Below, one piece after another: positions 1 to 64,000 of a DNA stretch of 64,000 bases. The translations under genes were made by a program, and so were the position numbers. Source of the DNA: Arenicella xantha (GTDB taxonomy: Bacteria; Pseudomonadota; Gammaproteobacteria; Arenicellales; Arenicellaceae). The stretch spans positions 248,001 through 312,000 of the forward strand of contig NZ_QNRT01000005.1 of the NCBI RefSeq assembly GCF_003315245.1, given 5' to 3'. The notes below the pieces were generated by a model. The model did not search any database. It was not told where the DNA came from and saw only the letters and a list, made by a program, of their open reading frames with translations. How positions within the stretch are numbered: position 1 is the first letter of the stretch; each line of letters starts with the position of its first letter.

Positions 1-2
1 CT

Positions 3-1625
3 CAGGATTCCCGCTTCTTGTGCTTGCCGCCAACCCTTGAGAAAGAGCGTTGGGCGAACCTGGCGGACTTGCCTGACCGTCAATCTTTGCGTACCTCGCT
101 GGGTATTAAACAAGACGAAAACTTGGTGTTGCTGATCGGCTCCGGCTTTGCCACCAAGGGTCTTGACCGCGCTATTATTGCGCTGGCAGCACTGCCGGAA
201 GACTTACTTGCTAAAACTAAATTATTTGTGGTTGGGCAAGACAAGATCGATTCGTTCCAGCGTTCCGCTAAACGTCTTGATGTGGCTGACCATATTCACT
301 TTTTAGGTGGCCGTAAAGACGTACCAGCGTTAATGAAAGCCGGCGATATGCTATTGCATCCAGCTTATGCTGAAACCACCGGTGGTGTCTTGCTAGAAGC
401 AATTGTTTCTGGTCTGCCTGTGCTTGCTACACCGGTATGTGGGTATGCCCCGCATATAAAGACCGCGAATGCTGGCTACGTGCTGCGTAAACGTTTCTCA
501 CAGGATGAGTTAAACGATAAGTTACAGAAGATGTTGTTGTCGGAACGTAAGGAAGAATGGCGACAAAATGGGTTGAAATACGGTCAGAACCCGAGTTTGT
601 ACGTGATGCCTCAGCGCGCGGTCGACTTTATCGAGCAGACGTGCGCTCAGCAGCGCTTGTACCTGCCGAGTCATGAGCGTCAAAAGCGGGACGAGTCGTT
701 GTATATCACGAATGAGTTACGTCAGGCGCTTAAAGGTGAGGACTCGTTTTACCAGATGATGAATATCGATGGTAAGGTCTACCGAGAAGCGTTAGGTCGA
801 CGTACGCTTCGTTTTACCCGCGGCGACAAAGACTATTTCTTGAAGATGCACACTGGTGTTGGCTGGGGAGAGATCATCAAGAATATTACTTATCTGCGAG
901 CACCGGTGGTTGGCGCGTTGAATGAATGGCATGGCGTGCATCGCTTAAAAGATTTGGAGATCGACACCATGACGGTCGCGGCCTACGGTATACGCGGTCG
1001 TAATCCGGCAACCAAGCATTCGTTTATTGTCACTGAAGCGTTACCAACCGAAACCAGTTTGGAAGATTTTTGTGCCGATTGGAAGTCCAATCCGCCTCGG
1101 ACCCTCAAGCAAATACGACTCAAGCGCTGGATTCTTAATAAGGTGGTTGAGACTGCGCGCGTGATCCATGAGAACGGGGCTAATCACCGTGATTTCTACT
1201 TATGTCATTTTTTGTTGGATGCGCATTTTCAGGCGGATGACATGGTCTCGCCTGAGAGTAAGCTGTATTTAATTGACTTGCATCGTATTCAAATGCGTCG
1301 TAAAACGCCTGAACGTTGGGCGGTTAAGGATATTGCTGGCTTGTATTACTCCAGCAAGGATATTGGTTTGACTAAGCGTGACTTGTTGCGGTTTATGAAG
1401 CTGTATCGAGGTAAGCCTCTGCGCGAAATATTGCGCACTGAGACGGGGTTTTGGCGCAAGGTAGTAAGTCGTGGCAATAAGCTGTATGAGTCCGAGAAGC
1501 GTAAGGCCTTGGTGATGGAGAAGGTGTTGCGACAAAAAGCAAAAGAGCGCCTGTTGGATTCGCTACCTGATGAAACAACTTCTACAAAAACAGCTGACCA
1601 GCCTCGTTCGGTTGTCGGTAAGTAA
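3..1625 (+). CDS. WaaG-WaaP fusion: LPS core glucosyltransferase joined to heptose kinase (5' truncated)
   Basis: The reading frame is open to the left edge, so the gene starts outside the window. The first ~200 visible residues match the C-terminal Rossmann half of WaaG (RfaG, GT4), which adds the first glucose to inner-core heptose. Visible GT-B signatures are FVVGQDK, HFLGGRKDV and the nucleotide-sugar site HPAYAETTGGVLLEAI. With no stop, the chain continues into a complete WaaP (RfaP) heptose-I kinase: a TLRFTRGDKDYFLK start, the catalytic loop NHRDFYLCHFLL, the metal-binding LIDLHR and a GLYYSSKDIGLTKRDLLRFM tail. In enterics waaG and waaP are separate adjacent genes, so this is a natural fusion of consecutive core-assembly steps acting at the inner face of the inner membrane. 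The family assignments are strong; that one polypeptide is made in vivo is inferred from the uninterrupted frame. Confidence 0.9.
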   Translation, partial: QDSRFLCLPPTLEKERWANLADLPDRQSLRTSLGIKQDENLVLLIGSGFATKGLDRAIIALAALPEDLLAKTKLFVVGQDKIDSFQRSAKRLDVADHIHFLGGRKDVPALMKAGDMLLHPAYAETTGGVLLEAIVSGLPVLATPVCGYAPHIKTANAGYVLRKRFSQDELNDKLQKMLLSERKEEWRQNGLKYGQNPSLYVMPQRAVDFIEQTCAQQRLYLPSHERQKRDESLYITNELRQALKGEDSFYQMMNIDGKVYREALGRRTLRFTRGDKDYFLKMHTGVGWGEIIKNITYLRAPVVGALNEWHGVHRLKDLEIDTMTVAAYGIRGRNPATKHSFIVTEALPTETSLEDFCADWKSNPPRTLKQIRLKRWILNKVVETARVIHENGANHRDFYLCHFLLDAHFQADDMVSPESKLYLIDLHRIQMRRKTPERWAVKDIAGLYYSSKDIGLTKRDLLRFMKLYRGKPLREILRTETGFWRKVVSRGNKLYESEKRKALVMEKVLRQKAKERLLDSLPDETTSTKTADQPRSVVGK

Positions 1626-1630
1626 GCTTG

Positions 1631-2323
1631 ATGAACGATCAGGCATGGGCCGAGCAAACGGTGTTGCGATCGGTCGATTGGTTTTCACGTGTTTATGTGA
1701 GTCAATCCGACGCGGCGAACTTTCCTACCGACATTGCGGCACTTGAGAGACTGCTCGCGGATACGGCTGATGCTTTAAAGCATGATCGAACCACGACAGT
1801 GATGCGAGTGCCTGTGCGTGATGATTGGCTGATACTAAAGCGGTATAACCCACGTAATGCTTGGCATAAAGTGAAGCGTGCACTCCGTCGCTCGCGAGCC
1901 CGACGTTGTTGGAATATGAGCTATGCGTTTCAACAGGCTGGTTTAAATGTGGCTCGACCGATCATGATGTGTGAACATCGCTTTGGCCCATTTCGTGGCA
2001 ATGCCTACTTTGCGAGTGAACTGCTCGACGGTTCGGAGTTGCTGACTGCGCTTCCGCAAATGGATGAAGCCAATCAAGCAAAGGTGAAGCAAGCGCTAGA
2101 TGATGCCTTCCAGCGGATGCGTTCAGCCAAAATCTCGCACGGTGATTTGAAGGCGAGTAATTTGATTTGGTCGAACAATGCTTTGTATTTTATTGATTTG
2201 GACGCGGCCAAGCAGCACTGGACGCTATTTGGCTGGCACCGCAGTCACCGTAAAGATCGACGACGATTTCTAAAGAATTGGCAAGATTCGCCAATGCTGA
2301 GTTCGCTCTTCAATAAGTTTTAG
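1631..2323 (+). CDS. Lipopolysaccharide kinase family protein (WaaP/KdkA/InaA-like)
   Basis: This is a small protein-kinase-fold enzyme of about 230 residues. It has the catalytic loop HGDLKASN near residues 170-177 and a metal-binding FIDLD near 187-191, as in the Kdo/heptose kinases that phosphorylate the LPS inner core. A very basic stretch (KVKRALRRSRARR) lies near residue 80. It begins 5 bases after the WaaG-WaaP stop, so the two are probably co-transcribed and act on the same core. A TTG lies directly before the chosen ATG. The sequence does not tell whether the target is Kdo, HepI or HepII. Confidence 0.8.
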   Translation: MNDQAWAEQTVLRSVDWFSRVYVSQSDAANFPTDIAALERLLADTADALKHDRTTTVMRVPVRDDWLILKRYNPRNAWHKVKRALRRSRARRCWNMSYAFQQAGLNVARPIMMCEHRFGPFRGNAYFASELLDGSELLTALPQMDEANQAKVKQALDDAFQRMRSAKISHGDLKASNLIWSNNALYFIDLDAAKQHWTLFGWHRSHRKDRRRFLKNWQDSPMLSSLFNKF

Positions 2324-2360
2324 GTAATTTTAGTAGTAGCGATATAGTTGAGCTTGAAGT

Positions 2361-3020
2361 ATGCATGATACTGGGATGATCATTCGTTGGAATGCCGATA
2401 AGGGATATGGGTTTATTCAAGCCGCAGGCGGCGGCACTCAGGTGTTTGCGCATATCAGTTCATTCACGCATAAACCAGTCTCCCCCGCGATAGGTGATGT
2501 GGTGAAGTATCGACTTGGTAAAGATCGTCAAGGCCGAGTATGTGCCAAGAAAATCCAATACGCGAATCGCACCGAGGTTACTTCAAAAAAATCTAAGCGC
2601 ACAGCTAAGCCAACATCGGGCTCGTTCAAGTATGGTGTATGGATTTGGTTGGTTTTGGGCTATTTCACCGCTGTTATTGGTGCAAATTTGCTTGGTCGTT
2701 TGCCGACCCCAGTGCTGCTTTGGATTGTGCTGTTGAGTGTTATTTCGCTGCTATTCTATTGGTCGGATAAGCGTGCGGCAGAGCAAGGTCATTGGCGGAC
2801 CACAGAGCGCAGTTTGCATGTGCTTTCCCTATTAGGTGGATGGCCTGGGGCATTGCTTGCGCAAAAGATAATTCGTCACAAATCTAGCAAGAAATCATTT
2901 CAGTGGGTATTTTGGCTGACGGTTTTAGTCAATGTTGGCGCCGTTGTTTGGATACTGACGGCCTCAGGAAATGCAGTCGTTAAGCAACTCATTACGCAGC
3001 TGAGTCGCGTGCTATTTTGA
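2361..3020 (+). CDS. Cold-shock domain protein fused to DUF1294 membrane domain
   Basis: Residues ~5-65 form a cold-shock (OB-fold) domain with the RNP1-like KGYGFIQ and an RNP2-like VFAHIS, expected to bind single-stranded nucleic acid. A basic linker follows, then three or four hydrophobic helices carrying the DUF1294 signature around LLGGWPGALLAQKIIRHK. The combined architecture is a recognised but functionally undefined membrane-protein family. An in-frame ATG five codons downstream (2376) would give a start closer to the CSD core. The gene follows the LPS kinase by 37 bases and may be part of the same transcript. Role unknown. Confidence 0.8.
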   Translation: MHDTGMIIRWNADKGYGFIQAAGGGTQVFAHISSFTHKPVSPAIGDVVKYRLGKDRQGRVCAKKIQYANRTEVTSKKSKRTAKPTSGSFKYGVWIWLVLGYFTAVIGANLLGRLPTPVLLWIVLLSVISLLFYWSDKRAAEQGHWRTTERSLHVLSLLGGWPGALLAQKIIRHKSSKKSFQWVFWLTVLVNVGAVVWILTASGNAVVKQLITQLSRVLF

Positions 3021-3045
3021 TCAATAGCGTGCCGCAAACAGCACG

Positions 3046-4197
3046 CTATTTTTCTAGAAACTCGATAATTTCGTCGCGTTGCGCCATGGCATCGTTGTAG
3101 CCTAGTTCTATTAACTCTTGGCAGAATGTTTTAGTAAACATGAGGTAGCTAATCAGTCTGCGACTGTTTGCCTTCGCCATACCTAGGAAACGTAGCGCGA
3201 TGCGAAAGCTCTTAGGCAGTTCAAGGAAGTGGTTCATCGCAATATTGGCGATGTCGAGCGAGGGACTGATCACAAGGTGTTCGATTACCTTGAGTGAATC
3301 GCCATTCGACGCAGTGCCATCAATTAGCGTGCGATTCATGCGCTCCATTCGTTCTATATCTGACTGCAAGCTATTTAAGAATAAGGTATCGAGTACGTAG
3401 CCGGATATTTGACCCAAAGTAGGGCGATATAGTGGCGGTTCGAACTCATTTGAGATGGCCTTGGTGCGCAAACCGATAATCAATATTTTCTCGGCGCCTA
3501 AATGCAACGCTGGGCTAATCGGAGAAATTTGTCGCATCGAGCCGTCGCCGAAGTGCTCGTCGCCGAGTTTGACCGATGGAAATAGCACTGGAATCGCTGA
3601 CGATGCCATTAAGTGCTCGATATTCATCTTTTCTCGCTGGCCTTCTCGGTGATTTCTTAGCCAATTGCTTATCTCAGGTACACCATCATAGAAAGTGGTG
3701 GATTCACCGGAGGTGTAGCTACAGGCCGTTAGCGCGTATCCGTGCAAATGGCCACTTTCAATCGCATTGTCGATCCGTTCAAAACTAATGTATTTATTGA
3801 GCAGTTCGCGTAGCGGTTGGTTGTCGAGTATTGAGCTAGGGCCTTTATGCCAGGTTCCGGGGCCCAAATTTGACCAAGCCCATTGTGCAATTCGTTTAAA
3901 TAAGCTCTTTCCATCAGCATAAAAGACTTGGTTTAACTCGAAGTTTGACCAAACTGATATGATCTGATCGACACCGTGATGAAAGTCCTCGGCATTCGAG
4001 GCCAGCGCAACCGTATTGATAGAGCCGGCTGATGTGCCACAGATTATTGGGAACGGATTGGGGGCGCCCTCGGGTACTAGCTCGGCAATTGCCTTGAGTA
4101 CTCCAACTTGATAAGCGGCACGCGCGCCACCGCCGCCCAGAAGTAATGCTGAGCGGCTTTTTTTGACCTCGGTGGTCGGTTCTGAGCTTGCCACCAT
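3046..4197 (-). CDS. Patatin-like phospholipase
   Basis: This 383-residue protein belongs to the patatin family of Ser-Asp dyad lipid acyl hydrolases. The oxyanion-hole glycine run GGGGARAAYQ is at residues 21-30, the nucleophile elbow GTSAG at 54-58 (Ser56), and the catalytic aspartate in FGDGSMRQ. There is no signal peptide, so it is predicted to be cytosolic or membrane-peripheral. It lies 23 bases downstream of the rhlB stop on the same strand and may be read through from it. The substrate is not predictable; membrane phospholipid is the usual inference. Confidence 0.85.
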   Translation of the reverse strand: MVASSEPTTEVKKSRSALLLGGGGARAAYQVGVLKAIAELVPEGAPNPFPIICGTSAGSINTVALASNAEDFHHGVDQIISVWSNFELNQVFYADGKSLFKRIAQWAWSNLGPGTWHKGPSSILDNQPLRELLNKYISFERIDNAIESGHLHGYALTACSYTSGESTTFYDGVPEISNWLRNHREGQREKMNIEHLMASSAIPVLFPSVKLGDEHFGDGSMRQISPISPALHLGAEKILIIGLRTKAISNEFEPPLYRPTLGQISGYVLDTLFLNSLQSDIERMERMNRTLIDGTASNGDSLKVIEHLVISPSLDIANIAMNHFLELPKSFRIALRFLGMAKANSRRLISYLMFTKTFCQELIELGYNDAMAQRDEIIEFLEK

Positions 4198-4220
4198 AAC
4201 CTTTGATTTACCTAAATTAA

Positions 4221-5753
4221 CTAGCCAATCGCAGGGATTTCATTCCCACGGCGGCCGCGAAGTGGAATGCGCGGGGTTTTTTGTGGTTCGCTTTTACGTT
4301 TTTCCAAAGCGACTAATTTAGCAGCCTCGCGTTCCTCTGGGGTTTGCGTCGGCTCAGCTACTTCGGTGGTCTTGCGCGCTTCTTTTGGCACTCGGTTCGG
4401 GTTGCCCTTCTCTCGACGTACTCGCTCTTCCGACGTTTCGCTTCGGTTTGAATGCGGTTTGCTCGGACGCGCGCTGCTGTCTTTCTTTGCGCCTCGGCCT
4501 TGTCCACCTTTATTGGCGCCGCCTTTGCGATCATCGCGCTTGCGATTCGATCGCAATTTCGACAGGTCTGGTTTTATCGCATCTTTGAACATCAGGTCGG
4601 CAATGTCGCGTTCAACCGGGATCGCGTGTTCGATGTATTCCTCAATGTCTACTATGTTCATCGCATAGGTTTCACAGATTAGACTAATCGCAGTGCCGCT
4701 GGCACCTGCGCGAGCAGTACGCCCGATGCGGTGGACATAGTCTTCGGCGTCTGTCGGTAAGTCGAAGTTAACAACAAAGTTGACGTCAGGAATATGTAAG
4801 CCGCGTGCCGCTACATCGGTAGCGATTAATATATTGCACTCGCCTTCCTTAAAGTTATTCAGTAATTTCTCACGCTTCTTTTGAGGTACATCGCCAGACA
4901 GCAGTGCGCATTTAATGTCATTGGCATTGAGCCAGGCTTCGATTTTTTCCGCCATGTGCTTGGTATTAATAAATACCAGGCCTTTGTCATTTGCGGCACG
5001 CGCGATAATGCCCATCAATAGCGGGATTTTTTCCTCATTAGATGGCATGTAAGCGATTTCTTCGATACGGTCGGCGGTCATTTCCGATTCAATCTTGACC
5101 ACTTCAGGTTCGCTCATGTGCTCATAAGCCAATTCAGCAACTCGGTGCGACAAGGTGGCGGAAAATAGCATGTTAAGGCGTTCTTCCGGTGGCGGCATGG
5201 CGCGGAATAAGTATCGAATGTCGGCAATAAAGCCTAAATCGAACATGCGATCTGCTTCGTCAAGGATAATGACTTCCAAGGCATCCATCGAAAATACGCC
5301 TTGTTTAAAATAGTCGATAATTCGCCCTGGTGTACCAATCAATACATCGACACCGGCTTCGATGTGTGTGCGTTGCTTATCGTAATCAGTGCCGCCGTAG
5401 GCAATGCCGAGTTTCAGGTCGGTAAACTTCACCAGTGGCTTGCCATCTTCAAGAATTTGAATAGCTAGTTCGCGCGTGGGAGCCACAATGAGCGCCCGAA
5501 TTGGATTTTTCTTCTTGGTCTCTTTGCGTTCTGAAGTCAGTAGTTTGTGCAAGCAAGCGATTAGGAACGCGGCGGTTTTGCCGGTGCCCGTCTGCGCTTG
5601 TCCGCTAATGTCCTTGCCCTGTAATGCCAGCGGTAGTGTCATCGCCTGAATCGGCGTGCAAAATTCAAAGCCAGTGGAATCAATTCCTTTCTGGACATCA
5701 GGGTGAATGGCGAGCTCAGTAAATCGAGTGTCGCTTAAGTGTGTATCAGTCAT
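4221..5753 (-). CDS. rhlB: DEAD-box ATP-dependent RNA helicase RhlB
   Basis: A 510-residue DEAD-box helicase. Visible motifs are the Q-motif region (FCTPIQAMTLPLAL), Walker A AQTGTGKT, motif II LDEADRMFD, motif III SAT and motif VI HRIGRTARAG. The C-terminal ~110 residues are a basic, low-complexity RNA-binding tail rich in Lys, Arg and Gly. RhlB unwinds structured RNA in the RNA degradosome in relatives. It is divergent from trxA, which is followed by rho, the same arrangement as rhlB/trxA/rho in E. coli; this context favours RhlB over RhlE or SrmB. The tail is longer than in E. coli RhlB. Confidence 0.88.
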   Translation of the reverse strand: MTDTHLSDTRFTELAIHPDVQKGIDSTGFEFCTPIQAMTLPLALQGKDISGQAQTGTGKTAAFLIACLHKLLTSERKETKKKNPIRALIVAPTRELAIQILEDGKPLVKFTDLKLGIAYGGTDYDKQRTHIEAGVDVLIGTPGRIIDYFKQGVFSMDALEVIILDEADRMFDLGFIADIRYLFRAMPPPEERLNMLFSATLSHRVAELAYEHMSEPEVVKIESEMTADRIEEIAYMPSNEEKIPLLMGIIARAANDKGLVFINTKHMAEKIEAWLNANDIKCALLSGDVPQKKREKLLNNFKEGECNILIATDVAARGLHIPDVNFVVNFDLPTDAEDYVHRIGRTARAGASGTAISLICETYAMNIVDIEEYIEHAIPVERDIADLMFKDAIKPDLSKLRSNRKRDDRKGGANKGGQGRGAKKDSSARPSKPHSNRSETSEERVRREKGNPNRVPKEARKTTEVAEPTQTPEEREAAKLVALEKRKSEPQKTPRIPLRGRRGNEIPAIG

Positions 5754-5990
5754 AGTTGTCAGGTTGTATTCTTGCCTGAGATCGTCGCAGAAGCGCGATC
5801 GTTATGTGTATCGTGGCCGAATTTCTCAGTGTTTTCCGCTGTCAGTCATTCACAACCATGTGTGGTGCCTGCATCAGAATAGTTCAAGAGCTTGGATTCA
5901 CTGTGTTTTCGACAGGAAACCGCGCGGAGGCGAATTCGGAAGTTTTTGTACTTGCAATATACAAAATAATCCGCACACTATACCTCAAGG

Positions 5991-6145
5991 AAGCTCTGAT
6001 TTAATCATGAATCGTTAATGCTAGCCGAAAATAATTGATTTCAACGTATTTCCCGCCATTATTTGCTAATGATAGGCTAGGGAACTAAGGGCTGAGGTCG
6101 AGTTACGTGGCTGATTAGCAATGATTTTAGGTTAAATCAGAGCTT
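5991..6145. repeat. Inverted-repeat element between rhlB and trxA (MITE-like)
   Basis: Two perfect 14-base arms, AAGCTCTGATTTAA at 5991-6004 and its reverse complement at 6132-6145, enclose 127 bases with no recognisable gene. Allowing two mismatches, the similarity extends to about 20 bases each side. The layout resembles a small non-autonomous transposable element, but I see no clear target-site duplication and no second copy in the window. It occupies the second half of the 427-base rhlB-trxA gap, so it may carry or displace the trxA promoter. The first half of that gap (5754-5990) shows nothing I can name. Confidence 0.5.
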
Positions 6146-6180
6146 TCTTTTTTAAATTTAAACAAACAGGCGAATTACAT

Positions 6181-6507
6181 ATGTCTCAAAATACTGTAGA
6201 AATCACCGATGCGAGCTTCGAATCGGATGTATTACAAGCTGATAAGCCAGTCTTGGTTGACTATTGGGCAGAGTGGTGCGGTCCCTGCAAAATGCTTGCG
6301 CCGATTCTAGAAGAAGTGGCAGCTGAGTACGGCGGCAAGTTGACCGTGGCTAAGCTCGATATTGATAGCAATCCAAATACGCCACCAAAATTTGGTATTC
6401 GTGGCATTCCTACCTTGATGCTTTTTAAGGAAGGTGATGTGGCGGCGACCAAAGTTGGTGCGATGTCAAAATCTCAACTGACTGCATTTATCGACGAAAA
6501 TATCTAA
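6181..6507 (+). CDS. trxA: Thioredoxin 1
   Basis: The protein is 108 residues, the standard thioredoxin length. The redox motif WCGPC is at residues 32-36 and the cis-proline loop is in [11 protein letters not shown]. It reduces protein disulfides in the cytosol with electrons from thioredoxin reductase. It lies between divergent rhlB and co-directional rho, as in enterics. The upstream inverted repeat at 5991-6145 ends 35 bases before the start codon, so the promoter is probably inside or next to that element. Confidence 0.97.
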
Positions 6508-6997
6508 CACGCGCTGAGTGCACACTGGTCCATTGGGATTTGGTCAGTGTGCGATCATGCTAGATACATGTTGTAGAGCGTTATTCAGGGCGAGTTTTAT
6601 AGTTAGCTTGCTGCTGGATCCACAACCAAATTTCTAGCGCTGGACACGGTAGTCAATGGCATGATATCGTCTCAGTCGAAGTAAAGGAGATTCGCGACCG
6701 TCGGATCCTATTCCCGAAAAAGAATTCCATTATAAACTCGCCGTCGAACACGTCACTCTTGTGGTACTGAGTAGGCGTTGCAGAGATTCGTCAGTGCTTA
6801 CATTTGTAGACCGGCAATTGCCGAACACTAATGTTTGATTCGGCGGCTTCGTAAGTTACGTTCAATTAACTAAATTTCGTCTGGATTAGCCATTAACTAA
6901 ACCATCGACCACAACCAACCACCACTCGTGTCTATTCCGTTTCAAGTGCCCTCACAATGCACCACACCAGTGTTAACCTAAGCAATTTTTCCTCATC
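6508..6997 (+). other. trxA-rho intergenic region, probable long rho leader
   Basis: This 490-base stretch has no convincing gene. In enterics rho has a long untranslated leader used for autogenous Rho-dependent attenuation, and this space is of comparable size. A sequence near 6589-6601 (GGCGAGTTTTATA) has a near-perfect reverse complement at 6731-6742, which could form a long-range stem in the leader. The promoter cannot be placed with confidence by eye. Confidence 0.4.
6520..6552 (+). terminator. Hairpin downstream of trxA
   Basis: GCACACTG (6520-6527) pairs with CAGTGTGC (6545-6552), and CCA/TGG extends the stem after a small bulge, closing an 8-base loop. It starts 12 bases after the trxA stop. 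No T-run follows, so it is either a weak or Rho-assisted terminator or a 3' stabilising structure. Confidence 0.45.
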
Positions 6998-8260
6998 ATG
7001 TCAGCATCCTTAACCGATCTAAAGAAAAAAACCGCAACCGAACTCACCGAAATTGGTCGCTCCATGGAGCTTGACGGCCTTGGCCGTATGCGTAAACAAG
7101 ACCAAATTTTCACTATCCTTAAATCCTTAGCTAAAAAAGGCGAAGATATAGAAGGTGAAGGTGTGGTCGAAATCTTGCAAGATGGCTTCGGCTTCTTGCG
7201 TTCAGCGGACAGTTCATACCTGGCTGGTCCCGATGACATCTATGTGAGCCCGAGTCAGATCCGGCGCTTCAATTTGCGCACCGGTGACACAGTGGCTGGC
7301 TTAGTTCGACCGCCAAAAGACTCCGAGCGTTATTTTGCGTTACTAAAAGTTGAAACTATTAATGGTTCAACGCCAGAAGAAGCGCGTAATAAAATCTTGT
7401 TTGAAAACCTGACCCCATTGCATCCGAATAAGCGCATGAAGCTTGAGCAGGAAAATGGTACGTCAGAAGATTTGACCGGGCGTGTTATCGACTTAATTGC
7501 ACCGCTTGGCAAGGGTCAGCGTGGCTTAATCGTATCGTCTCCGAAAAGCGGTAAGACGGTAATGTTGCAGCAAATTGCACAAGCGATTACGACCAATAAT
7601 CCTGATGTCGAGCTCATGGTGTTGTTGATCGATGAGCGGCCAGAGGAAGTGACAGAAATGCAGCGCTCTGTGCGCGGTGAAGTGATTTCTTCAACTTTTG
7701 ATGAACCAGCAGCGCGCCACGTGCAAGTCGCTGAAATGGTAATCGAGAAAGCCAAACGTTTAGTTGAGCATAAGAAAGATGTAGTCATTTTACTCGACTC
7801 AATTACTCGTCTGGCGCGCGCTTACAATACCGTTGCTCCCGCTTCGGGTAAGGTCTTGACTGGTGGTGTAGATGCTAACGCCCTACAACGGCCGAAGCGT
7901 TTTTTCGGTGCCGCGCGAAATATCGAAGAAGGTGGAAGTTTAACTATTCTTGCGACTGCGCTGATCGAAACTGGTTCCAAAATGGACGAAGTTATTTACG
8001 AAGAGTTTAAAGGCACAGGCAATATGGAAGTGCATTTGGATCGTAAGATTGCTGAAAAGCGTGTCTACCCTTCAATCATTGTTAACCGTTCATCGACGCG
8101 TCGAGAAGAGCTGTTGATGGACCCAGAAGAGCTTCAAAAAGTGTGGATTTTGCGTAAGCTATTGCATCCAATGAATGAAATTGAAGCAATCGAATTTTTG
8201 CTAGATAAGCTTAAAGCGACTAAAGCAAATTCGGAGTTCTTTGGGTCAATGAAGCGCTAG
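6998..8260 (+). CDS. rho: Transcription termination factor Rho
   Basis: A 420-residue Rho, the usual length. Parts in order: N-terminal helical domain; cold-shock-like RNA-binding domain ([15 protein letters not shown]); the ATPase core with P-loop SPKSGKTVM; Walker B region [16 protein letters not shown]; and the R-loop/secondary RNA site in [11 protein letters not shown] and [20 protein letters not shown]. Hexameric Rho terminates untranslated transcripts by translocating on RNA. The long upstream gap is consistent with autoregulation. No unusual insertion of the actinobacterial or Bacteroidetes type is present. Confidence 0.98.
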
Positions 8261-8277
8261 AACGCGATTTATTCTCG

Positions 8278-8308
8278 GCTAGCGTTATCCTGCTTGGAGA
8301 GCGCTAGC
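8278..8308 (+). terminator. Possible hairpin between rho and the convergent phosphoesterase gene
   Basis: GCTAGCG (8278-8284) and CGCTAGC (8302-8308) are perfect 7-base arms around a 17-base loop, just after the rho stop. There is no T-tract on the plus strand. This is a weak candidate terminator in a convergent gap. Confidence 0.3.
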
Positions 8309-8372
8309 GGCAGCCAGTTCGGTGAATGATTTAGCGAGCTGGCTTGATCGGGTGGTGTTCCGCGTTAGGCTT

Positions 8373-9587
8373 CTAGGTATCGCAGGCTTGTTCGACCATT
8401 TGTAGCATCGACTGATGTGCTGGATCGCTTAAGCTTTGCTTAACTGGATTGGATCGCGGATGACAATGCATCTCCATTGGCATGGATAATGGCTCGATTG
8501 AGATCGTAACCCGACCACTTGCATCTACGTCGCCGACGGCGATTTTGGAATAGTCGCTGTTGGTTATCAGGTCTTGGTGCCCGAGTCCTTGGCCGACGAT
8601 TATATTGTCGATGCCATCAATATTTCGTTGATCGTAAATATGGATATGACCGCTCAACAGCGTGTCGATATTTAACTCTTTGAGTTGCTCGATTAGCCAC
8701 TGCTTTTCACCTTCGCTACCCATGTCATGATGACGTTCGGGGTCTGGGTCATATAACGGGCAATGTGTATAGGCGATAGTGTTCTCGACTGTCGCTGAAT
8801 TCTTTAGCCGCTCAAACGTTTTTCCGCGCGCACCTGAACCATACGGTAGAAAATTTGCGGCGGTGTCGATATTGACAAAGCGGGTATTGCCCAGCGTAAA
8901 GGCATGATTGAGTGGGCCGATTTCACGAGTGAAGGTGTCGTAAATAGCACCATCTTCGTGGAAGTCATGATTGCCAATGCTCACGTAAATTGGAATTTCA
9001 CTATTGCTGAATTGATCTATCGAGCTTTGGTAGTCGCCTGCTTGGTAATTGAAGTCGCCTAAATGCAGGAGGAATAGCGCATCAAGTTGTTTAGCGCGAT
9101 CTAAGCACCAAGCGAGTTCTTGGCCGCCGCCAGTGTCGCCAATGCAGGCAAACCGATATGTGTCGATGTTAGGCATTTGCCAGGCCAAAGTCAGTGGTTC
9201 ATTAGCGATCAAATCGAGTTCAAGGACACGCGTTATTTTGCTAACGGCTTCAGTCAGTATGCGGCTCGGATCGTTGCTGCTGAGCGTGGCTTCGAAAGCG
9301 ATATTGTTAACTTCGAGGCTGATTTTCTGATTAGTGCTAGGCTGAATAGTGAGCGTCGGCTCTGGTGCATAAGCACGCAGTCTTACGTCGGTGCTACTTT
9401 GTGCTTTAGTCTGAATAAAATTGTTGCCCTGCGCGGTGATCTGGTCAGAGAAGTCAAAGCTGGTGCTTGGCTCTTGTGGATCCCAGTGTAATGTCGGCAG
9501 GCGGATCCCGCGATAGACGCTGTACCCCATAAAGCCACCGCCTACGGCCATGATGCCAAGCAAAAAGTTTCGTCGAGTTTTTTCCAT
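8373..9587 (-). CDS. Tat-exported metallophosphoesterase (calcineurin-like)
   Basis: The N-terminus MEKTRRNFLLGIMAVGGGF is a good twin-arginine signal (TRRNFL then a hydrophobic stretch), predicting export of a folded, metal-loaded enzyme. The metallophosphoesterase motifs follow in order: GDTGG, HLGDFN, GNHD, YTHCP and GHIHIYD. The first motif has GDTG where GDxH is common, as in purple acid phosphatase-like members. A GTG two codons upstream (9593) is an alternative start; the ATG at 9587 puts the Arg pair in the usual position. It is 15 bases downstream of the glycosyltransferase-like gene and probably co-transcribed. The substrate is unknown. Confidence 0.8.
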   Translation of the reverse strand: MEKTRRNFLLGIMAVGGGFMGYSVYRGIRLPTLHWDPQEPSTSFDFSDQITAQGNNFIQTKAQSSTDVRLRAYAPEPTLTIQPSTNQKISLEVNNIAFEATLSSNDPSRILTEAVSKITRVLELDLIANEPLTLAWQMPNIDTYRFACIGDTGGGQELAWCLDRAKQLDALFLLHLGDFNYQAGDYQSSIDQFSNSEIPIYVSIGNHDFHEDGAIYDTFTREIGPLNHAFTLGNTRFVNIDTAANFLPYGSGARGKTFERLKNSATVENTIAYTHCPLYDPDPERHHDMGSEGEKQWLIEQLKELNIDTLLSGHIHIYDQRNIDGIDNIIVGQGLGHQDLITNSDYSKIAVGDVDASGRVTISIEPLSMPMEMHCHPRSNPVKQSLSDPAHQSMLQMVEQACDT

Positions 9588-9602
9588 GATCACATTCTAT
9601 GG

Positions 9603-11108
9603 TCAGTCACGTGAAGTTTTGAAGATATAGACCGCGCGGCCCTCAACGCCTTTAAATATCTTAATAGGCCTACCGTATTGATAGGCTAGCGTTTGTCGGA
9701 AGTCGTCTTCGAGCTTGCTTTTAGGGTTAACCGACAAGGCTACGTACTTATATTGGCGCAGTTGATTTGAGTCCATTAGGGCGCGTAGATGGACGTTGCT
9801 GTAATTGGTCATCATGTTGGCCATGACATCGTCTTTGGCGTAATAGACCATTAGGCGATCATTGCTAAAGTAGCTATCGTCGTTAGGAAATTCAGTTTTA
9901 AGCCAGGCGGCTGCTTCCTTAATATGAATTTTCTTGGTGGAAACGTTTAGGCCTTCCAGCGACACCGCGGCAAGCAGCCCTAATACCAGCACGACGGCAG
10001 CGCGCTTTGCTAGTGATGTGGTACTAAATGAGCCAATGAGCCGGTCAATTACGAATGGGGCTAGAATCAGTAGAGTCAGTGCGGTCGCCATGGTGTAGCG
10101 GCTGACTAAGAAGTTGTTGTAGACGCTGAAACAAACTAGTACGAGAAAATTAGTAGCAACATAGACAATCCAAATGCGCTTCACAAAGCGGTTGTTGAAA
10201 CCAATGTTTTTCCAATATGCATACACCGCGAATATGAAAAAGAACACGGCCATACGGCGCACTAATTCATAGCCAACTATGCCGACATTTGCTGCAAACA
10301 CGCCAGCGTAGTTGGCCAGGGTCAGCTGTTCGCCCCCGAGTTGATTCTTGGTGTTGGCTAGAAAGAGATCCAATACGTTGTGAATATCTTTGCCTGAATT
10401 CTGAGCTACTTCGATCATTGCAGCGTATTTGTCATTGACGTACCAAGTCATTAAAACGCCGCAGAGCGACACAATAACAACTGACAAGACCCAAAGTAAT
10501 ACGCGACGGTGCGGTACACGCTCTGTGCTGAATAGTAGTAAAAAATAAGGCGCGATTAATAGGAAAGCGATGCCTTCAAACCGGAATAGGCAACTCAGGC
10601 CGGCAAATGCCAGCCAGCCAATTAAGTGACCTTTATTGAGTGTGCTGCAAAATCGAAAAATGAAGAAGAGAGACCACAAATAGCAGCTTAAATAGCCGAA
10701 GTCTCGAATTATAAAAGAACGGTATTTGGTAATGCTGGGGAAGAATAGAATCACCACCATAGCAATGATAATCACGCGACGGTTGTTGTGTGACAGTTCG
10801 CCAACAATACAAACAAACGCTAGCGTGAGTGAGGTGATTAGTAGGGTATTGAGTAAGTATGCTGCGGATTCGATACCTAGGTGGAATGTCTTGGCCAAGC
10901 CGGCAATAAACGCGGAATAGTAAGGCCAGCTGTAATAGTCGAAAGCATGCGACCATTCACCGTTCAGCATTAATTTGGCAATCGCTAAATAGGTAATGCC
11001 ATCATTGTTGATTACTGGATCTAGATACACGCACCACGCTGACAGCGCAATATTTGCTAGCACCATGAAGAGCACTAAAAGCGGTCGGTCGCGATATAGC
11101 TGATACAT
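9603..11108 (-). CDS. Polytopic membrane protein, GT39/ArnT-like glycosyltransferase family
   Basis: This 501-residue integral membrane protein has about ten hydrophobic helices followed by a soluble C-terminal ~100 residues. The first extracytoplasmic loop has an acidic motif INNDGITYLAIAK, and the overall layout resembles the dolichyl-phosphate-mannose:protein mannosyltransferase/ArnT family (GT39/GT83), which use polyprenyl-phosphate sugars in the periplasm. The exact substrate, lipid A, protein or glycan, cannot be stated. It diverges from galE across a 357-base gap, so a role in surface sugar modification is plausible. Confidence 0.65.
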   Translation of the reverse strand: MYQLYRDRPLLVLFMVLANIALSAWCVYLDPVINNDGITYLAIAKLMLNGEWSHAFDYYSWPYYSAFIAGLAKTFHLGIESAAYLLNTLLITSLTLAFVCIVGELSHNNRRVIIIAMVVILFFPSITKYRSFIIRDFGYLSCYLWSLFFIFRFCSTLNKGHLIGWLAFAGLSCLFRFEGIAFLLIAPYFLLLFSTERVPHRRVLLWVLSVVIVSLCGVLMTWYVNDKYAAMIEVAQNSGKDIHNVLDLFLANTKNQLGGEQLTLANYAGVFAANVGIVGYELVRRMAVFFFIFAVYAYWKNIGFNNRFVKRIWIVYVATNFLVLVCFSVYNNFLVSRYTMATALTLLILAPFVIDRLIGSFSTTSLAKRAAVVLVLGLLAAVSLEGLNVSTKKIHIKEAAAWLKTEFPNDDSYFSNDRLMVYYAKDDVMANMMTNYSNVHLRALMDSNQLRQYKYVALSVNPKSKLEDDFRQTLAYQYGRPIKIFKGVEGRAVYIFKTSRD

Positions 11109-11465
11109 TTATTTACTATTTAGCGGTGGTGAGTGCGGGGCGGCTGGTAACGCAAAATACGGCTAACCGCGAGTTCGGCTGGCGGCTTGGTGATTGACGG
11201 GTGCTTCTTGGCTTAGCGTGTGCATTGAAGGTTTGTCTCACCGAAATTTATTTAATAGTTATTGTATTGAATTGGCGCTTGCCAACTCTTAAATAGCGCT
11301 CAAAAATCGATTTTTGAGCAATTTGGGCTCGTCGAAGATTGTGTTTTTGGCTTAGGTCATGACCGACCTATACAGTCGCCGCGATCAGCAATAAATAGTA
11401 TCATAGAACGGCAATTTACAACCAGTATCCAGTATGTGGTTTTGGTATCAAAGGTAGATGGATTT
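11109..11465. other. Divergent promoter region between GT39-like gene and galE
   Basis: This 357-base non-coding gap must contain the promoters for both divergent genes. The only striking element is the 22-base palindrome at 11298-11319. I see no tRNA, riboswitch or small gene here. Confidence 0.6.
11298..11319. promoter_or_regulatory. 22-base perfect palindrome, candidate operator
   Basis: GCTCAAAAATC is followed immediately by its exact reverse complement, giving a 22-base dyad with no mismatch and an ATCGAT centre. It lies near the middle of the divergent gap, 189 bases from the left gene and 146 bases from galE. A shared dimeric-regulator site or a bidirectional hairpin are both possible; no regulator gene is adjacent. 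Confidence 0.5.
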
Positions 11466-12479
11466 ATGAAACAAATTCTTGTGACAGGCGGTGCAGGCTA
11501 TATCGGAAGTCATACCGTAGTTGCTTTGTATGAGGCCGGTTTTCAGCCGATTATTGTCGACAATCTTTCGAACAGTAAGGTTGTGGTGATTGATCGCATT
11601 GAGCAAATAACTGGGCAGCGACCGATTTTCTATCAGTTTGATCTGCGTGATGGTGCGCAGCTCGATCAATTGTTTAAGCGACATAATATTGATGCTGTTA
11701 TTCATTTTGCCGGTCTGAAAGCGGTGGGCGAGTCAGTCGAGCAACCGCTGCGGTACTATCAGTGCAATCTGGAAGGCGCGCTAAGCCTGTTTCACGTGAT
11801 GGCTAAGCATGCGTGTCATCGCCTGGTGTTCAGTTCTTCGGCATCGGTCTACGGTGACCCAGTCGCTGTGCCGATACCTGAAACCGCACCGTTGCAGCCC
11901 ACCAATCCCTACGCGCGTAGTAAGCGTATGATTGAAGAGTTTCTCGGAGATTTGTGTGTGGCTAGCCCTGAATGGAGTGTGTCGCTACTTCGGTATTTTA
12001 ATCCGGTTGCAGCGCATCCGAGTGGCCTGATTGGCGAGGACCCGAACGGGCCGCCGAACAATCTATTGCCCTATATCGCGCAGGTTGGTGTGGGTCGCCG
12101 CGAGTTTGTTTCGGTATTCGGTGACGACTATGACACGCGTGACGGGACTGGCGTTAGGGATTATATTCATGTGCTTGACTTGGTCGAAGCTCATATTAAA
12201 GCGCTTGCCTTTATTAAGCATGAGCCCGGTTGCCATATCCATAATGTTGGTACCGGAATTGGGTATTCTGTGCTGGAAATGATTGCGGCGTTTGAAATTG
12301 CTAGTGGCGTTGCTATTCCGTATCGAATGGAGTCGCGTAGAGCGGGCGATGTGGCAACTTGCTTTGCTGACCCGAGCCTAAGTAAGACGCAATTAGCTTG
12401 GGAGGCCCGACACGATTTGGCTGCGATGATGCGTGATCATTGGCGTTGGCAGTCAGAAAATCCAGCAGGCTATGTTTAG
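11466..12479 (+). CDS. galE: UDP-glucose 4-epimerase
   Basis: The ATG at 11466 gives MKQILVTGGAGYIGS, with the NAD-binding GGAGYIGS at residues 8-15, the normal GalE N-terminus; an ATG ten codons upstream would add an unrelated extension. Downstream are the active-site serine region (SSSASVYGDP), the catalytic YARSK (YxxxK) and the substrate loop NPYARSKRMIEE. The protein is 337 residues, the standard length for this short-chain dehydrogenase family member. It interconverts UDP-glucose and UDP-galactose for LPS or exopolysaccharide. AAGG at 11451-11454 is a weak ribosome-binding site. Confidence 0.95.
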   Translation: MKQILVTGGAGYIGSHTVVALYEAGFQPIIVDNLSNSKVVVIDRIEQITGQRPIFYQFDLRDGAQLDQLFKRHNIDAVIHFAGLKAVGESVEQPLRYYQCNLEGALSLFHVMAKHACHRLVFSSSASVYGDPVAVPIPETAPLQPTNPYARSKRMIEEFLGDLCVASPEWSVSLLRYFNPVAAHPSGLIGEDPNGPPNNLLPYIAQVGVGRREFVSVFGDDYDTRDGTGVRDYIHVLDLVEAHIKALAFIKHEPGCHIHNVGTGIGYSVLEMIAAFEIASGVAIPYRMESRRAGDVATCFADPSLSKTQLAWEARHDLAAMMRDHWRWQSENPAGYV

Positions 12480-12579
12480 AGTTATTGCGAGCGAGGCTGT
12501 ATGCTCGTTTTACTGTGATTGCTGTTAGCGTTTCAGGGTGAATTTGCCACAGCCAATTGCGTGTGGATTGATATGCCGA

Positions 12580-12599
12580 TATCAGACTTTAGTCTGAAC
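12580..12599. promoter_or_regulatory. Operator-like dyad, copy 1
   Basis: The core CAGACTTTAGTCTG is symmetric apart from the two central T bases. The right half reads AGTCTGAAC and the left half is weaker at its outer end. A second copy lies 362 bases downstream, where the left half GTTCAGACT is the better preserved one. The shared consensus is GTTCAGACT-TT-AGTCTGAAC, typical in size for a TetR- or MarR-type dimer site. No matching regulator is in the window. Confidence 0.4.
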
Positions 12600-12607
12600 A
12601 AAAAAAT

Positions 12608-12631
12608 AAACGCCAGACTGGTCTGGCGTTT
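12608..12631. terminator. Strong bidirectional hairpin downstream of galE
   Basis: AAACGCCAGAC (12608-12618) and GTCTGGCGTTT (12621-12631) form an 11-bp perfect stem with a minimal loop, preceded by an A-run and ended by T residues, so it could terminate in both directions. It is 129 bases after the galE stop and is the best terminator candidate in the window. Confidence 0.65.
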
Positions 12632-12741
12632 ACAATAAAACGTAGGGTGTAGGGTAATTCAAAGAGTGGTGAGAAAGGCCATAATGCGCATGTCCTTAAA
12701 ACTCTTTAATACAGAATTAAACTTGATTCTGGTTAAGCAAA

Positions 12742-12775
12742 TAAATCATCATAAGATACTGTTTATGATGATTTA
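12742..12775. repeat. 13-bp AT-rich hairpin
   Basis: TAAATCATCATAA (12742-12754) and its exact reverse complement (12763-12775) flank an 8-base loop. It is AT-rich and has no clear terminator T-tract. It could be an operator or part of a small RNA. Confidence 0.45.
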
Positions 12776-12896
12776 ATTCCCAATTATTACTTTAAGAATA
12801 AGCGATGACAAGGGTTCGTCGAGGCGACAATAATGCTCAAGAATATAATTGAGAGATGAAAAAATTGAACAAAGAAGTCGCGTAGAAACCGCGGTT

Positions 12897-12917
12897 GGGT
12901 TTTGGGTTGGGTAGGGG
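12897..12917 (+). other. G-quadruplex motif
   Basis: Four G-tracts (GGG at 12897-12899, 12904-12906 and 12909-12911, GGGG at 12914-12917) are separated by loops of 4, 2 and 2 bases, satisfying the usual G3N1-7 rule. The tract is flanked by CCGCGGTT-like direct repeats and lies 25 bases before operator-like copy 2. Confidence 0.55.
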
Positions 12918-12941
12918 CCGCGGTTACTGCGCAACCTCAAT

Positions 12942-12961
12942 GTTCAGACTTTAGTCTAACT
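12942..12961. promoter_or_regulatory. Operator-like dyad, copy 2
   Basis: GTTCAGACT, TT, AGTCTAACT: the left half matches the consensus inferred from copy 1 exactly and the right half diverges at its end. The 12-base core AGACTTTAGTCT is identical in both copies. Confidence 0.4.
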
Positions 12962-13140
12962 GAGAGAGGGAATTGGAATCAAGCGTTAAAGTGAAAAAAA
13001 CCAATTGGGATTACAGTTTTTTATGCATATTGTTGATATGCACTATTAGTGGCTGGTTATTCCTCGAAACTGAGCTTTGTTATTCGTTCACATTGATGAT
13101 TTGAGTAGAACGCTCTAGGCAAAATAGCGCTAGTAGCGTC

Positions 13141-13287
13141 TTAACTGTCATCATGCGGGATAGTGTTGTTTTGTATAGGGTCTGAGTCAGAATTCTCTGC
13201 TCGACTATTGAAAAACCAATGCGATACCCAGCCAAGTAAAAAGGCAAGTAAAAGCCAAAGCCATATTTGAAAGAATAGATATTCCAT
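13141..13287 (-). CDS. Small membrane protein (48 residues) downstream of the BON/OmpA gene
   Basis: A short frame starts MEYLFFQIWLWLLLAFLLGW, a single Trp/Leu/Phe-rich transmembrane helix, and ends in a polar acidic tail (ENSDSDPIQNNTIPHDDS). A clear ribosome-binding site (GAGGAAAA) lies just before the ATG, and the gene begins 22 bases after the stop of the upstream BON/OmpA gene, so translation as the second gene of that operon is likely. Function unknown; it may be an accessory subunit or anchor partner of the OmpA-like protein. Confidence 0.7.
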   Translation of the reverse strand: MEYLFFQIWLWLLLAFLLGWVSHWFFNSRAENSDSDPIQNNTIPHDDS

Positions 13288-13309
13288 AAGGTTTTCCTCG
13301 TTTTCTTCG

Positions 13310-14329
13310 CTAGTTAACTAAACGTAGTTCGATGCGACGATTCTTAGCACGACCGGCTTCGCTGGTGTTGTCGCTTATCGGTTCGTTGGGGCCGGCTCCG
13401 ACCGCTGAGAAGCGTGCGACATCCAGGCCTTGCTCGACTAAGAAATCAATGACTGCTTGTGCGCGATCTTTGCTCAGCAACATATTAGTTTCCAAATTGC
13501 CCTTGGAATCAGTATGTCCGACGACTTGAAGCTTAGCGTTTTGGCAACGCTCAACTTTGCGGCTGAGTGTTTTTAGCAGTTCGAAACTCGATTCCTCAAT
13601 GACGGTGCTACCGCTATTGAATCCGATATTTTGTTCTTCAGAGAGTGTGTTTATGAGTTCTTGGCAAAAGTCCCTTGGTGTCACCACGGTAAGTTGGTTC
13701 GCCACTGGGCCGTTAAACGCCGTTTTGAGTGTGGCAAACAGGGTGTTTTTGCTGGGTTGGTCATCGACGTGCCCACGCATAAGTAATTTTGAATCGGCTA
13801 ACTCGATGGTGACGTGGTCAAGTTTGTTTGAGTAGTCAGCCAGTGCGGCCAGCAGGTCTTTGAGCTTCACTAATTGCCCGACGTGTTCCGAACTCAGTAG
13901 CTCTGAGCTGATTTTTCTTGATGGAAAGAGCTCCTTAGCTGTCGCTATCGCGTGTTTAATTTCGGTTTGGCTGGCTAAGGTGCCGCGCAGTTCGACACCT
14001 TGGTCTGAGAAGGTGAGTCGCAAATCGGGTGCGGCCTTGGCAACGCTTACTTCAGCACTCAACGTGAGCGACTCTACGCCTCGAACTGACTTGATGATTT
14101 GTGTGGCGCGGTCGACCTCGGTCTGATTGTTTGGTTCGCCAGTCAATAAAACATTTCGTCCGCGACTGTAGGTTTCGACATGCGCCCAATTTAGTCCTTC
14201 CGATGCCAGTCGAGTGTTGGCTCGGTTTGCGATATCGGTTTCGATGTCCCGCCATTCAACGCCAGCAACCAATACGAGGAGCACGAGTGGTACACCGATG
14301 ACTGCCCAAATGCCTGTCGGATAAAACAA
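13310..14329 (-). CDS. OmpA-family protein with BON domains (ArfA-like)
   Basis: The protein is 339 residues. One N-terminal membrane helix (GIWAVIGVPLVLLVLVAGVEW) is followed by repeated BON-type modules (around LLTGEPNNQTEV...VRGVESL and a second/third copy) and a C-terminal OmpA peptidoglycan-binding domain with VVGHTDSKGN and NRRIELRLV. This organisation is like mycobacterial ArfA/Rv0899: anchored in the inner membrane, with a periplasmic domain that can bind cell wall. It is followed by the 48-residue membrane protein. Function in this organism is unknown; an envelope-stability role is inferred. Confidence 0.8.
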   Translation of the reverse strand: MFYPTGIWAVIGVPLVLLVLVAGVEWRDIETDIANRANTRLASEGLNWAHVETYSRGRNVLLTGEPNNQTEVDRATQIIKSVRGVESLTLSAEVSVAKAAPDLRLTFSDQGVELRGTLASQTEIKHAIATAKELFPSRKISSELLSSEHVGQLVKLKDLLAALADYSNKLDHVTIELADSKLLMRGHVDDQPSKNTLFATLKTAFNGPVANQLTVVTPRDFCQELINTLSEEQNIGFNSGSTVIEESSFELLKTLSRKVERCQNAKLQVVGHTDSKGNLETNMLLSKDRAQAVIDFLVEQGLDVARFSAVGAGPNEPISDNTSEAGRAKNRRIELRLVN

Positions 14330-14579
14330 AGAGCGGTAATTGATACGTTCCTCCTCGCGAATATTGACGACTAAAAAAGTGCTGCGTTCAGTAACTCAAC
14401 GTTTAAGGCTTGATGGTTTCGAACTCAGTTAGGACTATGCAGTATCGCAAACGCAGGATTAAAATTCTAGCGCTGAAATGCCGTGAAAACGCGCAGTGTT
14501 GCAAGTCTAAGATGAGTGGCAGTCGAGCCGTACTGAATCGGTGTTTTAGATTGAACCGAAATTGAGTCAGCGCTTGGAT

Positions 14580-15251
14580 CTACTTGACCAAAGTTTTCTC
14601 GAAAAACACGCTGCCATTCAAACTGCCGGTTAGTCGATCGCCAGCGCTGAGTGGACCAACCCCCGCGGGAGTGCCGGTTAGCACTACGTCGCCTGGTTCC
14701 AATGTGAAGACATTGGCAATCTCTTCTAATAGAGCTGGGATCGGCGACAGCATTAGCGCGCTATTGCTAAACTGTTGCTGCTTTCCGTTGAGCTGCAGTT
14801 CTAAGGTCAAATCGTCATAAGCAAGCGACGGGTCTGGGCGAACAAAAGCGGATAAAGCGCAGCTGCCATCAAATGCTTTGGCACGCTCCCACGGTAAACC
14901 TGCTTGTTTGAGTGAGGATTGGAGATCGCGTAATGTCAGGTCTATACCGAGGCCGATGCCGACAATCGCGTTCATTGGGTCGGGCGTCTGGCTGGTTACT
15001 TGTGTGCCAATCAATAATGCTATTTCAAGCTCGTGATGGAGGCTGCCCAAGTGTGTTAAATGACTCACTGCGATGGTTTCACCGGCATCACACAATGCAG
15101 TGCTCGGCTTGATAAACAACACTGGCTGGCTAGGCGTTGACGAGTTCATTTCTTTGATGTGGTCTGCGTAGTTTTTACCGATACAGACTACTTTGCCGTT
15201 GGGTAAGCCGCAGGCAGTTCCTTCTTTCCATTTGTGGGAGTAAGTGCTCAT
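14580..15251 (-). CDS. Fumarylacetoacetate hydrolase family protein (acylpyruvase-like)
   Basis: A 223-residue single FAH domain, close in length to E. coli YcgM and human FAHD1. Visible family features are VVCIGKNYADHIKEM near the N-terminus, the metal-binding acidic HHELEIALLIG, GIGLGIDLTLRDLQ, and LEPGDVVLTGTPAGVGPL. Members hydrolyse acylpyruvates or decarboxylate oxaloacetate with a divalent metal. It begins 4 bases after trpA and is probably co-transcribed with trpBA, although no known trp step uses it. Confidence 0.85.
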   Translation of the reverse strand: MSTYSHKWKEGTACGLPNGKVVCIGKNYADHIKEMNSSTPSQPVLFIKPSTALCDAGETIAVSHLTHLGSLHHELEIALLIGTQVTSQTPDPMNAIVGIGLGIDLTLRDLQSSLKQAGLPWERAKAFDGSCALSAFVRPDPSLAYDDLTLELQLNGKQQQFSNSALMLSPIPALLEEIANVFTLEPGDVVLTGTPAGVGPLSAGDRLTGSLNGSVFFEKTLVK

Positions 15252-15255
15252 TGGC

Positions 15256-16053
15256 TTATACGTCGACTTGTGCGGGTAGTAATTGTTTGAAAAAGGCCGT
15301 TAGAGATGCCTCACCACCGTGTTCCCAGGCTTTCAATGCGGCAGTGCCGATTACCGCAATATCAGCATGAGCGCCAATAAATTCCACGTCCGCTGCGGTG
15401 CTTACGCCAAAGCCAACTGCGAGCGGTAGCGTGGTGAATTGGCGGCAACGATCAATGAAATCAGAAACAGAGTGATTCATGTCGGTATTGGAGCCTGTTA
15501 CGCCTTTGCGTGCGACTGTGTAAATAAACCCGTCTGCGCTTTGCGCCAGTTCATCAAGGCGTGCGTCGCTATTGGTCGGTGTCATGAGCAGAATTGGAGC
15601 TAAGCCTAATTGTTTGGCGATGCTATGCAGTTCGCCAGCCTCGTCGACGGGTAAATCAGGCAAGATAAAGCCAACCGCGCCAGCTGCTTTTAGGCGTTCT
15701 AAAAATTGCTGCTGGCCAGTTTTGAATACTGTGTTGTAGTACCCCATCATCACCACTTTAAATGAAAAGTGGGCGGTTACCTTTTGCATGAATTCAAAGC
15801 AATCGTCAACGTGTACTCCGTTGAGAATTGCCTCTTGATTGGCTTTAACAAACAGTGGGCCATCTGCCGATGGTTCGGAAAACGGAAACTGTAGTTCAAC
15901 TAAGTCCACTCCGAACGACTGCATGACTTCTAATGCTTTCCAGTTGTCTTCGAACGATGGGTAGCCACACACGACGTGTGTCATGATCATCGCTGGACGA
16001 TCACTGTTAGCCAGCGCTGACTTGCGCTCTAATAAATAATTATTCAGGTCCAT
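15256..16053 (-). CDS. trpA: Tryptophan synthase alpha chain
   Basis: The protein is 265 residues, the normal TrpA length. The catalytic glutamate lies in LVELQFPFSEPSADGP and the aspartate in the same block; phosphate-binding glycines are in AVGFGVSTAADV. It cleaves indole-3-glycerol phosphate and channels indole to TrpB. The start overlaps the end of trpB by 14 bases, implying translational coupling. The motif reads PFSEPSADGP where PFSDPLADGP is usual, a mild divergence. Confidence 0.96.
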   Translation of the reverse strand: MDLNNYLLERKSALANSDRPAMIMTHVVCGYPSFEDNWKALEVMQSFGVDLVELQFPFSEPSADGPLFVKANQEAILNGVHVDDCFEFMQKVTAHFSFKVVMMGYYNTVFKTGQQQFLERLKAAGAVGFILPDLPVDEAGELHSIAKQLGLAPILLMTPTNSDARLDELAQSADGFIYTVARKGVTGSNTDMNHSVSDFIDRCRQFTTLPLAVGFGVSTAADVEFIGAHADIAVIGTAALKAWEHGGEASLTAFFKQLLPAQVDV

Positions 16054-17293
16054 ATTCGTCGGATTTTTGTCTAATAAATGATTTCCAGTGCTCGTCGCCT
16101 AGGGCATCAGCAATGGTGAAAATGTCTTTGTCGCCGCGACCAGACATATTGATTAGGATTACCTCGTCTTTGGCCATTTGTTCCGCTTCGAGAATGGCCT
16201 GAGCAAATCCGTGTGAGCTTTCTAAGGCTGGAATCAGGCCCTCGGTGCGCATCGTCAGCTTTAAGGCCTCGGTGACTTGGGCGTCGGTAACGGCTTCGAA
16301 GCGCACTCTATTTTGTTCCCACAGATGCACCAAGACTGGGTTGACCCCAATGTAGTCGAGGCCGGCAGCCACAGAATGCGTGTGCAACATATTGCCATCG
16401 TCGTTTTGTAAGAAATAGGTCTTCATGCCTTGTGCTACGCCGACTGTTGCATCTTTATAGGCTAGGCGTGCTGCGTGATTACCTTTGCCTGGGCCAAAGC
16501 CGCCAGCTTCACAGCCGATTAATTGCGTATCTTGGTCATCCATAAAGCCTTGAAATAATCCGATCGCGTTAGAGCCGCCACCAACACAGGCGAAGATTCG
16601 GTCGGGAAGTTTGCCAGCCGCTTGAATGATTTGCTCGCGGGCTTCTCGACCAATGATCGATTGAAACCAGCTGACCATCTCTGGGAACGGATGCGGGCCG
16701 CATGCAGTGCCAAGCACATAATGGGTATCGTCCATATTGGTGACCCAGTCACGCAAGCATTCGTTGATGGCATCTTTAAGTGTTTGTTGCCCATCCGTGA
16801 CCGCAACCACCTCGGACCCCATGTTTTCCATCCAGAACACATTGGGCCGCTGGCGAGCGACATCTACTGCGCCCATATATATCTTGCTCTTGAAGCCAAA
16901 GCGGGCCGCCATAGTTGCGGTCGCATAGCCATGCTGTCCGGCGCCGGTCTCGGCTATCACACGGGTTTTCCCCATCCGTTTTACTAGCAATCCTTGGCCC
17001 ATCACGTTATTGATTTTGTGCGAACCGGTATGATTCAGGTCTTCGCGCTTTACGTAGATCTGTGCACCACCGAGCTGGTTCGAAAGATTGGCTAAGTGGG
17101 TTACCGGAGTGGGCCGACCAGAGTAGGACTGCATTAGCTCGATGAATTCTTGCCAGAACGTTGGGTCATCTTTGGCTTTACGAAACTCAATTTTGAGTTC
17201 TTCGATTGTGCTATGCAGTATTTCTGGCAAGAACGTGCCGCCATACTCGCCGTAGTAGCCTTCGCGGCCCGCGCTGAAATTAAATAAATCCAT
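16040..17293 (-). CDS. trpB: Tryptophan synthase beta chain
   Basis: The ATG at 17293 yields MDLFNFSAGREGYYGEYGG, the expected start of TrpB at 417 residues; an upstream ATG at 17332 would add 13 atypical residues. The PLP-binding lysine lies in NHTGSHKINNVMGQ and the PLP-phosphate loop in CVGGGSNAIG. It condenses indole with serine. The order trpB-trpA-FAH is tight, with overlap or 2-base spacing. The usual trpF upstream is absent, and no leader peptide or Trp attenuator is obvious in the 150 bases upstream. Confidence 0.97.
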   Translation of the reverse strand: MDLFNFSAGREGYYGEYGGTFLPEILHSTIEELKIEFRKAKDDPTFWQEFIELMQSYSGRPTPVTHLANLSNQLGGAQIYVKREDLNHTGSHKINNVMGQGLLVKRMGKTRVIAETGAGQHGYATATMAARFGFKSKIYMGAVDVARQRPNVFWMENMGSEVVAVTDGQQTLKDAINECLRDWVTNMDDTHYVLGTACGPHPFPEMVSWFQSIIGREAREQIIQAAGKLPDRIFACVGGGSNAIGLFQGFMDDQDTQLIGCEAGGFGPGKGNHAARLAYKDATVGVAQGMKTYFLQNDDGNMLHTHSVAAGLDYIGVNPVLVHLWEQNRVRFEAVTDAQVTEALKLTMRTEGLIPALESSHGFAQAILEAEQMAKDEVILINMSGRGDKDIFTIADALGDEHWKSFIRQKSDEYGPE

Positions 17294-17450
17294 GCTAATG
17301 AGTGACTGGTAGGTAGGCAGGTATCGTATCATCCAGCGTACGGTGAAACCAGTTAAACACTAGTGTTCGCCGCGCATTGTATAATTCAATTTGCCAAGCC
17401 TAATTAGGTTGGTTAGAGCGCTAATATTATCGCACTGGTTAGAAATTCAC

Positions 17451-18254
17451 GTGGACACAATTACCCTTACTAAGATTATTTCAGCATTAATTTATCCTAC
17501 AGGGTTGATGGCGACATCATTTGTCGGGTGGGCGCTTTCGAGGAAGTTGGGTTGGCGGCGGATGGCGCGGGTATTCGGTGTGCTGTGTGTCACGGTCTTT
17601 TTGTTGGCGTCTAATCCGCGTGTCGCGGCATGGCTCGCCTCCAGTTTAGAGCAGCAGTACCCGCAGAATCGGCTCGAAGATATCGCAGAACACGACGCTA
17701 TTATTGTGCTTGGAGGTGGTTTAAGGATCCCGTTGCCACCAGCGCAGCATACGCAGTTGGGGCATGGGAGCGATCGGTTTTGGTATGCTGCTCGTTTGTA
17801 TAAGGCGAATAAGGCGCGCTACATTATTGTAGCTGGAGGTAACGTTTTTGAGCAGCCGGGTATGCATGGCGAGGCGTATTATGCCAAGCAGCTGTTTACA
17901 GAATGGGGCGTGCCTGGCGAGGCTATATTGCTCGAGGATCAGAGTCGCACGACCGCGGAAAATAGTCAGGCTATGAGAACGCTGCTCGACGATCAGAAGG
18001 TTGAATCGGCGTTATTAGTGACCTCGGCTTTACACATGCCGCGTGCGTACGACTTATTTAAACCGCTTGATATTGCGATCACGCCGGCTTCGGCAGATGT
18101 ACTAATTCGTGATGCGCAATGGCCTGGCGTGCTGGATTGGATTCCGTCGGCGTCGGCGCTACAGCTTTCGACTGTGGCGTTACATGAGTACTACGGCGCA
18201 TGGTTTAATCACATTTCAAGCGCGTTAAAGGCTTTGATCGCTAAAGGTTCGTGA
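17451..18254 (+). CDS. DUF218/YdcF-family envelope protein (ElyC/SanA-like)
   Basis: Two N-terminal hydrophobic segments (IISALIYPTGLMATSFVGWAL and VFGVLCVTVFLLAS) precede a DUF218 domain with DAIIVLGGG, a GRYIIVAGGN-like strand, the LEDQSRTTAENSQ signature and TSALHMPRA. This matches E. coli ElyC (YcbC), which protects peptidoglycan assembly and lipid-carrier homeostasis. The GTG at 17451 is chosen because it places the first membrane helix near the N-terminus; a TTG at 17391 is also in frame. No good ribosome-binding site supports either. Its 3' end overlaps the convergent phosphopantetheinyl transferase gene by 46 bases. Confidence 0.8.
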   Translation: MDTITLTKIISALIYPTGLMATSFVGWALSRKLGWRRMARVFGVLCVTVFLLASNPRVAAWLASSLEQQYPQNRLEDIAEHDAIIVLGGGLRIPLPPAQHTQLGHGSDRFWYAARLYKANKARYIIVAGGNVFEQPGMHGEAYYAKQLFTEWGVPGEAILLEDQSRTTAENSQAMRTLLDDQKVESALLVTSALHMPRAYDLFKPLDIAITPASADVLIRDAQWPGVLDWIPSASALQLSTVALHEYYGAWFNHISSALKALIAKGS

Positions 18255-18967
18255 GTCTCGTGTACTACGCTGGCGATTAAGGTATCGCTCAGCGCCAATT
18301 GGTATTGTCGCCATGCGCGATCATCGGGGCCAAAAAATAATAACTCTGGGTGATCTCCGCTGCATAGGTCCTGTTCATTCATTTTAAAGTTGATGCCCTT
18401 GCCAGTGGCTTTGCCAAAGGCTTCTTTGCGGGTCCATATGGCTAAAAATCTGCGCACACAAAATGAACCATTAGAATTCACGTACTCGAGTTCTGGCGCA
18501 GTAAAGCGGCTTTGTGCAATGGCTTGAAAGTTGTTGCGACGATTGGTGTTCTCGATGTCGATGCCTACCGCGTGTTGTCGACTAAAGGCGAAGACGCCGT
18601 GCCGGCGTTTGATGTCTCGCGTATCGGTAAAGTTAAAATGCAGGTCGTTGTGTCGATTACTTAGGTACGGTTTGTTGAGGCGGGTATAGCTTAATTGTAC
18701 CGCGTGGGCTTCGATGCCAGTATACGCGCCAAGTAAGGTCAATAAATAGTAGCGCCCAGCAAGGTAGGCATGTTGTGCATCAGCGCCTTGGCGGCGCAAA
18801 TATCGATCACGTTGAATGTCGCTTAACAGCGTCTTGGCCGCCGTTTGCTGCGCCTCGGTTAACTCGAGCGGTAGCCACCATACGTGTAACTCCCCGAGGT
18901 CGAGTGTCGGCATCGATACCAATGACGCCGTTTGCCAAGCTGGGGTAAAGCCGATTGATTCTGTCAT
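18209..18967 (-). CDS. 4'-phosphopantetheinyl transferase (Sfp/AcpT superfamily)
   Basis: The 252-residue length and the motifs HAVGIDIEN and WTRKEAFGKATGKG (Mg2+-binding Asp/Glu and CoA-contact residues) are diagnostic of the Sfp-type transferases that move phosphopantetheine from CoA to carrier proteins. It is encoded alone, with no NRPS or PKS nearby, so it may be the general or a fatty-acid/AcpT-like enzyme. It is convergent with, and overlaps, the ElyC-like gene. Confidence 0.88.
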   Translation of the reverse strand: MTESIGFTPAWQTASLVSMPTLDLGELHVWWLPLELTEAQQTAAKTLLSDIQRDRYLRRQGADAQHAYLAGRYYLLTLLGAYTGIEAHAVQLSYTRLNKPYLSNRHNDLHFNFTDTRDIKRRHGVFAFSRQHAVGIDIENTNRRNNFQAIAQSRFTAPELEYVNSNGSFCVRRFLAIWTRKEAFGKATGKGINFKMNEQDLCSGDHPELLFFGPDDRAWRQYQLALSDTLIASVVHETHEPLAIKAFNALEM

Positions 18968-19144
18968 TAGGTGAAAATCTATAAGTTTTCTAGCAAGAAA
19001 ACGCTGCTATGGTGGGTCTTGTACATTGATCTGATCGAAGCGGTGTAAACTAAGCTTAGATCAACACTAAGATAAGCTTCGAGCTTACGTCACGTCAAAC
19101 CGATATGACTAACCATTAACTACGTAGTTCAACCAGATACTAAT

Positions 19145-19840
19145 ATGAATAGCAAACTTATCCTAGCGGCCATCGTGGTGGCCCTAATTGGAGCGTTTTT
19201 TGCGTTTGACTTAGGCCAGTACTTTTCGCTGGCTAATTTAAAAGAACAACAAGAGGCACTGAATGCTTATTTCCAGCAACATAAGCTGTTAGTGATCGTG
19301 GTGTTTTTTATCGGTTATGTCGCTGTTGCCGGTTTGGGATTGCCTGCCGCGGCCATTATGACCCTGGCTGCCGGTGCGATATTTGGTTTTTGGACCGGCC
19401 TTATTTTGGTGTCCTTTGCTAGCACCATTGGTGCAACTATCGCATTTTTATTGACTCGGTATTTATTCCACGATGCGGTTGAGGCTAAATTCGGTGATAA
19501 GCTAAAGAAGCTCAATCAAGGTATTGAGCGCGAAGGTGCGATGTATATCTTCAGTATTCGACTAGTGCCGTTTATTCCGTTTTTTGTGATCAATTCGGTA
19601 ATGGGTCTGACTAGTCTAAAGACAGTTACATTCTACTGGGCTAGCCAGTTAGGAATGCTGTTGGGTACCGCTGTGTATGTGAATGCAGGAACCCAATTAG
19701 CGACTATTGAAACCATGGGCGATATTGTGGATATTCGCATCGTTCTGTCGTTCTTGTTGTTGGCTGTATTCCCGTTTATTGCTAAAAAATTACTGACCTT
19801 AGTTAAAGGTAAAGACGCACTTCCTGGAGAGAATCAATAA
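19145..19840 (+). CDS. TVP38/TMEM64-family (VTT domain) membrane protein
   Basis: A 231-residue polytopic membrane protein of the VTT/DedA superfamily. It has the characteristic re-entrant loop features: GLGLPAAAIMTLAAGAIFGFWTGLILVSFASTIGATIAFLLTRY and, after a central loop, FSIRLVPFIPFFVINSVMGLT. DedA relatives are proton-dependent lipid flippases. Its stop is 1 base before the flavin disulfide reductase start, and a DUF547 gene follows; this trio recurs together by my recollection. Lipid or substrate transport is inferred from superfamily. Confidence 0.85.
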   Translation: MNSKLILAAIVVALIGAFFAFDLGQYFSLANLKEQQEALNAYFQQHKLLVIVVFFIGYVAVAGLGLPAAAIMTLAAGAIFGFWTGLILVSFASTIGATIAFLLTRYLFHDAVEAKFGDKLKKLNQGIEREGAMYIFSIRLVPFIPFFVINSVMGLTSLKTVTFYWASQLGMLLGTAVYVNAGTQLATIETMGDIVDIRIVLSFLLLAVFPFIAKKLLTLVKGKDALPGENQ

Positions 19841-19841
19841 T

Positions 19842-21278
19842 ATGGCTAAGTATGATGCAAATTTAGTGGTAATCGGTGCTGGTTCCGGTGGCTTAGTCAG
19901 CGCTTACATCGCGGCCGCAGTGAAGGCTAAGGTGTTCTTGGTTGAGCGACACAAAATGGGTGGTGATTGTTTAAATACCGGCTGTGTTCCAAGTAAAGCG
20001 ATACTGCGTTCTGCCAAAGTCGCAAGCATGATGCGACGTGCCGAGGAGTTTGGCTTAGAGTCGGTTGAGGTCAAGCCTATATTTAAGCGCGTAATGCAGC
20101 GTGTGCACAATGTAATCGCCGAAATTGAACCGCATGATTCAGTCGAGCGCTACACTGAGTTGGGGGTTGATTGTGTGTCTGGCGAAGCTGAGATTGTGGA
20201 TCCTCATACGGTTAAAGTCGGGGATCGTACGATCACCACAAAAAGTATTGTGATTGCAGCTGGCGCTAGCCCGTTTGTGCCGCCAATACCGGGGATCGAT
20301 CAAATAGACTATTTAACGTCCGACAACGTTTGGCAGCTGGAAGACTTACCTAAGCGACTGGTAGTGTTGGGCGGTGGGCCAATTGGCTGTGAGTTAAGTC
20401 AGGCTTTCGCTAAGTTAGGGTCAGAAGTCACCATTGTTGAAATGGCCGACCAATTAATGGGGCGTGAAGATCCTGATGTCGTTGAGATCATTGAGAAGAA
20501 TTTTGGTGCAGACGGCATTCAGGTGCTAACCAAGCACAAGGCGGTTCGTTTTAGTCACGAAGGCGAGAAGGTGTTGCATTGCGAGTCCGATGATGGCCCC
20601 GTTGATATACCGTTTGATCAGGTGTTGGTGGCAGTCGGGCGTAAAGCTAATACTGCCGGAATGAATCTCGAGAAGCTTGGTATCAAGCTTAATAAGAACG
20701 GCACAATTGAGACGGATGAATACCTGCGAACTGCGGTTCCCAATATTTTTGCGTGCGGAGACATTGCCGGCCCGTATCAATTTACGCATACGGCATCGCA
20801 CCAGGCTTGGTATGTAGCGGTTAACGCACTTTTTGGTTTTGTTAAAAAGTTCAAGGTAGATTATCGGGTCATTCCTTGGGCGACGTTTACCGCGCCTGAA
20901 GTGGCTCGCGTTGGACTGAGTGAAGGCGACGCCAAAAAACAAAATATTGCGTACGAAGTGACTCGCTACGGTATTGATGATCTCGATCGCGCGATCGCTG
21001 ATGGTGAAGCGCATGGCTTTGTGAAAATAATTACGCCGAAAGGTAAAGATAAAATTCTTGGCGTGACTATTGTTGGACCACATGCCGGCGAGTTAATCGC
21101 AGAGTACGTGTTGGCAATGAAGCACAACTTAGGTTTGAATAAAATTCTCGGTACAATTCACTTGTATCCGAGCTTTTCTGAGGCGAATAAATACGTTGCT
21201 GGCAACTGGAAGCGTGCCCATCAGCCACACACCCTTTTAAAATGGGTAGAAAAGTTTCATAATTGGCGCAGGCGATAA
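19842..21278 (+). CDS. FAD-dependent pyridine nucleotide-disulfide oxidoreductase (MerA/E3-like)
   Basis: A 478-residue class I flavin disulfide reductase. FAD-binding VIGAGSGGLVSAYIAA, the redox-active GGDCLNTGCVPSKA (two Cys four residues apart), NAD(P)-binding VVLGGGPIGCELSQAFAKLG, and the second FAD site FACGDIAGPYQFTHTASHQAW are all present. In lipoamide dehydrogenase a catalytic His precedes Pro in HPTxxE; here the motif is HLYPSFSEANK, with Tyr at that position, so it is not a canonical E3. The N-terminal heavy-metal domain and C-terminal Cys pair of true mercuric reductase are absent. Translation is coupled to the VTT gene (SD GGAGAG lies within its 3' end). Substrate unknown. Confidence 0.85.
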   Translation: MAKYDANLVVIGAGSGGLVSAYIAAAVKAKVFLVERHKMGGDCLNTGCVPSKAILRSAKVASMMRRAEEFGLESVEVKPIFKRVMQRVHNVIAEIEPHDSVERYTELGVDCVSGEAEIVDPHTVKVGDRTITTKSIVIAAGASPFVPPIPGIDQIDYLTSDNVWQLEDLPKRLVVLGGGPIGCELSQAFAKLGSEVTIVEMADQLMGREDPDVVEIIEKNFGADGIQVLTKHKAVRFSHEGEKVLHCESDDGPVDIPFDQVLVAVGRKANTAGMNLEKLGIKLNKNGTIETDEYLRTAVPNIFACGDIAGPYQFTHTASHQAWYVAVNALFGFVKKFKVDYRVIPWATFTAPEVARVGLSEGDAKKQNIAYEVTRYGIDDLDRAIADGEAHGFVKIITPKGKDKILGVTIVGPHAGELIAEYVLAMKHNLGLNKILGTIHLYPSFSEANKYVAGNWKRAHQPHTLLKWVEKFHNWRRR

Positions 21279-21428
21279 AAGCAAACGACTGTTGACGGTT
21301 TGTCAGACAGCGAAATACGGTCAAGATATTGATTCGTTTGCTAATTAGAATAAGAACCATGCCCAGCTGGTTGTCGGTGCCACAATGGCCCGCGATGACA
21401 GCGCTAACGGAGTAAGAGGTATACATCT

Positions 21429-22313
21429 ATGTTTTACCGGGTTGAGACGTCGCGAAGCAAAGGCGCGACCGCAAGAGAACGTCGTACATTGGCTGGCGTG
21501 ATAGCGATGTTTGCACTGTGTGCAAGCGCAATACTGAATGCCGCGCCAGGTCCCGCAAGTATTAGTATCGAGTTTTGGGATGACTACGAAGAAGAAAGTC
21601 TGATGAATATAAACCATCAGCCTTGGCAAGCCATTCTCGATAAATATTTGGATGATGAACATCCGAGTGGGATTAATCGATTTGACTATGCTGGGGTATC
21701 CGAAGTTGATTCGCAACGCTTAAGTGACTACCTTGATTATTTACAAAAAATGGAGCCGCGCCAGCTAAGTAAGCCAGAGCAAATGGCTTATTGGATCAAC
21801 CTATATAATGCCAAGACCGTTGATTTGGTGGTTAAGGCGTATCTCGATGGCGATGATGTTAGTAGCATCCGACAAATACGTTCAGGCGTGTTTACGCCGG
21901 GTCCCTGGGAGCGTAAAGGTTTGGAAATTGCGACTCAAGAGTTAAGTTTAGACGATATTGAACACGGAATTTTGCGCCCTCATTGGCGCGATCACCGAAT
22001 TCATTTTGTGCTTAATTGTGCCAGCTTAGGTTGCCCAAATTTACTTAAAACCGCATTCACAGGGCAGAATAACGAGGCGCTATTGAATGGTGCGGAGCAG
22101 GCATTTATGCAGCATCCACGTGCTGCGCGTATTGATGCCGGTGAGCTAGTGTTATCGTCACTGTTTGATTGGTATGGAACCGATTTTGCCTCCTCCGAAG
22201 ATGAGTTATGGGAGTACCTACGTAAGCATGTTAATCCTCAAGTGAGCTCCGCAATCGGCATGCTTAACGAGCCAGTCTTTGAGTACGATTGGTCATTAAA
22301 TAAGCCTGAATAG
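21429..22313 (+). CDS. DUF547-domain protein with N-terminal signal or anchor
   Basis: A 294-residue protein with a hydrophobic segment near residues 21-40 (TLAGVIAMFALCASAILNAA) after a charged start, read as a signal peptide or anchor. The DUF547 domain contains QMAYWINLYNAKTVDLVV, HGILRPHWRD and the conserved cysteine motif HFVLNCASLGCPNL. The fold resembles papain-like or transglutaminase-like proteins in proposals, but no activity is established. It follows the VTT and flavin reductase genes in the same direction after 150 bases. The paired conserved cysteines next to a disulfide reductase suggest redox or thiol chemistry; this is inference. Confidence 0.8.
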   Translation: MFYRVETSRSKGATARERRTLAGVIAMFALCASAILNAAPGPASISIEFWDDYEEESLMNINHQPWQAILDKYLDDEHPSGINRFDYAGVSEVDSQRLSDYLDYLQKMEPRQLSKPEQMAYWINLYNAKTVDLVVKAYLDGDDVSSIRQIRSGVFTPGPWERKGLEIATQELSLDDIEHGILRPHWRDHRIHFVLNCASLGCPNLLKTAFTGQNNEALLNGAEQAFMQHPRAARIDAGELVLSSLFDWYGTDFASSEDELWEYLRKHVNPQVSSAIGMLNEPVFEYDWSLNKPE

Positions 22314-22391
22314 GCGGTGTTTCCATTGTTGGTCTCATCACGTGCTCGATGTAAATGCGACTATGTCCTTGCATAGCACCTCGGTAGCGTG

Positions 22392-22955
22392 ATGTCAGGC
22401 TCTACAGAACATGATCCGATTCAACTTGCCGCTGCCATTATGCGTGATGGTGGCGTGGTTGCGTATCCGACTGAATACTGTTTTGGCTTGGGCTGCGACC
22501 CGCGTAATCAAGCTGCAGTAATGCGTCTACTGGCAATAAAACATCGACAGCCAGAGCAAGGAGTTATCTTGATTGCGGCGAACACTCAGCAGGTAGAGTG
22601 CTATGCTGATTTAGATGCATTAATTAGCAAGCAGCAGATTTTAGACTCTTGGCCAGGCCCGAATACTTGGTTATTGCCAGCTAGGTCAAGCGTGCCGAAC
22701 TGGGTCAAGGGCCGACACACTTCAATTGCTATGCGTATTCCAGGTCACGATTTAAGTCTAAAACTGTGCCAAGAATTCGGTTTTCCAATTGTTTCGACAA
22801 GTGCTAATCGACACGGTTCTCCTGCATTATTAAGCGCAGATGCGGTATTGCACGAATTGGGGGCCGAACTAGACTACATAATTGACGCACCAGTTGGTGG
22901 TGCAACGGCTGCATCGACAATTCGGGATGCCATCAGTGGCCAAATCCTGCGATAA
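22392..22955 (+). CDS. tsaC: Threonylcarbamoyl-AMP synthase (YrdC/Sua5 family)
   Basis: A 187-residue YrdC-fold protein of the short TsaC type, which makes threonylcarbamoyl-AMP for tRNA t6A37. Visible are GGVVAYPTEYCFGLGCDP (substrate P-loop-like KR/GxV...PT), RLLAIKHRQPEQGVILI and SIAMRIPGH...PIVSTSAN. A GTG directly precedes the chosen ATG. It opens a run of tsaC-hemF-waaA on the same strand. Confidence 0.93.
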   Translation: MSGSTEHDPIQLAAAIMRDGGVVAYPTEYCFGLGCDPRNQAAVMRLLAIKHRQPEQGVILIAANTQQVECYADLDALISKQQILDSWPGPNTWLLPARSSVPNWVKGRHTSIAMRIPGHDLSLKLCQEFGFPIVSTSANRHGSPALLSADAVLHELGAELDYIIDAPVGGATAASTIRDAISGQILR

Positions 22956-22993
22956 TCAGGTCTTTCTAACCCCCACTTTACCGAATCGATATT

Positions 22994-23893
22994 ATGCGAG
23001 ATCAAGTCGCAAACTACCTACGATCATTGCAGGATTCTATTTGTTCTGGATTGAGTCAGCTTGATGGACAAGTATTTGAGGAAGATGCATGGACCCATAC
23101 CAGCGGTGCTGGTGGTGGTCGCACGCGCGTTTTGTCCAATGGGAATGTGATCGAAAAAGGTGGGGTACTGTTTTCACATGTGCATGGAGACAAATTGCCG
23201 GCTAGTGCCACGCAAAAACGTCCGGAGCTGGCTGGTAAGCGCTTTGAGGCGATGGGGGTTTCATTAGTGATTCATCCGCGTAACCCGTTTGCACCAACGT
23301 CGCATATGAATGTGCGTTTCTTTATTGCTGGCGCCGATACGGATAATCCGATCTGGTGGTTTGGCGGTGGCTTTGACTTAACGCCCTATTATGGTTTTAG
23401 CGAGGACGCCGTGCACTGGCACAAAACGGCTAAGCAAGCCTGTGAAATGCTTAGTGATGAACGCTACGCGGAATATAAAAAGTGGTGCGATGACTATTTT
23501 TATCTTCCACACCGGCAGGAACAACGAGGGGTCGGCGGATTGTTCTTTGATGATTTAAATGCGCCCGACTTCGATACCTGTTTTAGCTTCATGCAGAGTG
23601 TGGGGGACCATTATTTACCAGCGTATCTGCCGATTCTCGAAAAACGTCATAATACACCGTATGAAGATCGTCATCGCGATTGGCAGTTGCTGCGTCGCGG
23701 ACGCTATGTTGAATTTAATTTGGTGTACGACCGCGGAACGCTATTTGGCTTGCAGTCTGGCGGACGCACGGAGTCTATCTTAATGTCGATGCCGCCAATG
23801 GTGGCTTGGGCTTATCAAGCGCAGCCTCAAGAGGGCAGTGCTGAACACGCGTTATTGCAAGATTTCTTGGTTGCTAAGGATTGGTTGGGATGA
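22994..23893 (+). CDS. hemF: Aerobic coproporphyrinogen-III oxidase
   Basis: The protein is 299 residues, the usual HemF length. Conserved blocks include [34 protein letters not shown], the central [10 protein letters not shown] and [12 protein letters not shown], and [31 protein letters not shown]. It converts coproporphyrinogen III to protoporphyrinogen IX using O2, implying at least facultatively aerobic life. It ends with an ATGA overlap into waaA. Confidence 0.97.
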
Positions 23894-25161
23894 TTTGGCT
23901 GTATCGGCTCGCGTTGAACCTGGCTATTCCGTTTGGATTGATTGGTTTAGCAGTTAGAGGGTTTAAAAATTCGGCATATTGGTCACGCTGGCCTGAGCGA
24001 TTTGGCTTTGCAAATTCCGAGGTGCTCGATGGCGCACCGTTTGATCTCTGGCTCCATGCGGTCTCGGTCGGCGAAGCGCGGGCCGCGGCGCCGCTAGTTA
24101 AGCGTTTGCTACAAGACCAGCCAGATATCAATATTTTGGTGACCACGACTACGCCTACGGGATCTGCAATGGTGCGCATGATGTTGCAAGACAAGGTGTC
24201 TCATTGCTACTTTCCATACGATCTAGCTTGGGCGATGCGCCGCTTTGTTAGATTGGTATCAGCTCGCACAGTGCTGATCATGGAGACCGAGATTTGGCCG
24301 AATATGATTGGCGCGGTGCGGCGCAGCGGTGCGAAGTTGATTTATACGAACGTGCGATTATCGGAACGTTCTTATCGCGGATATGCTCGATTTTCCAATT
24401 GGGTTGCTGCGACGCTGGCTCAGATTGATCATTTTGCTGTTCAAGGCCCGCTTGATAGAAAGCACTTAGAATTGCTTGGCGTGCCAAGTGACAAAATTTC
24501 GGAGACTGGCAGTATTAAGTTCGATATTAATGTGCCGCCTAGCTTGTTCGAATCCGCTGAAGTGATGCGGCGCCAACTTGGTCAAGACCGGCTCATCTGG
24601 ATCGCCGGTAGCACACGCGAAGGCGAAGAAGGTAAAGTGCTTGCGGTGTACAAGCGCTTGAAGCAGTCGTTTCCATCGCTGTTATTGATACTGGTTCCGC
24701 GTCATCCGGAGCGATTCGATTATATGGCGCGCAAAGTTCAACGGCGCGGCCTTGTCTGTGTGCGTCGTACGGATGGTCCGGTTGAGTTAACGTCGGACGT
24801 TGACGTCTATCTAGGCGATACCATGGGCGAGTTATCGCTGCTGTATGCTAGCTCCGACGTCGCTTTTGTCGGCGGTAGTCTAGAACCACTTGGTGGGCAG
24901 AATATATTAGAGCCATGCGCCCTGGGTATCCCGGTGGTGTTTGGACCGCATATGTTTAATTTTCCAGATATTAGTCGTTGGACGATTAAAGAAGGTGCTG
25001 GGCGCATGGTGCAAGATGAGCTCGAGTTGGAGGCTGTCGTTGCCGAGTTGTTATCCAATCCAACCATGCGCGATGACATGGGGCGCCGAGGTCGAGCGTT
25101 TATTGCGGCGCATCGAGGTGCGCTAGAGAAGAATTACCAGTTGATAAAAAGTCTAACGTAA
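23890..25161 (+). CDS. waaA: 3-deoxy-D-manno-octulosonic acid (Kdo) transferase
   Basis: The ATG at 23890 overlaps the hemF stop (ATGA). The 423-residue product has an N-terminal membrane-anchoring helix ([21 protein letters not shown]) and GT-B motifs of WaaA/Kdt[31 protein letters not shown]-like [23 protein letters not shown], and [17 protein letters not shown]. It adds Kdo to lipid IVA. With WaaG-WaaP and the LPS kinase at the window start, this shows a conventional LPS core. Confidence 0.96.
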
Positions 25162-25289
25162 ACAATCGGTTATGGTTTCTGTCGTGTTTCTGTCATAGGT
25201 CAATAAAGCGACAGGCGGTATAGTGTCGTCGTCAAGTCTCGCTCGGACTGCTGAAATGGCATCTCCATTAACCAGTCGAGGTAACAACC

Positions 25290-25754
25290 ATGACACATTT
25301 AACTTCCGATTCAGCTTTCAACAATGACAATAACGACAACCTGTTCTCTAGCACTATGAAATCAATTGGCGAACTACTTGGCTATGACCTTCATACCTCT
25401 CGAGTCGTGTTTGAACACGAAGGTAACGAGGTGGTGCTGGTGCACAATATGCTGTCTGGTATTCGTCGAGTCTATATAAATGGCGACGAGGTGTTTGATC
25501 ACTTTTCACCAATCTCTACTTTTGCTTCAAATACCGAAATTGTGTGCAATGGCGTGCATTATCGAATTGTCACACGCGTGCTAAATCTGGCGACTATGTC
25601 ACAAGACGTGACGCTGATTGCTAACGGCGTTGTAGCTGGCCGGACTACCGCCCCAGTCTATGGCGCGCTACGTGGTCGCCATTTTGTTCATGCACTGTTT
25701 GGGCTATTGGTAGTTGGGTTTTCGTTCGGTTTTGCCGTGTCGTGGATTCTGTAA
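25290..25754 (+). CDS. Hypothetical tail-anchored protein
   Basis: I do not recognise this 154-residue protein. The first ~125 residues look soluble, with a low-complexity Asn/Asp start (NNDNNDN) and a beta-rich middle; the last ~23 residues (ALFGLLVVGFSFGFAVSWIL) form one hydrophobic helix at the very C-terminus. GAGG at 25278-25281 is a plausible ribosome-binding site. The next gene, 12 bases away, also ends in one hydrophobic helix, so the two probably form a membrane-bound pair. Confidence 0.65.
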   Translation: MTHLTSDSAFNNDNNDNLFSSTMKSIGELLGYDLHTSRVVFEHEGNEVVLVHNMLSGIRRVYINGDEVFDHFSPISTFASNTEIVCNGVHYRIVTRVLNLATMSQDVTLIANGVVAGRTTAPVYGALRGRHFVHALFGLLVVGFSFGFAVSWIL

Positions 25755-25766
25755 GTCGCATCATAA

Positions 25767-26081
25767 ATGTTAGTCGACGCCAAAAAAATGAAGGTGCTGC
25801 GCCAGTCTCGTAACTGGACGCAGCAACACCTAGCTGACGTGTGTAGTTTGAGCATGCGAACCATTCAGCGTGTTGAGAAAGATGGTGTCGCGTCCAATGA
25901 AACGGTGGCCGCGTATGCTGCGGTTTTCGAGCTCGACAGCGCGGATTTATTAATTACCACTGAGCAGTTCGATCATCATCGTTTTTCGGGTGATTCTAAG
26001 AGCATTCAGTCGCCATGGATGGCGCTAATATTTGTTGCCGGTTTCGCCTTAGGCGTGGCATTAACTAACTGGTTTGGCTGA
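25767..26081 (+). CDS. XRE-family helix-turn-helix protein with C-terminal membrane helix
   Basis: The 104-residue product has a Cro/C1-type helix-turn-helix at the N-terminus (LRQSRNWTQQHLADVCSLSMRTIQRVEKDG) and a single hydrophobic helix at its end (SPWMALIFVAGFALGVALTNWFG). The arrangement implies a DNA-binding domain tethered to the membrane. A second in-frame ATG at 25788 is just before the HTH. There is no classical SD at either start, which fits translational coupling to the preceding gene, 12 bases upstream. It may regulate the operon or sense envelope state; unproven. Confidence 0.75.
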   Translation: MLVDAKKMKVLRQSRNWTQQHLADVCSLSMRTIQRVEKDGVASNETVAAYAAVFELDSADLLITTEQFDHHRFSGDSKSIQSPWMALIFVAGFALGVALTNWFG

Positions 26082-26105
26082 GCATTGGCCGCTTAATTTA
26101 TGTTG

Positions 26106-26609
26106 TCACTGCTCTAATCGAAGCAATAATGCCAAAGTCTTGGCATCAACAATTTCCCCAGACAAACACCAGTCTTTAACCGTTTGTATTGGCAGCCAGT
26201 GTGCTTCTAGCTGTTCGGCCTCGTCAAGGTTCACTGTGCCTGCAGAGAGTCCTCGCGCTTCATACAAGTACAGGACTTCATTGCTGAAGCCTGGACTGCA
26301 ATAGATTTGACCGAGGTCTCGCCATTGGCTCGCAAGAACACCGGTTTCTTCTTCGAGTTCTCGTTGTGCGGTGAGTAGAGGTGGTTCGTCGGGTTCTAGG
26401 CAGCCGGCCGGAAACTCCCAGATAAATGCGCCCACGGCATGTCGCCACTGCTTCAATAAGCACACTTCATTTTGTTCGTTGATGGCGGCAATTACGGCAC
26501 CGCCAGGATGTTTAACGATATCAAAATGAGCGTGGCCGCCATTAGGGAAGTCAACGCGTTCTAGGTGTAACTCTATCAAATGGCCAGCATGTATCAATTT
26601 GTTAGTCAT
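26106..26609 (-). CDS. NUDIX hydrolase (ADP-ribose pyrophosphatase-like)
   Basis: The 167-residue protein has a complete NUDIX box: GCLEPDEPPLLTAQ then RELEEETGV, matching Gx5Ex7REUxEExGU. The preceding EFPAGCLEPDE segment and LGQIYCSPGFSNEVLYLYEA downstream resemble the NudF/ADP-ribose pyrophosphatase group rather than MutT. The actual nucleotide substrate cannot be fixed from sequence. It lies downstream of gpmI in the convergent direction to the XRE gene. Confidence 0.88.
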   Translation of the reverse strand: MTNKLIHAGHLIELHLERVDFPNGGHAHFDIVKHPGGAVIAAINEQNEVCLLKQWRHAVGAFIWEFPAGCLEPDEPPLLTAQRELEEETGVLASQWRDLGQIYCSPGFSNEVLYLYEARGLSAGTVNLDEAEQLEAHWLPIQTVKDWCLSGEIVDAKTLALLLRLEQ

Positions 26610-26645
26610 TGGGCGTGTGACCTCCAGTGCAAGATAGTCGAGCCG

Positions 26646-28274
26646 TTAAGAAAAACGAAGTAAGCTGGGTTGGTAGTCTTCCGGTGCTTCAAACCCAAGT
26701 AAGTTGATGGTAGTTGCCGCAATGTGCGTTAGGCCAGCATCTGTTGGTGGGCTTAGTTGATATTCGCCAGCGTACAGCGGGTCAACTATGGCAAACGGCA
26801 CGGGGCTCAAGGTGTGACTGGTTTTGGGATGTCTGACGCCGTCTTTTTCGGTGTACATAATATCGGCATTCCCGTGGTCGGCGGTATACAACAGCACACC
26901 ACCTTGGCGTTCGATTGCGCGGATAATTTTAGCCACGCATTCGTCGACTACTTCCATCGCTTTAATGGCGGCGGCTAAGTCGCCGGTGTGTCCAACCATG
27001 TCGCCATTGGCGAGATTCAATCTGCCAAAGCGAAACTTACCGCTTTCAATTAGTTCCACAGTCTTTTCGGTGATTTCGTAAGCTTTCATCGCTGGAGCTT
27101 GGTTGAATTCAATGTTATCCGATGGAATTTCGATATATGTTTCGAGTGATTTGTCCAGATATCCCGAGCGATTGCCGTTCCAGAAAAACGTAACATGACC
27201 GTATTTTTGCGTTTCGGATATAGCAAATGAGGTTATCTTCTCCGCACATAAAAATTCGCCCATAGTGCGATCAATCTGTGGTGGGTTGACCAGATATTGT
27301 TGTGGCACCATTTCGTCGCCGTCATACTGCAACATGCCGGCGTAAAACAGGCTTGGATGCGCGCGGTGTTCGTTACGATCAAATTTCGCGAAGTCATCAC
27401 GCTCATAGGCGAGCGATATCTCGATGGCGCGATCCCCGCGGAAGTTGAACAGAATGACGGCATCACCATCGTTCATTCGACCGACAGGATCGCCGTTTTT
27501 TTCGATGACAAAAGCCGGTAAATATTGGTCACCTTTGCTGCTGGCTTCATACATGGCTTCCACGGCTTGCGCGGCTGATTCAAAGCCAACGCCAACACCA
27601 TGGGTGTGACAATGGTAGCCACGACGGACCATGTCCCAGTCGGCCTCGTAGCGATCCATGGTGATTTCCATGCGACCGCCACCACTGGCGATGCGAAAGT
27701 TAGCCGCGTATTGCGCATTGATTTTAGAAATAAGCGATTCGGTTTGCTCTATATAAGTGAGCGCTGAGCGAGCCGCAACATCTCGACCATCGAGCAAAAT
27801 ATGTATGCAGCACTCGGTTACCCCTTGGTCGGCTGCTTTCTGCATCAGCGCATATAAGTGTTGAGTGTGCGAATGGACATTGCCATCGGAATGCAGGCCG
27901 AGTAGATGCAGGGTATTGGCTTTGCCATGTTGAATGGCTTGTTGCCATACCTCGGTGTCATATACCTCACCACTCGCAATCGCTTGGTTTACCAGCTTAG
28001 CGCCTTGTGCAAAGATTCGCCCAGCGCCGATTGCATTGTGTCCAACCTCGCTGTTGCCCATATCGTCATCGCTTGGTAGGCCAACCGCTGTGCCATGAGC
28101 CGCTAATTCGGTGTATAGCGTTTGCTTGGCTAATTTATCTAAGGTTGGCGTGTTGGCTTCAGTGACCGCATTGCTGGGGCCGGCAGGTGCAACGCCTACG
28201 CCGTCTGCGACTAAAATCACGACTGGGCCTGGTCGGCCGGCAAAACTATGGTGTTTTTTTAAGGAGAGGCTCAT
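26646..28274 (-). CDS. gpmI: 2,3-bisphosphoglycerate-independent phosphoglycerate mutase (long form)
   Basis: A 542-residue iPGM of the alkaline-phosphatase superfamily. The metal-binding ADGVG (D24) and the catalytic serine in DMGNSEVGHNAIGAG (S75) are visible, as are HILLDGRDV, ATNG-like metal residues in ADHGNAD and the late HTLSPVPF. The region SGGGRMEITMDRYEADWDMVRRG resembles the longer plant/trypanosomatid-type enzyme, whereas the usual bacterial form has SGRYYAMDRDKRW. It overlaps rdgB by ATGA, so is translationally coupled. Confidence 0.93.
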   Translation of the reverse strand: MSLSLKKHHSFAGRPGPVVILVADGVGVAPAGPSNAVTEANTPTLDKLAKQTLYTELAAHGTAVGLPSDDDMGNSEVGHNAIGAGRIFAQGAKLVNQAIASGEVYDTEVWQQAIQHGKANTLHLLGLHSDGNVHSHTQHLYALMQKAADQGVTECCIHILLDGRDVAARSALTYIEQTESLISKINAQYAANFRIASGGGRMEITMDRYEADWDMVRRGYHCHTHGVGVGFESAAQAVEAMYEASSKGDQYLPAFVIEKNGDPVGRMNDGDAVILFNFRGDRAIEISLAYERDDFAKFDRNEHRAHPSLFYAGMLQYDGDEMVPQQYLVNPPQIDRTMGEFLCAEKITSFAISETQKYGHVTFFWNGNRSGYLDKSLETYIEIPSDNIEFNQAPAMKAYEITEKTVELIESGKFRFGRLNLANGDMVGHTGDLAAAIKAMEVVDECVAKIIRAIERQGGVLLYTADHGNADIMYTEKDGVRHPKTSHTLSPVPFAIVDPLYAGEYQLSPPTDAGLTHIAATTINLLGFEAPEDYQPSLLRFS

Positions 28275-28870
28275 AAGAATAGAGAATTTTCAGAGGTAAG
28301 TGACAATTTGAGTTGAGCCAACGCTTGACCGCGATGGCTGAGTGTTTTCTTCTGATCGGCCGCCAATTGTGCGGCGTGGCAGCCTAATTCGGGAATATAA
28401 AATAGAGGGTCGTAGCCGAAACCATGATCGCCGGCGGCGCTGTTGGCGATCTCGCCTTCCCAAGTGCCTTGGCAAATAATTGGCGTTGGGTCTAGTGCAT
28501 GTTGGAGGTAAACGATGACACACTGAAAGCGCGCTGCGCGGTTTGTGACGCCGGTTAATTCATGCAATAGCTTTGTGTTATTGGCATCACTGCCTTGGCC
28601 ATCAGCATAGCGAGAGGAGTAGATGCCAGGCGCGCCATTTAATGCATCTACCTCTAACCCAGAATCGTCGGCAATGGCTGGCAGGCCGGTAAGTCGACAG
28701 GCATGGCGGGCTTTAATAATGGCATTTTCGATAAAACTTAAGCCGTCTTCGACGGCTTCGGGGATATCAAACTCGCTTTGTGGCAATACGCTAAAACCAA
28801 ATTCACGCAAGACCTCTTGCATTTCGAGGACTTTACCTTGGTTGCCAGTGGCGAGTACGACTTTGGTCAT
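28271..28870 (-). CDS. rdgB: dITP/XTP pyrophosphatase (RdgB/HAM1)
   Basis: A 199-residue HAM1-family house-cleaning pyrophosphatase. Markers: VLATGNQGKVLEMQEVL at the N-terminus, IADDSGLEVDALNGAPGIYSSRYA, and GFGYDPLFYIPELG with SHRGQAL near the end. It removes deaminated purine triphosphates. It is between rph and gpmI on the minus strand, and the close spacing suggests one transcript. Confidence 0.95.
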   Translation of the reverse strand: MTKVVLATGNQGKVLEMQEVLREFGFSVLPQSEFDIPEAVEDGLSFIENAIIKARHACRLTGLPAIADDSGLEVDALNGAPGIYSSRYADGQGSDANNTKLLHELTGVTNRAARFQCVIVYLQHALDPTPIICQGTWEGEIANSAAGDHGFGYDPLFYIPELGCHAAQLAADQKKTLSHRGQALAQLKLSLTSENSLFL

Positions 28871-28915
28871 AGTTGTTCAAGTAAGTTGATCAAGTAAGCT
28901 GTTTTAATAAGTTGC

Positions 28916-29644
28916 TTAGCCTTCCAGTGCCGAGTTTTGGTGATCCATTAGTTCGCGAATACCTTTGCCGGCTAAGGCCAGCATGGACTGCATTTCGTCA
29001 GGAGTAAACGGCGCTCCTTCAGCGGTGCCTTGAACCTCTATGTAGTTACCTTGCTCATCCATAATCACATTCATGTCTGTATGCGCATTGCTATCTTCCG
29101 GGTAGTCGAGATCCAATACTGCGTTGCCTTCAAATATGCCAACCGATACCGATGCGATTTGCCGAGTAATCGGGGACGTCGTTAGAATCTTTTTATCAAT
29201 CATGTATTGCACAGCGTCACACAATGCCACGTAGGCGCCAGTGATAGCCGCTGTTCGCGTACCGCCATCGGCTTGAATAACGTCGCAGTCGAGTGTGATA
29301 GAATTTTCGCCAAGCTTGTTTAAATCAACGGCAGCGCGTAATGACCGACCTATTAGGCGTTGGATTTCTTGAGTACGCCCAGACTGCTTGCCCCGAGCTG
29401 CTTCGCGGTTCATTCTTGACCCTGTTGAGCGCGGCAGCATGCCATATTCGGCGGTAATCCAACCTTGGCCTTTGCCCTTGAGAAAGTGTGGAATGCGAGT
29501 TTCAACACTGGCGGTACAGAGCACCTTGGTGTTGCCACAGGAAATCAATACGGAACCTTCCGCGTGCGCGGTGTAATTCCGTTCAATGGTGATCTGGCGA
29601 AGCTCGTCAGGCTGGCGACCGCTAGGCCGAGTGATATTTGTCAT
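28916..29644 (-). CDS. rph: Ribonuclease PH
   Basis: A 242-residue RNase PH, a phosphorolytic 3' exoribonuclease that trims tRNA. Typical blocks are [11 protein letters not shown] at the start, [60 protein letters not shown] (phosphate-binding) and [18 protein letters not shown]. Start gives the exact expected N-terminus. It begins the minus-strand run rph-rdgB-gpmI. Confidence 0.97.
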
Positions 29645-29717
29645 TGTTTGTGATTTCTATCTGGGCGGGATCTAGCCGCGTGATTTGTGTGTCGAGAAGG
29701 ATTTTCTCGACACTGGG

Positions 29718-30623
29718 TTAAAGCTTGTCGTCTAGTTCAGAAATAAAGCTTTCGATCTCAAAAATAGCATTGTCCAGATCCTTCATATCGAACTTTTCTT
29801 TCGGTGCAGCGTCTTTTTCTTCAGATGCTTTACTTTGAACACGTGATGCGGTGATTGAGTCATCTAATAATTGAATTGTATCGGGCTCGTGAAATTCATC
29901 ATAGTTTGGTGATTCCATTTGCTTAATACCCCAAAACATCACTACCACGGACAAATTGTCGCTCGGTGCTTTATTTCGGTTCTCGAGCTTTTGCAGCAGA
30001 CTATCTAATCCAAGGCTCGGGTGTTCAGGGTCAACATAATCGGTCAAATCTTGTGGCTTAAATGCGGCCCAGGCGCCATCGGAAGCCAAAAAGAAAATAT
30101 CGCCATCGCGCATTTCGTGAGGCTCGCTGATTTCCGGTTTTGGTCCTTCTAAGCCTCCAACGCAGCGGTTGATTGGGCTGTTATGTTCACGGCCTTCTTT
30201 TTTAGATACGTGGTCCGTGGTTACGAATTTTACTGATCGCTTGCGAATTAAGTAGAGTCGACTGTCACCTGAATGCGCCCAGCGGGCAACGCCTTTGTAG
30301 ATCAGGCAGACCACGCAGGTGGTTTTGGGAGATTCGACGTTAAAGCCTTGGCTCACCGCACGTCGGTGAATGGTGTGGTGTGCGTAGTTTATCGACAACG
30401 TCAAAAAGCTCTCGGCTTTTTCCAACTGTTGAGGCGTCGCTTTGCGAAAGGAATCGCCCATCGCGTCGACAAAGGCTTGCGACGCGACGTCACCGCCAGC
30501 GTGCCCACCTAGGCCGTCGGCAACCACCAACAAGACGCAATCGTCGCGCTCGTAAATAGCTGTGCGGTCTTCGTTGTAATCGCGTCCGCCTTGATGGCTT
30601 TGTTGTGCAAGAGAGTAATCCAT
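29718..30623 (-). CDS. PP2C-family protein serine/threonine phosphatase
   Basis: The 301-residue protein has PP2C metal-binding motifs: RDYNEDR near residues 14-20, VVADGLGGHAGGD near 34-45, WAHSGDSRLYLI, FFLASDGAW and SDNLSVVVMFWG. Beyond residue ~240 there is an acidic extension (EEKDAAPKEKFDMKDLDNA) with a predicted helix not found in minimal PP2C. It starts 21 bases after the kinase gene, so a kinase-phosphatase pair acts on shared targets. Confidence 0.92.
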   Translation of the reverse strand: MDYSLAQQSHQGGRDYNEDRTAIYERDDCVLLVVADGLGGHAGGDVASQAFVDAMGDSFRKATPQQLEKAESFLTLSINYAHHTIHRRAVSQGFNVESPKTTCVVCLIYKGVARWAHSGDSRLYLIRKRSVKFVTTDHVSKKEGREHNSPINRCVGGLEGPKPEISEPHEMRDGDIFFLASDGAWAAFKPQDLTDYVDPEHPSLGLDSLLQKLENRNKAPSDNLSVVVMFWGIKQMESPNYDEFHEPDTIQLLDDSITASRVQSKASEEKDAAPKEKFDMKDLDNAIFEIESFISELDDKL

Positions 30624-30644
30624 AACTAATAATCGACTCGCGTG

Positions 30645-31535
30645 TTAGCGCGTGGTCATGATCTCCACGAATTCATCAACCGATTGTGGTCGCAAGCTAG
30701 GCTCAAGCTGACTGGCTTTATCGATCGCTAAGATAAGATTCTTGCGATAGTGTTTGCCGTGCGTTTCTCGTAGCGGTCTCAATGTGTCTTTTTTCAAGCG
30801 CTTTACCGCTGACGGTGGAGATTTGTGCGTGATGCAGGCACGCATCGTCATGGCGATTGCGTACAGATCTGAGCATAAATCTAGATTTTGTTTCTCATGC
30901 TGTTCCGGAGCCGAATAACCGTGCGTTAAGGTATGCACCTTGTGACGCTCTTTTTGCGGAAACTTATAGGCGGCACCTAAGTCAAGGATCAGTGGAACAC
31001 CACTGGCACGTAATAATATGTTGCTGGGCTTGATATCCAAATGCAAAAAGTGGTTCTTGTGCACTTCTTTTAAACCCGCTAGCACCATACTAAATACGCT
31101 CAGTATGAATTCTTCGTCAGGCACGTATTCGGTGTTTTTAATAAACCACCGCAAGTCTTTACCGTGCTCAAAGCGCATCACCAAATACGCGGTATTATTG
31201 CAGCGGAAAAAATTTGATACGTTGACGATATTGGGATGATCGATTTGCGATAGGGTTAAGCCTTCGTCAAAGAATCGTTTTAAACCAATATGGTACTTAT
31301 GTTCCTGATCTTTCGGGAACACGTGTAGCGATGCATCACGCGCGCGGCGCATGCAGTTGGTAGCATAAAATTCTTTGATAGCCACCACAGTGTTGGTTTT
31401 TGTGTCGAGTGCGCTATACACCACGCTAAAGCCACCGACGCCGATCACTTTACCAATTTTATAGTGCTCGACCATTGTGTCGGGCCGTAGCGGCATCGCC
31501 GGGATGTTTTGCGGTTTAGGTTTCAGGATGCTCAT
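30645..31535 (-). CDS. Serine/threonine protein kinase (Hanks-type)
   Basis: A 296-residue soluble kinase. P-loop GVGGFSVV near residues 32-39, ATP-binding Lys54 in VAIKEF, catalytic loop HLDIKPSN at 165-172 and metal loop DLG at 185-187 (DFG replaced by DLG) are visible, then GYSAPEQ. The catalytic loop has HLD where HRD is more common, so it is a non-RD type. There is no transmembrane or extracellular sensor domain. Paired with the PP2C gene directly downstream and divergent from yicC. Confidence 0.92.
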   Translation of the reverse strand: MSILKPKPQNIPAMPLRPDTMVEHYKIGKVIGVGGFSVVYSALDTKTNTVVAIKEFYATNCMRRARDASLHVFPKDQEHKYHIGLKRFFDEGLTLSQIDHPNIVNVSNFFRCNNTAYLVMRFEHGKDLRWFIKNTEYVPDEEFILSVFSMVLAGLKEVHKNHFLHLDIKPSNILLRASGVPLILDLGAAYKFPQKERHKVHTLTHGYSAPEQHEKQNLDLCSDLYAIAMTMRACITHKSPPSAVKRLKKDTLRPLRETHGKHYRKNLILAIDKASQLEPSLRPQSVDEFVEIMTTR

Positions 31536-31584
31536 TCAGGTATTATAGTCGCTCGCTGGGAAAATCATCAATTTTTGTTTACTC

Positions 31585-31610
31585 CGACCTTCTTTATATA
31601 CAAAAGGTCG
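31585..31610. promoter_or_regulatory. Inverted repeat in the yicC / kinase divergent promoter region
   Basis: CGACCTT (31585-31591) and AAGGTCG (31604-31610) are perfect arms around an AT-rich 12-base spacer containing TTTATATA, which could be a -10 element for yicC or the kinase. A further CCGACCTA occurs near 31629. A dimeric regulator site overlapping a promoter is possible. Confidence 0.35.
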
Positions 31611-31647
31611 ATAATTTGCGCGTAAAACCGACCTAAAAGGAGACTTT

Positions 31648-32508
31648 ATGACACACAGTATGACCGCCTATGCTCAAGCCGTCGTTGATACCGACCTAGG
31701 AGAATTAAGTTGCGAACTTCGTAGTGTTAATCACCGTTATCTCGAGGTCGCGCCGCGTATGCCAGAAGAGCTGCGGGTTTATGAAGGAGATTTGCGTGAG
31801 GCGATATCAGCCAAATTGTCGCGCGGTCGCGTTGATTGCTTTATTCGATTAAAAGAAAGTCAGTCGGCCAGCTTGGAACCCAACCCTGAAGCGGCGGCGA
31901 ATCTACAAGCGTTATTGGATGCGGTGCGCGTAGACGTGCCGAGCATGCAAGCGATTCAAGCGATTGATGTATTGCGCTGGCCGGGTATTCTACAAGCCAA
32001 GAAAATTGATCCGGCGCTGATGAAGCAACATTTGATGTCCGTGGTCAATCAGGCCGTCGAAGGCTTGTTAGAGTCACGCGCGACAGAAGGCGGCAAAATG
32101 GCCGAGTTGATTCAGCAACGACTTGACGGTATTCGACAAGTAGTGACAGACGTAGCCGCCTTTGTGCCAGAGATCGCAGTCAATTATCGAGCCCGTTTAG
32201 ACGAAAAAATGGCCGACATCCGAGACCAGCTTGACCCGTCCCGATTAGAGCAAGAAATGGTGATGTTTCTACAAAAAACCGATGTCGCTGAAGAATTGGA
32301 CCGTTTGGTCGTGCACATTGATGAAGTGTCCGCGGTTCTCAATAAGCCCGAACCGGCTGGGCGTCGTTTAGATTTTTTGATGCAAGAACTCAACCGAGAA
32401 GCAAATACGTTGGGCTCTAAATCACAAGACCCAAGGCTCACCAAGGCATCAGTGGATCTCAAGGTGTTCATTGAGCAAATGCGTGAGCAGGTTCAGAATA
32501 TTGAGTAG
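31648..32508 (+). CDS. yicC: YicC-family endoribonuclease
   Basis: The 286-residue protein matches YicC: MTHSMTAYAQAVVDTDLGELSCELRSVNHRYLEV at the start, the central RPGRVDC-like SRGRVDCFIRL and the C-terminal LDFLMQELNREANTLGSKSQD with VDLKVFIEQMREQVQNIE. E. coli YicC is an endoribonuclease that degrades the sRNA RyhB. AAGGAGA (31637-31643) is a good ribosome-binding site. In many gammaproteobacteria gmk follows directly; here a 15.5-kb block intervenes. Confidence 0.95.
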   Translation: MTHSMTAYAQAVVDTDLGELSCELRSVNHRYLEVAPRMPEELRVYEGDLREAISAKLSRGRVDCFIRLKESQSASLEPNPEAAANLQALLDAVRVDVPSMQAIQAIDVLRWPGILQAKKIDPALMKQHLMSVVNQAVEGLLESRATEGGKMAELIQQRLDGIRQVVTDVAAFVPEIAVNYRARLDEKMADIRDQLDPSRLEQEMVMFLQKTDVAEELDRLVVHIDEVSAVLNKPEPAGRRLDFLMQELNREANTLGSKSQDPRLTKASVDLKVFIEQMREQVQNIE

Positions 32509-32627
32509 CATGTTTATATGCTCGTTTTGGCCTACAGCGAAGGATATTGTTTGCTGGAGCAATTGAGATGTGGGTGAGCTTGCTACTCCAAGCTTCAGGT
32601 CTTACAAAAAGGTTATTTCGAGTCTGA

Positions 32628-32655
32628 TCAGGTGCGCCGAGACTAACGCACCTGA
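32628..32655 (+). terminator. Hairpin downstream of yicC
   Basis: TCAGGTGCG (32628-32636) pairs perfectly with CGCACCTGA (32647-32655) around a 10-base loop, 120 bases after the yicC stop. The GC-rich 9-bp stem is followed by a weak T-rich stretch. Likely yicC terminator in a convergent gap. Confidence 0.5.
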
Positions 32656-32671
32656 ATCATTTGAGGTGTCT

Positions 32672-32692
32672 ATTTTCACGTCATGTGAAAAT
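32672..32692. terminator. Perfect AT-rich hairpin between yicC and heme receptor gene
   Basis: ATTTTCAC (32672-32679) and GTGAAAAT (32685-32692) are exact inverted arms with a 5-base loop. Together with the adjacent hairpin it may terminate the minus-strand TonB receptor transcript. It could alternatively be a protein-binding site. Confidence 0.4.
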
Positions 32693-32743
32693 TTGAATCG
32701 AGCAGAACGGCTCTCTCGTTGTTAAGTTCACATAATGATGAGT

Positions 32744-35029
32744 TCAAAACATGTACTTGATCGTCACCGAGTAGTTTCGTCCGGGTTCACTAAGTCTATC
32801 GAAGTTGGTGCTTAATGGGTGTTGTACAAACTCTTCACTCCATCGATAGTTTTGTTTGTCAGTTACGTTAAATACTCCCCAGTTGATTCGAGCTTGATCA
32901 TTTAGCTGATAATGGCCGATTAAGTCTAAGGTCGTAAAACCTGGCGTTTCAAACGGTGTGATAGCGGGTTCCCCAGCTGCTTGTAATGAGCTGGCGTCGA
33001 TATTCGAAGCGTCTTTGCGGTCGGTTGCTGTTATTACGGTTTCGATGCTCCATTTCTCGTTACTAGGCGTAAAGCTGAGCCCGAGTACTAATTGTTGTGG
33101 GTCGATCGAGTTTAATGGCAGATCATTTTCCTTATTGTTACCGTCGGTATAAGCATAAGCAGCGCGAACTTGAACGCCTTTGAGTGCGTCGGAAAGCGCG
33201 ATGAGCTGGTATTGGGCTTTGAGTTCGAAGCCAATGATTTCGGCTTCATCTACGTTGCGCGCTTGGAATTCAAGTAAACGAGTTTGTGGGTTGAACCCCT
33301 TTACGGCTAAGCTCTCAATAAAGTCTTCGTATGTATTTTTATATGCCGCCACTTCAATATTACCGTAGTTGCTGACACGGCGAAGTCCGAACTCAACACT
33401 TTCTCCACGCTCGGGCCGTAGATTTGGGTTTGGTAGGGCTGTATATCCGCCGGCAAAGTTGGTAAATCCTGTATTGACGGCGTCGGTAGGCGGCGCACGA
33501 AACCCCTCGGCATATTGACCAAACAATGACCATTGGTCATTTAAGTTGTAGATCATGCCGAATTTTGCTGACACCTGTGACTCGTCGTAGCCTTCGGGGG
33601 TTGGTGATCCAGTATTGCCTGATAGGTAGATGGGGTCGGCTGTGGGAGTGAGCTTAAAGCTGTCGTAACGGAGTGCTGGAATGAGTCTAATTCGACCCGC
33701 AAGTAGTTCGATCTCGTCCTGTAAAAATATACCAAGACTGGTGGATTCTGAGTTAGGGAAGTCGCGTGTCGGGAAGTTGCTCGTTTCAGCAATTAAAGAC
33801 CCGTCGGCACGATTGATAGTTTGGCCTGAGCGTATAGTGCTTGTGTCACTTTGATCGTAGTCGATGCCATACGCAAGGGTATGCGACGCCGCCAACGTGT
33901 CAAATGTTTTGCTTAGTTGGGCACGCAAACCAATATTGTCTTGTGCATAGTTAGACGATCGAATGCGATCTTCGATGGTCTCTAGTGAGAGACGCTCAGT
34001 GAGTGTGTTTTGTGTGGCTTTGCTATTTTGTGCGTATACCAATACAGCTAGCGAATCAGTTAGTGTGCTGTCTATAGTTAGGTCATAATCAATGCTGAAG
34101 CGCTCGCGCGCCCGCTCGTCGACCCCTTTTTGCGCGGTGGTTAGCACTCCGCGTGACACCGTCCCTACATCTGATAATACGTCGGTGATGGACTCGGCCT
34201 CGTAACGTTCAGCGGTAAACGAGAGAGAGTGATCATCATTAGGTGCATAAACAACCTTGGCATAAATATTTTTGTTTTCGTTATCCTGTGGGTTTTCTGA
34301 ACGGCGTTGTTCGCCCGTAGTATTGCCACTAAAAAATGTGCTCGTTTCGGCGCTATCTCGTAGAGTGGCTATAATCATGCCTGAGAGTGCCTCATTGCCG
34401 AATGCCGCGAGTGCTGTGGCGGTGGTGCTCGAGTCAACCGAACTGGTGCCTAGCTTTACTGAGCCAGCAAATGACTGATCATCGAGGTAGTCGAATGGAT
34501 CTTTGGTGATAAAGTTCACAACGCCACCTATCGCATTGCTACCATAAACACTAGAGCCGGGGCCACGGACAATTTCAACAGACTTAAGTGCATCGAGATC
34601 AACAAAATCTCGACGTGAAGATAAGAAAGGACCAAATGAAAACTCATCTGCCGTGGGGGTGTGGTCAACTAAGGTGAGAACTCGGTCACCTCCTATGCCG
34701 CGGATAGAGAAGCTATTTAAGCCGAAACGCCCGCTGCCAGAGACTGATACGCCGGGCTCGTAACGAACTAAATCATCAATACCATTTGCGATCTCTCGTT
34801 GAATTTGTTCCGCATCAATAACACTTACCGTGTTAGCAACCTCTGAGAGGGGTCTCTCGGTACGAGTTGCCGTTACGGTAATGATCTCTTGCGACTGACT
34901 TTCTGCCCAGGCATTAGCTTGATTCACTACAAGTGACGCGCAAAGTATTCCTTGGATAGTGAATTTCCGTAATTGGATGCTGTTGGGTAAATGAACATTA
35001 CTGGATGTGGTCGCGATCAGTTTACGCAT
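32744..35029 (-). CDS. TonB-dependent outer-membrane heme/hemoprotein receptor
   Basis: A 761-residue TonB-dependent receptor. A signal peptide ending near AWAES is followed by a TonB-box-like EIITVTATRTERPL, a plug domain (RGIGGDRVLTLVDHTP, SVYGSNAIGGVVNFITKDPF), a 22-strand barrel and a terminal aromatic YSVTIKYMF. FRAP and NPNL, the landmarks of the heme-receptor family, are present in EGFRAPP...LPNPNLRPE. In many such receptors a heme-ligand His lies between them (for example PAHGY); here the segment reads FAGGY, with no His. It diverges from hmuT across a Fur-like box, so heme or hemoprotein uptake is the likely job. Confidence 0.88.
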   Translation of the reverse strand: MRKLIATTSSNVHLPNSIQLRKFTIQGILCASLVVNQANAWAESQSQEIITVTATRTERPLSEVANTVSVIDAEQIQREIANGIDDLVRYEPGVSVSGSGRFGLNSFSIRGIGGDRVLTLVDHTPTADEFSFGPFLSSRRDFVDLDALKSVEIVRGPGSSVYGSNAIGGVVNFITKDPFDYLDDQSFAGSVKLGTSSVDSSTTATALAAFGNEALSGMIIATLRDSAETSTFFSGNTTGEQRRSENPQDNENKNIYAKVVYAPNDDHSLSFTAERYEAESITDVLSDVGTVSRGVLTTAQKGVDERARERFSIDYDLTIDSTLTDSLAVLVYAQNSKATQNTLTERLSLETIEDRIRSSNYAQDNIGLRAQLSKTFDTLAASHTLAYGIDYDQSDTSTIRSGQTINRADGSLIAETSNFPTRDFPNSESTSLGIFLQDEIELLAGRIRLIPALRYDSFKLTPTADPIYLSGNTGSPTPEGYDESQVSAKFGMIYNLNDQWSLFGQYAEGFRAPPTDAVNTGFTNFAGGYTALPNPNLRPERGESVEFGLRRVSNYGNIEVAAYKNTYEDFIESLAVKGFNPQTRLLEFQARNVDEAEIIGFELKAQYQLIALSDALKGVQVRAAYAYTDGNNKENDLPLNSIDPQQLVLGLSFTPSNEKWSIETVITATDRKDASNIDASSLQAAGEPAITPFETPGFTTLDLIGHYQLNDQARINWGVFNVTDKQNYRWSEEFVQHPLSTNFDRLSEPGRNYSVTIKYMF

Positions 35030-35136
35030 GTCAAACCTGCCTTTCTAAATTGGGTGATTGTTGAAGATGATTAGCGGACGCTGTTTGACATCTGTCTGAA
35101 CAACGAGTGGGCAGAAATATATCATTTCTATTTGCA

Positions 35137-35155
35137 AATGCAAATGATTCGCATT
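35137..35155. promoter_or_regulatory. Fur-box-like operator shared by heme receptor and hmuTUV
   Basis: AATGCAAATGATTCGCATT is a 9-1-9 inverted repeat with eight of nine pairs matched, very like the 19-base Fur box (GATAATGATAATCATTATC). Additional partial half-sites (ATTTGCAAATG, ATTCGCAAAT) flank it. It lies in the 167-base gap between the divergent TonB receptor and heme-binding protein genes, where iron-dependent control of both would be expected. Confidence 0.7.
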
Positions 35156-35196
35156 AACATTCGCAAATAGAGTTTCTAATCAAATCATAAATCGTT

Positions 35197-36057
35197 ATGA
35201 AAAATCGAGTAATGAATGTCGCGTTGCTGATCCTTGCGCTTGCTCTTAGTGTCAGCATTGAGAGTTATGCCGGTGAGAGGTCTTCAGATCGAATCGTAAG
35301 TGCTGGCGGTAGTATTACCGAGATAATGTATGAGCTGGGTCTGGGTGAGAATATTATTGCTGTCGATACATCAAGCTCATTTCCACCGCAGGTAACAGCT
35401 CTCCCTGATGTTGGTTATTTCCGTAGTTTGGCGGCAGAAGGCTTAATGTCGTTGAATCCTCAAATGTTGGTCGCTGCTCGAGGAGCTGGTCCAGCAGTTG
35501 TTTTAGATCAAATTAGAGCGCTTGGAGTCGATGTTAGGCTTTATGATCAATCGGTCTATACGTTGGCAGGTTGGAAGGAGCTCATCAGTGACGTTGGCAA
35601 AGATTTCGATAAAGAGCATGCGGCACAAGAGCTAGTAGAGCGAGTAGCTAGCAATATTTCGAGATCGCAAGAAACTCGGGCTTACCGGCGGGCAGAAATC
35701 AACGCGATTACAGTGCTGAGTATCGGCCAGCGTGGGCCAGTCGCTGCTGGAAGAAATACGGTGCCTGATCTACTTATGACCTTGGCGGGGATCAATAACG
35801 TTGCGGGAAACTTAGACGGTTACAAACCGTTTAGCAGTGAACTATTTGCGCAAGAGAGGATTGATATTTTATTGGTTCCTTCACACGTAGTTGATGGTTT
35901 GGGTGGCGAAGCAGCTATTTGTGAAAACCAGATAGTTAAAATGGCGACATCGAATGATTGCAACCTTGTAGTCATGGATGGCCTGCTACTTATGGGGCTC
36001 GGTACGCGTTTAGATCAAGCGGTTAGCGACATAATTGACGCCGCTAACGGAGTGTAA
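35197..36057 (+). CDS. hmuT: Periplasmic heme-binding protein HmuT
   Basis: A 286-residue cluster A-II substrate-binding protein. The signal peptide MKNRVMNVALLILALALSVS ends before ERSSDR. Then come RIVSAGGSITEIMYELG, DVGYFRSLAAEGLMSLNPQMLVAA with the Tyr that ligates heme in ShuT-like proteins, and a long connecting helix. First gene of hmuTUV-hugZ. It passes heme from the outer-membrane receptor to HmuUV. Confidence 0.9.
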   Translation: MKNRVMNVALLILALALSVSIESYAGERSSDRIVSAGGSITEIMYELGLGENIIAVDTSSSFPPQVTALPDVGYFRSLAAEGLMSLNPQMLVAARGAGPAVVLDQIRALGVDVRLYDQSVYTLAGWKELISDVGKDFDKEHAAQELVERVASNISRSQETRAYRRAEINAITVLSIGQRGPVAAGRNTVPDLLMTLAGINNVAGNLDGYKPFSSELFAQERIDILLVPSHVVDGLGGEAAICENQIVKMATSNDCNLVVMDGLLLMGLGTRLDQAVSDIIDAANGV

Positions 36058-36066
36058 GGTTATATC

Positions 36067-37200
36067 ATGCGAGCTTCAGCGTCTGGGTTGGTAGTTGCGT
36101 CGTCTGTGAGTGATCTAGCAGCCGAAAAATACGGCCGAATAGTGAGAAACCGAAGGCGTTTAATTGAGTTTATTGTTCTAGCTTCTGGCGTGCTAGTGGT
36201 GGCTTGGCTAGGCGTGGCAATAGGGGCATCTAAAGTTGACGTAATGTTACCTATTCATGCTTTTCGCGACTTTTTTCTCGGAAATTTGGAAGCTAGTGTT
36301 ACCCATAATATCGTTGCGAATATACGAGCTCCGCGCGTGATTATGGCTTTGCTGGTCGGGGCGTCTTTAGCGATCAGCGGCGCAAGCTTGCAGGGAGTGT
36401 GCCGTAACCCCTTAGCAGACCCTGGCTTATTGGGTATTTCATCGGGCGCAGCTGTTGGTGCGGTGGCGATGATTTTATTTGCCAAGCATCTTCGGTTTGA
36501 AGAGTTTTTGCCGCTTTTTAGCTTTGCGGGTCCTTACTTAGTCTCCCTGTCAGCCTTTGCTGGCGCCGCGATTGCTACATTTTCGGTTTACCGTTTGGCG
36601 CAAGTGAATGGTGATATTCAAATATCAACATTCTTGCTTGCGGGCGTTGCGATCAATGCATTATCAGGTGCAATTATCGGTGGTTTGAGTTTTGTTGCTG
36701 ATGATCAAGCGTTGCGTTTAATCACGTTTTGGATGATGGGCAGTTTGGCTAGTGCCACGTGGTTAACTGTTGCGATTAGCATGCCTGTGCTTATGTTTGT
36801 GTTGTGGGCGATATACAACAAACGGCATGCTTTAAACTTGATTCTTTTGGGTGAGGCGAATGCACGGTTCAGCGGTGTCGATGTTGACAAAGTTAAAAGC
36901 CAAATACTCTGGTTGACCGCATTAGCCGTTGGCGTGTCTGTAGCATTTAGTGGAATAATCGGTTTCATAGGATTGGTTGTTCCTCATATTTTACGCGCCG
37001 CGTCAGACACCAATTATCGTTATTTAGTGATAAATAGCGCGTTGCTGGGAGGTGGGCTGTTGGCATTGGCAGATATCGCATCGCGAATGCTTATTGCTCC
37101 CACCGAACTACCTATCGGAATCCTCACGTCACTAATTGGAGCGCCGTTTTTTATCGGGCTGCTTATACAACAAAAGCGCCGACTAGGATTTAGCTTATGA
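36067..37200 (+). CDS. hmuU: Heme ABC transporter permease HmuU (FecCD family)
   Basis: A 377-residue polytopic protein with about ten membrane helices. FecCD signatures are visible: NIRAPRVIMALLVGASLAISGASLQGVCRNPLADPGLLGISSGAAVGA, and GIIGFIGLVVPHILRA near the coupling helix that contacts the ATPase. The N-terminus extends before the first helix with a charged stretch. Dimer with HmuV forms the inner-membrane heme importer. Overlaps hmuV by ATGA. Confidence 0.93.
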   Translation: MRASASGLVVASSVSDLAAEKYGRIVRNRRRLIEFIVLASGVLVVAWLGVAIGASKVDVMLPIHAFRDFFLGNLEASVTHNIVANIRAPRVIMALLVGASLAISGASLQGVCRNPLADPGLLGISSGAAVGAVAMILFAKHLRFEEFLPLFSFAGPYLVSLSAFAGAAIATFSVYRLAQVNGDIQISTFLLAGVAINALSGAIIGGLSFVADDQALRLITFWMMGSLASATWLTVAISMPVLMFVLWAIYNKRHALNLILLGEANARFSGVDVDKVKSQILWLTALAVGVSVAFSGIIGFIGLVVPHILRAASDTNYRYLVINSALLGGGLLALADIASRMLIAPTELPIGILTSLIGAPFFIGLLIQQKRRLGFSL

Positions 37201-37985
37201 GTATTCGTGTTGAGAATTTGCTGGTGCGCCTGCGAAATAAGGTGGTCTTAGATACGCTAAATTTTAGTTGCCAGCCAGGCGAGATCAACGCAATTGTGGG
37301 AGAAAACGGCGCCGGTAAGTCCACATTGATGAATTGCTTGTCAGGAAGCCTGAAGTACAGCGGTAATGTTTACATTAATGCTCATTCATTGCGTGATATG
37401 AGTGTTAAACAGCAAGCTAAGTGTCGCGCTGTCTTGCCGCAGAATTCAACGTTAAATTTTCCTTTGGACGTGCGAGAGATTGTGAGATTGGCTTTGTCTT
37501 TGACCTCAATCAGTGATGATGATCAGGAGCGCATTATTCGTGAATGCTTAGATTTAGTTGACGCGCTACCTTTTATCGATCGAGACTATTTGAGTTTATC
37601 TGGCGGCGAGAAGCAGCGAGTGCAAATCGCTCGAGTTATCTGCCAGCTAAGTGCTTACTCAACTCAGGGAAGCCGATTTTTACTGCTCGATGAACCAACC
37701 TCGGCGCTGGATTTAAAGCATCAATACTCGACACTTAAGATGTTACGTAAGCTTTGCGGTATTGGGCTTGGACGTAATATTGGTGTGTTAGTAATACTCC
37801 ATGACCTCAATTTAGCTTCGCTCTACTGTGACAAGGTTTTGCTCCTTAAAGCTGGGAAGCTCATAAAGCATGACGTGCCAAATGCTGTATTTGAAGAGCG
37901 GCGTATCGCCCGAACCTTTGGTGTAGAGGTATCTATTGGGGCTCATCCTGATACGCAGCAGCCGTTTATGGTGCCAAGGTTATAG
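37197..37985 (+). CDS. hmuV: Heme ABC transporter ATP-binding protein HmuV
   Basis: A 262-residue ABC ATPase. Walker A is GENGAGKST, the Q-loop LPQNST, the signature LSGGEKQRVQIARV, Walker B FLLLDEPTSALD, and the switch His in ILHDLNLAS. Matches HmuV in length and context. It follows hmuU with a 4-base overlap and precedes hugZ by about 50 bases. Confidence 0.95.
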   Translation: MSIRVENLLVRLRNKVVLDTLNFSCQPGEINAIVGENGAGKSTLMNCLSGSLKYSGNVYINAHSLRDMSVKQQAKCRAVLPQNSTLNFPLDVREIVRLALSLTSISDDDQERIIRECLDLVDALPFIDRDYLSLSGGEKQRVQIARVICQLSAYSTQGSRFLLLDEPTSALDLKHQYSTLKMLRKLCGIGLGRNIGVLVILHDLNLASLYCDKVLLLKAGKLIKHDVPNAVFEERRIARTFGVEVSIGAHPDTQQPFMVPRL

Positions 37986-38034
37986 GCTTTCCTCATCTGT
38001 TTAAAATTCACTTGCCCTTATTCACTAAAAAATT

Positions 38035-38832
38035 ATGAAAAAAGAACAATCTATTGCTAACGCGCGCCGTTTGTTGAGAGAGAGCGAACTCGGTGTTTTG
38101 TCCACGCACTCCAAAGCCAATGAAGGTTACCCATTCGGCTCAGTGTCAACCTATCTAAGCACTGTGAATGGCGATGTCGTTTTTTATATCAGTGATTTAG
38201 CTCAGCACACCAAGAATATAAATCATAATGATAAAATGTGTTTTACGGTGTTTGCTAACTCGGAATCGACGAGCGTAGATGGTGGGGGAGACCCGAATGC
38301 TGGTGCAAGACTTAGTATTCTCGGTAGTGCAGAAGTGTTGACTGGTGATGATGTCTGCGCAGTAAAGGACAGATTTTTTACACTCTATCCAGACTCTCGA
38401 AAGTATCAAGGTATGCACGACTTTAAGTTTTATAGACTGCGGTGCGAGCGGGTTCGTTTTATCGGTGGATTCGGCGATATTCACTGGATCAGTCAGAGCG
38501 ATTGGTGCTTAGCGACGCCTGAATGGCTTGAATCGGAGGCCAATATGATAACGCACATGAATGACGATCATGCCGATGCGATGCAGCTGATGTGTCGCCA
38601 CCGTTTTGGCTTAGAAGCCGAGAAAGTGAGAATGTTGTTGGTCAATCCAGATGGCTGTTTTGTTACAGCTGACAATAGTAAACCGCTGTATCTTGCTTTC
38701 AATAAGCTAGCACACACTGGTCAGGAGGTTCGGCAAGAGTTGGTTGCGTTGACTCATGCCGCGCGCTCGGCGTTGAAGCTAGCTAATGCAGAGCAAGACG
38801 CTGGAGCGGCCACGCAAACCGTAAGGCACTAG
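38035..38832 (+). CDS. hugZ: HugZ-type heme oxygenase (PNPOx-like split-barrel)
   Basis: A 265-residue protein with an N-terminal FMN-binding split-barrel (RESELGVLSTHSKANEGYPFGSVSTYL) and a C-terminal DUF2470-type domain with MITHMNDDHADAM. Helicobacter HugZ and Vibrio HutZ of this architecture degrade heme to release iron. The order hmuTUV-hugZ downstream of the Fur-like box makes this the cytosolic end of the uptake pathway. C-terminal residues (AEQDAGAATQTVRH) are low-complexity. Confidence 0.88.
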   Translation: MKKEQSIANARRLLRESELGVLSTHSKANEGYPFGSVSTYLSTVNGDVVFYISDLAQHTKNINHNDKMCFTVFANSESTSVDGGGDPNAGARLSILGSAEVLTGDDVCAVKDRFFTLYPDSRKYQGMHDFKFYRLRCERVRFIGGFGDIHWISQSDWCLATPEWLESEANMITHMNDDHADAMQLMCRHRFGLEAEKVRMLLVNPDGCFVTADNSKPLYLAFNKLAHTGQEVRQELVALTHAARSALKLANAEQDAGAATQTVRH

Positions 38833-38970
38833 TTCAGGCCGACATGATCGCCAACTCTAGCTAACTTCATGATACATCTTGGGTTCTATCACTTGTTTGG
38901 TCAGTCCAGCGCTAAAATGACGCGCTGGCTGCTCTTTTGATCACGCTCGCTTCAAACCATACCCTCGCCG

Positions 38971-39621
38971 CTATTTAAGGCGGTGGCGGCGAATCACTCT
39001 CGAGTTAAAAAGGCGGTGTTGGTATGGATAGAAAAAAGGCGAATAGTTAATGTAGCCAAAGCGACTGTAGTAGTCGTAGCCGATGTATCCATGATGTAAT
39101 CGTAGCCCAAACCCCAGTCCGTTATAGGGTAGGCGATAACGTTCGCGGGCATACCGCTGATCGTTTGCGGACCACTCTTTTATGGCAAGCGCGGTTACGA
39201 CTGGAATTGTTTTTGTTAATTTGCCGTTGGTTAAGACCTCTGCATCGGAGATAGGCCCATATACGGTTAAAAAGCGGCGTTTCTTTTGTGCGTTGAATGA
39301 GTTGGTTTCAACAATAAATCGACCACCGACAAAGCCTTTTACTTGGTCTAGTTCTGGCTGGCCTTTGCGATTTAGCGGATAAGCTAATACGGTTAAGCGG
39401 GTTGTTTCTTCGGCATCCTCGACCGCAATGATCTGGCCGCCCCAACGGACGTTGACTCCGACGTGATCTGTAACATTTTCAATTACGTCGCTGTATGGCA
39501 CGTCGATCGCTGGGGGAATACTAATTTGCGTCGGCGTTTTGCTCTGGAGACTGCTTGATGCGCATCCCGAAAGTACCAAAGCTAGGGACGTAAGTAGGAG
39601 TGCTCTAATAGAATTTGTCAT
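38971..39621 (-). CDS. Slp-family outer-membrane lipoprotein
   Basis: A 216-residue protein with a lipobox (LVLSGCAS, Cys20) and an Slp domain: PYSDVIENVTDHVGVNVRWGGQIIAVEDAEETTRLTVLAYPLNRKGQP, and GRFIVETNSF...LTVYGPI. E. coli Slp is a starvation- and acid-inducible lipoprotein. The C-terminal 50 residues are unusually rich in Tyr, His, Arg and Phe (HHGYIGYDYYSRFGYINYSP), an odd tail. Next gene is divergent. Confidence 0.85.
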   Translation of the reverse strand: MTNSIRALLLTSLALVLSGCASSSLQSKTPTQISIPPAIDVPYSDVIENVTDHVGVNVRWGGQIIAVEDAEETTRLTVLAYPLNRKGQPELDQVKGFVGGRFIVETNSFNAQKKRRFLTVYGPISDAEVLTNGKLTKTIPVVTALAIKEWSANDQRYARERYRLPYNGLGFGLRLHHGYIGYDYYSRFGYINYSPFFYPYQHRLFNSRVIRRHRLK

Positions 39622-39912
39622 TAATTAATACCTCGTGGTCATGTGTCGTGGCTCGAGTAAGGTTTGCCAAACGCAAGGCGTGGCACGAACACATGATTTG
39701 CTTGTAATTTAGATTACGCTATTAATAAGACGTTGTGAGCCACGTGATCCTGCGCATTATGTCAAAAAGTTAATTTGCAGAATGCGGTTGCGGTACCGGT
39801 CTGTGTGAAGATTGCTGTCACCTGACATAATTGCGCTAGCTGTTTTGCACTAGCCGTCGGCGATATTCGCACGTTACGATTAACTAAATTGATTCAAAAC
39901 GAGAAGGCCTTT

Positions 39913-40413
39913 ATGACAATTTTAAAGCGTATTTTTGCACTCACTTTTGTGAGCTTACTATTAGTGAGCCAGGCGCATGCCGACGGCACCTACTATTTGT
40001 TGCGGCACGCAGAAAAACAAAAAGATGCCATCAAAGACCCGCATTTAACTGAGCGAGGGCAAGAGCGTGCTGAATATTTCGCGAAACAGTTATCGCTAGC
40101 CAATATCACTAAAATCTATGCCACTGATTATCACCGCACTCAAGAAACGGCTAAGCCGTTGTCTGACCTCTTAGGCATTGCGGTGCAATCGTATAATGCA
40201 AGTGAGTTAGAGGAGTTCGCGCAAGCTCTAGAAGCTGAGTCGGGCAACATCGTGATTGTTGGGCACAGCAATACAACGCCGGTTTTAGCGACCTTATTGA
40301 GTGGCGTCTCGGTTGATCCTATCGATGAAAGCGAATACGATAATTTATATCAAGTCGTTTCAGTTAACGGTAAGACGCGGTTAACGCGATTTAAGATATT
40401 GCCTATTGATTAA
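39913..40413 (+). CDS. Secreted histidine phosphatase (SixA/phosphoglycerate-mutase-like)
   Basis: The ATG at 39913, with GAGAAGG 5 bases upstream of it region (39901-39907), gives a 166-residue protein with signal peptide (MTILKRIFALTFVSLLLVSQAHA). The catalytic RHG-type motif is LLRHAEKQ, then LTERGQERAEYFA, TDYHRTQETA, and a second His in IVIVGHSNTTPVL. Branch-2-like histidine acid phosphatases act on phosphorylated small molecules or proteins; the periplasmic target is unknown. Confidence 0.85.
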   Translation: MTILKRIFALTFVSLLLVSQAHADGTYYLLRHAEKQKDAIKDPHLTERGQERAEYFAKQLSLANITKIYATDYHRTQETAKPLSDLLGIAVQSYNASELEEFAQALEAESGNIVIVGHSNTTPVLATLLSGVSVDPIDESEYDNLYQVVSVNGKTRLTRFKILPID

Positions 40414-40502
40414 AGGGACTGCATGGTGACAAGCTTGTTGATGAGCCAAACTTCAATATTCAATAAGGCAGTGTGGTGTGAGTCGTACTCTGAATCAACC
40501 GA

Positions 40503-41495
40503 TTAGTTATCGAGCGCTTGATTAAATGCGTTGGTAAACGCGCTGTAGTCCTCGTAGTGAGGCATGTGACCTAAGCCTTCTAGCTCAATAAGTGTCGAGT
40601 TTTTTATCATGCGCTGCGCTTCTTTTCCGAGTGATTGATAGTCGCCTAGCTCTCTCGTTACGCCGTCTTTCAGCCACGCCCGCCCGGGGCCGGTTTTGTC
40701 TCTGGTGCCAATAATTAGAAATGTCGGCTTGGTGATGTGTGAAAATTTTCCGACTATGTTTTCGGCGAAAATTGGTCCATAAGTTAATGCATTGTTCCAA
40801 GCGACAACTTCCCAGTCGTTTCCTGCGAGCATGCCTTTTAATGGTGTTAATAACTGTTCGTATTGGCTTGACCATTTGCCATCGTAGTAATTATTTTTCT
40901 GATAGGTTCTGGCTTTGTCGAGCGTTGTTGCGAGTTCTCGTTGATAGAAAAAATTGGTGTCTTTGAATTCGACATATTGGCTATAGTCTTCTAAACCAAT
41001 AGGGTTAACTAGAATGAGTTTGTTTACCGAATCGCTATAATTAACGGCAAATGTAACGGCTAGCATGCCGCCCATTGAATGCCCGACCAAATCATAATTA
41101 TCGATATTCAAGCTGTCCATTAAGGCTTTGGTATTCAAACTTAATTGCGCAAAACTGTATTGATAGAACTCTGGTTTCGAGGATTTTCCGAAGCCGATTT
41201 GGTCTGGGATGATCACTCTGTATTGCTTGTTTATCAGGTCTTTTGCGACTCTCTCCCAGTAGTAGCCGGAAAAATTCTTACCGTGTAGTAGCACAATTAC
41301 TTTGTCCGCATCTTTGGCGCCAACATCCATGTAGCGCATTGATAGGTCTTGGTTTTGCGAGTTGAAGTTGAATGTTCGCACGTCGAACGGATAGCTAAAC
41401 GCACTCAGTTCTTTGTCGTACTGAGTCAACGGCTCGGCTGATGCCACCGAGCTGAGCATCAGTGCTGTTAGCAAAATCATAAAAAGCTTATTCAT
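40503..41495 (-). CDS. Secreted alpha/beta hydrolase
   Basis: A 330-residue protein with signal peptide (MNKLFMILLTALMLSSVASA). The fold markers are HGKNFSGYYWERVA, the nucleophile elbow GHSMGGM, an acid in IIGTRDKTGPG, and the catalytic His in LEGLGHMPHYED. Resembles the proline iminopeptidase/epoxide-hydrolase group, but the substrate is not predictable. Export predicts action on periplasmic or extracellular esters. Confidence 0.85.
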   Translation of the reverse strand: MNKLFMILLTALMLSSVASAEPLTQYDKELSAFSYPFDVRTFNFNSQNQDLSMRYMDVGAKDADKVIVLLHGKNFSGYYWERVAKDLINKQYRVIIPDQIGFGKSSKPEFYQYSFAQLSLNTKALMDSLNIDNYDLVGHSMGGMLAVTFAVNYSDSVNKLILVNPIGLEDYSQYVEFKDTNFFYQRELATTLDKARTYQKNNYYDGKWSSQYEQLLTPLKGMLAGNDWEVVAWNNALTYGPIFAENIVGKFSHITKPTFLIIGTRDKTGPGRAWLKDGVTRELGDYQSLGKEAQRMIKNSTLIELEGLGHMPHYEDYSAFTNAFNQALDN

Positions 41496-41551
41496 TATTA
41501 CTCTGTTTCGTGCGTCGCTTTGTTGTGTGTGTTTTGCTGTGCGTCGAGCTG

Positions 41552-42379
41552 CTAATCTAATAATAGGAGTAATGGAGCAGTAACCATATCGAACGCTTCA
41601 AGTAGCTCAATAGTGCCGGCGATTTCGCAGGCGTCGTCGATATTTTCGCAGGTTATTACCTTGTAAAGTCCGAGCGGTAAGTCGGGCATTACCACCTCGC
41701 TTGTTATACCGGCGAGCTCTAAAGTATTATCGATTTCAGCGTCGCCTATAATAGTGTCCATCGCTGTTATGACGTTGTCAGTCGACAGATAGTGCGTATA
41801 GGCGGTTACGCCTGGCGCCGGGGAGCTATTTTCGGATATCCACGAAATCGTGAGTTTACGCTCTATTCTGACTTTTACGGTTTCGCCGTTAAGATTGTCT
41901 TTGCCAGCAGCTGAAATTAATGGGCTGAGTAGCAATATGCTGGGTTCCGGGACAACATTGACGCTGCCGGCTATTTCACAATCACCTTCTTGTCCTTCGC
42001 AAGTGCCAATGTAGTAGATGCCTGGTGTAACGTCGGCAATGGCGGTTATCTTATCTATGCTGGTGAAGGCTAATGAGTTAGACACCGAAGATGTGCCTAA
42101 AGGAATGTCAAATCTGGAGATAAACGTATTATCAGAAATATAGTGAGTGAACGACGTGCTGCCATCTGTAGGCGCGCTGTTTTCCACTATCCAAGATATT
42201 CTCAAGGCATCCCCAACCGACACGTCTAGGGTTTCACCGTCGAGATTATTTTGCTCATTTGATTCAATAAGAGGGCTGAGTATCAGAAAGCTTGGCATGG
42301 CCGATGCCTGTGTGGTCAAGCCGAACAGGCCAGCCGCTAAGGCAGCTATCTGGCATAAATTTTTGATTGAATATTTCAT
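41552..42379 (-). CDS. Secreted two-repeat hypothetical protein
   Basis: The 275-residue protein has a signal peptide (residues 1-27, TQASA) and two copies of a ~112-residue module (about 29-142 and 145-259). Each begins LSPLI..., has a NLDGET or NLNGET motif, a WIVENSAP or WISENSSP motif, a THYIS or THYLS motif, and ends with paired Cys in CEGQEGDCEIAG and CENIDDACEIAG. The remaining residues 265-275 (MVTAPLLLLLD) resemble the beginning of a third copy that was cut short. The modules look like beta-sandwich (CARDB-like) repeats. I do not recognise a function. Confidence 0.75.
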   Translation of the reverse strand: MKYSIKNLCQIAALAAGLFGLTTQASAMPSFLILSPLIESNEQNNLDGETLDVSVGDALRISWIVENSAPTDGSTSFTHYISDNTFISRFDIPLGTSSVSNSLAFTSIDKITAIADVTPGIYYIGTCEGQEGDCEIAGSVNVVPEPSILLLSPLISAAGKDNLNGETVKVRIERKLTISWISENSSPAPGVTAYTHYLSTDNVITAMDTIIGDAEIDNTLELAGITSEVVMPDLPLGLYKVITCENIDDACEIAGTIELLEAFDMVTAPLLLLLD

Positions 42380-42598
42380 AATGTTCCTTCTCGTTTATAT
42401 TCGGTATCGGGTGCGCTAATTTCATAAGCTTAGCAAATATCGGCGGTGCTGTAGTGGGTTGGCGATTAAATGTAACGATATTGATAGTGTGTGGCTTGCC
42501 TTAAGTAGACGATACAATCGTTACTCTAAATCAGAAAGGATGTACTATTCGTAGCGAACGTCACGTACCAATCATTGTTCAAACTGCGAGCGTCTTAG

Positions 42599-43996
42599 AT
42601 GAGCCAATTGAATTCAAAAATTATTGTCGGTAACCAAGAATGGTGTGCCTTTCCCGAGCTTGGAATTCCGGCTATTAAAGCGCGTGTTGATTCCGGCGCT
42701 AAGACTTCGTCTATCCATGCATTCAATATTCACCGCTTTCGCCGTGGCGGCCAAGCTTGGGTGAGTTTTGAGGTGCATCCGGTGCAGAAGAATCGGCGTG
42801 TGGTGATTCGATGTGAGCGGCCTTTGGTGGATAAGCGTGTTGTTAAAAGCTCTAGCGGGGTACCTGAAGCGCGCTATGTGATTAGTGTTCCAATGAAGCT
42901 CGGCGATGACCAATGGGACATTCAGCTGACCCTTGCTAATCGTGACTCAATGGGTTTTAGAATGTTGCTCGGTCGCGAGGCGATGAACGGTCGTATGATT
43001 GTTGACCCGTCGATTAAAACTGCATTGGGTGAATTTGATCAGCCGGAGCTAGATGACTTATATGGGCATGCGATAGTTAATCGAAGTGGGCTTAAGATCG
43101 GTCTTCTCGCGAGTGATCAAAGCCTTTACAGTAATCGGCGTTTAATTGAGGCCGGTCAGGAGCGCGGACACGAGATACAGTTTTTGAATATCAAGCAATG
43201 CTTTATGAAGCTGGATGCCGCTGAGCCTGAGATTCAGTATCGTGGAGGTCGTATTCTCAATGAGCTTGACGCGGTTATACCACGCATCCGACCCAGCATG
43301 ACTTTCTATGGAATAGCGTTGACGCGCCAGTTTGAAAGTCTTGGAATCAAAACGGTGAATACCTCCACGGCGATTGCTCAGGCGCGTGACAAATTGCTGG
43401 CATTGCAGTTACTGCTGAAGCAGGGCGTGAAGGTTCCCTGCAGTGGTATTGCTTATTCCTCATTGGATACTCGTGATTTGATTGATATGGTGGGCGGTGC
43501 ACCGTTAGCGGTGAAGCTCTTGGAGGGTACGCGGCGCCAAGGTGTGGTGCGTGCAGACGATCAAGCGGCAGCTGAAACAATGATTAACGCATTTAAGTCG
43601 CTCAGCGCCAACGTGTTAGTTCAGCCGTTTATTGGTGAAATCGACGGTAAAAATATTCGTTGTCTCGTGGTGCAAGGTAAAGTGGTGGCATCAATCGAGC
43701 ATATCGCCGTAACCTCAGCCGCGAGCGGTGCCGTTCGCCGAGCACCGGAAGGCGAGCTGGTTAAGATCAGTAAGGTGGAGCGCGCCTTAGCGATTAATGC
43801 AGCGAAAGCCTTAGGCTTAGATGTTGCTGGGGTTGATTTGATTCGCTCCGATGACGGGCCATTAGTTATCGGTGTTGTGCCGTCACCGAGTATCGAAGGC
43901 GTTGAGCAAGCCACCGGTAAAGATATCGCTGGTTTGATCATTTCATCTGTCGAGAAAAAGCTGCGTTGGAAGCGCGAGATTGAATTGATTAGTTAA
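42599..43996 (+). CDS. RimB-RimK fusion with degenerate ATP-grasp domain
   Basis: The 465-residue product has an N-terminal aspartic-protease-like domain of the RimB/PF05618 family (ARVDSGAKTSS, Asp31) and from about residue 166 a full-length RimK-like ATP-grasp domain. RimK adds glutamate to the C-terminus of ribosomal protein S6, and RimB is its partner peptidase. The RimK body is close to E. coli RimK (IPRI...TFYG, ARDKLLALQLL, LIDMVGGAPLAVKL), but several catalytic positions differ. The metal-binding Glu and Asn of MEVNAS are Gly425 and Val427, the glycine loop EGTQGIGV is EGTRRQGV, and the FRSNLHRGG loop is changed. It is probably not an ordinary glutamate ligase. Assignment to family is secure; the loss of activity is inferred. 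Confidence 0.85.
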   Translation: MSQLNSKIIVGNQEWCAFPELGIPAIKARVDSGAKTSSIHAFNIHRFRRGGQAWVSFEVHPVQKNRRVVIRCERPLVDKRVVKSSSGVPEARYVISVPMKLGDDQWDIQLTLANRDSMGFRMLLGREAMNGRMIVDPSIKTALGEFDQPELDDLYGHAIVNRSGLKIGLLASDQSLYSNRRLIEAGQERGHEIQFLNIKQCFMKLDAAEPEIQYRGGRILNELDAVIPRIRPSMTFYGIALTRQFESLGIKTVNTSTAIAQARDKLLALQLLLKQGVKVPCSGIAYSSLDTRDLIDMVGGAPLAVKLLEGTRRQGVVRADDQAAAETMINAFKSLSANVLVQPFIGEIDGKNIRCLVVQGKVVASIEHIAVTSAASGAVRRAPEGELVKISKVERALAINAAKALGLDVAGVDLIRSDDGPLVIGVVPSPSIEGVEQATGKDIAGLIISSVEKKLRWKREIELIS

Positions 43997-44038
43997 TAAT
44001 TCAGTTGTCAGTTGAGCTTGCCGAGCAAGCTGTCTTGT

Positions 44039-44057
44039 AATGTTATTAAGTAACATT
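44039..44057. promoter_or_regulatory. Zur-box-like operator upstream of His-rich peptide and ZnuD-like receptor
   Basis: AATGTTATTAAGTAACATT is a 19-base dyad with eight of nine pairs matched, close to the gammaproteobacterial Zur site core TGTTATANTATAACA. It ends 14 bases before the ATG of the small His-rich gene, so bound Zur would block its transcription under zinc-replete conditions. Confidence 0.65.
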
Positions 44058-44070
44058 TATACTTATTTGT

Positions 44071-44349
44071 ATGTTGATTCGTCATCCTGCAATTATCTCT
44101 CGCATCCTGCTTCTGCTGCTCTTCGTTTGGGCGCAAGCGGCTGTGGCGGTGCACGATGTCGAACATAATTGGCATGAAAGCTCAGAGTTGTGTCAAGCGC
44201 TACAAAGTGCAGAGCACAACAAGCTAATCGCCGCACCTTGCGCCACGATCAATGTGGCGATCTCGATCAGCAACTCCTTCATGGCGCCGAGTGTACCCTC
44301 GGTCACGCCAATATTATTAGCGCATCCAGCGCGAAGTCCCCCGCTTTAA
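44071..44349 (+). CDS. Small secreted His-rich protein, putatively Zur-controlled
   Basis: A 92-residue protein with a hydrophobic signal peptide (ISRILLLLLFVWAQAAVA) and a short mature part with clustered potential metal ligands: H28, H32, H35, C41, H49 and C57 (HDVEHNWHESSELCQ...). The second half is Pro/Ala/Ser-rich. The Zur-like box is just upstream and the ZnuD-like receptor 148 bases downstream in the same direction. There is no strong ribosome-binding site. Not recognised as a family member; a periplasmic zinc-carrier or chaperone peptide is a plausible guess. Confidence 0.55.
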   Translation: MLIRHPAIISRILLLLLFVWAQAAVAVHDVEHNWHESSELCQALQSAEHNKLIAAPCATINVAISISNSFMAPSVPSVTPILLAHPARSPPL

Positions 44350-44459
44350 TTGGTTTTGAAATTGTTAGTCGGCGTTGTGTAGCGTCGCCCAGTTTGTATG
44401 GCTTTGGCTAACGCAGTAGCGTGCTAGAGCCTAGAAAATCGATAGAGTAAATTAGAGCG

Positions 44460-44488
44460 ATATCGGCCGTTGTGGCTGATATTCGGAG
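44460..44488 (+). promoter_or_regulatory. Stem-loop next to the ribosome-binding site of the ZnuD-like receptor
   Basis: ATATCGGCC (44460-44468) and GGCTGATAT (44474-44482) form a nine-pair stem with one G-T type mismatch around a 5-base loop, directly before the SD-like CGGAG (44484-44488) of the TTG-initiated receptor gene. It could affect translation. Confidence 0.35.
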
Positions 44489-44497
44489 ACTACCCCC

Positions 44498-46630
44498 TTG
44501 AAAAAAATTCTGAGTATTGTTTGTCTGAGTGCAGCTTGCCAAGCTGGTGCCCAAGAAATTGAAGAAATCGTCGTTAAAGCACATCCACTCTCTGAACAAG
44601 GCCTTGCCCAATCAACCATTGTTTTACGCGGTGATGAACTGGCGGAAAACTTACAGAGCTCGTTGGGCGAAACTGTGGCTGGGTCGCCAGGGATTCGTTC
44701 AGCCAGTTTTGGCGGCGCAGTTGGTCGCCCAGTGATCCATGGCTTGGGCGGTGCACGAGTTAAAACCACAGAAGACAGAATTGATAGCCTCGATGTATCT
44801 GTCACAAGTGGTGATCATGCCGTGACAGTGGAACCGTTCATTGCCGATCAAATTACCGTGTTAAAGGGTGCGAGTACATTATTGTATGGAGCCGGTGCAA
44901 TTGGTGGCGTGGTGGACACTGAAACGGGTCGAATACCGACTGAGGTGCCAGAAGCGCCAATCTCAGGCCGTGCAGAACTGCGAGCCGGGGATAATGCTGA
45001 TACGCGTACCGGAGCTGTGCGCTTAGATGGTCGGCTGAGTGACGCAGTGGCTTGGCATTTAGACGCATTTTCTAAAGAGGCGGATGATTATGAAGTCCCT
45101 GGAGAAGTAGAGTCTCGGGCGCTGCGTGCAAGCGAAGGCGAGTCATTAGAGGATGGCGAGAGTCAGTTGTTGCCTGGCAGCCGCTATTCAATTGATGGTG
45201 GTGCACTTGGTGTGAGTTGGGTGAGTGAGGTGGGCATGATTGGCGTGTCCGTGAGTAAGCTGAACTCAGATTACGGTTTGATTGGCGGACACAATCACGA
45301 ACACGATGATGACCACGACGATCACGATGATGATCATGACGATCACGATGATGATCATGACGATCACGATGATGATCATGACGATCACGATGATGATCAT
45401 GACGAGCATGATGATGACCATGACGAGGAGTTTGAGTTAGACGATGTTGGTCGGATTGATTTGGAACAAACTCGAGTTGATATTGAAGCGCAATTAAATG
45501 ACCCGTTACGTGGTATTGAATCATTGAACTTGCGGGTAGGAATCAACGATTATCAACATAAAGAAATCGAGGCCAGCGGTGAAGTTGGTACCTTGTTTGA
45601 CAATCAGGCATGGGAGGCTCGTCTCGAAGCTAAGCACGTTGCCATTGGTGGCTGGTCTGGTGTGTTAGGTGTGCAGTTGAACGATCGAGATTTTAGCGCG
45701 CTCGGCGAAGAAGCATTCGTGCCACCAGTTAACACCTCGGCAAGCGGGCTCTTCTGGGTTGGTGAAAATAATTATTCAGGTTTTTCGGTTGAAGGCGGTG
45801 TGCGAGTCGAAAGGGTTGAGCATGACCCTGAGACATCGTTGTCAGAGCGCGAGTACAACACAACTAGCGCATCGTTAGGCGTGGTCGTGCCCCAGTCTGA
45901 CGCTCTAACTTGGTCGGCGTTGTTGGATTACACTGAGCGGGCTCCGAGTATTGAGGAACTGTATTCAAATGGTGCTCATTTAGCGACGCAGACGTTTGTG
46001 ATCGGTGACGTGGATTTGGAGACTGAGTCTGGCGCAGGGGTCACACTCAGCACAAATTATGAGTCAGATTTATTCGATGTGCGGGCAAGCGTGTATCACA
46101 CAAGGTTCAATGATTTTATCTATCAAGCTAATACGGGGCTTATTGACGATGAATTACCGGTATTTGCTTATCGTCAAGTGGACGCGGCATTTACTGGACT
46201 AGACTTAGAGCTTGGTGTGCACGTCGGACACTTTGCCTCGGGCGATCTTGATGTGACGGCTATGTTTGACACGGTTAATGCCGACCTTGAGTCTGGTTCT
46301 GGCAATTCTGAGCAAGCGCTGCCGCGAATTCCTTCAGATCGTCTTGGTGTTGGTCTGGCGTGGAGTGGTGACGCGTTTAGCGCTAAGTTGAACTATACCT
46401 ACGTAGCAGCACAGCGAGATGTTGCGATCTTGGAGTTACCTACTGAGTCTTATACTGACATCAGTGCACGTCTCTCTTATCGCATGGATGTGAGCTCAAC
46501 CGAAGTTACAGTGTTCTTGCAAGGACGTAATCTTGGTGACGAAGAGCAGCGCAACCATACTTCGTTTATTAAAGACCTTGCGCCAGCGGCGGGTCGTCGG
46601 ATCGAAGCAGGATTGCGCTTTTTATTCTAG
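44498..46630 (+). CDS. TonB-dependent receptor, ZnuD-like, with long Asp/His-rich loop
   Basis: The best start is TTG at 44498, with CGGAG 9-10 bases upstream, giving a signal peptide MKKILSIVCLSAACQAGAQ. Then a TonB-box-like EIEEIVVKAHPL, plug (IHGLGGARVKTTEDRIDSLDVS, LLYGAGAIGGVVDTETG) and barrel ending ...GLRFLF, 710 residues. Residues 269-310 are six tandem HDDDHDD-type heptads preceded by HNHE, an extracellular metal-binding loop like the His-rich loops of ZnuD. With the Zur-like box upstream, zinc uptake is most likely; nickel or copper cannot be excluded. Confidence 0.88.
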   Translation: MKKILSIVCLSAACQAGAQEIEEIVVKAHPLSEQGLAQSTIVLRGDELAENLQSSLGETVAGSPGIRSASFGGAVGRPVIHGLGGARVKTTEDRIDSLDVSVTSGDHAVTVEPFIADQITVLKGASTLLYGAGAIGGVVDTETGRIPTEVPEAPISGRAELRAGDNADTRTGAVRLDGRLSDAVAWHLDAFSKEADDYEVPGEVESRALRASEGESLEDGESQLLPGSRYSIDGGALGVSWVSEVGMIGVSVSKLNSDYGLIGGHNHEHDDDHDDHDDDHDDHDDDHDDHDDDHDDHDDDHDEHDDDHDEEFELDDVGRIDLEQTRVDIEAQLNDPLRGIESLNLRVGINDYQHKEIEASGEVGTLFDNQAWEARLEAKHVAIGGWSGVLGVQLNDRDFSALGEEAFVPPVNTSASGLFWVGENNYSGFSVEGGVRVERVEHDPETSLSEREYNTTSASLGVVVPQSDALTWSALLDYTERAPSIEELYSNGAHLATQTFVIGDVDLETESGAGVTLSTNYESDLFDVRASVYHTRFNDFIYQANTGLIDDELPVFAYRQVDAAFTGLDLELGVHVGHFASGDLDVTAMFDTVNADLESGSGNSEQALPRIPSDRLGVGLAWSGDAFSAKLNYTYVAAQRDVAILELPTESYTDISARLSYRMDVSSTEVTVFLQGRNLGDEEQRNHTSFIKDLAPAAGRRIEAGLRFLF
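45302..45427 (+). repeat. Six-copy 21-base in-frame tandem repeat encoding HDDDHDD/HDDDHDE
   Basis: Units start at 45302, 45323, 45344, 45365, 45386 and 45407. Units 2 to 4 are identical (CACGATGATGATCATGACGAT, split as 7 codons), and unit 5 differs from them by one base; units 1 and 6 diverge slightly more. Because 21 is a multiple of three, gain or loss of a unit changes loop length without shifting the frame. Each unit adds two His and four or five acidic residues. Confidence 0.95.
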
Positions 46631-46652
46631 CGTCTGGTGACTAATTTGACGT

Positions 46653-47558
46653 CTAACTTGTTGAAATGCGAGTTAGGCGTCTTAGTCGGTCAAATGGTGT
46701 GAGCACCACTGCATTGCCGAGCATCACCAAAGCGAAGCCGACAAAAGTATTGTGTGTCCATGCAAAGTTTTCAAATAGGCTGCTAAGGACAATGGCGACC
46801 ACGGGAAACAAGACGATTACATAGCTAGCGCGTTCTGGCCCCATGTTGCTGAGCAGTACATAATATGTTGCAAACGCAATGACGGTTCCAAATACTGATA
46901 AATATATTAGTGAAGCTAGGTAGTTGGTAGTTAGTTCAAATCCGAACTCGGTGCCGGTCAGCAGCATGATTACGCATAATGCGATCGTGCCATACAGCAT
47001 GCCCCACGCATTGACTGCAAATACGTTCATGCCAGCCCTCGAATTACGTACGCTGACCATGTTGCCAATGGACGCGATAAGTGCCGCCAGCAATACCAGT
47101 CCCAGTCCGACGAGCGAGGTGCCTGACTCGTTCGCGGCGAATAGGTCGTCGCGAAATAGCGTGTAAATACCTAAGATACCGAGCCCTGAACCGATAAACA
47201 CGCGAGGGCTAATTCGTGAGCCAAAAAATATTCGAGTATTGATAATGTTCATCAGCAGCATAGTCGAGAATGCGACTGAGGTCATAGCTGAGGTCAGATA
47301 CTTTTGGCTGGTATAAATCACCGCGTAGTTAAGGCTGAAGTTGAACAAGGCCAGTAATACGATATAGCCGTGGTTGCGCAAGGAGAAGCGCATTGGAATA
47401 CGTCGCCATAGGCAAAATAACCACATCAGGATTGCGGCAATTGCGAAGCGATACGCCACCGAAGCGAGCACGTGCACGCTGCCCAGTTGAAACTCGATGG
47501 CCAGCCAGGTTGAGCCCCATATCAAGACTGTCAGTACATATAAGGTCGCGTTTTTCAT
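46653..47558 (-). CDS. EamA/DMT-superfamily transporter
   Basis: A 301-residue protein with ten predicted helices in two homologous halves. The first half has IWGSTWLAIEFQLGSVHVLASVAYRFAIAAILM and the second ends with the usual VVAIVLSSLFENFAWTHNTFVGFALVMLGNAV. RhaT/EamA family exporters of amino acids or metabolites. Convergent with the ZnuD-like gene. Substrate unknown. Confidence 0.88.
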   Translation of the reverse strand: MKNATLYVLTVLIWGSTWLAIEFQLGSVHVLASVAYRFAIAAILMWLFCLWRRIPMRFSLRNHGYIVLLALFNFSLNYAVIYTSQKYLTSAMTSVAFSTMLLMNIINTRIFFGSRISPRVFIGSGLGILGIYTLFRDDLFAANESGTSLVGLGLVLLAALIASIGNMVSVRNSRAGMNVFAVNAWGMLYGTIALCVIMLLTGTEFGFELTTNYLASLIYLSVFGTVIAFATYYVLLSNMGPERASYVIVLFPVVAIVLSSLFENFAWTHNTFVGFALVMLGNAVVLTPFDRLRRLTRISTS

Positions 47559-47996
47559 GGTTCCAGCAAGGAGTCCAGTGGCTCCATTTTCGATCAGAGC
47601 CAGTCAGTTTAGACTGTAACTCTGGCCATAACAGATACAGGTTTATCAAAATTAGACCTATACAGACTGCTGGTATATATGTCACCTAATTTCTTTATCA
47701 GCAGGCAATTTATATCGTCCGTGAAATGCAAAACTAGACGCTGCTGCGCCCAGACGACCCGCCGCCATCGGCGCGTACGCTCAGCCACACGCTAGAAGTA
47801 AGTATTCCAATTTTGAGACAGGCTTGTAGCCGGAGTGTCAGAGTTTGATTGAGGCGGTATTTGCTTCCCAGCGGCATAGCATAAGAATAGGCGTTATGTT
47901 TTTTTAGATAATCTCAAAGCTTGCTTTGTGGGCGTACCAGCTTTCGCGTAGAATGTCGCGAAAATTAGCAAACAACTACCTAAATATCTCGTTCAC
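47559..47996. other. Intergenic region before gmk
   Basis: This 438-base gap between the EamA gene and gmk has no convincing gene. It should contain the gmk promoter and the divergent EamA promoter. I see no recognisable RNA or mobile element here. Confidence 0.5.
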
Positions 47997-48614
47997 GTGA
48001 CTGGCAAACTCTTTATTATTTCTGCACCGTCTGGTGCTGGTAAAACCAGCTTGGCGCGAGCCTTAATTGCTAACTTTGGCAATGCCACTATGTCGGTCTC
48101 GCATACTACGCGTTTGCGCCGTACAGGCGAAACAGAGGGCGTTGACTACCATTTTGTGACCCAAAGTGAGTTTTTAGGTATGGCGGATCAAGGTGTGTTT
48201 CTAGAATACGCTGAGGTGTACGGGAATTATTACGGTACGTCGCGGGTCGCCGTTCAGCGTAAATTGGATGCCGATACGCATGTGCTGTTGGATATTGACT
48301 GGCAGGGGGCTCGGCTGGTTCGAGCGCAAATGCCTGAAGCGGTTAGCATTTCGATCTTGCCGCCTTCGGTGGGCGAACTGGAACGACGCCTGCGTAGTCG
48401 AGGCAGTGACTCAGAAGATGTGATTCAAAACCGAATGCAGCAAGCTTTGGATGAGATGCAGCACTGTCGAGAGGCCGATTTCATTGTGATGAACGATGAT
48501 TTTAATCAAGCTTTAGACGATTTAACACTGATACTTGCAGGTGAAAGTGATAGAATTCGTCCCCTTACGGTAGATTTGGATGAACTGCTCGCCAACTCTG
48601 GTTCCGTAGGCTAG
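47997..48614 (+). CDS. gmk: Guanylate kinase
   Basis: A 205-residue product from a GTG start; no in-frame ATG is suitably placed. P-loop SAPSGAGKTSLARAL, GMP-binding SHTTRLRRTGETEGVDYHFVT, EYAEVYGNYYGTS, and DIDWQGARLVRAQ match guanylate kinase. It phosphorylates GMP to GDP and thereby feeds ppGpp metabolism through the downstream spoT. Conserved order gmk-rpoZ-spoT. Confidence 0.97.
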   Translation: MTGKLFIISAPSGAGKTSLARALIANFGNATMSVSHTTRLRRTGETEGVDYHFVTQSEFLGMADQGVFLEYAEVYGNYYGTSRVAVQRKLDADTHVLLDIDWQGARLVRAQMPEAVSISILPPSVGELERRLRSRGSDSEDVIQNRMQQALDEMQHCREADFIVMNDDFNQALDDLTLILAGESDRIRPLTVDLDELLANSGSVG

Positions 48615-48939
48615 CAATTGCCTATAAAGATTCGCGTCGGTCACGATTGCTGAACGGGTTGGTATTTATAGTAACAATGGCTAAAGCGAACTAATCTGAC
48701 CTGCTGACCTCATCCGAAACGTTATATAGCGTGCCTGTCTAGCACAGACTGCGGAAAAATAGTCGAGGCCAGCAACAACCTCATCGCGTTTGGAATACGG
48801 CTAACAGCCTAAGTCTGTTGCGATGAAACATAGTGTATCTGTGCTTTAGCGTCAGTGGCCTTGATAAGCTGCGAACGCGAGTGAATAAGCGCACAATACA
48901 ATGAACAAATTACTGTTATAAGATATTCAGGAGTAAATC
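48615..48939 (+). other. gmk-rpoZ intergenic region with nested dyads
   Basis: This 325-base gap has a nested structure: TCATCGC (48781-48787) with GCGATGA (48820-48826), enclosing GGCT-AAC-AGCC (48799-48809). It could be a small RNA or structured rpoZ leader. No gene is recognisable. Confidence 0.4.
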
Positions 48940-49254
48940 ATGGCTCGAGTTACCGTCGAAGACTGTTTAACCAATGTGGATAACCGCTTTCAGCTAGTAT
49001 TGGTTGCTACCAAGCGTGCACGTCAAATTTCTTTGGGTTCCACACCTTTTGTTGACGAAGAAAACGATAAGCCAACGGTAATCGCTTTGCGAGAAATCGC
49101 TGAAGGCATGGTTACTCGCGAGATTCTTGATGACGCAGTTGAAGAAGATGTGTTTGAAGCGGTAGCCGTTGAAGAAGAAGTTGAAGAAGGCCCTGCTGAA
49201 CTAGACGCGCTAACCGCTGCGTTGCAAGCTGAACTAGCCGGTGCGGCTGAGTAG
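48940..49254 (+). CDS. rpoZ: RNA polymerase omega subunit
   Basis: A 104-residue protein starting [31 protein letters not shown], the standard omega N-terminus, and ending in an acidic Glu/Ala-rich tail. It stabilises the beta-prime subunit and contacts the ppGpp site. A good ribosome-binding site (CAGGAG) precedes the ATG by 8 bases. Followed by spoT. Confidence 0.97.
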
Positions 49255-49375
49255 TCAGTCTGCCAATTAGTGCACTCACCGAGCTACTGATTCTAGTCCT
49301 GGCAAGTTTACGACCTGCCGGGGCGATAATTCGATTTTTATAGCTCGGTCGTCAGAGTTCGACTATCACCGCTCG

Positions 49376-51550
49376 ATGATTACCAGCACGCCTACTATTT
49401 CGAAAAGACGGTTTTTTTCGCCGTCTCCTGAGAAAGCTATTCGAGCGCTTTCCAAAGGCAAGCTCGCCGCTTATTTGTCGCAGGAAGCGATAGATGAAGT
49501 CTACCAAGCATTTCTTTTTGCTGAGCAGGCGCATCGCGGTCAAACCCGAAAATCGGGTGAGCACTATATACACCATCCGATTGAAGTTGCGACTACCTTA
49601 GCGGAGTTGCAAATGGATTCCCGCACCTTGATTGCGGCTCTATTGCACGACGTCATTGAAGATACTCCAGCAACTAAGCACGAGATTGTAAAGCGCTTTG
49701 GCGACGACGTGGCTTTGCTGGTCGATGGCGTTAGCAAGATTGGTCAGATTAAATTTGATACGCGCGAGCAGGCCGAAGCGGAGAATTTCCGTAAGATGCT
49801 GATGGCGATGTCGGAAGACGTGCGCGTGATGATTATTAAGTTGGCCGATCGCTTACACAATATGCGCACCTTGGAAAGCATGAGTGCTGACAAGAAGAAG
49901 CGCATTTCCAAACAGACCTTAGAGATTTATGCGCCGATTGCCGAGCGTTTGGGGTTGTATCACTGGGCACGTGAGTTACAAGATTTATGCTTTCTGTATC
50001 TCTATCCGAAGCGACATTCCGCGATCAGCCGAGCCATTGAGCAACGTGAAGGTAATCGAAAGCTCATAGTTGAGAAGCTACAGATATCGCTACAAGACAC
50101 CTTAGATAATGCTGGTTTAGAAAACTTTTCGATCAAAGGTCGACGTAAAACTGTTTTTAGTATTTATAAGAAGATGATCAAGAAGCGGCGTTCTTTTGAG
50201 GAGCTGCACGACATCTATGGTTTTCGGATTATTGTCGAATCGGTCGATGAGTGTTACCGCGTTTTAGGCATTATTCACAACGCCTATAAACCCATTCCTG
50301 GACGCTTTGCCGACTACGTGGCGATACCGAAGGCAAACGGTTATCAAAGTCTGCATACTGTAGTGTTTGGTCCGCTTGGCGATAATATCGAAGTGCAGAT
50401 TCGCACCAAAGAGATGGATCAGATTGCCGAAGCTGGGGTTGCCGCGCACTGGATATACAAAGCTGGCGACACTCAGCATAATAGTTCAAACCATTTGGCT
50501 CGCCAGTGGTTGTTAGACTTGCTTGATCCGGCGCACCAGACTGGTAACGCGGTAGAATTTTTAGAGCACCTGAAAACCGACTTATATCCCGACGAGGTCT
50601 ACGTTTTCACGCCGAAAGGCGATATTAAGAAAATGCCGCGTGGTTCAACGGCGCTGGACTTTGCGTATGCGGTGCACACGGACGTTGGTAATCATTGTAC
50701 TGGGGCGAGAATTAATCGAGCGCTTGCATCGCTGCCAACCTTGCTGAATAACGGCGATAGCGTCGAGATTATCACCTCAAAAAGTTCATGGCCAACCACC
50801 GCGTGGCTTAGCTATGCGGTTACGGCAAAAGCACGGACACATATTCGCAACTTCCTGAAGCAACAGACTAAAGAAGATGCGCTAAAACTCGGTAAACGCT
50901 TATTGGCCGGTGCAACTAAGCAGCGTTTGTTTGGTCGTCGCAAGATCCCTGCGGCAGTGAAAACCAAACTGCTGGACGAGTTGAACCTAGATAATTGGTC
51001 CGAGTTATTGATCGACGTCGGTTTAGGTAAACGCTTGCCCGACATGATTGCACGCCAGATTGCGCAGTTGTCGGACACTAAAGTCGAGGGCAAGGTGCTG
51101 GGGCAAGAAGCCTTAGTGATTAGAGGTTCCGAAGGATTGCCAGTGACTTATGCTCGTTGTTGTTGTCCGGTGCCAGGCGATTCCATTGTGGGTACATTTA
51201 CAGCTGGTCATGGCTTAGTTGTACACACGTCCGATTGCCCCAATATGGCCGAGCTACGTAAGCAGCCTGAGAATTGTTTGATGGTCGATTGGGATGAAAA
51301 TCTTGATCGAAATTTCCAGGCTAAAGTACAAGTTAAGCTTAATCATGTTACTGGAGCATTTGCCGGCGTTGCGATGGCGATTGCCGAAAACGAATCAAAT
51401 ATCAATCATGTTGATTTACATGATGGGTCCGGTGCCGTGCGGCAGATGGATTTTGTAGTAGATGTAAGAGACCGCGTACATTTGGCGCGGATCATTAAAG
51501 CGATTTATCGCGCGCCGTACGTTATCAAGGTTACGCGCCAGAAAGGTTAA
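49376..51550 (+). CDS. spoT: Bifunctional (p)ppGpp synthetase/hydrolase SpoT
   Basis: A 724-residue RelA/SpoT protein. The HD hydrolase motif HDVIED at residues 91-96 is intact, with TRKSGEHYIHHP upstream, so it can hydrolyse (p)ppGpp. The synthetase region contains KPIPGRFADYVAIPKANGYQSLHT; TGS is in VYVFTPKGDIKKMPRGSTALDFAYAVHTDVG; a conserved-cysteine segment (YARCCCPVPGDSI) and a C-terminal ACT domain follow. The rpoZ-spoT-ridA-recG order is typical of gammaproteobacteria. Confidence 0.97.
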   Translation: MITSTPTISKRRFFSPSPEKAIRALSKGKLAAYLSQEAIDEVYQAFLFAEQAHRGQTRKSGEHYIHHPIEVATTLAELQMDSRTLIAALLHDVIEDTPATKHEIVKRFGDDVALLVDGVSKIGQIKFDTREQAEAENFRKMLMAMSEDVRVMIIKLADRLHNMRTLESMSADKKKRISKQTLEIYAPIAERLGLYHWARELQDLCFLYLYPKRHSAISRAIEQREGNRKLIVEKLQISLQDTLDNAGLENFSIKGRRKTVFSIYKKMIKKRRSFEELHDIYGFRIIVESVDECYRVLGIIHNAYKPIPGRFADYVAIPKANGYQSLHTVVFGPLGDNIEVQIRTKEMDQIAEAGVAAHWIYKAGDTQHNSSNHLARQWLLDLLDPAHQTGNAVEFLEHLKTDLYPDEVYVFTPKGDIKKMPRGSTALDFAYAVHTDVGNHCTGARINRALASLPTLLNNGDSVEIITSKSSWPTTAWLSYAVTAKARTHIRNFLKQQTKEDALKLGKRLLAGATKQRLFGRRKIPAAVKTKLLDELNLDNWSELLIDVGLGKRLPDMIARQIAQLSDTKVEGKVLGQEALVIRGSEGLPVTYARCCCPVPGDSIVGTFTAGHGLVVHTSDCPNMAELRKQPENCLMVDWDENLDRNFQAKVQVKLNHVTGAFAGVAMAIAENESNINHVDLHDGSGAVRQMDFVVDVRDRVHLARIIKAIYRAPYVIKVTRQKG

Positions 51551-51605
51551 ACCGATTTGCCCTGAAGGCACACGCTAGTTGTGAAAAGTCGCTGCCGGTG
51601 CCAAA

Positions 51606-51998
51606 ATGGGCGACATGAACAAAACTATTATCAGTACTGCTCACGCCCCAGCTGCAATTGGCGCCTATTCACAGGCTGTCAAAGTTGGTCAAACCGTGTA
51701 TGTTTCCGGCCAAATTCCGTTAGACCCAGTTACCATGGAGATGGTCGGCCCCGATTTTGACGAACAAGCTACGCAGGTATTTACTAACTTGCTAGCAGTT
51801 GCGCAGGCGAGTGGTGGCACTTTGGCGAATGCGGTAAAACTCACTATTTATCTTACTGACCTAGGAAATTTTGCAAGCTTAAATGAGATTATGGCGCGCT
51901 TTTGTGACGAGCCGTTTCCAGCACGGGCGGCGGTACAGGTCAGTGCGTTACCTAAGAATGCTCAAATCGAAATAGACGCGGTATTGTGTCTCGATTAG
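51606..51998 (+). CDS. ridA: RidA enamine/imine deaminase
   Basis: A 130-residue (or 127 from the ATG at 51615) YjgF/RidA protein. Conserved GAYSQAVKVGQTVYVSGQIPLDP, the catalytic Arg in PARAAVQVSALPKNAQIEIDAV and the trimer signature. It hydrolyses reactive 2-aminoacrylate made by PLP enzymes. Between spoT and recG as in many relatives. Confidence 0.94.
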   Translation: MGDMNKTIISTAHAPAAIGAYSQAVKVGQTVYVSGQIPLDPVTMEMVGPDFDEQATQVFTNLLAVAQASGGTLANAVKLTIYLTDLGNFASLNEIMARFCDEPFPARAAVQVSALPKNAQIEIDAVLCLD

Positions 51999-52035
51999 CT
52001 AGACTCCGGAATTTTCACGCAAATGGAGATTGCGT

Positions 52036-54126
52036 ATGGCGCTTGCATTAATTGATCCTGTAACCGAATTAACCGGGGTAGGGCCGCAATTAGCCGGCAA
52101 ACTTGAGCGATTGCATGTGCGTCGAGTTCAGGATGTGCTGTTTCACCTTCCACTGCGCTATGAAGATCGAACTCATGTTACAGAACTTGGTGCGTTGCTG
52201 CCTAATTTATCGACAGTGGTGATCGGTCAGATCGATGTGGCGCAGGTGGTGTTTGGTCGGCGCCGTAGTCTATTGGTGCATATTAGCGATGGCACTGGTA
52301 GCCTGACAATTCGTATGTTCTATTTTAACCGAGCACAGGAAAAGAGCTTTCAACGAGGCTTATGGGTTAAATGTTTCGGTGAAGTTCGGCCGGGTTTAAA
52401 AGGCTACGAAATGATTCATCCGGAGTACCGAATTTCAGCCGATGAGCCGGAGGGCGGCTTAGATTCCACACTGACACCGGTTTATCCGACTACCGAAGGT
52501 GTGAGTCAAGCGCTGTGGCGTAAGCTAACCGATCAAGTGTTAGCTGGCGCGTTGCAAAACGTTGATGAGTTAGTCGCCATTGAGTGTCTGCCTGCTAAGT
52601 TTCAGGCGGCCTACGAGGCGGCGACATTGCAAGAGGCACTTAAAGCTCTGCATCGCCCCCAAGCTGGCGTGGATTTAGCTGCCATGCAACAAGCTGGCAG
52701 TGCCGCGCATCAGCGATTGATTATCGAAGAGTTATTGGCGCACCATTTTAGTATTCGGCGATCCCGTTCATTACGCGCTCATGAGCAAGCGCCTGCCATG
52801 CGCAAGGATATTGACTTGGAGAATCGGTTTTTAGCGAACTTGGGTTTTACGTTGACTGGAGCGCAAACTCGAGTCAGCCAAGAAGTTGCGCAGGATTTGG
52901 CTAATCAAAGTCCAGCGATGCGGCTGATTCAAGGCGATGTCGGCTCCGGTAAAACCGTGATTGCCGCGATGGCTATGTTACAAGCCGTGAGCGCGGGAAC
53001 CCAAACCGTGTTGATGGCACCGACAGAGTTGTTGGCCGAGCAACATTTTAGAACGTTAAGTGACTGGTTTGGAGCGCTCGGTATTAGTATCGGCTGGTTA
53101 GCCAGTAAAACTCCGGCTAAAGAAAAACGCCAGACGTTAGAGCAATTAGCCTCCGGTGAGTTATTGGTAGCGGTTGGAACTCATGCGCTGATTCAAGAGT
53201 CAGTGGTGTATCAAAATTTAGGCTTAGTGGTAATTGATGAACAACACCGTTTCGGCGTTGAGCAACGCTTGGCGCTACGCGCTAAGACTCCGGCCGGTAA
53301 GGTTCCGCACCAACTCGCCATGACCGCCACGCCAATTCCTCGAACCCTCGCCATGACATTTTATGCAGACCTTGATGTTTCAAGCATTGACGAATTGCCT
53401 CCTGGCCGAAAAGTAGTCGAAACCGTGGTAATACCGGCCGCCTCGCGGCGAGATGAAGTAATAGAACGGGTTCGACAAGCTTGCCAACAAGGTCGCCAAG
53501 TGTATTGGGTATGTCCGCTGATCGACGAATCTGAGGTGCTGGAAGCGCAAGCAGCAACTGATACCGCTGAGGAGTTATCTAAACGATTAAGCGGTTTGCG
53601 TATCGGTTTGGTGCACGGTCGTTTGAAAAGCAAAGAAAAAGAGTTGGTGATGTCACATTTTCGCGCTGGTGAAGTAGACTTATTGGTCGCAACCACGGTG
53701 ATTGAAGTCGGCGTCGATGTGCCGAATGCCAGCTTAATGGTGATCGAAAATGCAGAGCGTATGGGGTTGGCGCAATTGCATCAGTTGCGCGGACGAGTTG
53801 GTCGTGGCAGTGAACAATCTTTTTGCTTGCTGCTGTATCAGCAACCGCTAAGTCAGCATGCCAAAGCGCGATTGAAAACCCTGCGCGAAACCAATGACGG
53901 GTTTGTGATTGCGGAAAAAGATTTGGAAATCCGTGGTGCCGGCGAGCTACTTGGCACACGCCAAACCGGTAGTATCAGTTTTAAAGTGGCTGACCTCATT
54001 CGGGATCAACATTTATTGCCGTCAATTGAAGGTATAGCGGTTGCGGTTGAGAAAACTACGCCGCAGAATGTCGATGCCTTAATTGAACGCTGGGTTGGCA
54101 CCAAAGAAGATTATGTTAACGCCTAA
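52036..54126 (+). CDS. recG: ATP-dependent DNA helicase RecG
   Basis: A 696-residue RecG. The N-terminal wedge OB-domain (LTGVGPQLAGKLERLHVRRVQDVLFHLPLRYEDRT) and SF2 motifs GDVGSGKTVIA (Walker A), DEQHRFG, TATPIPRTLAMT, and LVATTVIEVGVDVPNA, plus the QLHQLRGRVGRG motif. ATG 52036 with GGAG 7 bases upstream fits; TTG at 52030 is an alternative. Remodels stalled replication forks. Confidence 0.97.
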   Translation: MALALIDPVTELTGVGPQLAGKLERLHVRRVQDVLFHLPLRYEDRTHVTELGALLPNLSTVVIGQIDVAQVVFGRRRSLLVHISDGTGSLTIRMFYFNRAQEKSFQRGLWVKCFGEVRPGLKGYEMIHPEYRISADEPEGGLDSTLTPVYPTTEGVSQALWRKLTDQVLAGALQNVDELVAIECLPAKFQAAYEAATLQEALKALHRPQAGVDLAAMQQAGSAAHQRLIIEELLAHHFSIRRSRSLRAHEQAPAMRKDIDLENRFLANLGFTLTGAQTRVSQEVAQDLANQSPAMRLIQGDVGSGKTVIAAMAMLQAVSAGTQTVLMAPTELLAEQHFRTLSDWFGALGISIGWLASKTPAKEKRQTLEQLASGELLVAVGTHALIQESVVYQNLGLVVIDEQHRFGVEQRLALRAKTPAGKVPHQLAMTATPIPRTLAMTFYADLDVSSIDELPPGRKVVETVVIPAASRRDEVIERVRQACQQGRQVYWVCPLIDESEVLEAQAATDTAEELSKRLSGLRIGLVHGRLKSKEKELVMSHFRAGEVDLLVATTVIEVGVDVPNASLMVIENAERMGLAQLHQLRGRVGRGSEQSFCLLLYQQPLSQHAKARLKTLRETNDGFVIAEKDLEIRGAGELLGTRQTGSISFKVADLIRDQHLLPSIEGIAVAVEKTTPQNVDALIERWVGTKEDYVNA

Positions 54127-54246
54127 GTTTAGTTATGCGTAGCCGCGCCTTTTTTGCAGTAACTTCGCTCCGGTATGCGCACTCGCCAAGCTCAGTGTAT
54201 ATTCACAGTTAGACTTTCGGTTTACTTGCTAAGCAATTATCTATTC

Positions 54247-55092
54247 ATGACTCAAATTTCTCATTACCTCTCGTTGATGCGCTTCGATAAGCCAATTGGT
54301 TGGTTGCTGCTAATGTGGCCGACTTTGTTAGCGTTATGGATTGCGTCGGCGGGTCAACCAAGTGCAAAATTTTTCTGGATATTCAGTCTTGGTGTGATTG
54401 TTATGCGTTCAGCAGGTTGTGTGATCAATGACATCGCGGACCGAAACTTCGACCCTCTAGTAGAACGCACACAGTCTCGACCGATTGCCGCTGGCCAGGT
54501 AAGTGTGCGTGCTGCTCTGCTGTTGTTCGTCGGCTTAGGCGTTATAGCCTTAGGCTTATTGTTATTGCTGCCAATGCGTGTTTGGCCATGGTCGATTCCG
54601 GCAGTAATAGTGACCATCGCTTACCCATTTATGAAGCGTTTTATTCAAGCGCCGCAGCTGGTTCTCGGTATCGCCTTCTCGTTCGGCATTCCAATGGTCT
54701 ATGTGGCTTGCGACCATCCATTTGACTTGGTGTTTTGGTTATTGGTGTTGAGTAACTTTCTGTGGGTATTGGTTTACGATACCGCCTATGCGATGTCAGA
54801 TCGCGAAGATGACTTAACAATTGGTGTTAAGTCTTCGGCTATCTATCTTGGTGAACACGACCGAACTGTTATCGGCCTATTGCAGGTTGTTGTGCTACTA
54901 ATTTGGTTGTCGATCATGTGGTTACTAGAGCTATCGCCGACCTTCTTATTCAGTTTGCTGCTAATGGCGGGATTGTTTGTTTATCAGCAATGGTTGTTGC
55001 GCCACCGTGAACGGCAAGCCTGCTTTCAAGTGTTTTTGAATAATGCATGGGTTGGTGGGCTGCTCTGGGTTGGTTTGTTGACCGCGTTTTAA
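54247..55092 (+). CDS. ubiA: 4-hydroxybenzoate polyprenyltransferase
   Basis: The ATG at 54247 gives 281 residues starting MTQISHYLSLMRFDKPIGWLL, the normal UbiA start; earlier in-frame ATG (54175) would add 24 atypical residues. Motif 1 is VINDIADRNFDPLVERTQSRP and motif 2 DTAYAMSDREDD. About nine membrane helices. It prenylates 4-hydroxybenzoate for ubiquinone synthesis. Its stop overlaps that of a small minus-strand ORF. Confidence 0.95.
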   Translation: MTQISHYLSLMRFDKPIGWLLLMWPTLLALWIASAGQPSAKFFWIFSLGVIVMRSAGCVINDIADRNFDPLVERTQSRPIAAGQVSVRAALLLFVGLGVIALGLLLLLPMRVWPWSIPAVIVTIAYPFMKRFIQAPQLVLGIAFSFGIPMVYVACDHPFDLVFWLLVLSNFLWVLVYDTAYAMSDREDDLTIGVKSSAIYLGEHDRTVIGLLQVVVLLIWLSIMWLLELSPTFLFSLLLMAGLFVYQQWLLRHRERQACFQVFLNNAWVGGLLWVGLLTAF

Positions 55093-55226
55093 TTGGTAAA
55101 CGAAAATCCGCTGGCGATCAGATGCTTAGCAACGGTGTAGCCTGGCTTATAGCGCTCCGACCAAATTAGCAGCGCTAAAGCGCTAATCGAGATTAAATCA
55201 ACCGATAAGCGAAGTCGTTTAATCAA
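55089..55226 (-). CDS. Candidate small membrane protein (45 residues), TTG start
   Basis: On the minus strand a strong SD (AGGAGA) lies 6 to 7 bases before TTG at 55226, giving MIKRLRLSVDLISISALALL... with one hydrophobic helix. Its stop overlaps the ubiA stop by two bases. A longer in-frame ATG (55289) gives 66 residues but lacks an SD. No family recognised; evidence is SD plus composition. Confidence 0.4.
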   Translation of the reverse strand: MIKRLRLSVDLISISALALLIWSERYKPGYTVAKHLIASGFSFTN

Positions 55227-55498
55227 GGTTTCTCTCCTGAGTTGTGGGTTTCGCTTTAAGTAGAAACATCCCTGTGACACAGCTTCCATTAAGTAAATTA
55301 TGCCGCGCTAATATGGGGGAACAATGTGCCGTGTATGGTGTTGCGTGAGTAAATCATGTGTTATTAGTCGCAGTATCTGCCATACGTTTTACAGCGCTCT
55401 TTGCCGGCTAGGATTCGGAATAGTTTTTATTTGTTTAACCCCTTTTTGCGTTGGCATACGATAGAACTAGTAACGAAGATCAACTAACGGTCACACTC

Positions 55499-56047
55499 AT
55501 GCGTCGATGGACCCGAAAATTTATGCGAGATGAATCACTCATGGCGGCGTATGCCAAAGGTGATGCAATTGCATTTGATGAGTTATACGCACGGCATAAA
55601 CATGCCGTTTTTCAGTTCTTGAGACGGCAATGCCCAAGCGTGCAGGTGTGTGAGGAACTTGTGCAAGACACATGGTTGGCAGTGATACATGGCGCGCCAA
55701 ACTATCAGCCGACGGCGCAATTCAGAACATGGTTGTACCGAATGGCACATAACCGTTTGGTTGATCATTGGCGGCGTTTCGGTAGCTCCTCAAACGTGTT
55801 GTTCGAAGAGTTGAGTGACGCGCTGGCGGTATTGCCTGATACCACAACTCGGGAAATTGAGCTGGATGATTTATTGCTTCAGCTTGAACAACTGCCGCAA
55901 GAGCAAGTTGAAACCTTGCTACTAAAGACCGCCGGATTTAGCCATACCGAAATTGCCGATATTACGTCGACCAAACCTGAGACAGTAAAAAGCCGATTGC
56001 GCTACGCCACGCAACGTTTGCGTGTTTCAATGGGAGTAGCTTCATGA
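55499..56047 (+). CDS. ECF-type RNA polymerase sigma factor
   Basis: From the ATG at 55499 (or 55523, MRDESLM) this is ~182 residues. Region 2 is AAYAKGDAIAFDELYARHKHAVFQFLRR with AQFRTWLYRMAHNRLVDHWRR, and region 4 LLLKTAGFSHTEIADITSTKPETVKSRLRYATQRLR, so it is an extracytoplasmic-function sigma factor without region 3. An in-frame TTG at 55451 is an alternative start. Followed by a 4-base overlap with the next gene, the usual position for its anti-sigma partner. Confidence 0.9.
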   Translation: MRRWTRKFMRDESLMAAYAKGDAIAFDELYARHKHAVFQFLRRQCPSVQVCEELVQDTWLAVIHGAPNYQPTAQFRTWLYRMAHNRLVDHWRRFGSSSNVLFEELSDALAVLPDTTTREIELDDLLLQLEQLPQEQVETLLLKTAGFSHTEIADITSTKPETVKSRLRYATQRLRVSMGVAS

Positions 56048-56715
56048 CTGAACAACATATCAATCAACTAAAGTATTTGTTGGAGCAAGATCGCGCGACA
56101 ACGAATTCAGCGGAACTCGATGCAACCATTCTAGCTGCCGCTCACCTACAAGCTGAGCAATATACCAAGCAGCGACCGCGACGACCGTTGTTCCAATTGC
56201 TCAATTTTCTGCGGCCAATTAGTCTGGCGATAGTAATGACCTTCGGGATTTTACTCGCGATGGGGCATTGGTTAGCGGTTGAACCTGTTGCGCCGATCGC
56301 GCAACCCAATACCAATAGACTGCCGTTTGACACAAATGGCATTGAGCAGGATGCCACCGAATCTCACCAAGAGCGCATACTGCCACCGCAATTTGTTGCT
56401 GCGCAGCCGCAGCCAATTGACACGCAGTACGACCGCGACCAAGTGCTTAAGATCTACCCGTTGCCAGATACTCGTATGGTGATAGCTAGCATGCAGTTCG
56501 AGCTTGAACATCAACGCATTGCGGCGACCGGCAATATAGAATTGGCGCTGAATGAGATCAACCTGATGATAAAGCAGGGGCAACTTAATGACGCGCGGCA
56601 GCGATATGACACGTTGCGTGATGAATGCCGCTACTGCGGATTACCTAGCTCACTCGAAGTCTTGGTACTCAATCACCAAACCGATGCTACTCGGCCAGGC
56701 TCTGGTACTGGATGA
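56044..56715 (+). CDS. Single-pass membrane protein, probable anti-sigma partner
   Basis: A 223-residue protein with one membrane helix (PISLAIVMTFGILLAMGHWLAV, residues 58-79), a ~55-residue basic cytosolic part and a longer periplasmic part. Position and ATGA overlap with the ECF sigma gene argue for an anti-sigma factor, but I see no zinc-finger HxxxCxxC of ZAS type in the cytosolic part; a CxxC (ECRYCG) is near the periplasmic end. Not recognised as a known family. Function inferred from position. Confidence 0.55.
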   Translation: MTEQHINQLKYLLEQDRATTNSAELDATILAAAHLQAEQYTKQRPRRPLFQLLNFLRPISLAIVMTFGILLAMGHWLAVEPVAPIAQPNTNRLPFDTNGIEQDATESHQERILPPQFVAAQPQPIDTQYDRDQVLKIYPLPDTRMVIASMQFELEHQRIAATGNIELALNEINLMIKQGQLNDARQRYDTLRDECRYCGLPSSLEVLVLNHQTDATRPGSGTG

Positions 56716-56829
56716 CGCACGTGTAAATTCGAGCGAGTTCAACATAGCTCTCGACTAGCTTTGTCATTGCTCAACTAACTTTTCTTTCCACTTAATCGTG
56801 CCGTATACAGCGGCCAACAGGAGGTTACC

Positions 56830-57426
56830 ATGCAGGTACTTCGTAGGATTACTTTGCCTTTTATAAACGCATCACTGATCACAGCTGGCTTGTTTTTATT
56901 GATGTATTCATTGGTTCACATGGAGGAACCCGAGCTGCTAAAGGCGATGCCTTCGCCGCTATTTACGTTTGCTAACGTGCCCGAGGATGATAATGTGATA
57001 ATCACTATACCCAAGCCACCTGAACCGAAATTAGTTGAGCCCCTACCTGATTTGCCAGCTCATCCTGTTGCAGAGATCACCGATGAGGGGTTGCCGGCAC
57101 AATGGACTGAGTACTCACCGCCAACGGTCGAAGGTAGTCAGCTCGCGATAGCTGATGGACAACTCACCTTAGTCTTGGGGTATCCGCCGGTCTATCCTAA
57201 CGGAGCCTTAACACGCAATATCGAAGGATTCGCAGTCGTTGGTTTCAGTGTGAGTCAAGCTGGTGAAGTATTTGATGCGTATATTCTAGAGTCTGAGCCG
57301 GCTGGCGTGTTTGACCGATCTGCACTACAGGCCATTAGCAAGTTCCGATATCGCGCTCGTAATGTCAATGGCAAGCCGGTTGCCAGTGACGGACAACGTT
57401 ATATGTTTAGCTATGAAATCGACTGA
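56830..57426 (+). CDS. TonB-family protein
   Basis: A 198-residue protein with an N-terminal membrane helix (TLPFINASLITAGLFLLMYSLV), a Pro-rich spacer (IPKPPEPKLVEPLPDLPAHP) and a C-terminal TonB_C domain (LVLGYPPVYPNGALTRNIEGFAVVGFSVSQAGEVFDAYILES). This is the standard TonB architecture, but no exbB/exbD is adjacent. It may energise the outer-membrane receptors elsewhere in the window, or serve the sigma system. A GGAGG ribosome-binding site is present. Confidence 0.85.
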   Translation: MQVLRRITLPFINASLITAGLFLLMYSLVHMEEPELLKAMPSPLFTFANVPEDDNVIITIPKPPEPKLVEPLPDLPAHPVAEITDEGLPAQWTEYSPPTVEGSQLAIADGQLTLVLGYPPVYPNGALTRNIEGFAVVGFSVSQAGEVFDAYILESEPAGVFDRSALQAISKFRYRARNVNGKPVASDGQRYMFSYEID

Positions 57427-57479
57427 GCCTGGTCACTGTATACAGCAATTATGCGTACCCTCATATAGCTCAGGTGTGG

Positions 57480-59024
57480 CTAGCTACTGGGCCAGTGTAG
57501 GATTGCTCGAACGCCGCTGGAGGTATTTTCAATTGTGACGTGACCGCGGTGTAACTTCATTATCTCTTTCACAAAACTTAGGCCTAAGCCGGTGCTTTTA
57601 CTCGCACCGGATTTGGCTTGTGAGCTGGGCAATGAGAAGAAGCGGTCAAACACTTTGCTAACGGCGAAGTCTGGAATAAGTTGGCCTTGATTAACGATGG
57701 TCACTTGATAGCGCTCCGGTTGGTGGCTCAGCTCGATCGAAATCACTCCTCCAGCAGCACTAAAGGCAATCGCATTATCGACCAAGTTTGCAATTGCTTG
57801 ACCAATCAAGGTGCGGTCGCCCTCGCATGGAAATGTTTGCTGATCGTTAAACTCTACTTGTAATTTATGGGCGTCAATCAACGGCGATCGTTCTTGTAAT
57901 AAACGACTAATGGTCGGCACTAAATCAAATTTTTCACGTGCGACTAGCTGGGTTAAGCCTTCAAGTTTGGCAAGTGACAGCATACGGTCAACGAGGCGTG
58001 ACATACGCTGATTGGAGATCCGGATATTGTTTAAGAATCGCTCGCGGTCGGCATCCGGCATCTCCTCTGACAACAGTTCAATTGCTCCGTGAATGCTGGT
58101 GATCGGCGTTTTTAGTTCGTGAGTAAGGCTGTGAATATAATTTTCTACGTACTCTTTGCCGTCTAATTGCGTGCGTAAATGCGAAATGGCTGAAGTCAAC
58201 TCGGCTAAGCGAGCGTCGCGCAGCGTCGGCGGTGATACCTGTTTGCCGTCGGCCATGTTATTCGCATAACGTGCGATCTTGTTTAGTGAACTGGTAAACC
58301 AAAGCGATAACACATAGCCTAGGCTAAGTGCCAAGGCCAGCAAGATAAAGGCGTAACGTTGTAACTGTTTGGTTTCGGTAAGTAAATGTCCTTCCAGACT
58401 GGCGATCGGCTTAACGATGCTAACGACGCCAATAGTGGTTTCTTTTAGTTTGATCGGTGCGGCGACAATCATCACTTTTGGGTCATCTGGCTCGCTAAAG
58501 CGGCGATCGATATACGAGGTTCGTGCGCCGTATTCGCCCTGCAAAGTAAGCTTAACGTCGCGCCACCGCGAGAAGTCTTGGCCCATATGTTGGCCGGTTG
58601 AGTCAAACACAATTATGCCGTCGGCATTCGACACATAGATTTGTGAATCGACAGATGTCTTGGTGACTTGGTAGATTTTGGCTTCAAACTCGCGTTGTCG
58701 CAATCGTGTCATTACCCTAGTTAATTCGTCACTCGACAACGACACGGCGGCATTATTCGAGAGTGCGTCGGTTGGTAGGTTTTGCGCAATCTCGTCTTCA
58801 ATGAAACTTGCTACAAGGTGCGAGAGATCGACTAATACACTTTCGGCGGATTGACGCATGCCATCATTGAGTCGCTCTATTGCATTGTCCAATGTAAACC
58901 AAATCAAGCTTCCGAGAATGACAAAGTAGATCGCAAACGCGCGTAGTCCGTAGCTAATTTTCAAGGTAAGTGTTTTGAGAGTAAGGAATATGATTGCGAG
59001 TAATCGCGTTAATTTGAAACCCAA
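57480..59024 (-). CDS. creC: Sensor histidine kinase CreC-like
   Basis: The 514-residue sensor has two membrane helices flanking a periplasmic Cache-like domain, then HAMP-like and kinase regions: H-box SLTHELKTPITSIHGAIELL, N-box IANLVDNAIAFS and G-box STGLGLSFVKEIMKLHRG. The RLKGEYGARTSY-type periplasmic segment and paired CreB-like regulator support CreC. Starts 19 bases after creB. Carbon/acid-stress control in enterics; here unproven. Confidence 0.85.
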   Translation of the reverse strand: MGFKLTRLLAIIFLTLKTLTLKISYGLRAFAIYFVILGSLIWFTLDNAIERLNDGMRQSAESVLVDLSHLVASFIEDEIAQNLPTDALSNNAAVSLSSDELTRVMTRLRQREFEAKIYQVTKTSVDSQIYVSNADGIIVFDSTGQHMGQDFSRWRDVKLTLQGEYGARTSYIDRRFSEPDDPKVMIVAAPIKLKETTIGVVSIVKPIASLEGHLLTETKQLQRYAFILLALALSLGYVLSLWFTSSLNKIARYANNMADGKQVSPPTLRDARLAELTSAISHLRTQLDGKEYVENYIHSLTHELKTPITSIHGAIELLSEEMPDADRERFLNNIRISNQRMSRLVDRMLSLAKLEGLTQLVAREKFDLVPTISRLLQERSPLIDAHKLQVEFNDQQTFPCEGDRTLIGQAIANLVDNAIAFSAAGGVISIELSHQPERYQVTIVNQGQLIPDFAVSKVFDRFFSLPSSQAKSGASKSTGLGLSFVKEIMKLHRGHVTIENTSSGVRAILHWPSS

Positions 59025-59043
59025 GCGTTAGCGGGGCTAACCT

Positions 59044-59733
59044 TTAGACCTCCAAACTATAGCCAAAACCGCGATGCGTCACGATGAACTCTTGGTGAGG
59101 ATTTAGTGACTTTAGTTTGGCACGCAAGGTCTTAATATGAGTATCAATTGCTCGATCGTCGGAAGGATGATTGCTTGACCAAATCTGTTCAATTAACTGA
59201 CGGCGGCTGAACACGCGACTCGGTTGACTCAAAAAAGTCGCCATTAATTGATACTCAGCTCGGGTTAGGTCTAATGTTTCGCCGGCGTGCAATATGATGC
59301 GTTGTTCTGGGCGATGCTCGAATGCTGATGGTGCTGTTTCGTTGGAATCCGTTTGTCGTTCTAAGCGTTTGAGAATCACTTTAACGCGGGCGACTACCTC
59401 CCGAGGGCTAAACGGTTTGCATACGTAATCATCGGCACCGATCTCCAGTCCGACAATTCGATCAATCTCTTCACTGCGCGCGGTTAGAAAGATGACCGGA
59501 ACATCGCGCATAGGACCATCCATTTGGCGAATGGTTTTTAGCAACTCAAAGCCATTAGCATCCGGCAGACCAACATCTAGCAGGCAGAGGTCGACCGAGG
59601 ATTGTGACAGAGTGGCGAGCGCCGCTTCGCCATTGGCAACCCAAATCGGCTCAAAGCTTTCTGATGACAGTGCATAGGTTAAGGTGTCGGCGATCTCTTT
59701 TTCGTCTTCGACGATTAAAACAGTGTGATTCAC
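59044..59733 (-). CDS. creB: OmpR-family response regulator CreB-like
   Basis: A 229-residue regulator. Receiver domain with the phosphoacceptor Asp in DLCLLDVGLPDANGFELL and the Lys in CKPFSPREV, and a winged-helix DNA-binding domain with RRQLIEQIWSSNHPSDDRAIDTHIKTLRAKL. Pairs with the downstream sensor. The regulated creD, usually adjacent, is not in the window. Divergent from the ParA-like gene. Confidence 0.87.
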   Translation of the reverse strand: MNHTVLIVEDEKEIADTLTYALSSESFEPIWVANGEAALATLSQSSVDLCLLDVGLPDANGFELLKTIRQMDGPMRDVPVIFLTARSEEIDRIVGLEIGADDYVCKPFSPREVVARVKVILKRLERQTDSNETAPSAFEHRPEQRIILHAGETLDLTRAEYQLMATFLSQPSRVFSRRQLIEQIWSSNHPSDDRAIDTHIKTLRAKLKSLNPHQEFIVTHRGFGYSLEV

Positions 59734-59859
59734 GCATGCTTCCTCAGCGTATTAGTTTCAGCCCACACGCTATTCGTTTTGCTCGTGTTTGGCAAGAAAT
59801 TCAAAAAATAGTATGCTGGTGCGGATATTCAGCAAATCTCTTCCGTGCGAGGACGAACT

Positions 59860-60495
59860 ATGCGTTCCATTTTGGTTGTTAATCCCAAGGGTGGTTGTGG
59901 CAAAACGACGATTGCCACTAACCTAGCTACTTACTATTCGGTTTGGGGGATGTCGACGGGTTTAGTAGATTTGGATCCGCAACAATCGGCCATGGATTGG
60001 TTGAGAGTTCGTCCAAAGTCAGAAAATCCAATTCAAGGGTTTAACGGGCTCAAAGGAAAGATTTACCCAAAGCCGGACACTGAGCGGATGATTTACGATT
60101 GCCCGGCTCGAACCAATACGGCTAAAGTGGCGAGTTTGATTAAACAGGTTGATGTGGTGATCATTCCAGTGATGCCAAGTGCGATCGATATGCGTGTGGC
60201 GGCTAAGTTTATTGCGGATATTGTTAGTCGTGTGCGTAAAAGTAATCAGCATGCAGTTATGGGCGTGGTGGCTAATCGTACTCAGAAAAATTATCAAAGT
60301 TACACGGCGCTGTTAAGTTTTTTAAAGGCGCTCGACGTGCCCTTTGTAGGAACCATTCGTAACTCTCAGCACTATGTCAAAGCCGCGGATACTGGCGTTG
60401 GTATATTTGAAATGGAATTAGCAGACGTCAAGGCCGACATGAAAGAATGGGAGCCGATTATTAATTGGGTAGAGGGCAAGCGCGTTCTCAAATAG
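59860..60495 (+). CDS. Orphan ParA-family ATPase
   Basis: The ATG at 59860 with GAGGA 8 to 9 bases upstream gives 211 residues; GTG at 59845 is also possible. Deviant Walker A: NPKGGCGKTTIATNLA; Walker A' and B in LVDLDPQQSAMDWL and MIYDCPAR. No ParB or parS-like gene is adjacent, so this is one of the many ParA relatives positioning protein cargo rather than the chromosome partition ParA. Cargo not predictable. Confidence 0.88.
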   Translation: MRSILVVNPKGGCGKTTIATNLATYYSVWGMSTGLVDLDPQQSAMDWLRVRPKSENPIQGFNGLKGKIYPKPDTERMIYDCPARTNTAKVASLIKQVDVVIIPVMPSAIDMRVAAKFIADIVSRVRKSNQHAVMGVVANRTQKNYQSYTALLSFLKALDVPFVGTIRNSQHYVKAADTGVGIFEMELADVKADMKEWEPIINWVEGKRVLK

Positions 60496-60616
60496 GTGTA
60501 GCTCAAGCGCTATTTAGCGTCGCGCAGATAATTTACATTTTATCGACACTTTGTTTTTCGACAGTGTTGTATTCTATTGTTTGTTTATTAAAAAATTATT
60601 TGCCTTGAGGTTATTC

Positions 60617-62065
60617 ATGAGCCGAACTACTGTCGCTCGCTGTGTCGTGTCCATTGGACTGAGTCTGTTTTTAATTGGTTGCGCTACCGACCCAGTTACT
60701 GGTCGGCCGACCCTTGCTCGCTCTGAAAGTTGGGAGATACAGCAAGGCGCACGCTATCACCAAGAGATTCTGAAACAGTATCAAGTTTATGATGATCCTG
60801 AGCTACAAGCTTACGTTAATGATGTTGGGCAGAAGTTGGCGGCTAAAAGTCATCGGTCACACCTCAAGTTCACATTTACCGTTCTCGATAGCCCAGAAGT
60901 AAATGCCTTTGCCCTACCGGGCGGCTATGTATACGTTACACGTGGCATCATGGCGTATATGACCAAGGAGTCGCACCTCGCTGGTGTGATTGGGCACGAG
61001 ATTGGCCACGTGTCAGGTTTACATGGTGCCGAACGTGCCGCGCAGCAACCGCTTGTTACTGGGGCTACGTTAGTTGTTGGCGTGGCGACCGGCAGCGGTG
61101 ACTTAATGCAAGCGTCGCAGATGCTTGGTGGCGCACTGCTAAGCGGTTATGGGCGTACTCAAGAGCTTGAGTCAGATGGGCTTGGCGCTGAGTACATCGC
61201 GCAAAATAACTATAATCCCGAAGACATGATCGACGTGATCGGGATTCTGAAAAACCAAGAGTTGTTTGCACGTCAGAAAGCGGCCGATGAAGGCGTTGCC
61301 TACCAAGGTTACCATGGTTTGTTTTCGACCCATCCGCGCAACGATCAGCGCCTGCAAGGAGTGATAAAAGCGGCTGAAAAATACCGAGACCTATCTAAGC
61401 CTGAGCCGGACGATGGCGAGTTCTTACGCCTAACAGACGGGCTGGCTTATGGCCAGAGTGAGAGTCAGGGCATCGTACATGGCAACAAGTTTTATCATAA
61501 GGCGCTCGATTTATTTGTGGAGTTCCCCGATGGTTGGCAGGTGATTAACGGTCAAACTGCATTAGGCGCGGTCTCACCGGATCGTTCACAAGTGGTGCAA
61601 ATGCATATGGATTCGATTGCGCCTCCGGTTGATGCTTCTGGATATTTAAGCACTAAGTTTACCGAGTTCCGCAATGGTCAAAGCGTGGCAACATCCGAAG
61701 ACCAAGCGTTGGCTGGTGTGGTCACGGTAACCGACGCGAGTACTGGGCAACGTACCAATCAATTGGTCAGCATGGTGACGCGTGGCACACAAGCATTTGT
61801 GATTGCAGCGGCCGGTAAGACACAATTACCGGATCAAGCATTTTTATCGGTAACTAAAAGTGTTCGGCGCTTAAAATCCAGCGAAATGAGCCTAGCTGAA
61901 GGGCGCTCGATCAAGGTGGTCACAGCACAACGTGGTGATACGATTGCATCGCTGGCCGCGCAATCAAATCTTGATAAGTACCAACAAGAACAAATCCGCC
62001 TTATTAATAATTTGTACCCAGATGGTGAGCCCAGACCAGGTCAGCGCATTAAAGTCGTTAAGTAG
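60617..62065 (+). CDS. M48-family metalloprotease lipoprotein with C-terminal LysM-like domain
   Basis: The ATG at 60617 gives a 482-residue protein with a lipobox near LFLIGCAT. The M48 zinc motif HEIGHVSG is visible with AELVED-like ELESDGLG downstream, and a HPRND. The C-terminal part contains a segment resembling LysM (TIASLAAQSNLDKYQQEQIRLINNL...GQRIKVV). Relatives (BepA/LoiP) act in outer-membrane quality control. An earlier in-frame ATG (60551) would bury the lipobox. Confidence 0.9.
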   Translation: MSRTTVARCVVSIGLSLFLIGCATDPVTGRPTLARSESWEIQQGARYHQEILKQYQVYDDPELQAYVNDVGQKLAAKSHRSHLKFTFTVLDSPEVNAFALPGGYVYVTRGIMAYMTKESHLAGVIGHEIGHVSGLHGAERAAQQPLVTGATLVVGVATGSGDLMQASQMLGGALLSGYGRTQELESDGLGAEYIAQNNYNPEDMIDVIGILKNQELFARQKAADEGVAYQGYHGLFSTHPRNDQRLQGVIKAAEKYRDLSKPEPDDGEFLRLTDGLAYGQSESQGIVHGNKFYHKALDLFVEFPDGWQVINGQTALGAVSPDRSQVVQMHMDSIAPPVDASGYLSTKFTEFRNGQSVATSEDQALAGVVTVTDASTGQRTNQLVSMVTRGTQAFVIAAAGKTQLPDQAFLSVTKSVRRLKSSEMSLAEGRSIKVVTAQRGDTIASLAAQSNLDKYQQEQIRLINNLYPDGEPRPGQRIKVVK

Positions 62066-62092
62066 CGCAGAATTTTATATTGAAGAATAGTC

Positions 62093-62656
62093 TTAACGAG
62101 GTACGCCGGCATTGATTGAGCCGGTGTTGCCTTGTTTTGATACCCATACATAGATCGCCTTACCCTCGACTAAACCTTGCGGCAGGAAGCCCCAGACCCG
62201 ACTATCAGCACTATTGTCGCGGTTGTCGCCTAGTACAAAATACATACTATCTGGAACCTGCCATTTACCGGCGGGTTCGCGTTCGTGCGTGTGCTGCACA
62301 TAGGGTTCGTCTAACGCGATATCGTTGCGAAAAACCTGATGGCCGCGCACTTCAATCATGTCTCCAGGTAAGCCTATTACTCGCTTGATGTAGACCTGCT
62401 TGGGGTCACGCGGATACCGAAAGGTGATAATGTCGCCGTGTTGAGGGCTCTGTTTTATATAGGCGAATGTGCTTGAAACAATGTAGTCGCCGGCCAGTAA
62501 TGTTGGTTCCATTGAGGTAGCTGGAAGACGATACGGAATATGCCCAAAGATTCGCGCTCTTGGGTCGAGGCTAGGTGTGCCGCTCGGATTGAAAACGTAG
62601 AGCCCGAGTGCGGCGACGCCAACCACCATTAACATACCCAGTAAAAAACGTTTCAT
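62093..62656 (-). CDS. lepB: Signal peptidase I, small form
   Basis: Start at 62656 (MKRFLLGMLMVVGVAALGLY) gives 187 residues with one N-terminal anchor helix. The nucleophile Ser is in ATSMEPTL, the general-base Lys in VYIKRVIGLPGDMIEV, and GDNRDNSADSR follows. It is shorter than E. coli LepB, with a single anchor. Starts 4 bases after the BtuF-like gene stop. Confidence 0.88.
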   Translation of the reverse strand: MKRFLLGMLMVVGVAALGLYVFNPSGTPSLDPRARIFGHIPYRLPATSMEPTLLAGDYIVSSTFAYIKQSPQHGDIITFRYPRDPKQVYIKRVIGLPGDMIEVRGHQVFRNDIALDEPYVQHTHEREPAGKWQVPDSMYFVLGDNRDNSADSRVWGFLPQGLVEGKAIYVWVSKQGNTGSINAGVPR

Positions 62657-62660
62657 GACT

Positions 62661-63470
62661 CTACTCTCCTGAATGGCTCTGTTGTTTGACCCAATTTGAA
62701 GTGATGTCAAACAACTGGTCTAAGCCATCAGTTAGTGCTGCTGGCCCGGGTTGCAAAATATAGGCGGACTTAATTTCGAACACATGATTGGTCTTTACCG
62801 CCGGAACATCTTGCCAACCTTGTCGTTCGCCGACTTTATTGGGATGAAATTTTTTGCCGCACCATGAACCAATTATTATGTCCGGCGCACGTTCAACGAC
62901 TGTCAGTGGGTCGGCGACAATTCGTTGTTTGCCACCTTGATGCTTGGCATTTTCGGCAAAGCAATCAATCCCGCCAGCGATTTCGATAAGCTCACTGACC
63001 CAGCCGATGCCACTGATTATGGGGTCATACCATTCTTCGAAATATACCCGTGGTTTTACCGCCCAGGTATCGGTCAATGCGCGCATGTCGTCGATCTTGC
63101 ATTGGTAGCTAGAAGCGAGTTGGTCTGCGGCTAACGGTGCGTCGACGAGTCGGCCAAGGGTCTGGATCATACGAAGAATGCCGGCCACATCACGATGGTT
63201 TAGTACGTAAACTTCAATGCCTGCGCGAATCAATTCGGCCGCGATATCGGCTTGTAAGTCCGAGAAACCAAGAACAAGATCCGGCTTTAGATCGAGAATC
63301 TTCGGAATATTAGCGCTGGTAAAGGCGGATACTTTTGGTTTTTCTTTGCGCGCTTGCGGGGGGCGAACGGTAAATCCTGAAATGCCCGCTATACGGTCTT
63401 GCTCACCAAGTAGATACAGAGTCTCAACCGTTTCTTCGGTCATGCAGATAATGCGTTGTGGCCAGTTCAT
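62661..63470 (-). CDS. Cobalamin-binding-like periplasmic-fold protein lacking a signal peptide
   Basis: A 269-residue class III substrate-binding fold resembling BtuF: MTEETVETLYLLGEQDRIAGISGFTVRPPQ, LKPDLVLGFSDLQADIAAELIRAGIEVYVLN, and EEWYDPIISGIGWVSELIEIAGGIDCFA. The N-terminus (MNWPQRII) has no signal peptide, so it is predicted cytosolic unless a different start lies upstream. Next to a signal peptidase gene. Ligand not proven: cobalamin or another chelate. No transporter genes follow in the window. Confidence 0.8.
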   Translation of the reverse strand: MNWPQRIICMTEETVETLYLLGEQDRIAGISGFTVRPPQARKEKPKVSAFTSANIPKILDLKPDLVLGFSDLQADIAAELIRAGIEVYVLNHRDVAGILRMIQTLGRLVDAPLAADQLASSYQCKIDDMRALTDTWAVKPRVYFEEWYDPIISGIGWVSELIEIAGGIDCFAENAKHQGGKQRIVADPLTVVERAPDIIIGSWCGKKFHPNKVGERQGWQDVPAVKTNHVFEIKSAYILQPGPAALTDGLDQLFDITSNWVKQQSHSGE

Positions 63471-63670
63471 AGTATTCAGTGAATGTCGGAGTGCGGTTTC
63501 GGATCAAGGGTGCGCGATGATCTTATCGTGTTTAACATCAATTGGGTAATCAACTGTCGAACTTACACGTTAGTTGGCGACGACGCTGTTGCAAATCGAG
63601 TTTGTTAGTGCAACCAAGCGTAAGGCGTCTGTAGTATAGTTTCCAGCACCGTTGATAAATGAACTTTTAA

Positions 63671-64000
63671 ATGAACTCTGATTATTTGAAAATTGCCGGT
63701 GGGCTGAGCTTTGTTGTCGCATTTGTGCATTTACTAATTCCAGTTGGTGGCCCTGCTTGGTATCGTTTTTTTGGTGCTGGCGAGCATATGGCCAGTATGG
63801 CGGAACAAGGATTATTACAGCCGACAGTGGTGACTCTGGCCATTGCCGCAGTACTCGCATTGTGGGGCGCGTATGCATGGTCTGCTGCCGGCATTCTTCC
63901 TGCGTTTCCCGTGTTGAAATCCGCGTTGGTCTTGATTACATCAATCTATCTGCTGCGCGGTATTTTAGGCTTGGTCGCGCCGTTTATCTCAGACCATCCC
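63671..64000 (+). CDS. Membrane protein, 3' truncated by window edge
   Basis: The ATG at 63671 opens a frame that stays open to the window end (110 codons). It has several hydrophobic helices: LKIAGGLSFVVAFVHLLIPVG, PTVVTLAIAAVLALWGAYAW, and VLITSIYLLRGILGLVAPF. No family recognised. Confidence 0.65.
   Translation, partial: MNSDYLKIAGGLSFVVAFVHLLIPVGGPAWYRFFGAGEHMASMAEQGLLQPTVVTLAIAAVLALWGAYAWSAAGILPAFPVLKSALVLITSIYLLRGILGLVAPFISDHP

Follow-up and report, generated by a model that had tools for sequence, protein, structure and literature searches.

A gene at 42599..43996 of the window, that is, the whole stretch of 64,000 nucleotides of Arenicella xantha DNA which was analyzed, joins a RimB-type protease to a RimK-type ligase in a single chain. 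The question raised by this locus is what the ligase half may be kept for, when residues central to its ligase chemistry have been replaced.

Hybrids of this kind are already known. The RimBK hybrid was described by Little et al. 2025, and such hybrids represent ~12% of the rim-bearing accessions, mostly in Flavobacteriales and Rhodobacterales (PMC11957791). The hybrid of D. psychrophila (DP2392/Q6AKK4) cleaves polyglutamylated RpsF, and no glutamylation of SBW25 RpsF by it was observed (PMC11957791). A lineage with an apparently dead ligase half is new, as far as the literature searched shows, and no RimK pseudoenzyme or catalytically inactive RimK-like protein was found in that search.

The fusion gene and its RimB half

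The gene is an intact ORF of 465 aa, from ATG to TAA, with orthologs in its own genus and elsewhere; it and its parts, as given below, are located on the + strand. Its domains, that is, PF05618 (RimB) N-terminal to PF18030 (Rimk_N) and PF08443 (RimK ATP-grasp) in one chain, show the architecture of the RimBK hybrids and bear out the RimB-RimK fusion read here in an earlier note on this DNA. The hybrid of D. psychrophila shares this order of the domains, the Asp31-type catalytic motif and the marine setting.

The RimB retropepsin-like domain (aa 9-140, 42623..43018; PF05618 5.5e-35, NCBIfam Asp_endo_RimB 8.7e-39) has all 23 near-invariant RimB positions, as do the respective domains of two related fusions, L014 and L031, which are discussed below. 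Among these positions is the catalytic Asp31 (codon at 42689..42691), placed in DSGAKTSS as previously noted and thus within the D-[ST]-G-A endopeptidase motif. The respective residue, D31, is essential in the RimB of SBW25 (PMC11957791). The domain scores 132.7 bits against the Asp_endo_RimB equivalog cut-off of 200 bits, a model built for stand-alone RimB, and it is therefore termed RimB-like on the basis of homology and Pfam. Compared with the RimB of P. fluorescens, a retropepsin-like aspartic endopeptidase of the rimABK operon, the window domain has all near-invariant positions of the fused RimBs, including Asp31, but it is fused to a pseudo-RimK, whereas the P. fluorescens protein is made beside an active RimK. 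Catalysis in the window fusion is probably confined to this half, which, judging from its residues, would be an active protease.

A mirror image of this gene is found in G018, a member of another genus of the same family. The RimBK fusion at L034 1474-2835 has an intact RimK site and a ruined RimB site, with Asn at the position of Asp31, NSCLSISC in place of DSGAKTSS, and a very long RimB branch.

Ligase residues lost and kept

The RimK half matches the solved RimK structures along its whole length (E ~1e-78 to 1e-82), in agreement with the earlier claim that it can be aligned end to end with E. coli RimK. The identity to the RimK S6--L-glutamate ligases (E. coli 4iwx/5zct; Pseudomonas 7qyr/7qys) is 46-50% over aa 165-457, and the similarity of fold reaches Z 34.7-36.5. 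The half consists of a conserved Rimk_N pre-ATP-grasp domain (aa 165-259, 43091..43375; PF18030 9.1e-34) and a degenerate ATP-grasp domain (aa 262-450, 43382..43948; PF08443 1.1e-40).

Unlike the known ligases, the window protein has lost from its ATP-grasp domain Glu260, Asn262, Asp187, Arg203, Arg211 and Asn213 (E. coli numbering), together with both active-site loops. In detail, Glu260 and Asn262 are replaced in the stretch Gly425-Val-Val427 (43871..43879), where E-V-N has become G-V-V; the glycine-rich ATP loop TQGIG (TQGxG) is TRRQG (aa 311-315, 43529..43543), and the substrate/ATP loop FRSNLHRG is ASGAVRRA (aa 375-382, 43721..43744). Asp413 (43835..43837), which aligns with Asp248 of E. 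coli, is the sole one kept of Asp248, Glu260 and Asn262, the metal ligands of RimK. The changes of Glu260, Asn262 and the two loops, and the retention of Asp413, had been listed in the earlier note; the alignment adds to its list the changes of Asp187 to Asn352 and of Arg203 to His368, and the retention of Lys100 and Lys141. Contacts of RimK with ATP are made by Lys141, Glu178, Ile180, Phe210, Ser212 and Asn213, and with glutamate by Asn262 (PMC10092738).

In order to place these losses, 81 ORFs with a RimK domain (26 fusions and 55 separate RimKs) were aligned, drawn from the same genome, genus, family, order and class, and from Bacteroidota, Rhodobacterales plasmids and Enterobacterales. The set of Lys100, Lys141, Asp187, Arg203, Asp248, Glu260 and Asn262 is kept in 78 of the 81. 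The three exceptions are the window protein, L014 (genome G005) and L031 (G015); all three are fusions, come from a single Arenicella-like genus and carry the identical Gly-Val-Val. The further degenerate fusions which had been suggested as worth seeking are therefore present in two more species of the same genus. Outside the genus, none occurred in 109 genomes of the order or among the fusions read from the class and phylum samples, and 15/15 further fusions and 2/2 further separate RimKs of a phylum-wide sample were intact. The ligase site is retained in all other fusions compared (~38, a number which does not include D. psychrophila DP2392), and this is what sets the window protein apart from them. 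A 408-aa RimK-domain ORF of G014 (L125 1498-2721) is distant from the other RimKs (branch 1.42) and has intact catalytic residues.

The recurrence of the Glu260Gly and Asn262Val losses in the independent assemblies of two other species, together with the clean frame of 465 codons and the normal flanking genes, rules out a sequencing or assembly error at this locus.

The losses are unevenly distributed along the protein. When 44 near-invariant ATP-grasp positions were defined on 76 intact RimK domains, 14/44 were found lost in the window protein and 18/44 in each of L014 and L031, compared with 0-4 in intact fusions (leave-one-out). The near-invariant positions of Rimk_N are kept in the window protein (11/11) and nearly so in L014 and L031 (10/11 each). 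As judged from the alignment, the damage is restricted to the ATP-grasp chemistry and its extent is far beyond chance.

The ligase activity of this half would consequently be lost. That it still acts as a ligase, through altered residues or on a different substrate, is very improbable. The ATP-grasp fold is kept, with Lys141 and Asp248, but both loops are gone along with Glu260, Asn262, Asp187 and Arg203, four residues which show no variation among the 76 intact relatives, and the changes from E to G and from N to V are non-conservative.

A half deprived of catalysis may also bind nucleotide or glutamate and serve as an allosteric sensor which switches the RimB protease. Lys100, Lys141 and Asp248 of the window protein fit such a role, as does the RimB-RimK crosstalk documented in Pseudomonas (PMC10092738). 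However, neither ATP loop retains its sequence and disorder is predicted for both, Lys100 is Arg in L014 and L031, and Asp187, Phe210 and Asn213 are absent from all three degenerate fusions, so that a sensor of this type seems quite unlikely.

Descent, selection and predicted fold

The window protein, L014 and L031 group together as a single clade whether the tree is built from the RimK half (96/94), from RimB (92/93) or from the protein without its ATP-grasp domain (94/93). Intact fusions from within the genus are nearest to them (window versus L008, 70% identity). In the RimK tree, the window protein falls inside the main fusion clade (100/100), with 53-70% identity to most of its members. 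The genes downstream, encoding a TonB receptor and an EamA protein, are common to the intact fusion L010 and to the degenerate fusions of the window and L014, so that the loss of the ligase chemistry took place where the ancestral fusion already stood. Common descent with the other RimBK hybrids is thus seen both in the clade and in the locus shared with intact siblings. The RimK half would most probably be the descendant of an active ligase fused to RimB, whose chemistry was lost in one Arenicella-like lineage.

A functional operon with the TonB receptor and EamA genes was considered and rejected; these neighbors are conserved, yet nothing ties either of them to S6. In a simple scan, candidates for a sigma-70-type promoter did not exceed chance. 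In the interval separating the fusion from the TonB receptor gene, a small ORF (44068-44298) with the motif VHxxxHxWHxSxELC is conserved in L014 and L031 and has no Pfam match. A 21-bp tandem repeat of 6.2 copies (45297-45426), located in the downstream TonB-dependent receptor, encodes a His/Asp-rich stretch, and the length of the repeat varies among relatives. Elsewhere in the tree, the RimBK fusions L057, L058, L083 and L088, from Rhodobacterales plasmids and some Gammaproteobacteria, group with separate RimKs outside the main fusion clade, and the fusion of RimB with RimK has therefore probably arisen at least twice.

The dead half is not decaying, as far as this can be measured. The RimK halves of L014 and L031, the closest pair, give a dN/dS of 0.035 and their RimB halves one of 0.031, at nearly saturated synonymous sites; between the window protein and L008 these sites are saturated. 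The open frames of all three degenerate fusions are intact despite the near-saturating synonymous divergence. In these comparisons the dead half is under purifying selection, and the low dN/dS of the L014/L031 pair rules out pseudogene decay.

What has changed is the balance of rates. The ATP-grasp domain of intact fusions exceeds RimB in conservation by a mean of 22 identity points, whereas that of the degenerate ones falls 5-13 points below it, and the stem branch of L014 and L031 is 1.67 for the RimK half versus 0.47 for RimB. The AF2 model of the window protein has the fold of RimK (against 5zct: Z 36.5, rmsd 1.7 A, 286 residues). Values of pLDDT <50 are confined, within the RimK half, to residues 311-314, 346-348 and 371-383 and the last five residues. 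The first of these segments falls in TRRQG, and the third, predicted to be disordered, includes ASGAVRRA. The model of the intact sibling L008 shows no such loops, and the block equivalent to FRSNLHRG has a mean pLDDT of 33 in the window protein versus 68 in L008 (both models were built from the same sequence set, with alignment rows from plasmid records left out). The flipped rates, together with the intact frames and the predicted RimK fold, show that constraint was lost on catalysis and retained on the fold. Retention of an ATP-grasp scaffold without its chemistry is a general pattern of pseudoenzymes, and the view that this half looks like a pseudoenzyme on an intact scaffold is supported, with the ligase residues and loops lost and the fold predicted to be intact.

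Separate rim genes and the proposed role of the pseudo-ligase half

The window genome contains two separate intact rimK genes, which settles the earlier suggestion to look for an ordinary rimK elsewhere in the genome, and it has no second RimB-type gene except for one RloA-like paralog. G005 and G015 have one separate rimK each. In each of the three genomes with a degenerate fusion, a rimK belongs to a rimK-astE-like operon which has mgtE behind it and contains no rimB; in G006 and G014, where there is no fusion, the order is rimK-astE-rimB. With the RloA-like paralogs set aside, the fusion is thus the only RimB-type protease of the three genomes.

A separate intact rimK accompanies the fusion in 3/3 genomes with a degenerate fusion versus 1/8 with an intact one (Fisher p 0.024), the single case among the latter being G007. 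As several genomes with an intact fusion reach a completeness of only 78-88%, the absence of rimK from them may reflect assembly gaps. The co-occurrence of degenerate fusion and separate rimK is suggestive, and it represents one evolutionary event in three relatives which form one clade.

Two further features of these genomes were recorded. The ribosomal protein S6 of the genus (L130-L147; 153-200 aa) has a long Ala/Glu-rich acidic C-terminal tail in 18/18 genomes, even in those without RimK or RimB; the tail was therefore rejected as a marker, since it does not discriminate. A hydrolase of the AstE/AspA type (PF24827) is encoded by the direct neighbor of rimK, whether rimB is there or not, in this genus, Vibrio and Salinivibrio (L177 2774-4712, L178 2180-4125, L183 2098-4490 and L061 3010-5395), and this enzyme may likewise trim glutamate tails.

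In G004, a RimB of the fusion clade (~165 aa) stands without a RimK half, in a genome which also has a separate rimK. The pseudo-half is therefore dispensable in at least one relative, and the stand-alone RimB seems to represent a later stage of the same process. This bears on the main rival of a docking or regulatory role, according to which the RimK half became redundant once a separate RimK was present and is on its way out, a harmless passenger which stabilizes the fold of RimB, with the protein of G004 as the end point. The fast evolution of the RimK half agrees with such an outcome, as does G004 itself. On the contrary, selection on the dead half of L014 and L031 is as strict as on RimB, three frames remain open after near-saturating synonymous divergence and the RimK fold is kept in the model, and an outgoing passenger is therefore considered unlikely, though less so than a sensor.

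The explanation which we favor, with some confidence, is that of an S6 polyglutamate protease whose pseudo-ligase half serves for docking or regulation, alongside a separate intact RimK. The RimB half alone would be catalytic and would trim the polyglutamate tails of S6, and ligation of glutamate would be carried out by the separate RimK of the operon lacking rimB. The pseudo-RimK half would keep the protease close to the polyglutamylated tail of S6, or co-assemble with the active RimK tetramer, or both, and separate genes for writer and eraser would then determine between them the length of the tail. The docking or regulatory role is supported by the direct interaction through which RimB binds RimK and modulates its ATPase, and by the tetrameric state of RimK (PMC10092738). 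The suggested reader of the tail may be reflected in residues of the polyglutamate cleft, as reported for the RimK of P. aeruginosa. Of these, the window protein keeps Ser14, Arg64, Ser68 and Arg189, and L014 and L031 keep only Arg64 and Arg189, so that selection for tail reading is not evident across the three. As for the suggestion of a re-purposed tag remover, the removal would be the known activity of RimB, shown for the hybrid of D. psychrophila, and no re-purposing is needed for it.

A more specific form of the docking role is put forward tentatively, as a possibility we would not yet bet on. The dead RimK half, placed in an oligomer of intact RimK or on the S6 tail, would be a dedicated non-catalytic subunit which brings RimB to the writer and sets the length of the ribosomal polyglutamate. 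If true, this splitting of writer and eraser would give the RimK family its first pseudoenzyme that acts in regulation. For the hybrid already published, the function of the RimK half was left open, since glutamylation of S6 was not seen. In the Arenicella-like genus the ligase chemistry appears to have been removed naturally from a scaffold which is still selected, and intact and dead versions are found at one locus, thus offering a clean comparison of the catalytic and the structural roles of RimK in the control of the ribosomal tail.
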